From Actinomycetota bacterium (GTDB lineage: Bacteria; Planctomycetota; Phycisphaerae; JAACET01), in assembly GCA_011682385.1 (NCBI GenBank), contig JAACET010000006.1, positions 1-36,306 on the forward strand: a DNA stretch of 36,306 bases, written 5' to 3'. Below, in pieces: positions 1-36,306 of this stretch; positions within the stretch are counted from its first letter, which is position 1, and the number at the start of each line of letters is the position of its first letter. The notes below the pieces were generated by a model. It saw only the letters and a list, made by a program, of their open reading frames with translations. It did not search any database and was not told the DNA's origin. Position numbers and translations under genes: made by a program.

Positions 1-70
1 AAAAGCATTTGCGGATCAAAGGCCATCAGAGCCCTAATCCCTTATTCAAAAGGATGTTACACAGAAGTAA

Positions 71-654
71 TCGAACTGCGGGACCAAGCAGGCCCTGGTA
101 TCGACAGGTGCTGCCCGGATTCCCCTCCATATCCAGGTTCAGAAAAGACTCTACCAGCGGATACTTGAAGGCCAATACAAGGCTGGGGATAAGCTGCTGA
201 CCAACCGAGAGATTATGGAAAGATTCAACGTAGGAAGAATGACCGCCCGAGTTGCGATCAACGCCTTGGTACAAGAGAATGTGGTCACACGTAAGCCCGG
301 ATGCGGCACCTTCCTAACCGACCCGAAGGAATGGATACAACCCAGGCAAACACAGGCTACCCAATACAAGGTATTGCTGGCCTACCAGGACATGTCCAAG
401 ACGCATGCCTGTTCCGACGACAGCCATTTGTTGGCTTCAATTCATGAAGCCATGAAGCAGAACGGTATGGAGGCGAGCTTATTGTCACTTCCGGAGAACG
501 GTGAGCCAGCCTATCGTATGCTTAGCCAATATCTGAAAACGCATAATCCTGATGGAGTGATTATGCATGCCATCGGGGACGAACGCCTTTATGAGCTGGT
601 GGAACATCTTCCGGCGATAGCAAGCGACATTGTCTTGTTTTCTCATGTGGTTGG
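71..654 (+). pseudogene. Broken GntR/LacI-type transcriptional regulator
   Basis: The frame open from 71 encodes a GntR-type winged helix (about nt 120-315: 'IPLHIQVQKRLYQRIL', then 'LLTNREIMERFNVGRMTARVAI' and 'RKPGCGTFLT'), followed by the start of a LacI/periplasmic-binding-like effector domain ('MLSQYLKTHNPDGVIMHAIGDERL'). An in-frame TAA at 68-70 precedes it. No ATG, GTG or TTG occurs in frame until 215, which lies inside the helix-turn-helix. At about nt 645-655 the sequence switches to an unrelated gene, and the frame stops at 697. Regulators of this type usually have about 350 residues; fewer than 200 remain. It therefore lacks a normal start and the C-terminal half of the ligand domain. 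The family call is fairly secure from the HTH; the decay is read directly from the sequence. Confidence 0.7.
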
Positions 655-858
655 ATGGCTACCTTGCGAGGCCAAGCGCCAGATCGTCCTGCAGTGAATT
701 TCTATGAAATCGGGGGTTTTGAGGTCGATCCGTCTGATCCCGACGAATTCAACGTTTACAACACTTCGAGTTGGCAACCATTGCTACAACTGGCCGAAGA
801 ATGCACGGATATTATCCGTATGCGAAGTGCCCTACTGAGACCGGCGACCTGCTCCTGA
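655..858 (+). pseudogene. N-terminal fragment of a UroD-like (uroporphyrinogen decarboxylase family) protein
   Basis: The 67-codon frame starts 'MATLRGQAPDRPAVNFYEIGG' and continues 'VDPSDPDEFNVYNTSSWQPLL' and 'LAEECTDIIRMRS'. This matches the N-terminus of the UroD/MtaA-like proteins common in planctomycetes and Lentisphaerae ('LRGE.PDRPPV.FYE'), whose full length is about 350 residues. It stops at 858 after roughly the first fifth of the family. Its start abuts the point where the upstream regulator loses homology, so the two fragments look joined by a deletion or rearrangement. No function is expected. The family call is from memory of the motif, not a search. Confidence 0.55.
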
Positions 859-912
859 CGTTAGACTGTAAATAGTAGCCTACCCTCCCTATGACTTTTT
901 TAAAAAGTGATA

Positions 913-941
913 TTGACATAAGCAGACAGAAGTGCTAAAAG
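913..941 (+). promoter_or_regulatory. Sigma70-type promoter for the 982-4744 operon
   Basis: TTGACA at 913-918, a 17-nt spacer, and an extended -10 (TGc-TAAAAG, hexamer 936-941). Transcription would begin near 948. This argues that the regulator starts at ATG 982 rather than ATG 946. Confidence 0.6.
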
Positions 942-981
942 TGTCATGACAGTTTCCTTGGTACGCAGATATTCAGAATCA

Positions 982-1611
982 ATGGCTCATAAACAAACCA
1001 AAGCCCAACAGGCCTATAAGAAGATTCGCAAGCTCTTGATAAAGGGGCATTTTCCTCATGACCAGCGGATGTCGCTTCGGTTGCTGGCGGGTCAATTGGA
1101 GATGTCCGTCGTTCCGATCAGTGAGGCGGTGAGGAAGCTTGAGCAGGAAGGACTTTTGATAACCCAGCCGCAAAGTGGGATATATCTGCGTAAGTTAAGT
1201 TCCGGCGAGAAGCGGCAGATGAATCTCATTCGCCAGGCTTTGGAAGTCCAGGCGGCACGATTGGTTGCTCTTTGCCGTCGTAAAAAAGATTTGGAATTGC
1301 TCAGGAAACGTGCCCTCAAAATCAAAAAGCACTTGGAACAAAACAAGCCTGATCTTGCCGCCGATTCTGACGTTGAATTTCACAGAAAGCTTGTCTTAGC
1401 TGCGGGCAGCCCTATGCTTTTCAATCAATATGAAAGAATAGCTGTTGTTTCAATGGTCTGCGGAATGACTCTTCCTTTAAGATGGTCGCAGGAAGAAAGC
1501 CCCTTACATACAGATATTATCGAAGCTTTGGAAACGGGTGATCCCGATAAGGCTGCCCAGGCGGTGTTTAGCCATATCAAGGCGGAGAACGATTTTTTAA
1601 GGAGCAATTGA
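982..1611 (+). CDS. GntR family transcriptional regulator, FCD subfamily
   Basis: This is a 209-residue DNA-binding regulator that probably controls the three enzyme genes behind it. Residues 5-70 form a winged helix ('YKKIRKLLIKGHF', 'SLRLLAGQLEMSVVPISEAVRKLEQEGLL', 'GIYLR'). The rest is an all-helical FCD ligand domain with the expected metal-site residues D130, H134 ('DVEFHRKL'), H176 and H198. FCD regulators usually sense organic acids, so the operon's substrate may be an acid such as a sugar acid or a 2-keto acid (inference). An upstream ATG at 946 is in frame, but it overlaps the predicted transcription start of the 913-941 promoter. I therefore prefer 982, although neither start has a good ribosome binding site. 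The stop is 1 nt from the next start, consistent with an operon. Confidence 0.85.
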   Translation: MAHKQTKAQQAYKKIRKLLIKGHFPHDQRMSLRLLAGQLEMSVVPISEAVRKLEQEGLLITQPQSGIYLRKLSSGEKRQMNLIRQALEVQAARLVALCRRKKDLELLRKRALKIKKHLEQNKPDLAADSDVEFHRKLVLAAGSPMLFNQYERIAVVSMVCGMTLPLRWSQEESPLHTDIIEALETGDPDKAAQAVFSHIKAENDFLRSN

Positions 1612-1612
1612 A

Positions 1613-2947
1613 GTGAGAAGCAGTGATATTACCCAGGGCTCCGGTCAACAGTTGTATGTCAAAGCCAAGCAGCTTATTCCCGGAGGAGCTCAGTTATTGA
1701 GCAAGCGTCCGGAGCTGTTTTTGCCTAACCAATGGCCCAGTTATTATAGCAGGGCCCAGGGGTGCTTTGTTTGGGATCTTGACGGCCAAAAATACTGTGA
1801 TGTAACTATTTCCGGAATAGGCGCCTGTCTTTTAGGTTTTGCAGACCCTGACGTAAATCAAGCGGTCAAGAATGTTGTTGATAAGGGCAATATGTGCACC
1901 TTGAATGCTCCGCAGGAAGTGGAATTGGCTGAGCTTCTTTGTGATATTCATCCCTGGGCGGATATGGTTCGATATGCCCGTACGGGTGGTGAATCCATGG
2001 CTGTGGCTGTAAGAATAGCCCGGGCTTATACCGGTAAAGACAAGGTAGCAATTTGCGGCTATCACGGCTGGTCGGATTGGTACCTGGCCGCGAATTTATC
2101 TGTCGATGGTGCTTTGGACGGCCATCTTTTGTCCGGCCTTGAGCCGATTGGCGTACCTCGAGCTCTTGCTGGTACGGTTTTGACTTTCAGGTACAATCAG
2201 ATTGAGCAACTTGAAGCTATTGTTGCTGAGCATGGAGATTCGTTGGGTGCAATTGTGATGGAACCATTTCGTTTTGACGAACCCCGGGATGGTTTTCTTG
2301 AGCAAGCTCGTGACATAGCCACGAAAAACAATCTGGTATTGATCTTTGACGAGATTACTGCCGGTTGGCGATATGGCCTTGGTGGAATACACCTTCAGTT
2401 TGGCACAGAGCCGGATATAGCCGTATTCTCGAAATCTATATCTAATGGTTTTCCGATGGCTGCGGTAATAGGCCGGGGTGATGTTATGCAGGCTGCTCAA
2501 AAAAGTTTTATCAGTAGTACCTATTGGACCGAGTCCATTGGTCCGACGGCTGCGTTGGCCACAATCAAGAAGATGCGTGAACTGAACGTGAGTGATAGTA
2601 TCAATAGAGTGGGCACGCTGGTTCAGCAAGGCTGGCGAAAGACAGCGGCGAAGCACAGCCTGAAGCTTGAAATTACGGGCCGACCTGTTCTTACGCATTT
2701 TAGCCTTGACTATGGCCAGCAAAGTCGAGCTCTCTGTACGCTTTTTACGCAGGAGATGCTTGATAAAGGCTACCTTGCCAATACGGCGTTTTACGGCACC
2801 TATGCACATACTCCGGAGATTATAGATGAATATCTGGTAGCACTTGATGAAGTTTTTGGCCTATTGTCCGAGGCCATCAAGAGCAATGACGTAGATAAGC
2901 GATTGAAAGGGCCCATTGCCCATACTGGTTTTTCTCGACTTACCTGA
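1613..2947 (+). CDS. Class III aminotransferase (glutamate-1-semialdehyde aminomutase-like)
   Basis: A 444-residue PLP-dependent enzyme of fold type I. It shows the conserved stretch 'YARTGGESMAVAVRIARAYTG', the PLP-binding aspartate region 'LIFDEITAGWR', and the Schiff-base lysine K274 in 'FSKSISNGFPM'. It resembles the GSA-aminotransferase-like enzymes found in sugar and surface-glycan clusters rather than HemL itself, because it sits in a catabolic-looking operon and not with haem genes. The GTG start at 1613 has an AAGGAG ribosome binding site (1599-1604) and begins 1 nt after the regulator's stop. The substrate is unknown. Together with the oxidoreductase and aldolase it could act on an amino sugar acid (inference). 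Confidence 0.85.
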   Translation: MRSSDITQGSGQQLYVKAKQLIPGGAQLLSKRPELFLPNQWPSYYSRAQGCFVWDLDGQKYCDVTISGIGACLLGFADPDVNQAVKNVVDKGNMCTLNAPQEVELAELLCDIHPWADMVRYARTGGESMAVAVRIARAYTGKDKVAICGYHGWSDWYLAANLSVDGALDGHLLSGLEPIGVPRALAGTVLTFRYNQIEQLEAIVAEHGDSLGAIVMEPFRFDEPRDGFLEQARDIATKNNLVLIFDEITAGWRYGLGGIHLQFGTEPDIAVFSKSISNGFPMAAVIGRGDVMQAAQKSFISSTYWTESIGPTAALATIKKMRELNVSDSINRVGTLVQQGWRKTAAKHSLKLEITGRPVLTHFSLDYGQQSRALCTLFTQEMLDKGYLANTAFYGTYAHTPEIIDEYLVALDEVFGLLSEAIKSNDVDKRLKGPIAHTGFSRLT

Positions 2948-2984
2948 CCGAGTAACATTTTCAGATGAAAGGAGTGGCGAATAG

Positions 2985-3944
2985 ATGTTGCCAGTAAGTA
3001 ATCCTGATAATATAAAGCTGGCCATGGTCGGCATGGTAGAAGGCAATGGCCATCCCTACAGTTGGTCTGCGATAATCAACGGCCAATATGATGCCAACGT
3101 CATGGCTGACTGCGGTTTTCCAGTCATTCCTCAATATCTGGCTGCTGCAAAAGACGGGCTTGGGATATCCGGAGCAAAGGTGACGCACGTCTGGTGCGAT
3201 GAAAAGTCCGATGCCGAAAAGGTAGCTAAGGCTGCCTATATTCCAACTGTTGTGGATAATCCCCAGGATGTTATCGGTAAGGTTGATGCCGTGATTATTG
3301 CCACGGACAAAGGCTGGGAGCATTTGGATCGAGCTCGGGCCTTTATTGAAGCTGATATACCAATATTTATCGACAAGCCTCTTACGGACACGGAAGATCA
3401 CTTGCAGCAGTTTGTGAAATGGCAGCAGGAAGGTAAGTCGATTATGTCCACCAGCGCTATGCGCTACGCTAAAGAGTTTGCCGAAGCGCGAAAACGCTTA
3501 CCGGAACTTGGCCAGCTTCGTTTGATTACCATGACTACCCCCAAGACCTGGGAGCGTTATGGCATACATGCTCTGGAAGGGGTTTATCCGTTCCTTGAAC
3601 CGGGCGGATGGCTTTGGGTGGTAAATACCGGCACTGAACAGGCCAACATAGTCCATTGTCGACATGAAAGCGGCGTAGATGTTATTCTCGCCGCCATAGC
3701 AGATATGTATGGAGCGTTCGCCTGCCTTAATCTTTATGGTACCAAGGGTAATTTATCGGTACAATCCAAAGATACTTTCTATGCTTTCAGAGGTCAGCTT
3801 GTTGAGTTTATTAATTATTTGAGAACAGGGGATTTGCCCTTTGAATTTTCTCAGACCGTTGAGCTGATGAAGATAATCATTGCCGGTGTTCGCAGCAGAG
3901 GAGAGTCCGGCCGAGTTGTTCAATTACAGGAGATAAAAGCGTGA
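2985..3944 (+). CDS. Gfo/Idh/MocA family NAD(P)-dependent oxidoreductase
   Basis: A 319-residue protein with an N-terminal Rossmann domain and a C-terminal alpha/beta substrate domain. The family's catalytic EKP motif appears as D130-K131-P132 ('IFIDKPL'), and a 'YGIHALEGV' stretch supplies the usual histidine. The dinucleotide loop 'VGMVEGNGHPYSW' is longer than the usual GxGxxG, an odd feature. Such enzymes oxidise or reduce sugar, inositol or sugar-acid hydroxyls. An AAGGAG motif lies upstream of the ATG. Its GCG-TGA end overlaps the next gene by 4 nt (GTGA), so translation is probably coupled. The substrate cannot be read from sequence. Confidence 0.85.
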   Translation: MLPVSNPDNIKLAMVGMVEGNGHPYSWSAIINGQYDANVMADCGFPVIPQYLAAAKDGLGISGAKVTHVWCDEKSDAEKVAKAAYIPTVVDNPQDVIGKVDAVIIATDKGWEHLDRARAFIEADIPIFIDKPLTDTEDHLQQFVKWQQEGKSIMSTSAMRYAKEFAEARKRLPELGQLRLITMTTPKTWERYGIHALEGVYPFLEPGGWLWVVNTGTEQANIVHCRHESGVDVILAAIADMYGAFACLNLYGTKGNLSVQSKDTFYAFRGQLVEFINYLRTGDLPFEFSQTVELMKIIIAGVRSRGESGRVVQLQEIKA

Positions 3945-4744
3945 GTGAAGCAACCTTGAAAATGCGGCCGAGCAGAGTGTTGGCCAAGATGCGAGCCGGT
4001 GGCGTCGCCACATGTGTAAAACTTAACCTCGCTGACCCTCGAGTAGCTGAGATTGCCGGCCTTTGCGGTTTTGATTGTGTCTGGACGGACATGGAGCACG
4101 TCCCCAACACTCTGCACGATGTCGAAAATATTGTCCGGGCAGCAAAGATGCTGGACATGGATACTCTGGTCCGTGTACCCAGGGGCAGTTACAGCGACTT
4201 GATCCGTCCGTTGGAGATGGACGCGACCGGCCTTATGGTTCCCCACGTCATGAGCATTGAAGATGCCCGGAAGGTTGCCTGGTATACCCGCTTTCATCCC
4301 CTGGGCCGACGGCCCATCGACGGCGGCAACTCCGATGGTGCCTACTGCATGATACCAATGGATGAATATATCAAGCAGGCCAATGAGCAGCGATTTGTAG
4401 TGGTTCAGATTGAAGATCCCGAGCCCTTGGACGATCTCGAAGAAATCGCGAAGGTCGAAGGGATAGACATGCTGCTTTTCGGCGCAGCTGATTTCAGCCA
4501 GGGTATAGGGGCGCCGGGTGAATGGGATAATCATAAAATAGTTGATACTCGCAGACGAGTTGCCGAAGTAGCTCGAAAATATGACAAATTTGCCGGAATA
4601 CCAGGCAGTGTGGATAATTTCAAAGAGCTTGTTGATATGGGCTATCAGTTCATCAGTATTGGAGCTGACGTGGTAGGCTTATGGCAGTATTACAGGGAGC
4701 TCATGTCCTCAATTGCCGGCTTGTCTGTAGCTTCGCCGAAGTAG
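3941..4744 (+). CDS. HpcH/HpaI-type class II aldolase
   Basis: A 267-residue TIM-barrel aldolase of the HpcH/HpaI/citrate-lyase-beta family, which cleaves 2-keto-3-deoxy acids to pyruvate and an aldehyde using a divalent metal. It shows 'TDMEHVPN' (H53 as general base candidate), 'VRVPRG' (R78), 'VQIEDPEPLDDLEEIA' (metal ligand E158) and 'LLFGAADFSQGIG' (metal ligand D184). The GTG start at 3941 overlaps the upstream stop. It is the last gene of the operon before the convergent uxs gene. A 2-keto-deoxy acid produced by the two preceding enzymes is a plausible substrate (inference). Confidence 0.87.
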   Translation: MSEATLKMRPSRVLAKMRAGGVATCVKLNLADPRVAEIAGLCGFDCVWTDMEHVPNTLHDVENIVRAAKMLDMDTLVRVPRGSYSDLIRPLEMDATGLMVPHVMSIEDARKVAWYTRFHPLGRRPIDGGNSDGAYCMIPMDEYIKQANEQRFVVVQIEDPEPLDDLEEIAKVEGIDMLLFGAADFSQGIGAPGEWDNHKIVDTRRRVAEVARKYDKFAGIPGSVDNFKELVDMGYQFISIGADVVGLWQYYRELMSSIAGLSVASPK

Positions 4745-4767
4745 GCTCGTGGTGAGGTCTTTGTGTT

Positions 4768-5727
4768 TTAATTTGGCCTTTTGGTCGGTGGCGCGCAGGT
4801 CTTGGATATGGGCCGAAAATACTCGATTACCTTGGGCAGTCCCTCTTCGAGTGATATCTTTGGCCGCCAATTCAGGGCTCGATCTGCCAGGCTGATATCC
4901 GGTTTTCGCCGATTCGGATCGTCTTTGGGCATTTCCCGATAGACTATTTCTGATTTTGAGTCACACAATTTGATGATCAGTTCGGCCACACTTTTGATAC
5001 TTCTCTCGTCTGGATTCCCCAGATTCACCGGTCCGGTAAATCCTGCGCAGTTCATCAGTCGGATTAGTCCGTCCACCAGCTCATCCACGTAGCAGAAGCT
5101 GCGTGTCTGGCTGCCGTCTCCGAAGATGGTGATCGGCTCATTGCGTAGGGCCTGCAGTACCAGGTTGCTCACTACACGTCCGTCGTAGGCGCACATCCTT
5201 GGCCCATAGGTGTTGAAGATGCGGGCCACACGGATATCCACCCCAGCCTCGCGATGGAAATCGAAGAACAGCGTTTCCGCCACTCGTTTACCTTCGTCAT
5301 AGCAGCTTCGTGGTCCGATGGTATTGACGTTCCCCCAGTAGTCTTCTTTTTGGGGATGTTCCAGGGGGCTGCCGTATATTTCGCTTGTCGACGCCTGAAG
5401 CACGCGGGCGTGTATATCTCTGGCCAGCGTCAGCACATTGATTGCTCCTATTACCGAGGTCAGTACTGTTTTCATCGGCGAGCGTTGGTAATGGATTGGC
5501 GAAGCCGGGCAGGCCAGGTTGTATATTTGATCCACTTCTAAGGGCAAAGGGTCTACCACGTCATGCCGGATTATTTCCAGGTAGTGATTATCCAGCAGAT
5601 GGCGCACGTTATCTCGACTGCCGGTATGAAAGTTATCCAGGATTATAACGTTATGTCCTTCTTTGAGCAGTCGTTCGCTCAGATGAGACCCGATGAATCC
5701 CCCGCCACCGGTTATTAGTATTTTCAC
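4768..5727 (-). CDS. uxs: UDP-glucuronate decarboxylase (UDP-xylose synthase)
   Basis: A 319-residue extended short-chain dehydrogenase that converts UDP-glucuronate to UDP-xylose. It shows the NAD+ loop GGGGFIG (residues 7-13), '[13 protein letters not shown]' typical of UXS/UGD-type epimerases, 'STSEIYG' (114-119), and the catalytic pair Y143/K147 in 'CYDEGK'. It starts 19 nt after the stop of the UDP-glucose dehydrogenase gene on the same strand, so the two likely form one operon making UDP-glucuronate and then UDP-xylose for a surface polysaccharide. The tail after about residue 305 is proline- and lysine-rich and unlikely to be catalytic. Confidence 0.92.
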
Positions 5728-5746
5728 AGTGACCTCCTTGGCAGCT

Positions 5747-7078
5747 CTATGAGTTTTTGGCTGGTTCTATTGTCGGTCGTCCCACGCCCAGATAGGTAAA
5801 TCCCTGTTTTGCCAGAAAACGCGGGTTATACAGATTCCGCCCGTCGAAGATTACCGGTGTGTTCAGCAGCTCTTTGAGTCGGCCAAAGTCCGGACTGCGG
5901 AATTCCGGCCATTCGGTTAGCACTATTAGTGCGTCTGCACCTGCGACGGCCTCGTAGTCGTTCTCGAAATACTTTGCTTTTGCGTTTTCGCCCAGCACCT
6001 TTTTCGCTTTATCTATGCCGTGCGGGTCATGGGCCTGGATTGTTGCCCCGGCCTTCAGGAGCCCTTGAGCCACGGTCACCGCCGGTGATTCCCGCACGTC
6101 ATCCGTACCCGCTTTGTAGGTCAGACCCCACAGGGCGAAGGTTTTGCCGGCCACGTTGGAGTCATAATGCCTGATGATTTTTTCCAGGAACGCTTTTCTT
6201 TGGGCCTGATTTATTTCGTGTACCGCCAGTGCGATCCGCATCGGGTGATTGAGGTCCCGTCCCGTAGCCGCCAGGGCCTGTACGTCTTTCGGAAAGCACG
6301 ATCCCCCGTATCCCACACCCGGAAACAGAAAGGAATCGCCCAGCCGTGAATCGCTGCCGACGCCCAGCCGCACGTGCTGAACGTCTGCCCCGCACTGTTC
6401 GCACAGTAGGGCGATCTCATTTATGAACGATATCTTGGTTGCCAACAGCGTGTTGGCCGCGTATTTGGTCAATTCTGCCGAGGCCGGGTCCATAATCAGC
6501 AGCCTGTCCGCTCGCCGCATGAACGGCGAGTACAGTTCCCGCAGAATCTCAGCCACTGCCGGGTTATCCGTCCCGATGATCACCCGGTCCGGCGTGGTGA
6601 AGTCTGGGATAGCCTTTCCTTCTTTGAGGAATTCCGGGTTGCTCGCACAGTCGAATGGCTCATGGGTGTTCTGATCGATCACTTCGCACAGTTTTTTATT
6701 CGTTCCCACCGGCACTGTGCTCTTGGTCACGATGATTTTGTATCCGTTCATAGCCTTGGCGATCTGTTTTGCCGCCGCCAGTATATTTGTCAAATCCGCC
6801 GAACCGTCTGCCGCTGGTGGTGTATCCACGGCCAGGAAGATTAAGAGTGACTTTTCTACCGCTTCGGCCAGATCGGTCGTGAAGCTCAGCCGTCCGCTGC
6901 CGGCGTTTCGCTTGACCATTTCCGCCAGACCTGGCTCGTAGATAGGCAACCGCCCCTTATTTATCCCAGCTATTTTTTCTTCGTTGATATCGACGCAGAC
7001 CACTTCGTTACCAACGTCGGCAAAGCAGGTCCCCGCCACCAGTCCCACATAACCCACGCCAACTACAGTCAGTTTCAT
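5747..7078 (-). CDS. ugd: UDP-glucose 6-dehydrogenase
   Basis: A 443-residue enzyme that oxidises UDP-glucose twice to UDP-glucuronate. It shows the N-terminal NAD+ motif GVGYVG, 'STVPVGT', 'SNPEFLKEG', and the catalytic cysteine C261 in '[12 protein letters not shown]', then the C-terminal UDP-binding domain ('[19 protein letters not shown]'). ATG 7078 is chosen over the GTG at 7084 because AGGA lies 7 nt upstream and family members begin at this residue. Its start overlaps the last 4 nt of the broken hepT reading frame. It is followed by uxs. Confidence 0.95.
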
Positions 7079-7245
7079 AGCCACTTCCTAACCCGGCCCA
7101 GCCGGCACCAAACAGATACAAAAACTTCAGAACTGAGCATCCTGTCGCTATCCAAGTCCTCACGGCTGCAATTGCCTACGAAAGCCACAGCCTCCTGAGC
7201 AGCATCAAGAATATGGTGTAAGCGAACGAGGTCATTCTTGAGCAT
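7075..7245 (-). pseudogene. hepT: Truncated HepT-like HEPN toxin
   Basis: A 56-codon frame begins at ATG 7245, inside the last 14 nt of the nucleotidyltransferase gene, as in intact mntA-hepT pairs. It reads '[20 protein letters not shown]' and then 'FVGNCSREDLDSDRML', which matches the HepT N-terminus. After 'DRML' the similarity ends and an unrelated tail runs into the ugd start. HepT toxins have about 110-130 residues, and their RNase motif (R-x4-6-H) lies in the lost C-terminal half. The toxin is therefore predicted to be inactive. The call rests on the arrangement plus the motif. Confidence 0.65.
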
Positions 7246-7537
7246 ATTGAACCTCGGCAGTAGCTAGCACCTCATCGCGAAAATATCGACTCAGATCCTC
7301 AGCCGTGCGCAGGTCTATTTTTCGTCCCCCGAAGAGCCCGGCCAATTCTTGCTCCATGTCCAGCAGTCCGAAGAATCCGGGAACGTGCCCGTGCTCGAAT
7401 TCCACCAGCACATCTACATCGCTATCGGCGTCGAAGTCTTCGTGCAGAGCCGATCCAAAGACAGCCAATCGGCGAATATGATGGCCACGGCAAAAATCAG
7501 CAATTTTATCTTTGGTTATGGCCAGGTTCTTGTTCAT
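7232..7537 (-). CDS. mntA: MntA-type minimal nucleotidyltransferase antitoxin
   Basis: A 101-residue MNT-domain protein. It carries the nucleotidyltransferase signature G28-S29-x10-D40-x-D42 ('[20 protein letters not shown]') and a typical end ('[19 protein letters not shown]'). In MntA-HepT modules this protein AMPylates the HEPN RNase toxin to silence it. ATG 7537 has GGAG upstream. The in-frame ATG at 7579 overlaps a TATAAT on the minus strand and is less likely. Its partner hepT is truncated (7075-7245), so this is an orphan antitoxin, either free to decay or acting on another HEPN protein. Confidence 0.85.
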
Positions 7538-7664
7538 GATGGCTCCACTTCTTGAGCTGTTTTCTGCATTATAGTACATTTGGGCCCTGGACTTGTAAAG
7601 GGAGTGTTTGCATCCGCCCGTGGACTGCCTGAAATCTTGGTATGCCCCTGGCGAATATGCAGGC

Positions 7665-7694
7665 TTGACTCAACTGGGAAGGCTGATTTATAAT
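7665..7694 (+). promoter_or_regulatory. Sigma70-type promoter for the aldehyde:ferredoxin oxidoreductase
   Basis: TTGACT (7665-7670), an 18-nt spacer and a perfect TATAAT (7689-7694). Transcription would start near 7701, giving a leader of about 43 nt to ATG 7744. An in-frame ATG at 7693 lies within the -10 and can be excluded as the start. Confidence 0.7.
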
Positions 7695-7743
7695 GGCTGT
7701 ATTGTTGCTTGGAAGCCATGTCTGCGAAGGAACCGAAAATCCC

Positions 7744-9492
7744 ATGAAATTGTTGCGCATCAGCATGACTGACGGTTCGCTGCAGTCTCAGCCCATTCCC
7801 CCCCAGTACCAGGGCCTGGGCGGCCGGGCTCTGACCTCCGCTATTGTCGCTGCCGAGGTGCCGCCTCGTTGTGCGCCTTTGGGTCCCAATAACAAGCTTA
7901 TTCTGGCTCCAGGATTGCTCACTGGCACATCCGCTGCTTGTTCGGGCCGACTCAGCGCCGGTGGCAAAAGCCCCCTGACCGGAACCATCAAGGAATCCAA
8001 CGCTGGCGGAACAGCCTCGCAACATCTGGCTCGCCTGGGTATCGCCGCGATCGTAGTCGAAGGCCAGCCGAAGAATGGCCTCCAGCAGGTTTTGCACATT
8101 ACTGCCGATGGTGCCAAGCTCACCCCGGCCGATAAGCTCGAAGGCCAGGGAAACTACGCCACTGTGGAGTCGCTGTTTACGAAGTTCGGCCAAAAATGTT
8201 CGATTATCAGCATTGGCCAAGCTGGCGAGATGAAGCTGGCCACAGCCACCATTGCCGTTACAGACCCGGAGAATCGCCCCACTCGCCATTGTGGCCGGGG
8301 CGGATTAGGTGCGGTCATGGGTTCCAAGGGTCTCAAGGCCGTGGTCATTGACGCCGCCGGCGGCAAGCGTCCCGAATCTGCCGACCCCAAGACCTTTAGC
8401 GAGGCAGCCAGGATTTTTACCGCCGAACTGAAGAAACACCCTGTTACTTCCAGCACCTTACCTACTTACGGCACCAATGCCCTGACCAACGTAATAAACC
8501 AGGCCGGGGCTTTGCCGACCCGCAATTTTACTTCCGGTAATTTTGAAGGGGCCGAGAAGACATCCGGCGAGACCCAGCGTGATATGATTCTTGCCCGCGA
8601 CGGATTGGCCAAGCACGCCTGCCATCCCGGCTGTGTTATTCAGTGTTCAAGGATTTACAACACCAAGAAGAAGGAATATCTCACCAAGGGCCCGGAGTAC
8701 GAGACCGTTTGGGCTCACGGGGCTAATTGTGGCATAGACGACCTGGACACCATTGCCGAGATGGATCGCTTGGAGGACGACATTGGCGTGGACACCATCG
8801 AGACCGGAGCGACTTTAGCTGTAGCCATGGCCGCTGGCTTGGCCGAGTTCGGCGACGGCAAGGCTGCCATGCGCATGGTCAATGAGATCGCCCAGGGCAC
8901 GCCTCTGGGCCGGACCCTTGGCAGCGGAGCCGAGGTAACCGGCAAGGTTTTTGGGATCTCGCATGTTCCGACGGTCAAGGGTCAATCCATGCCCGCCTAC
9001 GACCCCCGGGCCGTCCAGGGCATTGGTGTAACTTACGCCACCAGTACCATGGGTGCCGACCATACTGCTGGCTATGCGGTTGCCCCGAACATTCTCAAGG
9101 TTGGCGGCGATTTGGATCCGCTCAAGCCTGATGGCCAAGTGGAAGCCTCCCGCAATCTACAGGTAGCCACAGCCATGCTGGACAGTGCCGGCTTATGTTT
9201 GTTTGTAGCCTTTTGCGTTCTGGACAGCCCTGCCGCTTTTGGAGCCATCCGTGATATGCTCAACGCCCATTATGGCTGGACCCTTTCCGACGATGACCTT
9301 TTGGCCATAGGCGGAAAGACTCTCCTGAAAGAGCGCACCTTTAATAAAGCCGCCGGATTCGGCCCAGCCGACGACCGTTTGCCGGAGTTTTGTTACACTG
9401 AGCCCTTGCCGCCGCACAACACCGTGTTCCAGGTGACGGATCAGGATTTGGATCAGTTGTTTAAGCCGCTGGAAGAAAAATATTCCAGTTGA
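7744..9492 (+). CDS. aor: Aldehyde:ferredoxin oxidoreductase (tungsten/molybdenum bis-pterin)
   Basis: A 582-residue cytoplasmic enzyme that oxidises an aldehyde to a carboxylic acid and passes electrons to ferredoxin. The N-terminal domain begins 'MKLLRISMTDGSL' and has the 'YQGLGGRALTS' and 'SGRLSAGGKSPLTG' stretches that hold the pterins. The 4Fe-4S site is C293-x3-C297-x3-C301 plus C485 ('DSAGLC'). The catalytic domain holds 'YETVWAHGANCGI' and 'GADHTAGYA'. The spacing Cx3Cx3C rather than Cx2Cx3C is noteworthy. The start is set by the promoter at 7665-7694. The MoaD-like gene that follows fits a dedicated pterin supply. The aldehyde substrate is unknown, and the metal (W or Mo) cannot be told from the sequence. 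Confidence 0.92.
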   Translation: MKLLRISMTDGSLQSQPIPPQYQGLGGRALTSAIVAAEVPPRCAPLGPNNKLILAPGLLTGTSAACSGRLSAGGKSPLTGTIKESNAGGTASQHLARLGIAAIVVEGQPKNGLQQVLHITADGAKLTPADKLEGQGNYATVESLFTKFGQKCSIISIGQAGEMKLATATIAVTDPENRPTRHCGRGGLGAVMGSKGLKAVVIDAAGGKRPESADPKTFSEAARIFTAELKKHPVTSSTLPTYGTNALTNVINQAGALPTRNFTSGNFEGAEKTSGETQRDMILARDGLAKHACHPGCVIQCSRIYNTKKKEYLTKGPEYETVWAHGANCGIDDLDTIAEMDRLEDDIGVDTIETGATLAVAMAAGLAEFGDGKAAMRMVNEIAQGTPLGRTLGSGAEVTGKVFGISHVPTVKGQSMPAYDPRAVQGIGVTYATSTMGADHTAGYAVAPNILKVGGDLDPLKPDGQVEASRNLQVATAMLDSAGLCLFVAFCVLDSPAAFGAIRDMLNAHYGWTLSDDDLLAIGGKTLLKERTFNKAAGFGPADDRLPEFCYTEPLPPHNTVFQVTDQDLDQLFKPLEEKYSS

Positions 9493-9517
9493 AAAAAAGG
9501 GGTCAGGAACCTTTTTT
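9493..9517. repeat. Short hairpin repeat between aor and moaD-like gene
   Basis: AAAAAAGG (9493-9500) pairs with CCTTTTTT (9510-9517) around a 9-nt loop GGTCAGGAA. It resembles the small 'ggggtcagg' hairpin repeats seen dispersed in many bacterial genomes near RAYT transposases (recollection, not searched). It could also act as a weak terminator of aor. Confidence 0.4.
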
Positions 9518-9530
9518 GGTAGATGTGTCC

Positions 9531-9767
9531 ATGAAAGTTCAGGTCAAAGTCTTCGCCACGCTACGGAAATATGCGCCGGCCGAGTCGGTTCAAAAGGATG
9601 GTCTGGAGTTGGCTGAAGGGGCTACGATTCGCCAAGTCCTCCAGCAGCTGGGCGTACCTGAACCGGAGGTCGCTTTTGTTTTTGTTAATTCCAAACGGCA
9701 CAAGTTGGACGAGCCTTTGTCTGACGGCGACGAGCTGGGTATCTTTCCCCCCATGGCCGGCGGATAG
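9531..9767 (+). CDS. MoaD/ThiS-family sulfur carrier
   Basis: A 78-residue ubiquitin-fold protein ('KVQVKVFATLRKYAP ... LAEGATIRQVLQQLG ... SDGDELGIFPPMAGG') ending in a free Gly-Gly. That terminus is the form adenylated and thiocarboxylated by MoeB to deliver sulfur for molybdopterin. Its position right behind aor suggests an AOR-dedicated MoaD. ATG 9531 gives the family's normal length. A TTG at 9489 would add 14 residues encoded by the 9493-9517 hairpin and is rejected. The free C-terminus contrasts with the masked ThiS-like carrier at 24413-24628. Confidence 0.85.
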   Translation: MKVQVKVFATLRKYAPAESVQKDGLELAEGATIRQVLQQLGVPEPEVAFVFVNSKRHKLDEPLSDGDELGIFPPMAGG

Positions 9768-10045
9768 CCGTGATCGAGAGTTAGGTCCTCGATTTGCTTT
9801 TGACACAGACCTGGGGCAAGGCCCCCCCAAGGCACCTTTCCCCAGGCTGATTGTTGGAGCCCTTCCCCGATTTGCAGCAGGTCTGAAAGAAAAGAGTAGA
9901 GCCACTCGCTGCTCAATTAACAAGACCCGGAAAGAGTGGGCTTATATGCGCACTTTTTTCTCTTGAGGGCTGCAAGGGTGCATATCGCATTTGTAGGTAG
10001 ATTTCTTAGATTCTCATCCGCAAAAGGATGGAGAACCTTCTTTTA

Positions 10046-10085
10046 TTGTAACCGTTCAGGCCCTTTGGGGCCTGAACGGTTACAA
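10046..10085. repeat. 18-bp perfect inverted repeat
   Basis: Arms 10046-10063 and 10068-10085 (TTGTAACCGTTCAGGCCC and its exact complement) are separated by a 4-nt loop TTTG. Neither side has a T-run directly after the stem, so it is not a classical intrinsic terminator. It looks more like a REP/MITE-type palindrome. Confidence 0.75.
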
Positions 10086-10298
10086 AAGTAAATGCCTGGA
10101 TACCTGTGGGGCTCTGTCCCACACCCTGGGATTTATCGCTTGCCCGCCAATGGCCTGTACAAAGACAAAGGCGGTACTTCTAACTGGTACCGCCCATGCC
10201 ACTGGCACATCCCGACGCTCGGGTCGCTTCCCAGCGTTGCCCTATCCTTCGGGATGTAGAAGAAAATACAATCAGTCAGCAGAATGCTGACAAGGCAA

Positions 10299-10331
10299 AT
10301 GATCCTGGAACAAATAAAAAGACAGGATCAT
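10299..10331. repeat. 9-bp inverted repeat upstream of a promoter
   Basis: ATGATCCTG (10299-10307) and CAGGATCAT (10323-10331) flank a 15-nt AT-rich loop. The repeat ends 16 nt before the -35 of the next promoter candidate, so it could be an operator or another small repeat. A second stem (GTCAGCA/TGCTGAC, 10275-10291) lies just before it. Confidence 0.45.
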
Positions 10332-10347
10332 CACGGAGAATTCTAAC

Positions 10348-10376
10348 TTGACGGACAGGAGACTTAAAGATAAATA
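10348..10376 (+). promoter_or_regulatory. Candidate sigma70 promoter before truncated rph
   Basis: TTGACG (10348-10353), a 17-nt spacer and TAAATA (10371-10376). It would drive the rph remnant, the lipoprotein gene and rdgB. Confidence 0.45.
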
Positions 10377-10387
10377 GAGCTTAGGCG

Positions 10388-10439
10388 CTGCACTTTTCTA
10401 CCGCCCAGCGTTACACTTTTACTCCGGCCTTTACACTCG
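10388..10439. mobile_element. Possible IS21-family terminal repeats (element remnant)
   Basis: Successive copies of a CACTTTT/TTACACT-plus-CCGG unit occur: 'gcacttttctaccgccca', then 'gcgttacacttttactccgg', then 'cctttacactcgg'. Multiple staggered terminal repeats built on '(T)ACACTTTTACTCCGG' are typical of IS21-type ends. The block directly abuts the point where rph homology begins. No istA/istB gene is present, so at most one end remains. This is pattern recognition only and was not searched. Confidence 0.35.
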
Positions 10440-10862
10440 GTGGTTGATATGTCCAAGCTGGGCGAGAATACCGTTTGGCTGGACTGCAATGTCTTGCAGG
10501 CTGACGGTGGCACAAGGACCACGGCCATAACCGGCGCCTATGTCGCTTTGGCCGATGCTCTTATCTGGGCCCGCAAGCAACGGCTCATAGAGCAGAATCC
10601 TTTGACCCAGGCCCTCGCTGCAGTTAGCGTAGGTATTGTTCACGGGAAGGCCCTTTTGGACCTGGACTATGCCGAGGTAGACATGAATGTAGCCATGACC
10701 TCTGCCGGAGCATTTGTGGAGTTGCAGGGCTCTGCTGAGGGCGGGACTTTTACCCGCCCGCAACTGGACAAGATGCTCCGGGCCGCTTACAAGGGTATAC
10801 GCCAATTGCTGTCCAGACAGCAGACAGCCTTGGCCAAAACGCTCAGGCGAAAAACCAAATGA
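10440..10862 (+). pseudogene. rph: Ribonuclease PH, N-terminally truncated
   Basis: RNase PH trims tRNA 3' ends phosphorolytically. Only its C-terminal part is present: 'VVDMSKLGENTVWLDCNVLQADGGTRTTAITGAYVALADAL', then 'VSVGIVHGKALLDLDYAEVDMNVAMT' with the metal-site aspartates, then 'EGGTFTRPQLDKML'. Full enzymes have about 240 residues; 140 remain, and the first 110 or so, including the first phosphate-site arginine, are missing. Upstream lies a repeat block rather than coding sequence. The frame is open and a GTG at 10440 plus a promoter exist, so a stub could still be made, but it should be inactive. It overlaps the next gene by 4 nt, and rdgB follows, a common rph neighbour. Confidence 0.85.
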
Positions 10863-11722
10863 CTAAAAGCCAACATTCCGTTCTGCTCTTAGCCATAATG
10901 TGTGTTTGGTTCCTGCCGTCTTTTGTCGGCTGTGGCTCCGGGCCTGCCGAGGGTGACGGAATCTTCTCTTCACTGCGGAACAAAGACTCCGGATCTTCCA
11001 CCGGTGCTACGTGTACCATTACTTTGTACAACATTTCCGGGGGCGGGGAAGCTAGCTTGGCTCAGGCGCAGGCCATATTGGATCAGATCAAAAAGCAGAC
11101 CTCTTGGTCTGACCTTCACATCGTACCTTCCGAGCACGTTACCAAGGTCTGCCGGGGCTACTTCAAGAGTTTTTCCAGTAACAAAGCTAAACGCACGTTA
11201 CGGCAGGTGCGCTCCTACGTTGGCCCGGCTGGGAACAAACCTTTCCGGCGAGCTATTTTTTCCGATCTTCCCGGTCGGCGGGAACGGCAGATTGTCGCGG
11301 GCCCTGCTCAGTGGGACCTACGCAATGCCCAGGGTAATGCCAGCCTGTGCATCGATGTTTATACCGATCCTAACAATCGTGCCTCCGCGGCTGCAAAACA
11401 AGTCAAAAAGCTGAGAGGCAAGGGGATTGAGGCCTGGTACTATCATGGCCGATACCGTTCCGGCGTATATGTAGGTCACTTTAATGCCTCCTATGAACGG
11501 GTTGCCACCGGCAAGACAGCTACGGGCCAACCGATCATGCGGGAAAAGTTCGTGACCCACGATCCTCAATTTAAGGCCTTGCGCAAAAAATTTCCTTCTT
11601 ACAGGATAGATGGCCAAGTGCTAACCCTCCGGTTCGGTAAGACTGAAGCACATGAGAGTTCTCGCTTGGTTCCTATACCGAGATTCGGCCAGGAGGTAAT
11701 GGATTCGGAAGTCGGTCTATAG
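10859..11722 (+). CDS. Putative lipoprotein with two SPOR-like repeats
   Basis: A 287-residue protein of no firm family. The N-terminus is a lipoprotein signal: a hydrophobic stretch (residues 8-23) and a lipobox ending at C25 ('SFVGC'). Two segments look alike and resemble SPOR domains, which bind denuded peptidoglycan glycans. The first is about residues 50-105 ('CTITLYN' ... 'QAQAILDQIKKQ' ... 'SKVCRGYF'-like end 'TKVCRGYF'). The second is about 160-215 ('LCIDVYTD' ... 'AAKQVKKLRGKGIEAWYY' ... 'SGVYVGHF'). The SPOR call is inference from the beta-alpha-beta pattern and the terminal 'V-x-V-G-x-F'. ATG 10859 overlaps the rph stop (ATGA), so it is coupled to rph. The gene sits between rph and rdgB. 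Confidence 0.6.
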   Translation: MTKSQHSVLLLAIMCVWFLPSFVGCGSGPAEGDGIFSSLRNKDSGSSTGATCTITLYNISGGGEASLAQAQAILDQIKKQTSWSDLHIVPSEHVTKVCRGYFKSFSSNKAKRTLRQVRSYVGPAGNKPFRRAIFSDLPGRRERQIVAGPAQWDLRNAQGNASLCIDVYTDPNNRASAAAKQVKKLRGKGIEAWYYHGRYRSGVYVGHFNASYERVATGKTATGQPIMREKFVTHDPQFKALRKKFPSYRIDGQVLTLRFGKTEAHESSRLVPIPRFGQEVMDSEVGL

Positions 11723-11755
11723 CGACAGTTTTTGAGACACATTTTGGTAACGGCG

Positions 11756-12364
11756 TTGAGCAAACTTCGCAAAATATTAATAGCTACTCAGAATCAAGGC
11801 AAATTACGAGAAATTCAGTCCGAGTTGGCTGGGCTGTCAGCCGAGTTCGCTTGCTTGGCTGATCTGCCGAGCCTGGCTGAGGTCGAGGAAATCCACGACA
11901 CCTTCCGCGAGAACGCCGATCTGAAAGCCCTGTACTACGCCGATCTGACCGGCTTGTGGACTTTGGCTGATGATTCAGGTCTTGAGGTCGATGCTCTAGG
12001 CGGTGCCCCCGGAGTTTTTTCTGCCAGATACGGCGGCCCGGACTGTGATGATGCTCGCAATAATGCCAAGCTCTTGGCCGAACTCGCTGATGTGCCCGAT
12101 GAGAAGCGCACGGCCAGGTTCCGCTGCTGTCTTAGCTTAGCCGCCGATGGCAAAATCATAGCCCGTAGTGAGGGTATTCTCCACGGCCGAATAGCTTTTT
12201 CGCCGCAGGGCCATAACGGTTTCGGTTACGATCCTTTGTTCTACGTTCCCGAACATGGCTGCACCACAGCTCAGATGTCCCCCGAGCAGAAAAATGCCGT
12301 CAGCCATCGCGGACAAGCTATCCGAGCCATGAAGCAGATTATGCTCACTGAGAAGCTCTTATGA
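11756..12364 (+). CDS. rdgB: XTP/dITP diphosphatase (RdgB/HAM1 family)
   Basis: A 202-residue house-cleaning pyrophosphatase that hydrolyses XTP and (d)ITP to monophosphates. Motifs: 'KILIATQNQGK' (substrate loop, residues 6-16), 'DDSGLEVDALGGAPGVFSAR' (metal and catalytic region), 'GFGYDPLF', and the C-terminal 'SHRGQA'. No ATG fits. TTG 11756 gives the family's normal N-terminus and length, while TTG 11732 would add eight residues. It follows the lipoprotein gene by about 33 nt, and the rph-rdgB pairing is a conserved bacterial arrangement. Confidence 0.9.
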   Translation: MSKLRKILIATQNQGKLREIQSELAGLSAEFACLADLPSLAEVEEIHDTFRENADLKALYYADLTGLWTLADDSGLEVDALGGAPGVFSARYGGPDCDDARNNAKLLAELADVPDEKRTARFRCCLSLAADGKIIARSEGILHGRIAFSPQGHNGFGYDPLFYVPEHGCTTAQMSPEQKNAVSHRGQAIRAMKQIMLTEKLL

Positions 12365-12400
12365 AATGTGAACCAGCCACACAAATCAGGAGTATTGCCC

Positions 12401-12733
12401 ATGACTAGCTACACAGGCCTTGCTTTGGTACTAGCCAAGGTCAACTTCAGCCCCTTTGAGTTCGGTATGTTTACTTGCTTTGGTGTCTGTTGGCTGGCAT
12501 CCATTTACAAGTCTCTCAAGTCTAAACGGACTGAAGGTAAGAGCCTTCTTTTCTTGTGCATCGTTTGGGTTGGTTATATCTTCGGCGTCATCCACAAAAT
12601 ATTCTATAACCCCGACTTTGTTCTTGCCCTATATATCTGTAACGTCATTCTCGTTTTCATTGACATCATGCTTTATCTGCGCTATTCCCGCCACTCGATG
12701 GCAACTCTCAAGGTGCCTTTTACTCTGCGATAG
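12401..12733 (+). CDS. Small PQ-loop-like integral membrane protein
   Basis: A 110-residue protein with three predicted membrane helices (about residues 19-36, 49-65, 72-93 from ATG 12401). It shows the pattern 'FGVCWLASIYKSLKSKRTEGKSLLFL' ... 'GYIFGVIHKI' ... 'DFVLALYICN', which recurs in a conserved family of small anaerobe membrane proteins resembling half a PQ-loop/SWEET transporter. ATG 12401 has CAGGAG 8 nt upstream and is preferred to the start at 12368. Its transport role and substrate are unknown. It follows rdgB by 36 nt and may be co-transcribed. Confidence 0.7.
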   Translation: MTSYTGLALVLAKVNFSPFEFGMFTCFGVCWLASIYKSLKSKRTEGKSLLFLCIVWVGYIFGVIHKIFYNPDFVLALYICNVILVFIDIMLYLRYSRHSMATLKVPFTLR

Positions 12734-12760
12734 CGATCTGTAGTAGCTCAAATGATGGGT

Positions 12761-12800
12761 GTCATTGTGAACACTTCGTCGCTGTACTCCTCGCAATGAT
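12761..12800. repeat. Copy of a widespread 'cattgcgaggag...gcgacgaag' interspersed repeat
   Basis: Read on the minus strand: 'atcattgcgaggagtacagc' followed by 'gacgaagtgttcacaatgac'. This closely resembles the 'GTCATTGCGAGGAGC..GCGACGAAGCAATCTC' repeat found in many unrelated bacteria. Identification is from memory of the motif. Confidence 0.5.
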
Positions 12801-12932
12801 GAGCCCGCAAATTACGTGTGATTACTAGCGATCCTCTTGATAAGTGAAAATCGGCTTGATCCCTGCACCCCAGGATTCTATTTTCTTCTTCTCCGCTGGG
12901 CCCACGATTCGCCTGATTTTTGTCCAAAACAA

Positions 12933-12960
12933 TTGACCTCGCCAGCCGATCGGTTAGAAT
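12933..12960 (+). promoter_or_regulatory. Sigma70-type promoter for the polysaccharide co-polymerase operon
   Basis: TTGACC (12933-12938), a 16-nt spacer and TAGAAT (12955-12960). Transcription would start near 12967, so coding must begin downstream (GTG 13043). Confidence 0.55.
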
Positions 12961-13042
12961 AGTGCTTTGTCGTATCCGTGGGGTGTTTTGGCATCCGAAT
13001 AGTGGCCTGGCAGACTCCAGAGAGAAGAAGGTTTCTAAGGCC

Positions 13043-13549
13043 GTGGCTAAAGAACGCAGTGTCCGCAAGAAAAAGGCGTCTCGTTCCGGTAAATCTCAGC
13101 ACGACACCGAGATTCTCCGAGCCAGGCGTGCAGTCTCCGCTGCCTTGAGTGCGGAGTCTTCAGCAGATCCGCTGCCTGCTGGGGCGTCTGCGATGTCTGG
13201 GCCGGCTCAGGCTGAGCCACCTTTGGATGCGGACCGGTTACCTGTGAATTCATCGTCGCCGGCTGGAATCCCCGCTGTTATGAAAGGTCTAATCCGTGTG
13301 GCCGCCGGTCTGGTTGGCCACAGCTCCGGATCGGTCACAGATGATCGCCCCCCGGTCGTGTATTCGTCCGTAGCTGTATCTTCCGATCCCTTGGCGGATT
13401 TGGTTCGTCGGCACATTGCTCGGTCGGGCAAACCGCTCATCGGACCGCAAGACCCCACTGACCGGCTATGTCGAGAGGTTTTGGCCAATCTAGCCCAGGT
13501 TCGTCTTGACACCGTACTGCAGAGTCCTTCGAAACCAACGAGGATCTAA
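13043..13549 (+). CDS. Hypothetical protein preceding the Wzz/BY-kinase-like gene
   Basis: A 168-residue protein of no recognised family. The first 25 residues are very basic ('AKERSVRKKKASRSGKSQH'). The middle (about 40-80) is rich in Ala, Ser and Pro and looks disordered. The C-terminal third is more ordered ('SDPLADLVRRHIARSGK', 'DRLCREVLANLAQVRLDTVL'), consistent with a short helical hairpin. The GTG start at 13043 is chosen because the promoter at 12933-12960 would start transcription after the alternative start at 12920. The gene ends 3 nt before the co-polymerase gene, so the products probably act together, perhaps as an adaptor (inference). Confidence 0.5.
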   Translation: MAKERSVRKKKASRSGKSQHDTEILRARRAVSAALSAESSADPLPAGASAMSGPAQAEPPLDADRLPVNSSSPAGIPAVMKGLIRVAAGLVGHSSGSVTDDRPPVVYSSVAVSSDPLADLVRRHIARSGKPLIGPQDPTDRLCREVLANLAQVRLDTVLQSPSKPTRI

Positions 13550-13552
13550 CGC

Positions 13553-15691
13553 ATGTCTGAAGATTATCAATCACAACTTTCTGATACGAACCAGACCTCC
13601 AGCACGATTGTTTCTGCACCGCATACTGAATATCCTTTGTTGCCTGTGCCCCATCCTGGGTCGCGGGAACTTCCGGAGTCTTTGTTGGTGCGTACATTTC
13701 GGAGACGCTGGCGGTTTATGCTCATTGCTTTCGTCGGCCTATTGACGGCTGGTTTGTCCTTATCGATTATGTATGTCCGTCCGAAGTATCAGGCCGTCGC
13801 TCAGATTCACTTTAAACCGCGTTCCGGCATCGATAACACTCTGCTGGGGGGAGACGTACGGCTGGGGTATTCCGGTTACGTGCTTACCGAACTTGGCCGT
13901 ATTCCTCGGCGTGAGATTATTTCTGCTGCCGTGGGGAATCTCGAACTCCCCAAGTCCGCGGTTAACGATTTGTTGCCTCGGATCTCGGCTGTATTGCAGG
14001 ATCGAAGCCAGATGGTCTCTGTTGTTGTCAGCGGCTCCTCACCTGCCGGCTTGGTCGAGGTTGCCAACGCCGTTGCCCAGGCCTACTTGGATATTGATGT
14101 TCTCCCGCAGATTAAACGCTATCAGGACGCCACACAGCAGTTGCGGGGCGATCTGACCTCTTTCCGGAAGGATAGGCAAGTTCTGCTGGATACCCTTGAA
14201 GGTCGCAATGACGACGGTTACGTTCGAGCCCTTCGCCGTCAGAAGGATGGCCTGATTCAGCCTTTGTCCGAGGCCAAGCGTGATCTATCCGCTGCCGAAT
14301 TAGATTATAGTCAGGCTGCCGGCCGTCTAGCCGCTCTGTCTGCTTCGTCTTTCGATTCGGAAAAGGCAAAAGCCTTTTTGGCCGAACTCATCAGCGAAGA
14401 CCCTCTCCTAGAGATGTACCGTTCCGTTTACCAGACCATGATTGCCACCTCGGATCAGGAAAAGCTTTTCACCGAGACCCGCGATAAATTTCCAGAAGCG
14501 GATTCCAAGCTTTCTAAGGCCTCCGGTAATAAAGGGAAGCCCATCACTGTGTTTGAGCAAATCCGTCGGGGCATGTACCAACGGCTCTCGGAACTCAAGA
14601 CCCAGGCTCTGGCCGAGTCCGAGAGACTCCGCCGGGAGGAGTTAGCCGAACAGCAGGCCCTCGTTGATCAAAGGGAACGGCAGCGCCAGGCCAAGAGCAG
14701 TTTTTTCAGTGAACTTCGCGCCCGGGACACTCAGATCGCTGAGAGAATCACCGAAGCTTGTCGTCTTACCGGGCAAGTGCTTGACCTGGAGTCTCGTATC
14801 GCCGCCCATGAAGATGAACTTCAAAAGCGAGCAGATGATATGCTTCCGCCAGCCGAGCCGGTCCTGGACGAAAAGGCTGTCGCTGCGGTTAGGTTGCCTG
14901 ATTTTCGCTGGCTGTTTATTTCCGGCAGTGTCCTGCTGGCTACGGTGTTGTCCCTCAGTGGGGGAATGCTTGTTGAGCATTATGATTCACGCCTGACCAA
15001 TGCCGGCGACATCGTCCGGCGGGTTGGTATTCCCGTGCTGGCTTCTCTGCCCACTGCCGATGACCCGCAGTCGGATGACTTCTGGTTGCCCGAAGAGATG
15101 TCCATGGCCGACTATGTTAACGATCAGTACCGCAACATCCGCACTGCGGTCCTTTTCGGCCAAGGCGCTACGCCGGAACTGATTGTTGTCACTGCCCCGA
15201 CTGCGGCCGAGACCAAAACTACTCTCAGCGTTAATTTGGCCATCAGCATTGCCCGTTCCGGACGGACGGTCCTGCTGATTGATGCGGATCTTGGAAGCCC
15301 TTCCCTGTCCGATGTTTTCGATTTGCCTGCTTCTCCCGGCTTCTCGGATGTTCTGCGTAATCCGGCCTCGCTGGCCCAGACCATCTCTCGCACCCGGGTG
15401 GAGCGTTTATCGGTTATGCCGGCCGGCTCGCATTTGGAGCACTCTGCCGAGTTGCTGAGCTCACCCACCGGGCGATCGCTCTTCGACTCTCTGGCGGGGA
15501 ACTTCGAGCACATTATTATTGATGCTCCGCCGTTGCTCGATTGCCCCGAAGGTCGTATAATCGCTGCTTTAGCCGATGGCGTCATCTGTTCCTTCAGTGC
15601 CCGATCCACCCGTTCGGGCCAAGCCCGACAGGCAACCGCCATACTCGAGGAGCTGGGGGCCTCTGTCATCGGATCGGTTCTTAATGCTTAG
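13553..15691 (+). CDS. Polysaccharide co-polymerase (Wzz/BY-kinase-like) with degenerate ATP site
   Basis: A 712-residue inner-membrane protein of the Wzz/Wzc/CapAB type that controls polysaccharide chain length or export. One membrane helix lies at about 56-74, a periplasmic Wzz-type domain with coiled coil at about 75-445 (Glu/Arg/Gln-rich 330-400), and a second helix at about 453-473. A cytoplasmic BY-kinase-like domain follows. The Walker A' aspartates (D577, D579 in 'LLIDADLGSPSL') and Walker B ('IIIDAPPLLD', D657) are kept. In the P-loop the usual GEGK[ST] reads AETKT (K555), with both glycines lost. The C-terminal tyrosine cluster is absent; the protein ends 'GSVLNA'. It probably binds nucleotide poorly and does not autophosphorylate on tyrosine. 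The next gene encodes an FHA protein. Confidence 0.85.
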   Translation: MSEDYQSQLSDTNQTSSTIVSAPHTEYPLLPVPHPGSRELPESLLVRTFRRRWRFMLIAFVGLLTAGLSLSIMYVRPKYQAVAQIHFKPRSGIDNTLLGGDVRLGYSGYVLTELGRIPRREIISAAVGNLELPKSAVNDLLPRISAVLQDRSQMVSVVVSGSSPAGLVEVANAVAQAYLDIDVLPQIKRYQDATQQLRGDLTSFRKDRQVLLDTLEGRNDDGYVRALRRQKDGLIQPLSEAKRDLSAAELDYSQAAGRLAALSASSFDSEKAKAFLAELISEDPLLEMYRSVYQTMIATSDQEKLFTETRDKFPEADSKLSKASGNKGKPITVFEQIRRGMYQRLSELKTQALAESERLRREELAEQQALVDQRERQRQAKSSFFSELRARDTQIAERITEACRLTGQVLDLESRIAAHEDELQKRADDMLPPAEPVLDEKAVAAVRLPDFRWLFISGSVLLATVLSLSGGMLVEHYDSRLTNAGDIVRRVGIPVLASLPTADDPQSDDFWLPEEMSMADYVNDQYRNIRTAVLFGQGATPELIVVTAPTAAETKTTLSVNLAISIARSGRTVLLIDADLGSPSLSDVFDLPASPGFSDVLRNPASLAQTISRTRVERLSVMPAGSHLEHSAELLSSPTGRSLFDSLAGNFEHIIIDAPPLLDCPEGRIIAALADGVICSFSARSTRSGQARQATAILEELGASVIGSVLNA

Positions 15692-16489
15692 ATGACGGAC
15701 AGTCTTTGGCTCTGGTGTCAAAAGGATTTACTTCATAGCATGGATGTTATTCTCAGACAGCTCTCGCAAGACAATTCCACTGAGCCTCGCAGTTACACAC
15801 TGAACGTAGGTCCTACTCTCGTGGGCCGTAGCGACAATTGCAGCCTGATTCTCTCTTCTCAGAGTGTTTCGCGATGGCACTGTATTCTGGACGTTACCTC
15901 TGATGGCCTCTATGTAACCGATCTGCACAGTCTCAATGGCACTTATGTCAACGACCGCCGGGTCATCCGCCTGTTGCTCAAATCCGACGACCGCTTGCGT
16001 ATTGGCACGGTGCCTTTCGTGGTGGATATCGACTCAGCCGACGAAGTCTCGATTCCGTCCGGCAGCTTTGCTCTCCGAGTTCTGCCCCGTAAGGCGGATG
16101 CCCCTCCAAAGGCCCTTGCTACTACGGATTTCTCTAATATCCCAGCCGTATCGCCGCCTCGCAGACGTCGCCCGCCGGCGGCCAATTATGATGCTCCTTC
16201 TGAGAAATCTGCTGAACTGTCGGCCCCAACTGGAGCGGATGGCTCACAGATGGTCCGCTATGAAAAAGCCCTCAACGACTGTTCTGCTCAATTGCGTTTG
16301 TTGATCGAGAAGGTCGCTGTTTTGGAAGCCAAGCTTGACGCTTTAGGCTCTCGGAATGACGGGGCTCAGCGGCAGATCGAGGTGTCGCCTCATACAGCTT
16401 TTGAGCGTCATGATGCCCTGATGTATGTCGCTCGTGCAGCCGTCTGCGATAAGGTGCGGCAGAAAAACCTACCCTCAAAGTCAGCTTAG
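15692..16489 (+). CDS. FHA-domain protein
   Basis: A 265-residue cytoplasmic protein. Residues 38-115 form an FHA domain, the phosphothreonine reader, with the key residues G45-R46, S60-R61-x-H63 and N82-G83 ('VGRSDNC', 'SVSRWHC', 'LHSLNGTYVNDR'). A Pro/Ala-rich linker follows (120-185), then a predicted coiled coil (about 190-235, 'LRLLIEKVAVLEAKLDAL'). The start directly after the upstream stop is used. ATG 15740, in frame 16 codons later, is equally possible since it also precedes the domain. It may read Ser/Thr phosphorylation on the polysaccharide machinery (inference); no Ser/Thr kinase is in the window. Confidence 0.82.
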   Translation: MTDSLWLWCQKDLLHSMDVILRQLSQDNSTEPRSYTLNVGPTLVGRSDNCSLILSSQSVSRWHCILDVTSDGLYVTDLHSLNGTYVNDRRVIRLLLKSDDRLRIGTVPFVVDIDSADEVSIPSGSFALRVLPRKADAPPKALATTDFSNIPAVSPPRRRRPPAANYDAPSEKSAELSAPTGADGSQMVRYEKALNDCSAQLRLLIEKVAVLEAKLDALGSRNDGAQRQIEVSPHTAFERHDALMYVARAAVCDKVRQKNLPSKSA

Positions 16490-16704
16490 AAAATGTAACT
16501 TATCGCCCCACGCATGTAGTCCGATATAACTGCTCTTATTATCCGGGAATATTTTTTAAGTGCTGGGCGTTTGCCATAGGCCTTTGTTGTATCGTATCCT
16601 TCTTATAACGTGGTTTTGTCCCGGCGGATCGGAGCAGTGGGGGACACTGTAGTGAGGCCCGGACGACCTCTATCGGAATGCCATCGTTCGTGTGGAGCAA
16701 TATT

Positions 16705-17079
16705 ATGATGGATACTGCCCAGGAAGCAACGGCTACTGGTTCCAACTCGACAGTTGAGCAATGTGTCCAACGTGCCCACTCTGAAGGAATAGGCGAGTTT
16801 CAGCCGGATAGACGCTCCACACCGCGTCTGCCTTTCGTTCATCCGATTCGTTATTGTTTAGGTTCGTCTGTAACCAAGGATGACACCCAGCCGGGATATA
16901 TTCTGGACATCAGTCTGGATGGTATGGGCATGTTTTGTCGACAGGGACTGCCGGAGGGTCAGCAGATATGGGTGCGTCTGCCCTTATCAGACGGCCGACT
17001 TGTCTGGTTAAATGGTACAATCATTTACTGCGAGCCCGATGTCGAGCATTATCGCGTTGCTATTGCTTTTGCAAGGTAG
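16705..17079 (+). CDS. PilZ-domain protein (c-di-GMP receptor)
   Basis: A 124-residue single-domain PilZ protein. Both c-di-GMP-binding motifs are complete: R-x3-R in 'DRRSTPRLPF' (residues 35-44) and D-x-S-x2-G in 'DISLDGMG' (68-75), followed by the beta-barrel ('VWLNGTIIYCEPDVEHYRVAIAF'). ATG 16705 has GGAG at 16694-16697, 7 nt upstream, and is preferred over the in-frame ATG 16678. It stands alone, with 215 nt of non-coding sequence before it and 274 nt after. It lies between polysaccharide genes and a sigma54 two-component pair, so it may tie c-di-GMP level to surface polysaccharide output (inference). Confidence 0.87.
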   Translation: MMDTAQEATATGSNSTVEQCVQRAHSEGIGEFQPDRRSTPRLPFVHPIRYCLGSSVTKDDTQPGYILDISLDGMGMFCRQGLPEGQQIWVRLPLSDGRLVWLNGTIIYCEPDVEHYRVAIAFAR

Positions 17080-17353
17080 TACCACCGTCAATGCAGATGA
17101 CACCCGGATCGCAACGGATTGGAAACTTACTACGACGACAATATTCTGACAGAAGATTAGTCCTGTGGCGACATAAGACCTTTTTTAACAGGTAGTTAAG
17201 GGCGGTTTGTGTTGAATTCCGGCTGTGGCGCCGTTGAAATCCGTCATCACCCCGTTGCAATTTGTCAACATCCTCTGCAGTTTTTCCGATATAATTATCT
17301 GTTCGACAACATTTGTCCCTTAGCCGCGTTGCTGAAAATCCGCATATAGTGCC

Positions 17354-18466
17354 ATGAATACACATATCGAACAACACGAGCTGGTGTTTCTTGACGCCCT
17401 TCCTTTGGCTCTGGTGGTCTTTGAACCGGATGGCCAAGTTATATGGGCCAGCGACCAGGCCGGTAAGCTGCTGGGCAGTTTTGATGATTTCGCATCCGTT
17501 CTGGATACCTTGACCTCCGACACCCGCTTTGACGATTGGCACAAGGTGTTTTCCGGAATTGTGGCCTCTGATGGGCCGTTACGTTTTTTACACATCAACT
17601 GCCACGATCCGGCTGGTGCGGTCAGAGTCATCGATCTGACCGTGTCTCGGTTGAGCTGGGATTCAACGCAGCCACCGCGAGCTATTGCACTGCTGGAGGA
17701 TGCTACGGCCTTAGCGGACCTGGATCAGAAGCTGGCTCATTCGGAGCGTTTGGCCGCGCTGGGTAAATTCAGTGCCGAGTTGGCCCACGAACTCAATAAT
17801 CCTCTCGACGGCATCCTCCGTTATGTAAACCTGGCTATTCGCCTGTGCGGCAAACTGGATGACAAGCGTCCGGCTGAGTACCTTTTGCAGGCCAGACGTG
17901 GGCTCATGCGAATGATCCGTATTATTACTGAGCTCTTGGAGTTTTCCCGTACTTCAGACGCCGCTCTGGTTGAGGACCGCATCGACCACATTATTGAGGA
18001 GGCCCTGAACTCTCTGGAGTCCAGAGCGGCTGAGTCCTCGGTCAGTTTCTGTAGACGCTTTGATACGAGCTTGCCCTTTATTCGTAGCGGCAATCTTTTC
18101 CAGGTTTTTTCCAACGTTATTCGCAATGCCATTGAGGCCATGCCTAATGGTGGAACTTTGACCATAACCGCTCAGATAGCTGGTGATAGCGTGCGTATCG
18201 TTTTCGCTGATGAGGGCCACGGTTTTGGGCCCGGCGGATCTGAGCGAGTTTTCGCCCCGTTTTTCACCACCAAACCTGCCGGTCAGGGGACCGGATTGGG
18301 CTTAGCCATTTGCCGGGAGGTGATTGAGAAGTACCGGGGTACTATCTGTGGCGCTGATCGGCCGGAAGGCGGCGCGGTGGTCACCATCACCATTCCGCTG
18401 AGCAGTTGTCAAACTGCAGCCGGTCTTTATTTGTCTCGTCCTTCAACACCCCCTCAACCTGGTTAA
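17354..18466 (+). CDS. NtrB-like sensor histidine kinase (PAS + HisKA + HATPase)
   Basis: A 370-residue cytoplasmic kinase with no membrane helix. Residues 10-120 are a PAS-like sensor ('LDALPLALVVFEPDGQVIWAS'). The dimerisation/phosphoacceptor segment holds H145 ('AELAHELNNPLDGI'). The ATPase domain carries the N-box ('NVIRNAIEAMPNGG', about 258-271), G1 ('DEGHGFG'), F-box ('FAPFFTTK') and G2 ('GTGLGLAI'). It ends 11 nt before the response regulator gene, which begins at 18478 with a GGAG site, so the two are a cognate pair. The signal is unknown. The 274 nt upstream contain a TATAAT (17290-17295) but no well-spaced -35. Confidence 0.9.
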   Translation: MNTHIEQHELVFLDALPLALVVFEPDGQVIWASDQAGKLLGSFDDFASVLDTLTSDTRFDDWHKVFSGIVASDGPLRFLHINCHDPAGAVRVIDLTVSRLSWDSTQPPRAIALLEDATALADLDQKLAHSERLAALGKFSAELAHELNNPLDGILRYVNLAIRLCGKLDDKRPAEYLLQARRGLMRMIRIITELLEFSRTSDAALVEDRIDHIIEEALNSLESRAAESSVSFCRRFDTSLPFIRSGNLFQVFSNVIRNAIEAMPNGGTLTITAQIAGDSVRIVFADEGHGFGPGGSERVFAPFFTTKPAGQGTGLGLAICREVIEKYRGTICGADRPEGGAVVTITIPLSSCQTAAGLYLSRPSTPPQPG

Positions 18467-18477
18467 TAGGAGTCCTC

Positions 18478-19869
18478 ATGGCCGATATTCCCAAGATACT
18501 GGTCGTTGACGATGACCCAATCATCTTAGACTCGCTTTGCGAGTATCTTCGCATAGAGGGCTACGAGTCCGTAGGTGCCGCTGATGCTGCGGCGGCCCTG
18601 GGCCTGTTGGAACAAGGCGAATTCAGCCTGGTTCTCAGCGATGTCAACATTCCCGACAGTGACGGCTTCGATCTGTTGCGCATTATCAAAAAGCGTTTCC
18701 CTGAGGTCGGCGTTATTCTTGTTACCGGCTACGGCTCTATTTCCCGAGCCGTCGAGGCCATCAAGCTGGGGGCCTATGATTACCTGACCAAACCCATTAT
18801 TGACGACGAACTTCGGATGGTCATAGACCGTGCTTTGAATCAGCAGTCATTGCTCAAAGAGAACATCGCTCTGCACCGGCAGCTTGACCGATTCTACAGC
18901 CTGGATGCAGTCGTCGGTCAGGACCACAAAATGCAGCGTGTTTTCGATTTGATCGAAGCCGTGGCCGACAGTGGGGCCACCATCTTGATCACCGGCCAAT
19001 CCGGTACCGGCAAGAGCCTTATTGCTCGTGCTATTCATCATCGTTCCAGTCGTCGGGACCGGCCTTTTGTAGAGGTTTCTTCGGGAGCTATCCCGGAGAC
19101 CCTTTTGGAGAGCGAGTTATTTGGTTATGTCAAAGGCGCCTTCACCGGTGCCGACAGTGATAAGCAGGGCAAGTTCGCCGCCGCCCACACCGGGACCATT
19201 TTCCTGGACGAGATCGCCGTAGCTTCGCCGGCCTTACAGGTCCGCCTGCTGAGTGTTCTGCAAGACCATCGCTTCTCACCTGTTGGCTCTAACGATACTA
19301 TTGATATTGACGTCCGCGTGATTCTGGCCACCAACAAGGATTTGTCCGCTGAGGTGGCCAAAGGAATCTTCCGGGACGATCTTTATTACCGAATCAATGT
19401 TATTACTATTGAGCTACCTCCCTTGTCCGAGCGTGTGCTGGATATTCGCCTTTTGGCCGAGCATTTTTTAAAGCTTTATGCTGCCGAGCTATCTAAGCCA
19501 GCCCCGAAGCTTTCCGACCAGGCCCTGGCCGCCCTGGAATCCTATCATTGGCCGGGCAACGTTCGAGAGTTGGAAAACGCCTTGCACCGGGCTGTTATTT
19601 TGGCTAAGGATGACGTCATCCGTCCCGGTGATTTGCCGTCTGTTGCTGCCTCAGCCCTGCCGGCCTCTTCTGCCGGCCAATACAGAGATAAATCGTTGAA
19701 GGCTGCCTTGGAGCAGACTGAGCGGGAGGTTATATCTGCTGCTTTGCAGGCCCACGGCTACAATCGCCAGGCTACCGCCGAGGCTTTACATATCGAGCGC
19801 ACTACGCTGTATAAAAAAATCAAACGGTTTGGACTGGATACCAATCCCTCTGCCGGCTCAGTAAAATGA
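18478..19869 (+). CDS. Sigma54-dependent NtrC-family response regulator
   Basis: A 463-residue activator. The receiver domain (1-120) has the acidic pocket D11-D13, phosphoacceptor D55 ('LVLSDVNIPDSDG') and K105. The AAA+ domain (about 145-375) has Walker A GQSGTGKS (173-180), the sigma54-contacting loop GAFTGA (220-225), Walker B 'TIFLDEI' and the R-finger region 'FRDDLYYRINVITIELPPL'. The Fis-type HTH is at the C-terminus ('NRQATAEALHIERTTLYKKIKRFG'). All key residues are intact, so it should activate sigma54 promoters after phosphorylation by the kinase just upstream. I saw no clear -24/-12 site in this window, so its targets may lie elsewhere. Confidence 0.93.
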   Translation: MADIPKILVVDDDPIILDSLCEYLRIEGYESVGAADAAAALGLLEQGEFSLVLSDVNIPDSDGFDLLRIIKKRFPEVGVILVTGYGSISRAVEAIKLGAYDYLTKPIIDDELRMVIDRALNQQSLLKENIALHRQLDRFYSLDAVVGQDHKMQRVFDLIEAVADSGATILITGQSGTGKSLIARAIHHRSSRRDRPFVEVSSGAIPETLLESELFGYVKGAFTGADSDKQGKFAAAHTGTIFLDEIAVASPALQVRLLSVLQDHRFSPVGSNDTIDIDVRVILATNKDLSAEVAKGIFRDDLYYRINVITIELPPLSERVLDIRLLAEHFLKLYAAELSKPAPKLSDQALAALESYHWPGNVRELENALHRAVILAKDDVIRPGDLPSVAASALPASSAGQYRDKSLKAALEQTEREVISAALQAHGYNRQATAEALHIERTTLYKKIKRFGLDTNPSAGSVK

Positions 19870-19908
19870 GTCTAGCCGGCCTGAGCGGGGATGAGTCGGA
19901 GCCCAACC

Positions 19909-20502
19909 CTAGGATTGCCGGGTGATTCTGCGGCATGCGAGCTGATGATGTGCCAATTCTTGCCCCGCCGACGTTTTGAAAACCTTAGGGATCAACCTCT
20001 CGAAATTCTTAGTGGACTTCTCGGGCGTCTCCACGAATTCGTTTACCAAGCGGTCGGCATCCCATATCACACGGAATTCCTCGCTGTCCATGCTTTTGGC
20101 ACTGTGGTGGTCCGCAATGATATCGCAGACGTGTTCCATACGTTCCGCATCCATACCAGCAGACTGCAGAATACCACGAGCAATGGGAGGGCCTTCAATC
20201 TGTTGGTATTTCCCTGCTGCGGACCCGTATTTCTTTTCCGCCTCGTGGATACCTATGTCATGCAGGATAGCTGCGGCCTTGACCACCAGCGGGTCAGCTG
20301 TTGTACGATCCAATATCCTCTCTGAAAAATCGAGAACCCCCAGGGCATGCCGGATGCGTCGTTGATCGCTGCCAAACATCCTCTTCATTTCCACAATAAG
20401 AGTACTACAAAGACTTTCTTCTTCTACTGGAGAGTTGGCTGATCCGAGTACCATTTCCAAGTCCTTCACGCCGTGATATCCGTAAATAACTCCAATACGC
20501 AC
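19909..20502 (-). CDS. HD-domain phosphohydrolase
   Basis: A 197-residue protein with a complete HD metal site: H52, H81-D82 ('AAILHDIGIHEAEKKYG'), H132/H133 ('IADHHSAKSMDSEEF') and a distal D148/D150 ('VIWDADRLVN'). Such single-domain HD proteins act on nucleotides or phosphoesters, and the substrate cannot be inferred. Starting at GTG 20502 it lies 18 nt after cysK on the same strand and is probably co-transcribed with it. ATG 20454 is an alternative start with AAGGA upstream. It ends 40 nt from the convergent NtrC-like gene. Confidence 0.8.
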   Translation of the reverse strand: MRIGVIYGYHGVKDLEMVLGSANSPVEEESLCSTLIVEMKRMFGSDQRRIRHALGVLDFSERILDRTTADPLVVKAAAILHDIGIHEAEKKYGSAAGKYQQIEGPPIARGILQSAGMDAERMEHVCDIIADHHSAKSMDSEEFRVIWDADRLVNEFVETPEKSTKNFERLIPKVFKTSAGQELAHHQLACRRITRQS

Positions 20503-20520
20503 GCTGACTATTTCTTGCTC

Positions 20521-21465
20521 TTACAAATCCTCACATAATGGAGAGCTAAGATAACGTTCGCCGAAATCCGGAAGAATAACAACAATGCTTTTACCTGCGT
20601 TTTCCTCCCGATTGGCGACAACGTTAACGGCACACAACGCCGCACCGGAAGAAATTCCCACGAACAACCCTTCTTCTTTAGCAGCCCGCCGAGACCACTC
20701 GATGGCTTCTTCCTGGTCGATCTTGACCACCTCATCGAGTATCTCTAAGTTCAATACACTTGGCACAAAGCCGGCTCCAACACCTTGGATTTTATGTGGC
20801 CCGGGTTGAACCTCCTTATTCTCCCGTGTTTGCGAAATGACCGGGCTTTGAAGCGGCTCAACGCCGATAGCCCGAAAACCCGGCTTGCGCTGTTTGATCA
20901 CTTCGGCAATACCAGTGATAGTTCCACCAGTTCCTATACCAGCTACAACAACATCTACTTGCCCATCCGTGTCATTCCAGATTTCTTCGGCGGTAGTACG
21001 TCGGTGAATATCCGGATTGGCTGGATTGTCAAACTGCTGCGGCATAAAACTCCCCGGAGTTTCAGCGAGTAGTTGTTCTGCCTTTTCAATAGCACCATGC
21101 ATACCTTCTTCTGCCCGAGTAAGTACTACCTCAGCGCCAAAGGCCCGAAGAACCTTCCGCCGTTCCTCGCTCATCGACTCCGGCATAGTCAGGATACATT
21201 TGTATCCCCTTGCTGCGCAGACAAAAGCCAAGGCAATACCGGTATTACCACTGGTCGGTTCGATGACCGTAGTGCCCGCCTGGATTTTGCCATCTCGCTC
21301 AGCCGCATCAATCATGGCCACACCAATACGATCTTTGACCGAGCACATGGGATTAAAACCCTCCATCTTGGCCAAAACTATTGCCGGAGAACGGATAAGT
21401 TTATTAATTTTTACAAGGGGGGTATTGCCCACCGTAAGCGTGATGTCTTCGTATATTCGGCTCAT
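20521..21465 (-). CDS. cysK: Cysteine synthase (O-acetylserine sulfhydrylase)
   Basis: A 314-residue PLP enzyme that makes cysteine from O-acetylserine and sulfide. The PLP lysine is K44 ('[11 protein letters not shown]'). The substrate loop is 'TSGNTG' (71-76), the phosphate cup '[10 protein letters not shown]', and the late signature 'GISSGAA'. The length is normal for CysK. AAAGGAG lies upstream of the ATG. It is transcribed divergently from the Rrf2 regulator, and the intergenic region (21466-21652) carries a palindrome in the Rrf2 promoter. The region is therefore the likely control point for both cysK and the sulfur operon. Confidence 0.95.
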
Positions 21466-21588
21466 GGTGACTCCTTTAGAAAAATTACAGACAATTCTGC
21501 GAATAGCCTAACGCCCTGAAAATACAAGACTTATGCCATACCTAGAGGCTTCGTTGATAATTTTCTTAGGCCTGGAGGTAAAAGAGCC

Positions 21589-21617
21589 TTGACTTTCTAC
21601 GGAGTATACTCTAGTAT
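21589..21617 (+). promoter_or_regulatory. Promoter with embedded palindromic operator, upstream of rrf2
   Basis: TTGACT (21589-21594), a 17-nt spacer and TAGTAT (21612-21617). The spacer contains a perfect 10-bp palindrome GAGTATACTC (21602-21611), just upstream of the -10. A repressor bound there would block RNA polymerase, as expected for autoregulation by the Rrf2 protein (inference). Confidence 0.6.
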
Positions 21618-21652
21618 CCCGATAAAGTCAATATAGTTTTAGAGGTCTTTTG

Positions 21653-22102
21653 ATGAATATTTCCCAAAAATGCCAGTATGGACTGCGGGCCATTTTTGAG
21701 TTAGCCAAGCGGCAAGACCCCGGGCCCACCACAGTTGGCCAGATTGCTAAGGCTCAGGCCATTCCGCCGCGTTTTTTGGAGTTGATTCTCGGTCAGCTGC
21801 GCCAAGGCGGCTTTGTCGAATCACGACGAGGGGTCCAGGGCGGATATTTACTGGCTGTTTCCCCAGCAACCCTTTCGCTTGGCGAGATTATACGTTTTAT
21901 TGACGGTCCCTTGGCTCCTGTGCGCTGCGTGGCTGGAAATAAGAAAAAGGAGTGTCCCCTTTATGGAGGTTGCGCTTTTTTGAGCACCTGGAAACGGGCT
22001 GCAGATGCAGTGGCCAAGGTCTATGATGAAACCACATTCGAGGACCTGATGAACGAGGAACAGGCCACGTCTGAAAAATACGTGGCCAGCTATTGTATAT
22101 GA
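21653..22102 (+). CDS. Rrf2-family transcriptional regulator (IscR/CymR-like)
   Basis: A 149-residue winged-helix regulator: 'QKCQYGLRAIFELAKRQ', 'TVGQIAKAQAIPPRFLELILGQLRQGGFVESRRGVQGGYLLA'. Three cysteines (C92, C101, C107; Cx8Cx5C) sit where IscR-type proteins bind an Fe-S cluster (Cx5Cx5C), so it could sense Fe-S or cysteine status. The spacing is unusual, and whether a cluster binds is open. ATG 21653 has AGAGG 8 nt upstream. It is divergent from cysK and in the same direction as the sulfur operon 71 nt downstream, so it is the probable regulator of both, similar in role to CymR (inference). Confidence 0.88.
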   Translation: MNISQKCQYGLRAIFELAKRQDPGPTTVGQIAKAQAIPPRFLELILGQLRQGGFVESRRGVQGGYLLAVSPATLSLGEIIRFIDGPLAPVRCVAGNKKKECPLYGGCAFLSTWKRAADAVAKVYDETTFEDLMNEEQATSEKYVASYCI

Positions 22103-22173
22103 TTACACACCCGGATATCGTCATCTAAACTCTTGAGCAAAAACTATAGTAAAGAAAATAAGGAGAATGACGA

Positions 22174-22893
22174 ATGTTGCAAGCAATTGAAGATAACATC
22201 GCCTCATTGGTGGAGGGCTTGAATTTCAAACAGAAAGTCGAGCGATCTTTGTCGCTGATCGAGCAGGCTTATAAGGAGTACGGCCAAGGTCTGGTAGTAG
22301 CCGACAGTCTGGGCAAGGATTCCGTAGCGGTCTGGCACTTAGCCAAACGAGTTAGTCCGGATATACGTGGCTTTATCGTCACCACACGCTTCAAACCACC
22401 GGAAACGAAGCAATTCATGAAGGAAGAGGTAGCCAGATATCCCGAACTGAAGATCTACGAAAACAATGCGGAAATACCCGATCAGCTCTATGAGACGGAC
22501 CCCAACCGTTGCTGCGACATACTGAAGGTCGAACCGACTCGCCGAGCTATCGAAGAAATGCAAGTCAAATGCTGGATCACCGGCCTGCGCTGCACCGAAG
22601 GACGCACCCGCACGGACTTCCAAGAGGTCGAGGAACGCGATGAGGGCTTGCTCAAACTGAATCCTATACTCATTTGGTATGAACGAGAGATATGGCAATA
22701 CTTGGCACTGCATAAGGTTGACGTCAATCCTCTTTATATCGAGGGTTATCGTTCACTGGGTTGTGGCCCCTGCACAAAGATTACGACTGATCCTGACGAA
22801 CGAGCCGGCCGATGGATCGGCACCAGTAAGTGCGGCGGCGAATGCGGAATCCATACCCGCCCGCTGAAGCTTATTAACGGTGCCGGCATCTAG
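22174..22893 (+). CDS. cysH: 4Fe-4S APS reductase (CysH family)
   Basis: A 239-residue enzyme that reduces adenylylsulfate to sulfite and AMP with thioredoxin-type electrons. The PP-loop-like 'ADSLGKDSVAVWHL' (43-56) binds the nucleotide. C113-C114 and C197-x2-C200 ('NRCCDILK', 'LGCGPCTK') are the 4Fe-4S ligands that mark APS rather than PAPS reductases. C224 in 'ECGIHT' is the catalytic cysteine. Family enzymes have about 230-260 residues. AAGGAG lies 8 nt before the ATG. It opens the seven-gene sulfur run that ends at 28178. No ATP sulfurylase is present in the window, so APS must be made elsewhere. Confidence 0.92.
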   Translation: MLQAIEDNIASLVEGLNFKQKVERSLSLIEQAYKEYGQGLVVADSLGKDSVAVWHLAKRVSPDIRGFIVTTRFKPPETKQFMKEEVARYPELKIYENNAEIPDQLYETDPNRCCDILKVEPTRRAIEEMQVKCWITGLRCTEGRTRTDFQEVEERDEGLLKLNPILIWYEREIWQYLALHKVDVNPLYIEGYRSLGCGPCTKITTDPDERAGRWIGTSKCGGECGIHTRPLKLINGAGI

Positions 22894-22918
22894 GGAACCG
22901 TGGCAAAGGTGGAAGGTA

Positions 22919-23140
22919 ATGGAAACACGGTCCCGAAGTATTGCCAAGGCACTGACCTGGCGGGTTACAGCGCTGGGGATTACTATGACGGTGGTTTGGA
23001 TAGCCAGCGGCAGTATGGAGCTGGCCGCGTCCGTTGGCCTGGCAGACACGGTAATAAAGTTGGGGGCCTATTACGGTCATGAGCGTTTCTGGCTGAAGGT
23101 AGGTTTCGGCAGAGCCAAGCCGCCCGATTATCAGATTTGA
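22919..23140 (+). CDS. DUF2061 small membrane protein
   Basis: A 73-residue protein with the DUF2061 pattern: 'RSIAKALTWRVTALGITMTVVWIASG' and 'GLADTVIKLGAYYGHERFW'. Two hydrophobic segments (about residues 12-30 and 33-50) suggest a membrane hairpin. The biochemical role is unknown. The family is often found beside sulfate-activation genes, as here. ATG 22919 has a GGAAGG just upstream. It lies 25 nt after cysH and 20 nt before metY. Confidence 0.8.
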   Translation: METRSRSIAKALTWRVTALGITMTVVWIASGSMELAASVGLADTVIKLGAYYGHERFWLKVGFGRAKPPDYQI

Positions 23141-23160
23141 GGCCGAACAAGGATATCGTG

Positions 23161-24396
23161 GTGAAAAAACACACATTAGCTATTCATGGTGGCTACGCAC
23201 CGGACGCAGAAACCGGCGCTACTGCTCCGCCGATTTATCAAACTATTTCCTTCGCCTATCAAACTGCTGAAGAGCTCTCGGAGGTCTTTGCCGGAACTGC
23301 ACCAGGCCATGTATATACCCGAATTACCAATCCAACCCCTTATGCCCTTGAACAGCGCTTGACGAAACTCGAAGGCGGTGTTGGCTCTCTGGTTTGCTCT
23401 TCGGGGATGGCCGCTATTACCTGCGTAGTCGCCGGCCTTTTGAGAACTGGTGATCATGTGCTATCTACGGCTGGGATATTTGGCGGAACGGTATCGCTTT
23501 TCAAAAACACTTTTGGGCGATTTGGCGTCGAGACAACCTTTGTTGACGCGGCCGACACCGAGGAGTTGGCTAACAATCTTAGAAAAAACACTAAACTGAT
23601 TTTCGTCGAGACCATCGGCAATCCGCGGATGGACGTACCTGATATTCCAGCAATTGCAGATTTGGCTCACCAGGCTGGTATCCCCTTAGTTGTCGACAGT
23701 ACACTTACCACACCGATACTCATTCAGCCCAAGAATTGGGGTGCGGATATAGTTGTGCACTCGACCTCTAAGTTTATCAATGGCCACGGAAACTCCATTG
23801 GCGGAGCCATCATTGATACCGGCAACTTTTCATGGTCGGACGGTCCATTCGAGGATATCAGGGAACTGGCCAAGAAAGCCGGCCAACTGGCGTTTCTCGC
23901 CCAGCTTCGCAACCTCATCTATAGAGATCTTGGTTGCTGCCCAGCCCCTTTTAATTCTTTTCTTACACTTACAGGCTTAGAGACACTTCCCGGCCGGATG
24001 GACAGACATTGTGCCAATGCACAGCAGTTGGCTGAGTTTTTACAGAAACACCCCAAGGTCTGCTGGGTCAACTATCCGGGTTTGCCGTCGAGTCCGTTCT
24101 ATGCCAGGGCTCAGAAACTCTTTGATGGCCGTGGCGGCGGACTGCTAACCTTTGGCCTAGGCAACCGCAATGCAGCTTTTGGCTTCATAAACGCTACCAA
24201 GCTCGCTCAAAACATGACCAATCTGGGTGATGCCAAAACCCTGGTACTTCATCCAGCCTCAACCATCTTCCACGAGTTTGGCCTGGATGAGCAAAAGTCT
24301 ATGGGTGTGAGCGAAGACATGGTTCGCGTGTCGGTTGGCATAGAGGACTTTGATGACATAAGAGATGATTTTGCCCAAGCTTTGGCACAGACATAA
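23161..24396 (+). CDS. metY: O-acetylhomoserine sulfhydrylase (MetY-type)
   Basis: A 411-residue Cys/Met-metabolism PLP enzyme. Y52 and R54 ('VYTRITNPT') and 'CSSGMAAI' contact PLP, and K204 is the Schiff-base lysine ('VVHSTSKFINGHGNSIGG'). The long 'GDAKTLVLHPASTIF' loop is typical of O-acetylhomoserine sulfhydrylases. It forms homocysteine from O-acetylhomoserine and a sulfur donor. The donor may be free sulfide, but the next gene encodes a ThiS-like carrier, as in Wolinella succinogenes, where MetY accepts sulfur from a protein thiocarboxylate. GTG 23161 has AAGGA 7 nt upstream; GTG 23158 is too close to it. Confidence 0.92.
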   Translation: MKKHTLAIHGGYAPDAETGATAPPIYQTISFAYQTAEELSEVFAGTAPGHVYTRITNPTPYALEQRLTKLEGGVGSLVCSSGMAAITCVVAGLLRTGDHVLSTAGIFGGTVSLFKNTFGRFGVETTFVDAADTEELANNLRKNTKLIFVETIGNPRMDVPDIPAIADLAHQAGIPLVVDSTLTTPILIQPKNWGADIVVHSTSKFINGHGNSIGGAIIDTGNFSWSDGPFEDIRELAKKAGQLAFLAQLRNLIYRDLGCCPAPFNSFLTLTGLETLPGRMDRHCANAQQLAEFLQKHPKVCWVNYPGLPSSPFYARAQKLFDGRGGGLLTFGLGNRNAAFGFINATKLAQNMTNLGDAKTLVLHPASTIFHEFGLDEQKSMGVSEDMVRVSVGIEDFDDIRDDFAQALAQT

Positions 24397-24412
24397 CATA
24401 AGGACGATTAGT

Positions 24413-24628
24413 ATGAAGTTGAGTATTAACGGCAAAGAGGTAGAAACCAACGGTTCTCAAACCGTTACGGAACTGCTTAAAGAGCAGAAAGTAAAATGGC
24501 CGGACATGGTTTCCGTTGAGCTAAACGGCACGATTTTGAAGAGGGAGACTTTCGCCTCCACGAAATTGACTGAAGGCGACAAGGTGGAGTTCCTTTATTT
24601 TATGGGAGGCGGATGTGTCACTAACTGA
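24413..24628 (+). CDS. ThiS-like sulfur carrier with masked C-terminus (HcyS-like)
   Basis: A 71-residue ubiquitin-fold protein ('MKLSINGKEVETNGSQTVTELLKEQ' ... 'TEGDKVEFLYFMGGGCVTN'). Active ThiS/MoaD carriers end in free Gly-Gly. Here the glycines (65-67) are followed by Cys-Val-Thr-Asn (68-71), which must be removed before adenylation. Extra residues after the diglycine are known in QbsE of Pseudomonas and HcyS of Wolinella, both processed by a JAMM protease. A JAMM gene lies two genes downstream. The tail codons overlap the start of the E1 gene (GTG 24615) by 14 nt. The AAGGA site is 8 nt before ATG 24413. The role in homocysteine or cysteine synthesis follows from the neighbours. Confidence 0.85.
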   Translation: MKLSINGKEVETNGSQTVTELLKEQKVKWPDMVSVELNGTILKRETFASTKLTEGDKVEFLYFMGGGCVTN

Positions 24629-25427
24629 TCAGCAAATCGAACGCTATAGCCGACAGATCATCCTAGAGCAAGTCGGCGGGGCCGGCCAAGAGAAGCTCCT
24701 GTCCTCAAAGGTGCTAATTGTCGGGGCCGGCGGTTTAGGATCCCCGGCCGCTTTGTACTTGGCCGCTGCAGGCGTGGGCACTATAGGTCTTATCGATGCC
24801 GATAAGGTGGACCTGAGCAATCTGCAAAGGCAGATAATCCATCGGAGTAAAGATGTTGACAAGACCAAGGTAGCCTCCGCTTCAGAGAAAATCGAGGCCA
24901 TTAATTCAGACGTTGCTGTTGAGGTTTATTCGGAAAGGCTCACGACGGCAAATGCCCGCCAGATTATCCAACACTACGACTTCGTGATCGACGGGACTGA
25001 CAATTTTCCGACGAAGTTTTTGATTAATGATGCCTGCTACTTCGAGACGGTCCCCTTCTCCCACGCCGGGATACTGCGATTTGATGGGCAAATGATCACC
25101 GTGTTGCCGGGCCGGACAGCTTGCTATCGTTGCCTGTTCAACAAACCTCCACCCGCTGGGCTTGTGCCTTCCTGCTCTCAAGCTGGCGTACTCGGCCCAT
25201 TAGCTGGAGTGATCGGATGTCTGCAGGCCACGGAAGTGCTGAAATACCTGCTTGGTGTCGGCGAGCTTCTAACGGATAGGCTGTTGATATTTGATGGCCT
25301 CGGATTGCAGTTCCGCGAAGTGACGGTCAATCGCAATCCGGACTGCCGAATATGTGGCCGGGAACCCTCAATCACCGAACTCATAGACGAAGAGCAAGCG
25401 GTATGTGATCTAAGAGCGAGTAAGTAA
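24615..25427 (+). CDS. E1-like sulfur-carrier adenylyltransferase (MoeB/ThiF/HcyF-like)
   Basis: A 270-residue enzyme that activates the carrier's terminal glycine with ATP so that it can receive sulfur. It shows the ATP loop 'VGAGGLGSPAALYLA' (36-50), 'DADKVDLSNLQRQIIH', the conserved R13/R72-type arginines, catalytic C187 ('SCSQAGVLGPLAGVIG'), and the zinc cysteines C170-x2-C173 and C244-x2-C247. There is no rhodanese domain, so sulfur must come from another protein, possibly the TusA domain of the reductase encoded downstream. GTG 24615 overlaps the carrier gene, and its stop overlaps the next start by 1 nt (TAATG). Confidence 0.9.
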   Translation: MSLTDQQIERYSRQIILEQVGGAGQEKLLSSKVLIVGAGGLGSPAALYLAAAGVGTIGLIDADKVDLSNLQRQIIHRSKDVDKTKVASASEKIEAINSDVAVEVYSERLTTANARQIIQHYDFVIDGTDNFPTKFLINDACYFETVPFSHAGILRFDGQMITVLPGRTACYRCLFNKPPPAGLVPSCSQAGVLGPLAGVIGCLQATEVLKYLLGVGELLTDRLLIFDGLGLQFREVTVNRNPDCRICGREPSITELIDEEQAVCDLRASK

Positions 25428-25852
25428 TGGCTGCGTTAGAAATTCCGAGAAATATATTTTCCCAAATGCTGGCCCAGGCGCAAGCAGAGGCTCCCATTGA
25501 GGCCTGTGGTCTCTTGGCCGGCACCGACCATCGTGTTCAGCGACTATACAAAATGACCAATACGGACCAGAGCGCAGACCACTTTACGATGGCCCCGGAG
25601 GAACAGTTTGCTGCGATAAAAGACATGCGGGCAAAAGGTTTGGAGATGTTAGCTATTTATCACAGCCACCCCGCCAGCCCCGCCCGGCCGTCGGCCGAGG
25701 ACATTCGCCTGGCTCTTACTGATGGCGTTTTATATGTGGTTCTCTCACTCCAGGAGTCCTCAGAGCCCAAGGTGAGAGCATTCTATATTGATGACGGAGT
25801 CGTATCCGAATCGGAACTCAAAATTGTCGAGGCAAATAATGGCTCAAATTAA
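25427..25852 (+). CDS. JAMM/Mov34 metalloprotease (Mec+/QbsD/HcyD-like)
   Basis: A 141-residue zinc protease with the complete JAMM motif: E25 ('APIEACGLLAG') and H79-x-H81-x7-S89-x2-D92 ('YHSHPASPARPSAEDIRLA'). The prokaryotic single-domain members cut after Gly-Gly, either removing C-terminal tails from sulfur carriers (QbsD, HcyD) or releasing the amino acid product (Mec+). Its partner is most likely the carrier at 24413-24628, which bears a four-residue tail. It shares one base with the E1 stop and overlaps the sulfite reductase start by 14 nt, so the operon is translationally coupled. Confidence 0.9.
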   Translation: MAALEIPRNIFSQMLAQAQAEAPIEACGLLAGTDHRVQRLYKMTNTDQSADHFTMAPEEQFAAIKDMRAKGLEMLAIYHSHPASPARPSAEDIRLALTDGVLYVVLSLQESSEPKVRAFYIDDGVVSESELKIVEANNGSN

Positions 25853-28178
25853 TACTGCTTTTCAACTTCCCCAGAGCATAACGGAAGACACCTTGGCTTA
25901 TGGCCAAAAGGTCAGAGAATTTTTGGATGGTCAGACCAGGCCAGCGGTTTTTAAAGCCTATCGCATACCTCGCGGAATATACGAGCAGAGACAGGCTGGT
26001 GCGTTTATGGTCCGGGTGAGAGTGCCTGCCGGCATGATCTTGCCGGAGCAGATCCAGCGTCTGGCGGAACTTAGCCGAACCTATGGCAACGGAGTCCTTC
26101 ATATTACGACCAGACAGGACGTCCAGATCCACCAGGTAAAACTAAAAAACACACCAATAATTCTGGAGAGTCTCTTGGAGGTTGGTTTGTCTTCACGAGG
26201 TGGCGGCGGAAACACCGTCCGAAACATAACCGCCTGCCCCAGAGCCGGCGTGTGTCCGAACGAGGCCTTTGACGTGAGGCCATATGCCATTGCCCTGTCC
26301 GAATACCTACTGGACTCTGAGAGTTCGTTCAATCTGCCTCGCAAATTCAAGGTGGCTTTTTCGGGATGCAGCCAGGATTGCGCCTTAGCATCCGTAACGG
26401 ACCTGGGTTTCTTCGCTCACCTCAAAGATACGACCAAGCGTTTCAGTGTTTACGCTGGCGGAGGAATGGGCTCCAATTCGCGAATAGCAGCAAAGATCAA
26501 AGATTTCATCCTGGCTAAGGAAGTCTTTTCTGTTGCCGAGGCCATGAAACGCCTGTTCGATCAACACGGTGATCGGACTAACAAGCATCGGGCTCGACTG
26601 CGCTATGTGCTTGAACGGCTAGGCCGAGACGAATTTATCAGGCTCTATCAACAGCAGCGGGAAAAACTGCAACAGGAACACCTGCAGGCGCCGGCAATCC
26701 GGTCGATTATCTCGACGTCTAAGGCCTCTGCATTATCCAGCTCAGCTACTACGGATAAACTGCCGGATGGATACAAGAACTGGCGAAAGATAAACGTGCT
26801 GGCGGAGAAAAAGCCCGGAGAGTTTACCATCAGGCTCAGGCTTGCTCTGGGAGATATTTCAGCAGACGACTTTGAGAAGATCGCGTCTTTAGCTGACATG
26901 GTTGGCGAAGGCGTTATACGAACAACGCAGTTGCAGGACCTTTTGCTATGTCAGGTGCGAGAGGATGACTTGCCTTTTGTCTTTGCCCAACTCAGTGGTC
27001 TCAAGACGGACGTCCTCACAGCCCATGGTCCGAAGCTGATAGCTTGTGCTGGGGCTTCGACGTGCAGACAAGGTCTTTGCCGCTCGCGTGGTCTAGCCAC
27101 AGCCATAGCTGATAAGTTGCGACAGACAGACCTATCCATCGAGTTTGGCGACGAGGTTATAAGGATAAGCGGCTGTCCCAATTCTTGTGGGCATCACTTG
27201 GTCGGCGCCATTGGACTTCAGGGCCGAGCAAAGCGTGTCGGGGACAGGCTGGTGCCTTGTTATGCGATCCTGGTCGGAGGAAAAGCAGCAGAAGCAGAGG
27301 CGCGTTTAGCCGAGCAAGTGGAACTAATACCCGCTAAGAACGTACCCGCCTTGGTGTCCGATGTATTAGGCGTAGGGCAGCCTCTAGGACAAGCTGGGAA
27401 GGAGCAGATTGCCAAGATCGCAGCAAAATATAGTCATATCCCTACGATTGAGGAACAGCCGGACGTATACCGCGATTTTGGCGATACCGAAGATTTTTCG
27501 CTTGCCGGCCGTGGCCCGGGCGAGTGCGGCGCAGGTGTTATGGATGTTATCCAGCTCGATATCGACCAGGCTAAACAGTCGCTCGACAGAGCCAAGGATG
27601 CTGCCGACGGCAAGGCCAAATCCGAAGTCCTATATAAAGCTATTGTTGCTGCCGCCCGGTCACTTCTGATTACCCGTGGCCTGGAGCCCAAGAAGGATAG
27701 GGAGATATTTACATCCTTTAGCGAACACCTGATCGAGCCCGGATGGATCGCCCAGGAGACAAAGGAGTTTCTGGACCAGGCTCTTGATTACCGTCTGGGG
27801 GATACGGACGACATATCCCATTTGGAGAAATCTGTAGAAGGAATGCTCGGGAGAGTGGAAGAACTTTTCCGCTCACTTGATGCCAATCTTAACTTTAGAG
27901 TCGAGCCGATCTCCAAGAAACTCTCTGACAAAGAATCCTCAAAAGGTAATAAGCAGGCGATTGACCTCAGGGGTGTTGAATGTCCACTAAACTTTGTGAA
28001 GGCAAAGCTGGCCTTGGAGAAAATTGACCTTGGGCAGGTCCTGGAAGTCGTGCTTGACGCTGGCGAGCCGGTAGCCAATGTCTCAGCCAGTTTTGCCGAG
28101 CAAGGCCAGGAGGTGCTGAATGTGGGCAAGGACGGCGAACACTTCCACGTTACGATCCGCAAAAAAAAGCAAATCTAA
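25839..28178 (+). CDS. sir: Siroheme sulfite reductase with C-terminal TusA domain
   Basis: A 779-residue fusion. Residues 1-540 form a two-half nitrite/sulfite reductase. Each half has a full Cx5C...Cx3C set: C133, C139, C177, C181 and C403, C409, C446, C450 ('ACAGASTCRQG', 'GCPNSCGHH'). Usually one half of such enzymes has lost it. Residues about 560-690 are a helical linker ('DIDQAKQSLDRAKDAADGKAKSEVL...', HEPN-like in pattern). Residues about 704-779 are a TusA/SirA domain with the sulfur-relay cysteine C715 ('DLRGVECPLNFVKAKLAL'). ATG 25839 overlaps the JAMM gene; the in-frame ATGs at 25788 and 25791 would lie deep inside it. It reduces sulfite to sulfide, and the TusA domain may pass the sulfur to the carrier system (inference). 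Confidence 0.9.
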   Translation: MAQINTAFQLPQSITEDTLAYGQKVREFLDGQTRPAVFKAYRIPRGIYEQRQAGAFMVRVRVPAGMILPEQIQRLAELSRTYGNGVLHITTRQDVQIHQVKLKNTPIILESLLEVGLSSRGGGGNTVRNITACPRAGVCPNEAFDVRPYAIALSEYLLDSESSFNLPRKFKVAFSGCSQDCALASVTDLGFFAHLKDTTKRFSVYAGGGMGSNSRIAAKIKDFILAKEVFSVAEAMKRLFDQHGDRTNKHRARLRYVLERLGRDEFIRLYQQQREKLQQEHLQAPAIRSIISTSKASALSSSATTDKLPDGYKNWRKINVLAEKKPGEFTIRLRLALGDISADDFEKIASLADMVGEGVIRTTQLQDLLLCQVREDDLPFVFAQLSGLKTDVLTAHGPKLIACAGASTCRQGLCRSRGLATAIADKLRQTDLSIEFGDEVIRISGCPNSCGHHLVGAIGLQGRAKRVGDRLVPCYAILVGGKAAEAEARLAEQVELIPAKNVPALVSDVLGVGQPLGQAGKEQIAKIAAKYSHIPTIEEQPDVYRDFGDTEDFSLAGRGPGECGAGVMDVIQLDIDQAKQSLDRAKDAADGKAKSEVLYKAIVAAARSLLITRGLEPKKDREIFTSFSEHLIEPGWIAQETKEFLDQALDYRLGDTDDISHLEKSVEGMLGRVEELFRSLDANLNFRVEPISKKLSDKESSKGNKQAIDLRGVECPLNFVKAKLALEKIDLGQVLEVVLDAGEPVANVSASFAEQGQEVLNVGKDGEHFHVTIRKKKQI

Positions 28179-28247
28179 TACTGAGCTCTCCCGGCTAGAA
28201 ACTTGGGTGCCTTGGGCACGTTTTGGGATTTTAGCCGAAGAGCCGAG

Positions 28248-28276
28248 TTGGCCACAGCCTCCAGATATGATAGAAT
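28248..28276 (+). promoter_or_regulatory. Candidate sigma70 promoter for the histidine kinase
   Basis: TTGGCC (28248-28253), a 17-nt spacer and TAGAAT (28271-28276), about 95 nt before ATG 28371. The region 28179-28370 holds no gene. Confidence 0.45.
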
Positions 28277-28370
28277 CATTGGAAGGCCCACGATGGTCGT
28301 GGGCAAGAGACCATATGGAAAATGTCGACCAAGTGTGATTGGGCCTTGAACATTTCATCGAGGTGCCCAC

Positions 28371-29840
28371 ATGCCCCATTTTGAGCTGTTCCCATCGCCG
28401 CCCAAGGACGACCTTCAGGTCCCAGCGAGTCCGCCCATCCAAGTCGGCTCTGAAGTGGCCATCCAGAATATCCTTTGGTTTATCACCCTCAGATGGATTG
28501 CCGTGGCTGTCTTTCTAGCCGTCGAGATTACTGCCGCTCTTTTCGGTCCGGCCTTACGAACCAACCACGGCATCGAGGTCCCTAACCAATGGCCCTGGAT
28601 ATTGGCGGTGACCCTGGCCTTGGCCAATCTCTGCTTTTTTATACACGCTCGAAGGCTCACCATCCAAACTCCCTCCAAATCCAGTGTCTATCTGAATATC
28701 TGGTCCCAGATCGTGGTTGACTTGCTAACCTTGACAGTCGTGGTTCATTTTCTAGGTAGCTTGACCACTTTCATCTGTTTCGCCTATCTCTTTCATACCG
28801 TCTTGGCTTGCATCTTCTTTCCTCCCCGATTAAGCTTAGCCGTTACTTTTATGGTTTGTCTACTCTATGTCGGCTGTGTCGCCGCCGAATTGGCCAACAT
28901 CATCCCCCCAGCCAGCATATATGCCGAGCAGGCAAACCACAGCCTCCGAGCAGAACTCTTTAATTCGCCGCTCAGGCTCAGCTTCCACGTTGGCTCTGCC
29001 ATCGGAATATTCCTGGTTGTCTGGTATTTAGCCAGCAATCTCTCCTCAGCCGTCCGCCAGAGGGACCATCAGCTGCTCATCATCAACGAGCGACTCCTGT
29101 CCGCCGATCGTGAACGTACCCAGCACATGCTCCACACTACCCACGAGCTCAAGGCTCCTTTTGCAGCTATCCAGTCCTACGTCCAACTCTTGATGAAGGG
29201 CTATTGTGGACCACTTACCGATGACTCCCGCGATGTCTTGGCCAAAATCGACGCTCGTAGTCAGAGATTATCCAATCAAATCCGCGAGATGCTTCAGTTA
29301 GCCAACCTCCGTTCGGCCACTGCGGGTGCTCGTTCCTTTGAACAGCTTGACGTAGCCCAAATCTTGAGCCGGGCCCTGGCCGCCAGCCAAGCTCAAGCTC
29401 AAGCACGCGATATTTCCTTCCGCACCGACCTGCAAAAAGCAAACGTCCAGGGAGTGGCTGAACAATTGGAAATGATGTTGGCCAACCTCTTAGCCAACGC
29501 TGTCCAGTATTCTCACCCTTCCGGCACTGTAACCGTCAGCTCCCGCCAACTTGAGGATGGATCTGCTCGCGTCCAGATCAGCGACCAGGGAATTGGTATC
29601 CGCCCGGACGCTTTGCCCCGTATCTTTGAGGAATACTATCGTTCCAAGGAAGCTGCACAACACAATCCCATGTGTACCGGCTTGGGCCTGGCCATCGTTA
29701 AGCACATCGCCCAAACCCACAACATTGCCCTTCGCGTCGAAAGCGAACTCGCCCAAGGTACTACCTTCATCCTGACTTTCCCCCGACCAAAAAACATCAT
29801 TCACCCTGATGCTCAGCACACATCGATGCGGGATTCATAA
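28371..29840 (+). CDS. Membrane-bound sensor histidine kinase (orphan)
   Basis: A 489-residue kinase. Five or six membrane helices lie between about residues 35 and 222. A short coiled linker (225-250) follows, then the phosphoacceptor H258 ('HTTHELKAPFAAIQSYV'). The ATPase domain has the N-box 'LANLLANAVQYSHPSG', G1 'DQGIGI', F-box 'FEEYYRSKE' and G2 'GTGLGLAI' ('CTGLGLAI' here). No periplasmic sensor domain is evident, so the helices may sense a membrane signal such as quinone state. GAGGTG lies 6 nt before ATG 28371. No response regulator is adjacent. The gene is strikingly C-rich on the plus strand, unlike the G-rich operon that follows. Confidence 0.87.
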   Translation: MPHFELFPSPPKDDLQVPASPPIQVGSEVAIQNILWFITLRWIAVAVFLAVEITAALFGPALRTNHGIEVPNQWPWILAVTLALANLCFFIHARRLTIQTPSKSSVYLNIWSQIVVDLLTLTVVVHFLGSLTTFICFAYLFHTVLACIFFPPRLSLAVTFMVCLLYVGCVAAELANIIPPASIYAEQANHSLRAELFNSPLRLSFHVGSAIGIFLVVWYLASNLSSAVRQRDHQLLIINERLLSADRERTQHMLHTTHELKAPFAAIQSYVQLLMKGYCGPLTDDSRDVLAKIDARSQRLSNQIREMLQLANLRSATAGARSFEQLDVAQILSRALAASQAQAQARDISFRTDLQKANVQGVAEQLEMMLANLLANAVQYSHPSGTVTVSSRQLEDGSARVQISDQGIGIRPDALPRIFEEYYRSKEAAQHNPMCTGLGLAIVKHIAQTHNIALRVESELAQGTTFILTFPRPKNIIHPDAQHTSMRDS

Positions 29841-30287
29841 TAATGCCGGAAGCCTTACCTTCGCAAATAGCTCGTCTGGACTGAGTTAGCAAGAGATGAT
29901 AAACTATTTTACCGTTGGTAATTGTACGAAAGGTCCAACGACCGTAGTATTCGCTGGACCACTACAGCCGGCAGTCCAGTCCACATGACCAGCTAAATTA
30001 GCTTTCGAAAAATGAGAATATCGATCTAGCCGACCTGGACGGGGATAATATAGGAATTCCCCGAGTCGATCCCCACAATCGAGAATCAAAGACGGATTTT
30101 TCCCAAATGCTGGCATTTTTGCTGATCACAGAGGTTTATGTCCGGAGCTTCAAGGATGAATGTGGAATTTAACTGTTTATGGAACAAAGGGTTAGGCATT
30201 AATATTACTCGGGCGCTGGGATTATCGGATCTAGGCATTGCATTTGCTTAATAATATTGATCTTCTGCAAGTGGAGTTCCACAGATC
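29841..30287. other. Intergenic region upstream of the cytochrome-Hdr operon
   Basis: No gene is supported in these 447 nt. AT-rich stretches occur near 30200 and 30250, with a TAATAT at about 30252 but no well-placed -35. A fragment reading 'IDLADLDGDNIGIP' (about 30018-30060) loosely recalls a dockerin-type calcium loop and may be chance. GTGGAGTTCCAC (30271-30282) is a small palindrome that contains the GGAG ribosome binding site of the next gene and could mask it. Confidence 0.4.
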
Positions 30288-33200
30288 ATGAGCCGTGCCC
30301 GCATAAAACGACTATTGTCAGCATTCCCTGCTGCGACCCTTCAGCATCTGGGTCTGTTTATAGCATTTGTGCTTCTAGTATCGGCGAATGAGTTTACGGC
30401 TGCCCATCCTGGCCTGGCATCAGGCCTGATATTTGTATTTTCCCTGCCCTACCTGCTGGCTTCGTTGGTGACCAAGCGGGCGAGTTTCCTGTATGCAATG
30501 ATGCTGCTTGGCGCAGTATCGTATTTTTTGGCGTGCCATGCCCTGGGCGCTCCGGGATCGACGTTCCCGCTGCTTTCAGTACCTCTGGTGGTGGTCCTGG
30601 AGCTTATCGGACAATATTTAAGGAAGCGGTTGGGCAAGGAATGGGCCAACTACCCGCGGACAGTCTTTCGGGCTATGAATATTACCGTAGCGGTTTTTAT
30701 GGTATGGGCGCTAGTTCAGGCCGGGGAACTTATCGGGCAAGGGGGGCTCATTTCGTGGGTGGCTGGGCTAGCCTTTCTGGGTTATGCGGGTCTTTATTTG
30801 GGGCACTGCTTGGCCAGGAGCCATGCGGTTTACACCTACACATTCGCTTGGTTCCTGAGTCTGGGAGGTATTTTCACGGCAGGGGTGTTAGCTGGTCTGG
30901 ATTACTGCTGGCTGCCGACAATAGCCTCGGCGGCATTGCTTCTACTGCTGGGAACCAGATTGCACGGGCAGAGGAAATACGTCTGGTCGCGGCATTTCTA
31001 TTTCTCAGCGGCGGCAGTGGTGTTCGTTTCGCTGTGCTTTGCCGCCTTTCACTGGACGTTCTTGCTGATTGACTTAGCCCTGGCGTCGCTGTTGCTGTGG
31101 GTTGGATACACGTGGCTGGTGCGAGCTGTGGGTGGAGTCCGGCAGGCGACCATGGCCGAGCGGGTGATAGCGAAGTATTTATTCTCTGCGGCTGTGGTGC
31201 TGGTCGTGCCGGTAATGGTGGTGCTGTTTATCAACCCGACGGATGCTTACGTTGTTTGCTCGGCCCTGCTCTGCGGGCTGAGCTTGTCGTGGATCGCCTG
31301 GCAACGTAAGAGCCAGGTTTCGGCCTGGGCGAGTGTTTATCTGCTGGGGGCGGGGATGTTTGTTTCGGGGGCGCTGCTGGGGATATCCGGGCAGCTTAGC
31401 GGCTGGCTGATGGTGAGCTGGTCGTTGGCTGCTGCAGTAGTGGTGCTAATTACCCTGGCCTTGCTGGGGCGGGCTACGGACGAAATAACTCGGAGGAGGC
31501 TGGGGACAGCGGCAATTTTCCCAGCCTTTTTCGCCTGGTACGTGCCAATGCTGCAGGGCCAATTGGTGTTGGCTTTGGTAGCGGCAGGGGCAACACTGCT
31601 AGCGGTGCTGGCAGTGGGGGCGTATCTTAAAGAGAGATATTTCTACTGCGCTATTGGGCCGACACTGGCCGGAGCGTTTACGGCTGTGGTTCTGTTATTG
31701 GCTGGTCCGGGTCAGGCTGCATGGATTGCGTGCGTCGTGGCAGCAGCGGCAGCGGTGGCAGGTTTCATCTGGGCGGGAGGTGGCAAACGTCAGGTAATTC
31801 GCCTGGCGGCGAACCTGGCTTGGCTGATCCTGTCGGTGGCGGCTGTGGTAATAGCGGTTATGGCGGATGCGGGGCACTTGTCGTACTGCGTTACGGCGGT
31901 GGCGTTAGCATCGGTGTTGGCTGGCGGGTGGGCTAAGCGCAAGAGTGAGTCGGATATTCTGGATAAGCTGGTGCAAGCTGTAGCAGTGCTGGGGACGATC
32001 GGGGCAGTGCTGGTGGGGCCTTTGAGCGGCCGGAGTAATGTTCTTACGGGAGTGTGTTTGCTGATTCTCTCGGGTGGATATTGGCTGGCGTGGAGGCGGA
32101 GCCGGGGTATTTGGCATGTGCGTGCGACCAATTGGCTGTTCGCTTTGGGGGCGCTGCTGGTGATCTTGGCGGTATTTTCGAGCGCCGAAGCCCGATTGGG
32201 TGCGGCTGCGGGGGTAGTGTTGATATTATTTTCGGGTGCAGCCCTGCGTGGACGATTCGAGCAGGCTAGCCGTAGCGCGGTTTTGACGGGACATTTTAGC
32301 AGTATTGTTCTGGCGTGCGTAACGCTGATTATGGCATGGCAGCTGAGCACGTGGGGGATGGCCTTGGTGGTGCTGGGCTATGCGGTGATTTACGCGGCGA
32401 TGCCCAGGTTGCGGGCAAACAGTGGATTTCGGCTGGGGACGGGGCTGTGGCTGAGTTTGGCAATACTGCTGGGGCTGGCGGTGTACAGCGGTACTCCTTA
32501 CCGAGAGCAGTTACCTCAGTTAGCGGTGCTTTCGCTGATCTGGATGGCGGCTGGATACATCCTTAAGCGGCTGCAGTCGGAATCTTGGCCGATGCCTCTC
32601 TATATCTGTGCGGCGATGCTGGCGGGCTTCTGCGGATTGCTGAGCGTCTTTGCACCAGCGACAGAGGATTCCTGGGTCGTGTTCCTGGTCAATGGTATTG
32701 TCTTCGCCTGTCTGTTCCTGCTGGTACGGCAGGACATATTTGCTTATCTGATTACTTTGGCGTTGTCGTTGATGGCCTACGATTGGGTAAAGGCGAGCAC
32801 GAGTTCGTTTACTACAGATGTGCTGTTTTACCTGGTAATAGCTGCGGCGGTGCTGGGGCTGTTCTTCCTGCTGCCGCATCTGAAGAGGCTGGTGGTTCGG
32901 CTGGGTTCTATGCCGATGATCTCCATTTTCACCTGGCGAGGAGCGGCGATCATCTGCATACCGATAGCGGTGCTGGCCCTGCTGGTGCTGAGCACCTATT
33001 CGGTAAAGCTCAGCGGGCATCCGAAGTTCTGCACCTCGTGCCACTACATGGGAGATTACTACACTTCCTGGCAGCACTCTTCCCATAAGGATGTAGCCTG
33101 TATTGATTGTCACTATGAACCAGGTCTGACGGCGACACTAAAGGGCAAGATGGAGGGGATGGTCCAGTTGGTCAAGTATGTGTCGCACTCCTACGGGACC

Positions 33201-34310
33201 AAGCCTCACGCGTTGATTTCCAACGAGTCGTGCATGCGCTCGGGCTGCCATGGGGGAATGGATCACAGCAAAAAGACGCTGCTCTTTAAAGGGCAAATTC
33301 GTTTTCGTCACGATAAACATCTGGACGAACAGCCGCGGGGGAAGAAGTTGAACTGTGTTAGTTGTCACGGACAGACTGTGGAGGGCGAGCACATCAGCGT
33401 CAGCGAGACCACCTGCATCACCTGCCATTTCTACGGGCGAAAGCAGAAGTCGGTGGCGGCTGGGAAATGTCTGACCTGTCACGTGGAGCCCCAGAAGACA
33501 GTAACTTTCATGGGGCAACCGTTCAACCACCGAGAGTTCTTGAAGGGCAAAGAATCTGTCCGTTGCACCTATTGCCACAGCCAAGTCACGCAGGGGGATG
33601 GGGCCATCTCCCCGACTCGGTGCCGGAGCTGCCACCGTGGTTCGCTGGAGAAAATTGAGGACCAAGCCCAGTTCCACCTGGTGCACGTGTCCCAGGGTCA
33701 CTTTGACTGCTTACAGTGTCATGACGAGATCAAACACGGTATTCATCCGATGGAGCAGCAGTTGCTGGCTTCGGGCAATTGCAGTAGTTGCCACGAGGGG
33801 GAACGACACTCTCTGCAGGAGCGTATTTACGCGGGGACGGCCTTGGCGGAAATAGAAAGACTCCCGGATGCAATGTACAAGGCTGGCGTGGCCTGCGACG
33901 GGTGCCATACCGACGTCCAGAGCGCCGGGCTGGGCGGGGTACCCTTTACCAAGAAGCTATCGGGGCCTAAACAGTGCGCCGACTGTCACGGCAGTGAGAT
34001 GTACGGTCAGATGCTGGTTTCTTGGCAGGAAGACATCAAAGAACGGCTTGGCGAACTTCAGCCGGACTTGAAGCGATTAGACGAGATATGTCGGGCGGCG
34101 CAGGTTCCAGCCGAGGAACTTACCAAGGCTCAAGAGCTGCTGAACTCGGCTAAAACCAAACTGTCGTACGTGATCCAGGACGGCAGCTACGGGGTGCATA
34201 ACATCGCTTACGTCTCGGCTATCCTGGACAGTGCCGAAGCTGAGATCGAGAGGTGCCGGTCCCTGACTGCTCTATGGAACCAAGCTGGCCCCGAGGAGTC
34301 CAGACGATGA
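30288..34310 (+). CDS. Giant polytopic membrane protein fused to a dodecaheme c-type cytochrome
   Basis: A 1340-residue protein. Residues 1 to about 905 are almost entirely hydrophobic helices (roughly 25-30 by eye) with short charged loops and no family I recognise. A last helix (about 885-905, 'IICIPIAVLALLVLSTYSV') leads to a periplasmic haem domain. This starts like NapC/NirT ('FCTSCHYM...W..SSHKDVACIDCH', first haem cysteine C915) and runs to C1230. It holds 11 CxxCH sites and one CX4CH (C982-C987-H988), hence 12 predicted haems. A helical tail without haem sites (1240-1340) ends the chain. The next gene (hdrC) overlaps its stop by 4 nt. It likely links the quinone pool or outer electron carriers to the cytoplasmic HdrCBA module (inference). 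Confidence 0.85.
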   Translation: MSRARIKRLLSAFPAATLQHLGLFIAFVLLVSANEFTAAHPGLASGLIFVFSLPYLLASLVTKRASFLYAMMLLGAVSYFLACHALGAPGSTFPLLSVPLVVVLELIGQYLRKRLGKEWANYPRTVFRAMNITVAVFMVWALVQAGELIGQGGLISWVAGLAFLGYAGLYLGHCLARSHAVYTYTFAWFLSLGGIFTAGVLAGLDYCWLPTIASAALLLLLGTRLHGQRKYVWSRHFYFSAAAVVFVSLCFAAFHWTFLLIDLALASLLLWVGYTWLVRAVGGVRQATMAERVIAKYLFSAAVVLVVPVMVVLFINPTDAYVVCSALLCGLSLSWIAWQRKSQVSAWASVYLLGAGMFVSGALLGISGQLSGWLMVSWSLAAAVVVLITLALLGRATDEITRRRLGTAAIFPAFFAWYVPMLQGQLVLALVAAGATLLAVLAVGAYLKERYFYCAIGPTLAGAFTAVVLLLAGPGQAAWIACVVAAAAAVAGFIWAGGGKRQVIRLAANLAWLILSVAAVVIAVMADAGHLSYCVTAVALASVLAGGWAKRKSESDILDKLVQAVAVLGTIGAVLVGPLSGRSNVLTGVCLLILSGGYWLAWRRSRGIWHVRATNWLFALGALLVILAVFSSAEARLGAAAGVVLILFSGAALRGRFEQASRSAVLTGHFSSIVLACVTLIMAWQLSTWGMALVVLGYAVIYAAMPRLRANSGFRLGTGLWLSLAILLGLAVYSGTPYREQLPQLAVLSLIWMAAGYILKRLQSESWPMPLYICAAMLAGFCGLLSVFAPATEDSWVVFLVNGIVFACLFLLVRQDIFAYLITLALSLMAYDWVKASTSSFTTDVLFYLVIAAAVLGLFFLLPHLKRLVVRLGSMPMISIFTWRGAAIICIPIAVLALLVLSTYSVKLSGHPKFCTSCHYMGDYYTSWQHSSHKDVACIDCHYEPGLTATLKGKMEGMVQLVKYVSHSYGTKPHALISNESCMRSGCHGGMDHSKKTLLFKGQIRFRHDKHLDEQPRGKKLNCVSCHGQTVEGEHISVSETTCITCHFYGRKQKSVAAGKCLTCHVEPQKTVTFMGQPFNHREFLKGKESVRCTYCHSQVTQGDGAISPTRCRSCHRGSLEKIEDQAQFHLVHVSQGHFDCLQCHDEIKHGIHPMEQQLLASGNCSSCHEGERHSLQERIYAGTALAEIERLPDAMYKAGVACDGCHTDVQSAGLGGVPFTKKLSGPKQCADCHGSEMYGQMLVSWQEDIKERLGELQPDLKRLDEICRAAQVPAEELTKAQELLNSAKTKLSYVIQDGSYGVHNIAYVSAILDSAEAEIERCRSLTALWNQAGPEESRR

Positions 34311-34870
34311 GATGGGAACTAGCGGACAAGGCTTTGCATTCGGACTTCCGCCGGCGGGTGGAAGAGCTTAGCGGACAAAACCTTGGCGAGTGTTACCAGT
34401 GCGGAAAATGTACCGGGGGCTGTCCGGTGCTGGCGGATATCGAACTTTCCCCGAACCGGGTGATCCGCATGATACAGTTGGGCCTGGAAGAGGATGTTCT
34501 GACCAACGAGTCGATCTGGTGTTGCACAGCCTGCGGGACGTGTAACGGTCGTTGTCCGATGGGTGTCGATATCGTTCGCATCCTTGATACTGTTCGATTG
34601 CTGTCGCAGCGCAGCAAGTACCGACCTGGCGCTTTGGAGGTCTTGACGTTCTACCAAGCGTTTCTGAATTGCATACGACATTTCGGGCGGCTAAACGAGA
34701 TAGGCCTGATGGGCAGCTATAACATAAACTCGGGGCGTCTGCTTACAAACATGGTCAAGGCTCCCTGGTTTTTCATGAAGGGCAAGATAAGCCTCTCGCC
34801 ACACAAGATTCGGCGGATCGAAAGGCTCGAGCGGGTCTTTGCACGAATCGAGGAGATAGAAGGCAAATGA
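34307..34870 (+). CDS. hdrC: HdrC-like 4Fe-4S protein
   Basis: A 187-residue iron-sulfur subunit with two 4Fe-4S motifs: C29-x2-C32-x2-C35-x3-C39-P and C73-x2-C76-x2-C79-x3-C83-P ('CYQCGKCTGGCP', 'CTACGTCNGRCP'). These are typical of HdrC, which passes electrons between HdrA and HdrB. ATG 34307 overlaps the cytochrome stop (ATGA); a more upstream in-frame start at 34253 would lie inside the cytochrome gene. No membrane helices are evident, so it is the soluble HdrC type rather than HdrE-linked. Its stop overlaps hdrB by 4 nt. Confidence 0.92.
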   Translation: MRWELADKALHSDFRRRVEELSGQNLGECYQCGKCTGGCPVLADIELSPNRVIRMIQLGLEEDVLTNESIWCCTACGTCNGRCPMGVDIVRILDTVRLLSQRSKYRPGALEVLTFYQAFLNCIRHFGRLNEIGLMGSYNINSGRLLTNMVKAPWFFMKGKISLSPHKIRRIERLERVFARIEEIEGK

Positions 34871-35754
34871 GATACGGTTATTTTCCAGGATGTTCTCTGC
34901 TGTCCAGTGCCGTCGAGTACGATCGGTCGGCCCGGGCTGTGCTGGGCGCGGTGGGTGTGGAGCTGGAAGAAATCGACGACTGGGTTTGCTGCGGGGCAAC
35001 GGCGGCTCACGCTACGAGCCCTCTGCTGTCGGCGGCGTTGCCGGCGATTTCGTGTGCGGCGGCGGAGAAGCAGGGGTTGGATGTGCTGACCTGCTGCGCG
35101 GCTTGTTATAGCCGACTGAAGTCGGTTAACAGGGAAGTCAAGGACGACCCCAAGCTGCAAAAACAAATCAGCGAAATCATTGAAGAGCCGTATGAGGGAA
35201 ACGTGCGGGTGCTGCACATTACCGAAGTATTGGGCCGAGAGATTGGTACCGAGGCGATCAAGGCTGCGGTGCAAAAGCCGTTAGAGGGCCTGAAGGTCGC
35301 CTGCTACTACGGCTGTCTGATGGCTCGGATGCCGGAGGCCCTGTGTGTGGACAAGGCGGAATACCCGGTCCTGATGGATGATCTTATCAGGGCGGTGGGG
35401 GGCGAGCCGGTGGATTGGCCCTACAAGACCGAGTGCTGCGGAGCGGCCCTGACTCTGGCCAGACAAAAGACGGTGATCCGGCTCAGTGGCGAGGTTGTCC
35501 AGATTGCCAAGGCCAACGGAGCTGACATTCTGGCGGTGGCCTGTCCGTTGTGCCAGGCTAATCTTGATATGTATCAGGCCAACGCGGAAAAGCTGCTGGG
35601 TGAGCAGTTGGGAGTACCGGTGCTTTACTTTACCCAACTGATGGGTTTGGCGATGGGACTGCCAACTGAGGAGCTTTGTTTGGATAAGGTTATTGTGGAC
35701 CCGATGCCGCTGCTTAGCGAGAAGGGCTTTATCAGCGGAGGGGTTTACTTGTAA
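34867..35754 (+). CDS. hdrB: HdrB-like heterodisulfide reductase subunit (two CCG domains)
   Basis: A 295-residue protein with both CCG domains that hold the non-cubane 4Fe-4S clusters of HdrB. N-terminal set: C9, C41-C42, C76-C77 and C80 ('FPGCSLL', 'WVCCGA', 'TCCAAC'). C-terminal set: C146/C150, C190-C191, C226-x2-C229 ('CYYGCLMAR', 'TECCGAA', 'ACPLCQ'). In methanogens this subunit reduces CoM-S-S-CoB. In bacteria the substrate is usually unknown and may be another disulfide. It is translationally coupled to hdrC and lies 73 nt before hdrA. Confidence 0.93.
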   Translation: MRYGYFPGCSLLSSAVEYDRSARAVLGAVGVELEEIDDWVCCGATAAHATSPLLSAALPAISCAAAEKQGLDVLTCCAACYSRLKSVNREVKDDPKLQKQISEIIEEPYEGNVRVLHITEVLGREIGTEAIKAAVQKPLEGLKVACYYGCLMARMPEALCVDKAEYPVLMDDLIRAVGGEPVDWPYKTECCGAALTLARQKTVIRLSGEVVQIAKANGADILAVACPLCQANLDMYQANAEKLLGEQLGVPVLYFTQLMGLAMGLPTEELCLDKVIVDPMPLLSEKGFISGGVYL

Positions 35755-35827
35755 GGGTAAGACTCTGCAACGGGGCGGGGCTCGTTCGGCCGTTGCCGTG
35801 TTGTGAACCACTTGGGAAGATTTGACC

Positions 35828-36306
35828 ATGGCGAGAATGGGTGTCTTTATATGCTGGTGCGGTGCAAACATCGCAGAGACAGTGGACTGCGAAGAGGTGG
35901 CTCGTTATGCGGGTACCTTGCCCGGGGTGATGATTGCCCGCAGCTATAAGTACATGTGCTCGGACCCGGGCCAGCGGCTGATCACCGACGCCATACAGGA
36001 GCATAAGCTCAGCGGAGTGGTGGTGGCCTCTTGCTCGCCACGGATGCATGAGCCTACTTTCCGCATGGCTGCAGCCAGCGTGGGGCTCAATCCGTATATG
36101 CTGGAGATGGCTAACATCCGCGAGCACTGTTCGTGGGTACACACCGACAGACGTGAGGCCACGGAAAAGGCTCAGGACCTGGTGCGCCTGCTGGTGGAAA
36201 AGGTAAAGCGCAATCAGCCTCTACAAGAGATTGAAGTGCCCGTAACCCAGCGGGTGATGGTCATAGGAGCCGGCATTGCCGGCATCCAGGCGGCTCTGGA
36301 TGTGGC
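35828..36306 (+). CDS. hdrA: HdrA-like FAD/iron-sulfur subunit (partial, runs off the window)
   Basis: The first 159 codons of an HdrA. They read 'MARMGVFICWCGANIAETVDC' less its last residue, then 'VASCSPRMHEPTF' and 'EMANIREHCSWVHTDRREATEKAQDLV', the diagnostic HdrA N-terminus, and end in the FAD-binding 'VIGAGIAGIQAALDV'. HdrA proteins have 650 or more residues, so most is missing here. In known complexes it carries flavin and can bifurcate electrons. The frame is open to the last base. The usual 'C-x-C-G-x-N' cysteines are present. Whether an MvhD, FrhB or FdhAB-type partner follows cannot be seen. Confidence 0.93.
   Translation, partial: MARMGVFICWCGANIAETVDCEEVARYAGTLPGVMIARSYKYMCSDPGQRLITDAIQEHKLSGVVVASCSPRMHEPTFRMAAASVGLNPYMLEMANIREHCSWVHTDRREATEKAQDLVRLLVEKVKRNQPLQEIEVPVTQRVMVIGAGIAGIQAALDV

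Follow-up and report, generated by a model that had tools for sequence, protein, structure and literature searches.

Does the 1340-residue open reading frame near the end of this DNA encode one real protein, joining a long run of membrane helices to a 12-haem cytochrome, and what would such a protein do? The gene lies in the window, by which we mean the whole 36,306-nucleotide stretch analysed (contig JAACET010000006.1, assembly GCA_011682385.1; Phycisphaerae in the GTDB lineage). An initial annotation, made from the window sequence, had read it as a fusion and as a candidate new respiratory component.

Results

The fusion is a single, recurrent gene

The gene encodes a 32-helix membrane domain, a NapC-like anchor and a dodecahaem cytochrome in one open reading frame (Table 1). 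Full-length open homologues were found (G392/G766, G393, G114 and G145), and the helix–cytochrome junction was intact in eight genomes, all independent assemblies from at least two phyla, at 37–86% identity. The survey of recurrence thus bore out the fusion. dN/dS was 0.19 for the helix half (versus L003) and 0.09 for the cytochrome half, indicating purifying selection on both. No internal start codon was conserved among the homologues where the two halves meet. Split homologues were not found, and no unfused helix region was detected in the genomes searched with that region. An artefact in which a frameshift, the loss of a stop codon or misassembly made one gene out of two adjacent ones is refuted by the recurrent junction and the dN/dS values, and we give it practically no probability. 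Chance is excluded as well, because none of the 12 haem motifs varied among 10 homologues, fused and stand-alone, and the helix region was conserved from end to end. The plasmid collection gave no match.

Table 1. Positions of the fusion gene, its parts and the downstream genes in the window
Feature	Position	Strand	Details
Fusion gene	30288..34310	+	ATG start, 1340 aa, no internal stop
Helix domain	30288..32924	+	Residues 1-879; 32 predicted TM helices = 16 hairpins; unnamed family
Best-conserved segment within the last helices	32733..32876	+	Residues 816-863, DIFAYLITLALSLMAYDWVKASTSSFTTDVLFYL...
Helix 33, NapC/NrfH-type anchor helix	32940..32996	+	Residues 885-903; stand-alone paralogues start at the equivalent anchor
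NapC/NirT-like domain	32946..33209	+	PF03264, residues 887-974; haem 1 (CTSCHYM) and haem 2
Third haem motif, CX4CH	33231..33251	+	CMRSGCH, residue 982; spacing unchanged across homologues, fused or stand-alone
c7/c3-like middle part	33300..33638	+	PF14522, PF02085, PF14537; residues about 1005-1116
C-terminal part	33582..34259	+	Residues about 1099-1324; similar in sequence to PDB 6i5b, MccA, NrfA
hdrC-like	34307..34870	+	Two 4Fe-4S motifs; ATG overlaps fusion-gene stop (ATGA)
hdrB-like	34867..35754	+	Two intact CCG motifs; ATG overlaps hdrC stop
hdrA N-terminus of HdrA-NuoE fusion	35828..36306	+	Cut by contig end

The cytochrome half combines parts of several types

A motif count confirmed the 11 CxxCH motifs and the one CX4CH motif described initially, all of them beyond residue 914; neither another C-x2-5-CH motif nor CxxCK occurred in the 1340 residues. 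The NapC/NirT-like start was likewise recovered, with PF03264 scoring 30.0 bits against a cut-off of 24.1. The haem-1 Met (CxxCHxM) and K954 were invariant in 10 homologues, and K954 aligns with NrfH K82, which we take to be the quinol-site Lys. At the position aligned with the NrfH quinol-site Asp89, and at the one preceding it, fused members have no acid, mostly carrying Gln-Leu. In a profile search the C-terminal part matched 6i5b, presumably OcwA (E=5.9e-22), and MccA 4rkm (E=1.9e-7). Judged from these similarities, the cytochrome half is a mixture of NrfH-like, c7/c3-like and OcwA/NrfA-like parts. Its predicted structure was too poor for a fold search (pLDDT 49.5). The same genome also encodes the 12-haem half by itself, with a single anchor (stand-alone cyt490); neither this protein nor the operon context described below had entered the initial annotation.

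The helix domain matches no described family

Hydrophobicity of the single sequence gave 32 segments, and hydrophobicity averaged over nine homologues gave 33 helices, counting a marginal helix at residues 816–834. The continuous polytopic region described initially therefore stands, but the count is somewhat higher than the 25–30 helices then estimated, at 32+1 in the topology prediction. Summed K+R content alternated almost perfectly, with 48 in the even loops and 7.8 in the odd loops; this excess puts the N-terminus inside and the haems outside, and by the positive-inside rule the hairpin loops are predicted to share the cytoplasmic side with the N-terminus.

Residues 1–879 matched no family in Pfam, NCBIfam or PDB, and hence no well-known family already described as fused, in keeping with the novelty suggested earlier. 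Profiles of antiporter, NrfD, Nqr/Rnf and cytochrome b membrane families gave no match. Profile searches for solved-structure relatives returned only chance matches to alcohol dehydrogenases (E≥0.05), and profile comparison detected no tandem repeats of 4-helix units (probabilities ≤1.5%; 5% for the two halves). DUF2339 (PF10101), a large polytopic family, was rejected as a candidate: the gene was unmatched in its own genome at E≤0.01 and none of nine members matched. The structure prediction for the helix region was of low confidence (pLDDT 66, pTM 0.56), so that neither a quinone cavity nor a docking face is visible; a PDB fold search with this model gave nothing at E≤0.001, the best matches being unrelated solenoids with TM-scores <0.25. 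By these searches, the helix domain is an undescribed large membrane-protein family without a solved relative.

The fusion gene leads an invariant Hdr-Flx-Nuo operon

The most informative fact about the fusion is the operon that follows it. The fusion gene is always ahead of hdrC-hdrB-hdrA/nuoE-nuoF-nuoG/hdrA-mvhD(flxD)-flxC-flxB-flxA, an order invariant in nine genomes as far as the contigs reach. The window ends at reference residue 159 of HdrA-NuoE, which continues from residue 164 on contig C152 of the same genome (L078); that contig carries the rest, namely NuoF, NuoG/HdrA, MvhD and the FlxC-like, FlxB-like and FlxA-like proteins. The Flx genes encode, in order, MvhD/FlxD, a 4Fe-4S protein, a HydB/AsrA-like protein and a HydG/AsrB-like FNR, named by similarity at scores below the NCBIfam equivalog cut-offs.

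The HdrBs of fusion loci were 70–74% identical to the query HdrB, compared with ≤48% for all others sampled, and among the HdrBs sampled this clade (≥70% identity) occurred only beside the fusion. At the other HdrB loci examined, no cytochrome or large polytopic gene lay upstream of hdrC. Pairwise distances of the helix, cytochrome, HdrC and HdrB sequences were correlated at 0.83–0.95, values driven largely by one close pair, which do not amount to proof. The operon context makes it very likely that the fusion is a respiratory component, as the initial annotation had proposed.

Other cytochromes accompany the fusion elsewhere. In L004, genes for a likely porin and two multihaem cytochromes lie next to, and divergent from, the fusion gene and likely form an outer-membrane porin-cytochrome cluster; the porin candidate matched no family and was assigned by sequence character and position. 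An MtrA/DmsE-like cytochrome is encoded downstream of the fusion locus in G395. The Nqr complex is encoded in the same genome as the fusion, implying a quinone pool.

Discussion

The explanation that we favour, with about an even chance of being right, is that the fusion is the membrane electron outlet or inlet of an electron-bifurcating-type NADH/Hdr complex and exchanges electrons with quinol. It would be the membrane-embedded cytochrome subunit of an HdrCB-HdrA/NuoE-NuoF-NuoG/HdrA-MvhD-FlxCBA complex. The cytoplasmic enzyme would oxidise NAD(P)H (or, in reverse, reduce NAD(P)+) through NuoEF and the FlxA-like flavoproteins, and electrons would be split at HdrA. The HdrB/C branch may dock on the 32-helix domain from the cytoplasmic side and pass electrons to membrane (mena)quinone; the quinol would then be oxidised at the outer face by the NapC/NrfH-like module, from which electrons would run through the twelve haems to cytochromes of the periplasm or outer membrane. 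In this picture the helix domain would be a docking scaffold around a quinone cavity; it would not act as a redox wire and probably would not pump ions.

This explanation draws on the invariant gene order and the ATGA overlaps with hdrC and hdrB, on the distinct group formed by the fusion-locus HdrBs, on the invariant NrfH-type Met and Lys, on a topology that places haems outside and hairpin loops inside, and on the implied quinone pool together with the L004 and G395 cytochromes. Against it count the lack of conservation of Asp89 at the aligned position, the low-confidence helix model and the manner in which the L004 porin was assigned. HdrB usually reduces a disulfide, and the Hdr branch might instead serve a soluble thiol, the cytochrome being a separate outlet.

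Conservation within the helix domain bears on the competing readings. It is strong at both ends (helices 1–6 and 29–33) and lowest in the middle helices; helix 31 has a mean identity of 0.85, and D832, W833 and D844 are invariant. Weak conservation of the mid-region, the regular hairpin pattern, the resemblance of the model to helical solenoids and the existence of cyt490 without a helix domain would all suit a mere scaffold or membrane organiser, a hairpin solenoid or belt that clusters Hdr complexes and cytochromes and has no quinone role while the NapC module uses the free quinol pool. The strongly conserved ends, including D832 and D844, suggest a specific site or contact, and we consider this reading unlikely.

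Across 5–7 independent homologues, conserved charges sat in loops or at helix ends and no conserved charged residue was found mid-membrane. This pattern, the poorly conserved middle helices and the missing antiporter, NrfD and Nqr/Rnf matches argue against an ion-translocating coupling module, comparable to the antiporter-like subunits of complex I or to NrfD, that pumps ions as electrons reach the haems. Respiratory-complex pumps do have this general shape, and here a redox module is fused with a large polytopic domain within the operon of an NADH enzyme; a complex-I/NrfD-like pump is nevertheless not supported, and the reading has a low probability. A flippase could dispense with conserved charges, and the size and helix number would fit a transporter or flippase (of haem, lipid or quinone, for example) fused for assembly or transport. 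No transporter family was matched in Pfam, NCBIfam or PDB, and the operon neighbours are redox genes only, with no transport or assembly genes among them, which makes this reading quite improbable too. A b-haem wire running directly from HdrC across the membrane to the haems in the periplasm, of the HdrE, DsrM or CbcL kind, has precedent in HdrDE, DsrMK and TmcBC, where an HdrBC-type protein is paired with a membrane cytochrome b, but is not supported and very improbable here, as the helix-domain homologues have no conserved His pair, the sole invariant His being H173 in a loop and H669 (83% conserved) lying in a different helix.

Without such a pair, any crossing of the membrane by electrons would depend on quinone, which counts in favour of the explanation preferred here. 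The initial suggestion that the helix region is itself a quinone-interacting or coupling module found no support in His pairs, mid-membrane charges or fold matches.

The NapC/NirT/NrfH/CymA proteins (PF03264) share the anchor helix, the CxxCHxM haem 1 and the Lys at the K82 position, but have one anchor and 4–5 haems; with 33 helices, 12 haems, no conservation of Asp89 and a TIGR03153 score of 51 bits against the 134 needed, the fusion is not a described NapC/NirT architecture, as had been surmised. In the open-access literature searched, we found no description of a helix/12-haem architecture. ImcH, a Geobacter inner-membrane cytochrome proposed to be a quinol oxidase for extracellular electron transfer, has three N-terminal helices, CX3CH beside the membrane and 6–10 haem motifs; as in the fusion, the last helix joins a NapC/NirT-like part followed by extra c-haems (PMC6295460). 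The fusion differs in its 33 helices, 12 haems, first motif CX2CH, third motif CX4CH and Hdr operon. CbcL, MtrH and MtoC also carry a multihaem c part and a polytopic part on one chain, but with the haems first and then six b-haem helices, whereas the fusion has the reverse order and no b-haem ligands (PMC6295460). Hdr proteins are paired with c-haems in the HotSeep-1 HdrA and CCG-domain c-cytochrome as well, but in that case one protein carries both the CCG domain and the haems, and a 32-helix domain is not described (PMC10553843). The operon resembles FlxABCD-HdrABC and HdrABC-MvhD in uniting hdrC, hdrB, hdrA, mvhD/flxD and flxC-, flxB- and flxA-like genes; it differs in having HdrA divided into pieces that are joined to parts of NuoE and NuoG, an additional NuoF, and the membrane cytochrome gene in front. 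The C-terminal haem and helix part is similar in sequence to OcwA, MccA and NrfA, which are terminal reductases without a membrane domain, whereas the fusion lacks CxxCK and has a NapC-like start.

Bifurcating Hdr complexes in the cytoplasm and multihaem wires in the periplasm are each found widely among anaerobes, and to our knowledge how, or whether, they physically join is poorly known. In the operon a single transcriptional unit brings the two together by way of what appears to be an undescribed membrane-protein family, which suggests a new way to link internal electron carriers with electron wiring beyond the membrane. The operon is a candidate for the means by which uncultivated Phycisphaerae-like and other bacteria couple the balance of NADH and ferredoxin to electron exchange with the outside. 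More tentatively, and with a probability that we put well below even, an Hdr-Flx-Nuo enzyme with flavin-based bifurcation, built directly on a 32-helix quinone-handling platform with a dodecahaem conduit, may form one assembly of an undescribed respiratory-complex class; if so, cytoplasmic NADH/ferredoxin chemistry would be wired to extracellular electron exchange.

Structure of the fusion protein

The fusion gene runs uninterrupted from ATG to stop and encodes 1340 residues. The protein contains 11 CxxCH motifs, the first at residue 915, and one CX4CH at residue 982, with no further haem-type motif in its length. When hydrophobicity was averaged over nine homologues, 33 membrane helices were predicted, the marginal helix 816-834 included; helices 1-32 pair into 16 hairpins whose outer loops are very short. 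Lysine and arginine summed to 48 in the even loops versus 7.8 in the odd loops, indicating that the N-terminus is inside and the haem domain outside. These results confirmed the initial annotation of one polypeptide in which many helices precede a 12-haem cytochrome.

Features of the window and of related loci
Feature	Position	Strand	Remark
Sulfite/nitrite reductase cluster	window 22174-28178		
Membrane histidine kinase	window 28371-29840		489 aa, some 450 bp 5' of fusion gene
Fusion gene	window 30288-34310	+	
Helix 33	residues 885-903		NapC-type anchor
hdrC	window, start 34307	+	directly 3' of fusion gene, ATGA overlap
hdrB	window, start 34867	+	after hdrC, ATGA overlap
hdrA	window, after hdrB	+	cut by the window's contig end
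Divergent cytochrome genes	L004:1-3536	-	adjoining fusion gene
Stand-alone relative of the 12-haem cytochrome	L026:742-2817 (G114)	-	691 aa ORF
Helix-region ORF	L036 (G145:C561:4734-4958)		153 aa

The fusion is genuine and occurs in at least two phyla

Full-length open homologues (1339-1455 residues) were found in genomes G392, G393, G114 and G145, with identities to the window protein of 86% (G392, equal to G766, same genus), 53% (G393, locus L004), 49% (G114) and 49-53% by segment (G145). In G394, G395 and G160 the copy is cut by a contig with the junction still spanned, the G395 gene being divided over two contig ends (residues 3-684, then 700-1335); in G453 the two ends lie on different contigs. 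Contig ends and one G145 fragment apart, no searched genome contained a helix region lacking the cytochrome. Because the same junction recurs in independent genomes, the fusion is genuine and no frameshift of separate genes, the outcome that would have overturned the initial reading. The G145 fragment, elsewhere in that genome, matches helix-domain residues 315-390 (E=7.5e-12) and is possibly part of a second copy. In a comparison of the window with its 86% relative, the helix part gave a dN/dS of 0.19 and the cytochrome part 0.085.

The fusion was found in 4 of 392 genomes of the window's phylum; positives numbered 3/9, 2/297 and 1/8 in the classes of G145, G395 and G393, and 3/150 among relatives. 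The phylum of G394 gave 3 of 68, the third (G421) matching the cytochrome part only. With 68 genomes in the collection, that phylum is too small to be the window's, and the fusion is therefore present in at least two phyla. A duplicate (G811) of G395, titled Phycisphaerae bacterium HyVt-337, belongs to the window's class. Two MAG titles look wrong: 'Actinomycetes' for L003 (JAUXAG010000024.1), placed in the window's genus by kinship of its duplicate G766, and 'Nitrospiraceae' for L005 (JAACEL010000429.1), which falls in the phylum-level group of 68 genomes.

The cytochrome domain has a NapC-like start

The start of the cytochrome is NapC/NrfH-like (PF03264, 30.0 bits; NrfH model TIGR03153, 51 bits, under its 134-bit cut-off), the middle is c7/c3-like, and the end strongly resembles PDB 6i5b (OcwA) in a profile comparison (E=5.9e-22), as well as MccA and NrfA. 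Across ten homologues, seven fused and three stand-alone, every one of the 12 haem motifs was invariant, down to the CX4CH spacing, as were the haem-1 methionine and K954, a lysine at the position of NrfH K82; the equivalent of NrfH Asp89 was not kept in the alignment of fusion homologues. One stand-alone relative, of 490 residues with a single anchor, is encoded on contig C94 of the window's genome; the ordinary form of the cytochrome thus exists, and the helix domain has been added to it. The stand-alone relative in G114 has a C-terminal extension with more CxxCH motifs.

The helix domain matches no described family

Residues 1-879 gave no match in Pfam (nine members, up to E=10) or NCBIfam, and only chance matches in PDB by profile, so the possibility that the region is a known family already described as fused found no support. 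DUF2339, a well-known very polytopic family, did not match, and no 4-helix repeat was detectable. An AlphaFold model from nine sequences (pLDDT 66, pTM 0.56) retrieved nothing from PDB at E<=0.001, the top matches being unrelated helical solenoids; at this model quality, the fold conclusion is limited to regular hairpins. By these sequence comparisons, the membrane domain belongs to no described family.

Helices 1-6 and 29-33, at the two ends, are the most conserved and those in the middle the least. The fully conserved charged residues (R64, R128, R235, R292, R340, R505, D556, R715, D832, D844 and R871) all lie in loops or helix ends. In the homologue alignment, mid-membrane positions showed no conserved charge, acidic or basic, which speaks against a complex-I/NrfD-like pump; nor was any histidine pair conserved, which speaks against a b-haem wire.

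Among quinol-to-haem proteins for extracellular electron transfer, CymA has 1 helix and 4 haems, CbcL/MtrH/MtoC place haems before six b-haem helices, and ImcH is NapC-like with 3 helices and 6-10 haems (PMC6295460). ImcH is closest in layout, although the fusion has 33 helices and 12 haems. The fusion is thus a NapC/ImcH-like membrane cytochrome plus a membrane domain of no described family. In the open-access literature we found no description of a 32-helix cytochrome fusion or of its pairing with an Hdr operon; in HotSeep-1 bacteria, HdrA is reported to form a complex with a c-haem/CCG protein (PMC10553843).

The fusion gene heads an Hdr-Flx-Nuo operon

The window stops at HdrA residue 159, and contig C152 of the same genome starts at about residue 164, continuing with NuoE, Fdx/NuoF, NuoG/HdrA, MvhD (FlxD), a 4Fe-4S protein (FlxC-like), HydB/AsrA-like FlxB and HydG/AsrB-like FNR (FlxA). 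The order is identical through flxA at L003, L004 and L043, and to the limits of their contigs at L013, L015, L014, L005 and L030. Both CCG motifs are present in HdrB, and HdrC has its two 4Fe-4S motifs. The HdrB proteins encoded at fusion loci shared 70-74% identity with the query, against <=48% for the closest other HdrBs among 294 sampled genomes; beside the latter, no cytochrome or large polytopic gene lay 5' of hdrC at the loci examined.

The divergent genes of L004 encode an 8-haem probable lipoprotein, an 11-haem cytochrome and a probable beta-barrel, assigned by sequence character with no family match; together they are a candidate porin-cytochrome conduit. The G395 operon is followed by genes for an MtrA/DmsE-like doubled-CXXCH cytochrome and a c554-like protein.

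A second NuoF-like cluster (L079, contig C52; NuoF 61% identical) is present in the window's genome. G393 has, close to its second Hdr cluster (L041), a kinase 30% identical to the window's histidine kinase. Further upstream in the window, PAPS-reductase-type, Cys/Met PLP, ThiF and JAB-peptidase genes cluster with a siroheme sulfite/nitrite reductase bearing a C-terminal TusA/YedF-like domain, which looks like sulfur assimilation via a protein-bound sulfur carrier.

Proposed electron path

Judging from the operon and from an HdrB clade seen only at fusion loci, the fusion is very likely the membrane component that partners a cytoplasmic Hdr-Flx-Nuo complex. This context is new to the initial interpretation of the helix region as a quinone-interacting or coupling module, which is supported in part. 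Hdr would dock on the positive cytoplasmic loops of the helix domain. In a membrane domain lacking cofactors, electrons could cross only through quinone, which the genome's Nqr complex presumably implies. Within 17 kb on C94 (L016), Nqr-type genes are accompanied by acetyl-CoA synthetase, a c554-like cytochrome, ResB/CcsA haem attachment, the stand-alone dodecahaem NapC-like cytochrome and a 530-aa doubled-CXXCH (MtrA/DmsE-like) cytochrome.

NapC-like modules are a known type of quinol-to-haem device, and we place the putative quinone site at this module and the adjoining helices 29-32, which with helices 1-6 are the most conserved. Electrons from an outside donor may flow in reverse to reduce NAD or ferredoxin; the more economical reading is that NADH would be oxidized and its electrons discarded to the outside.
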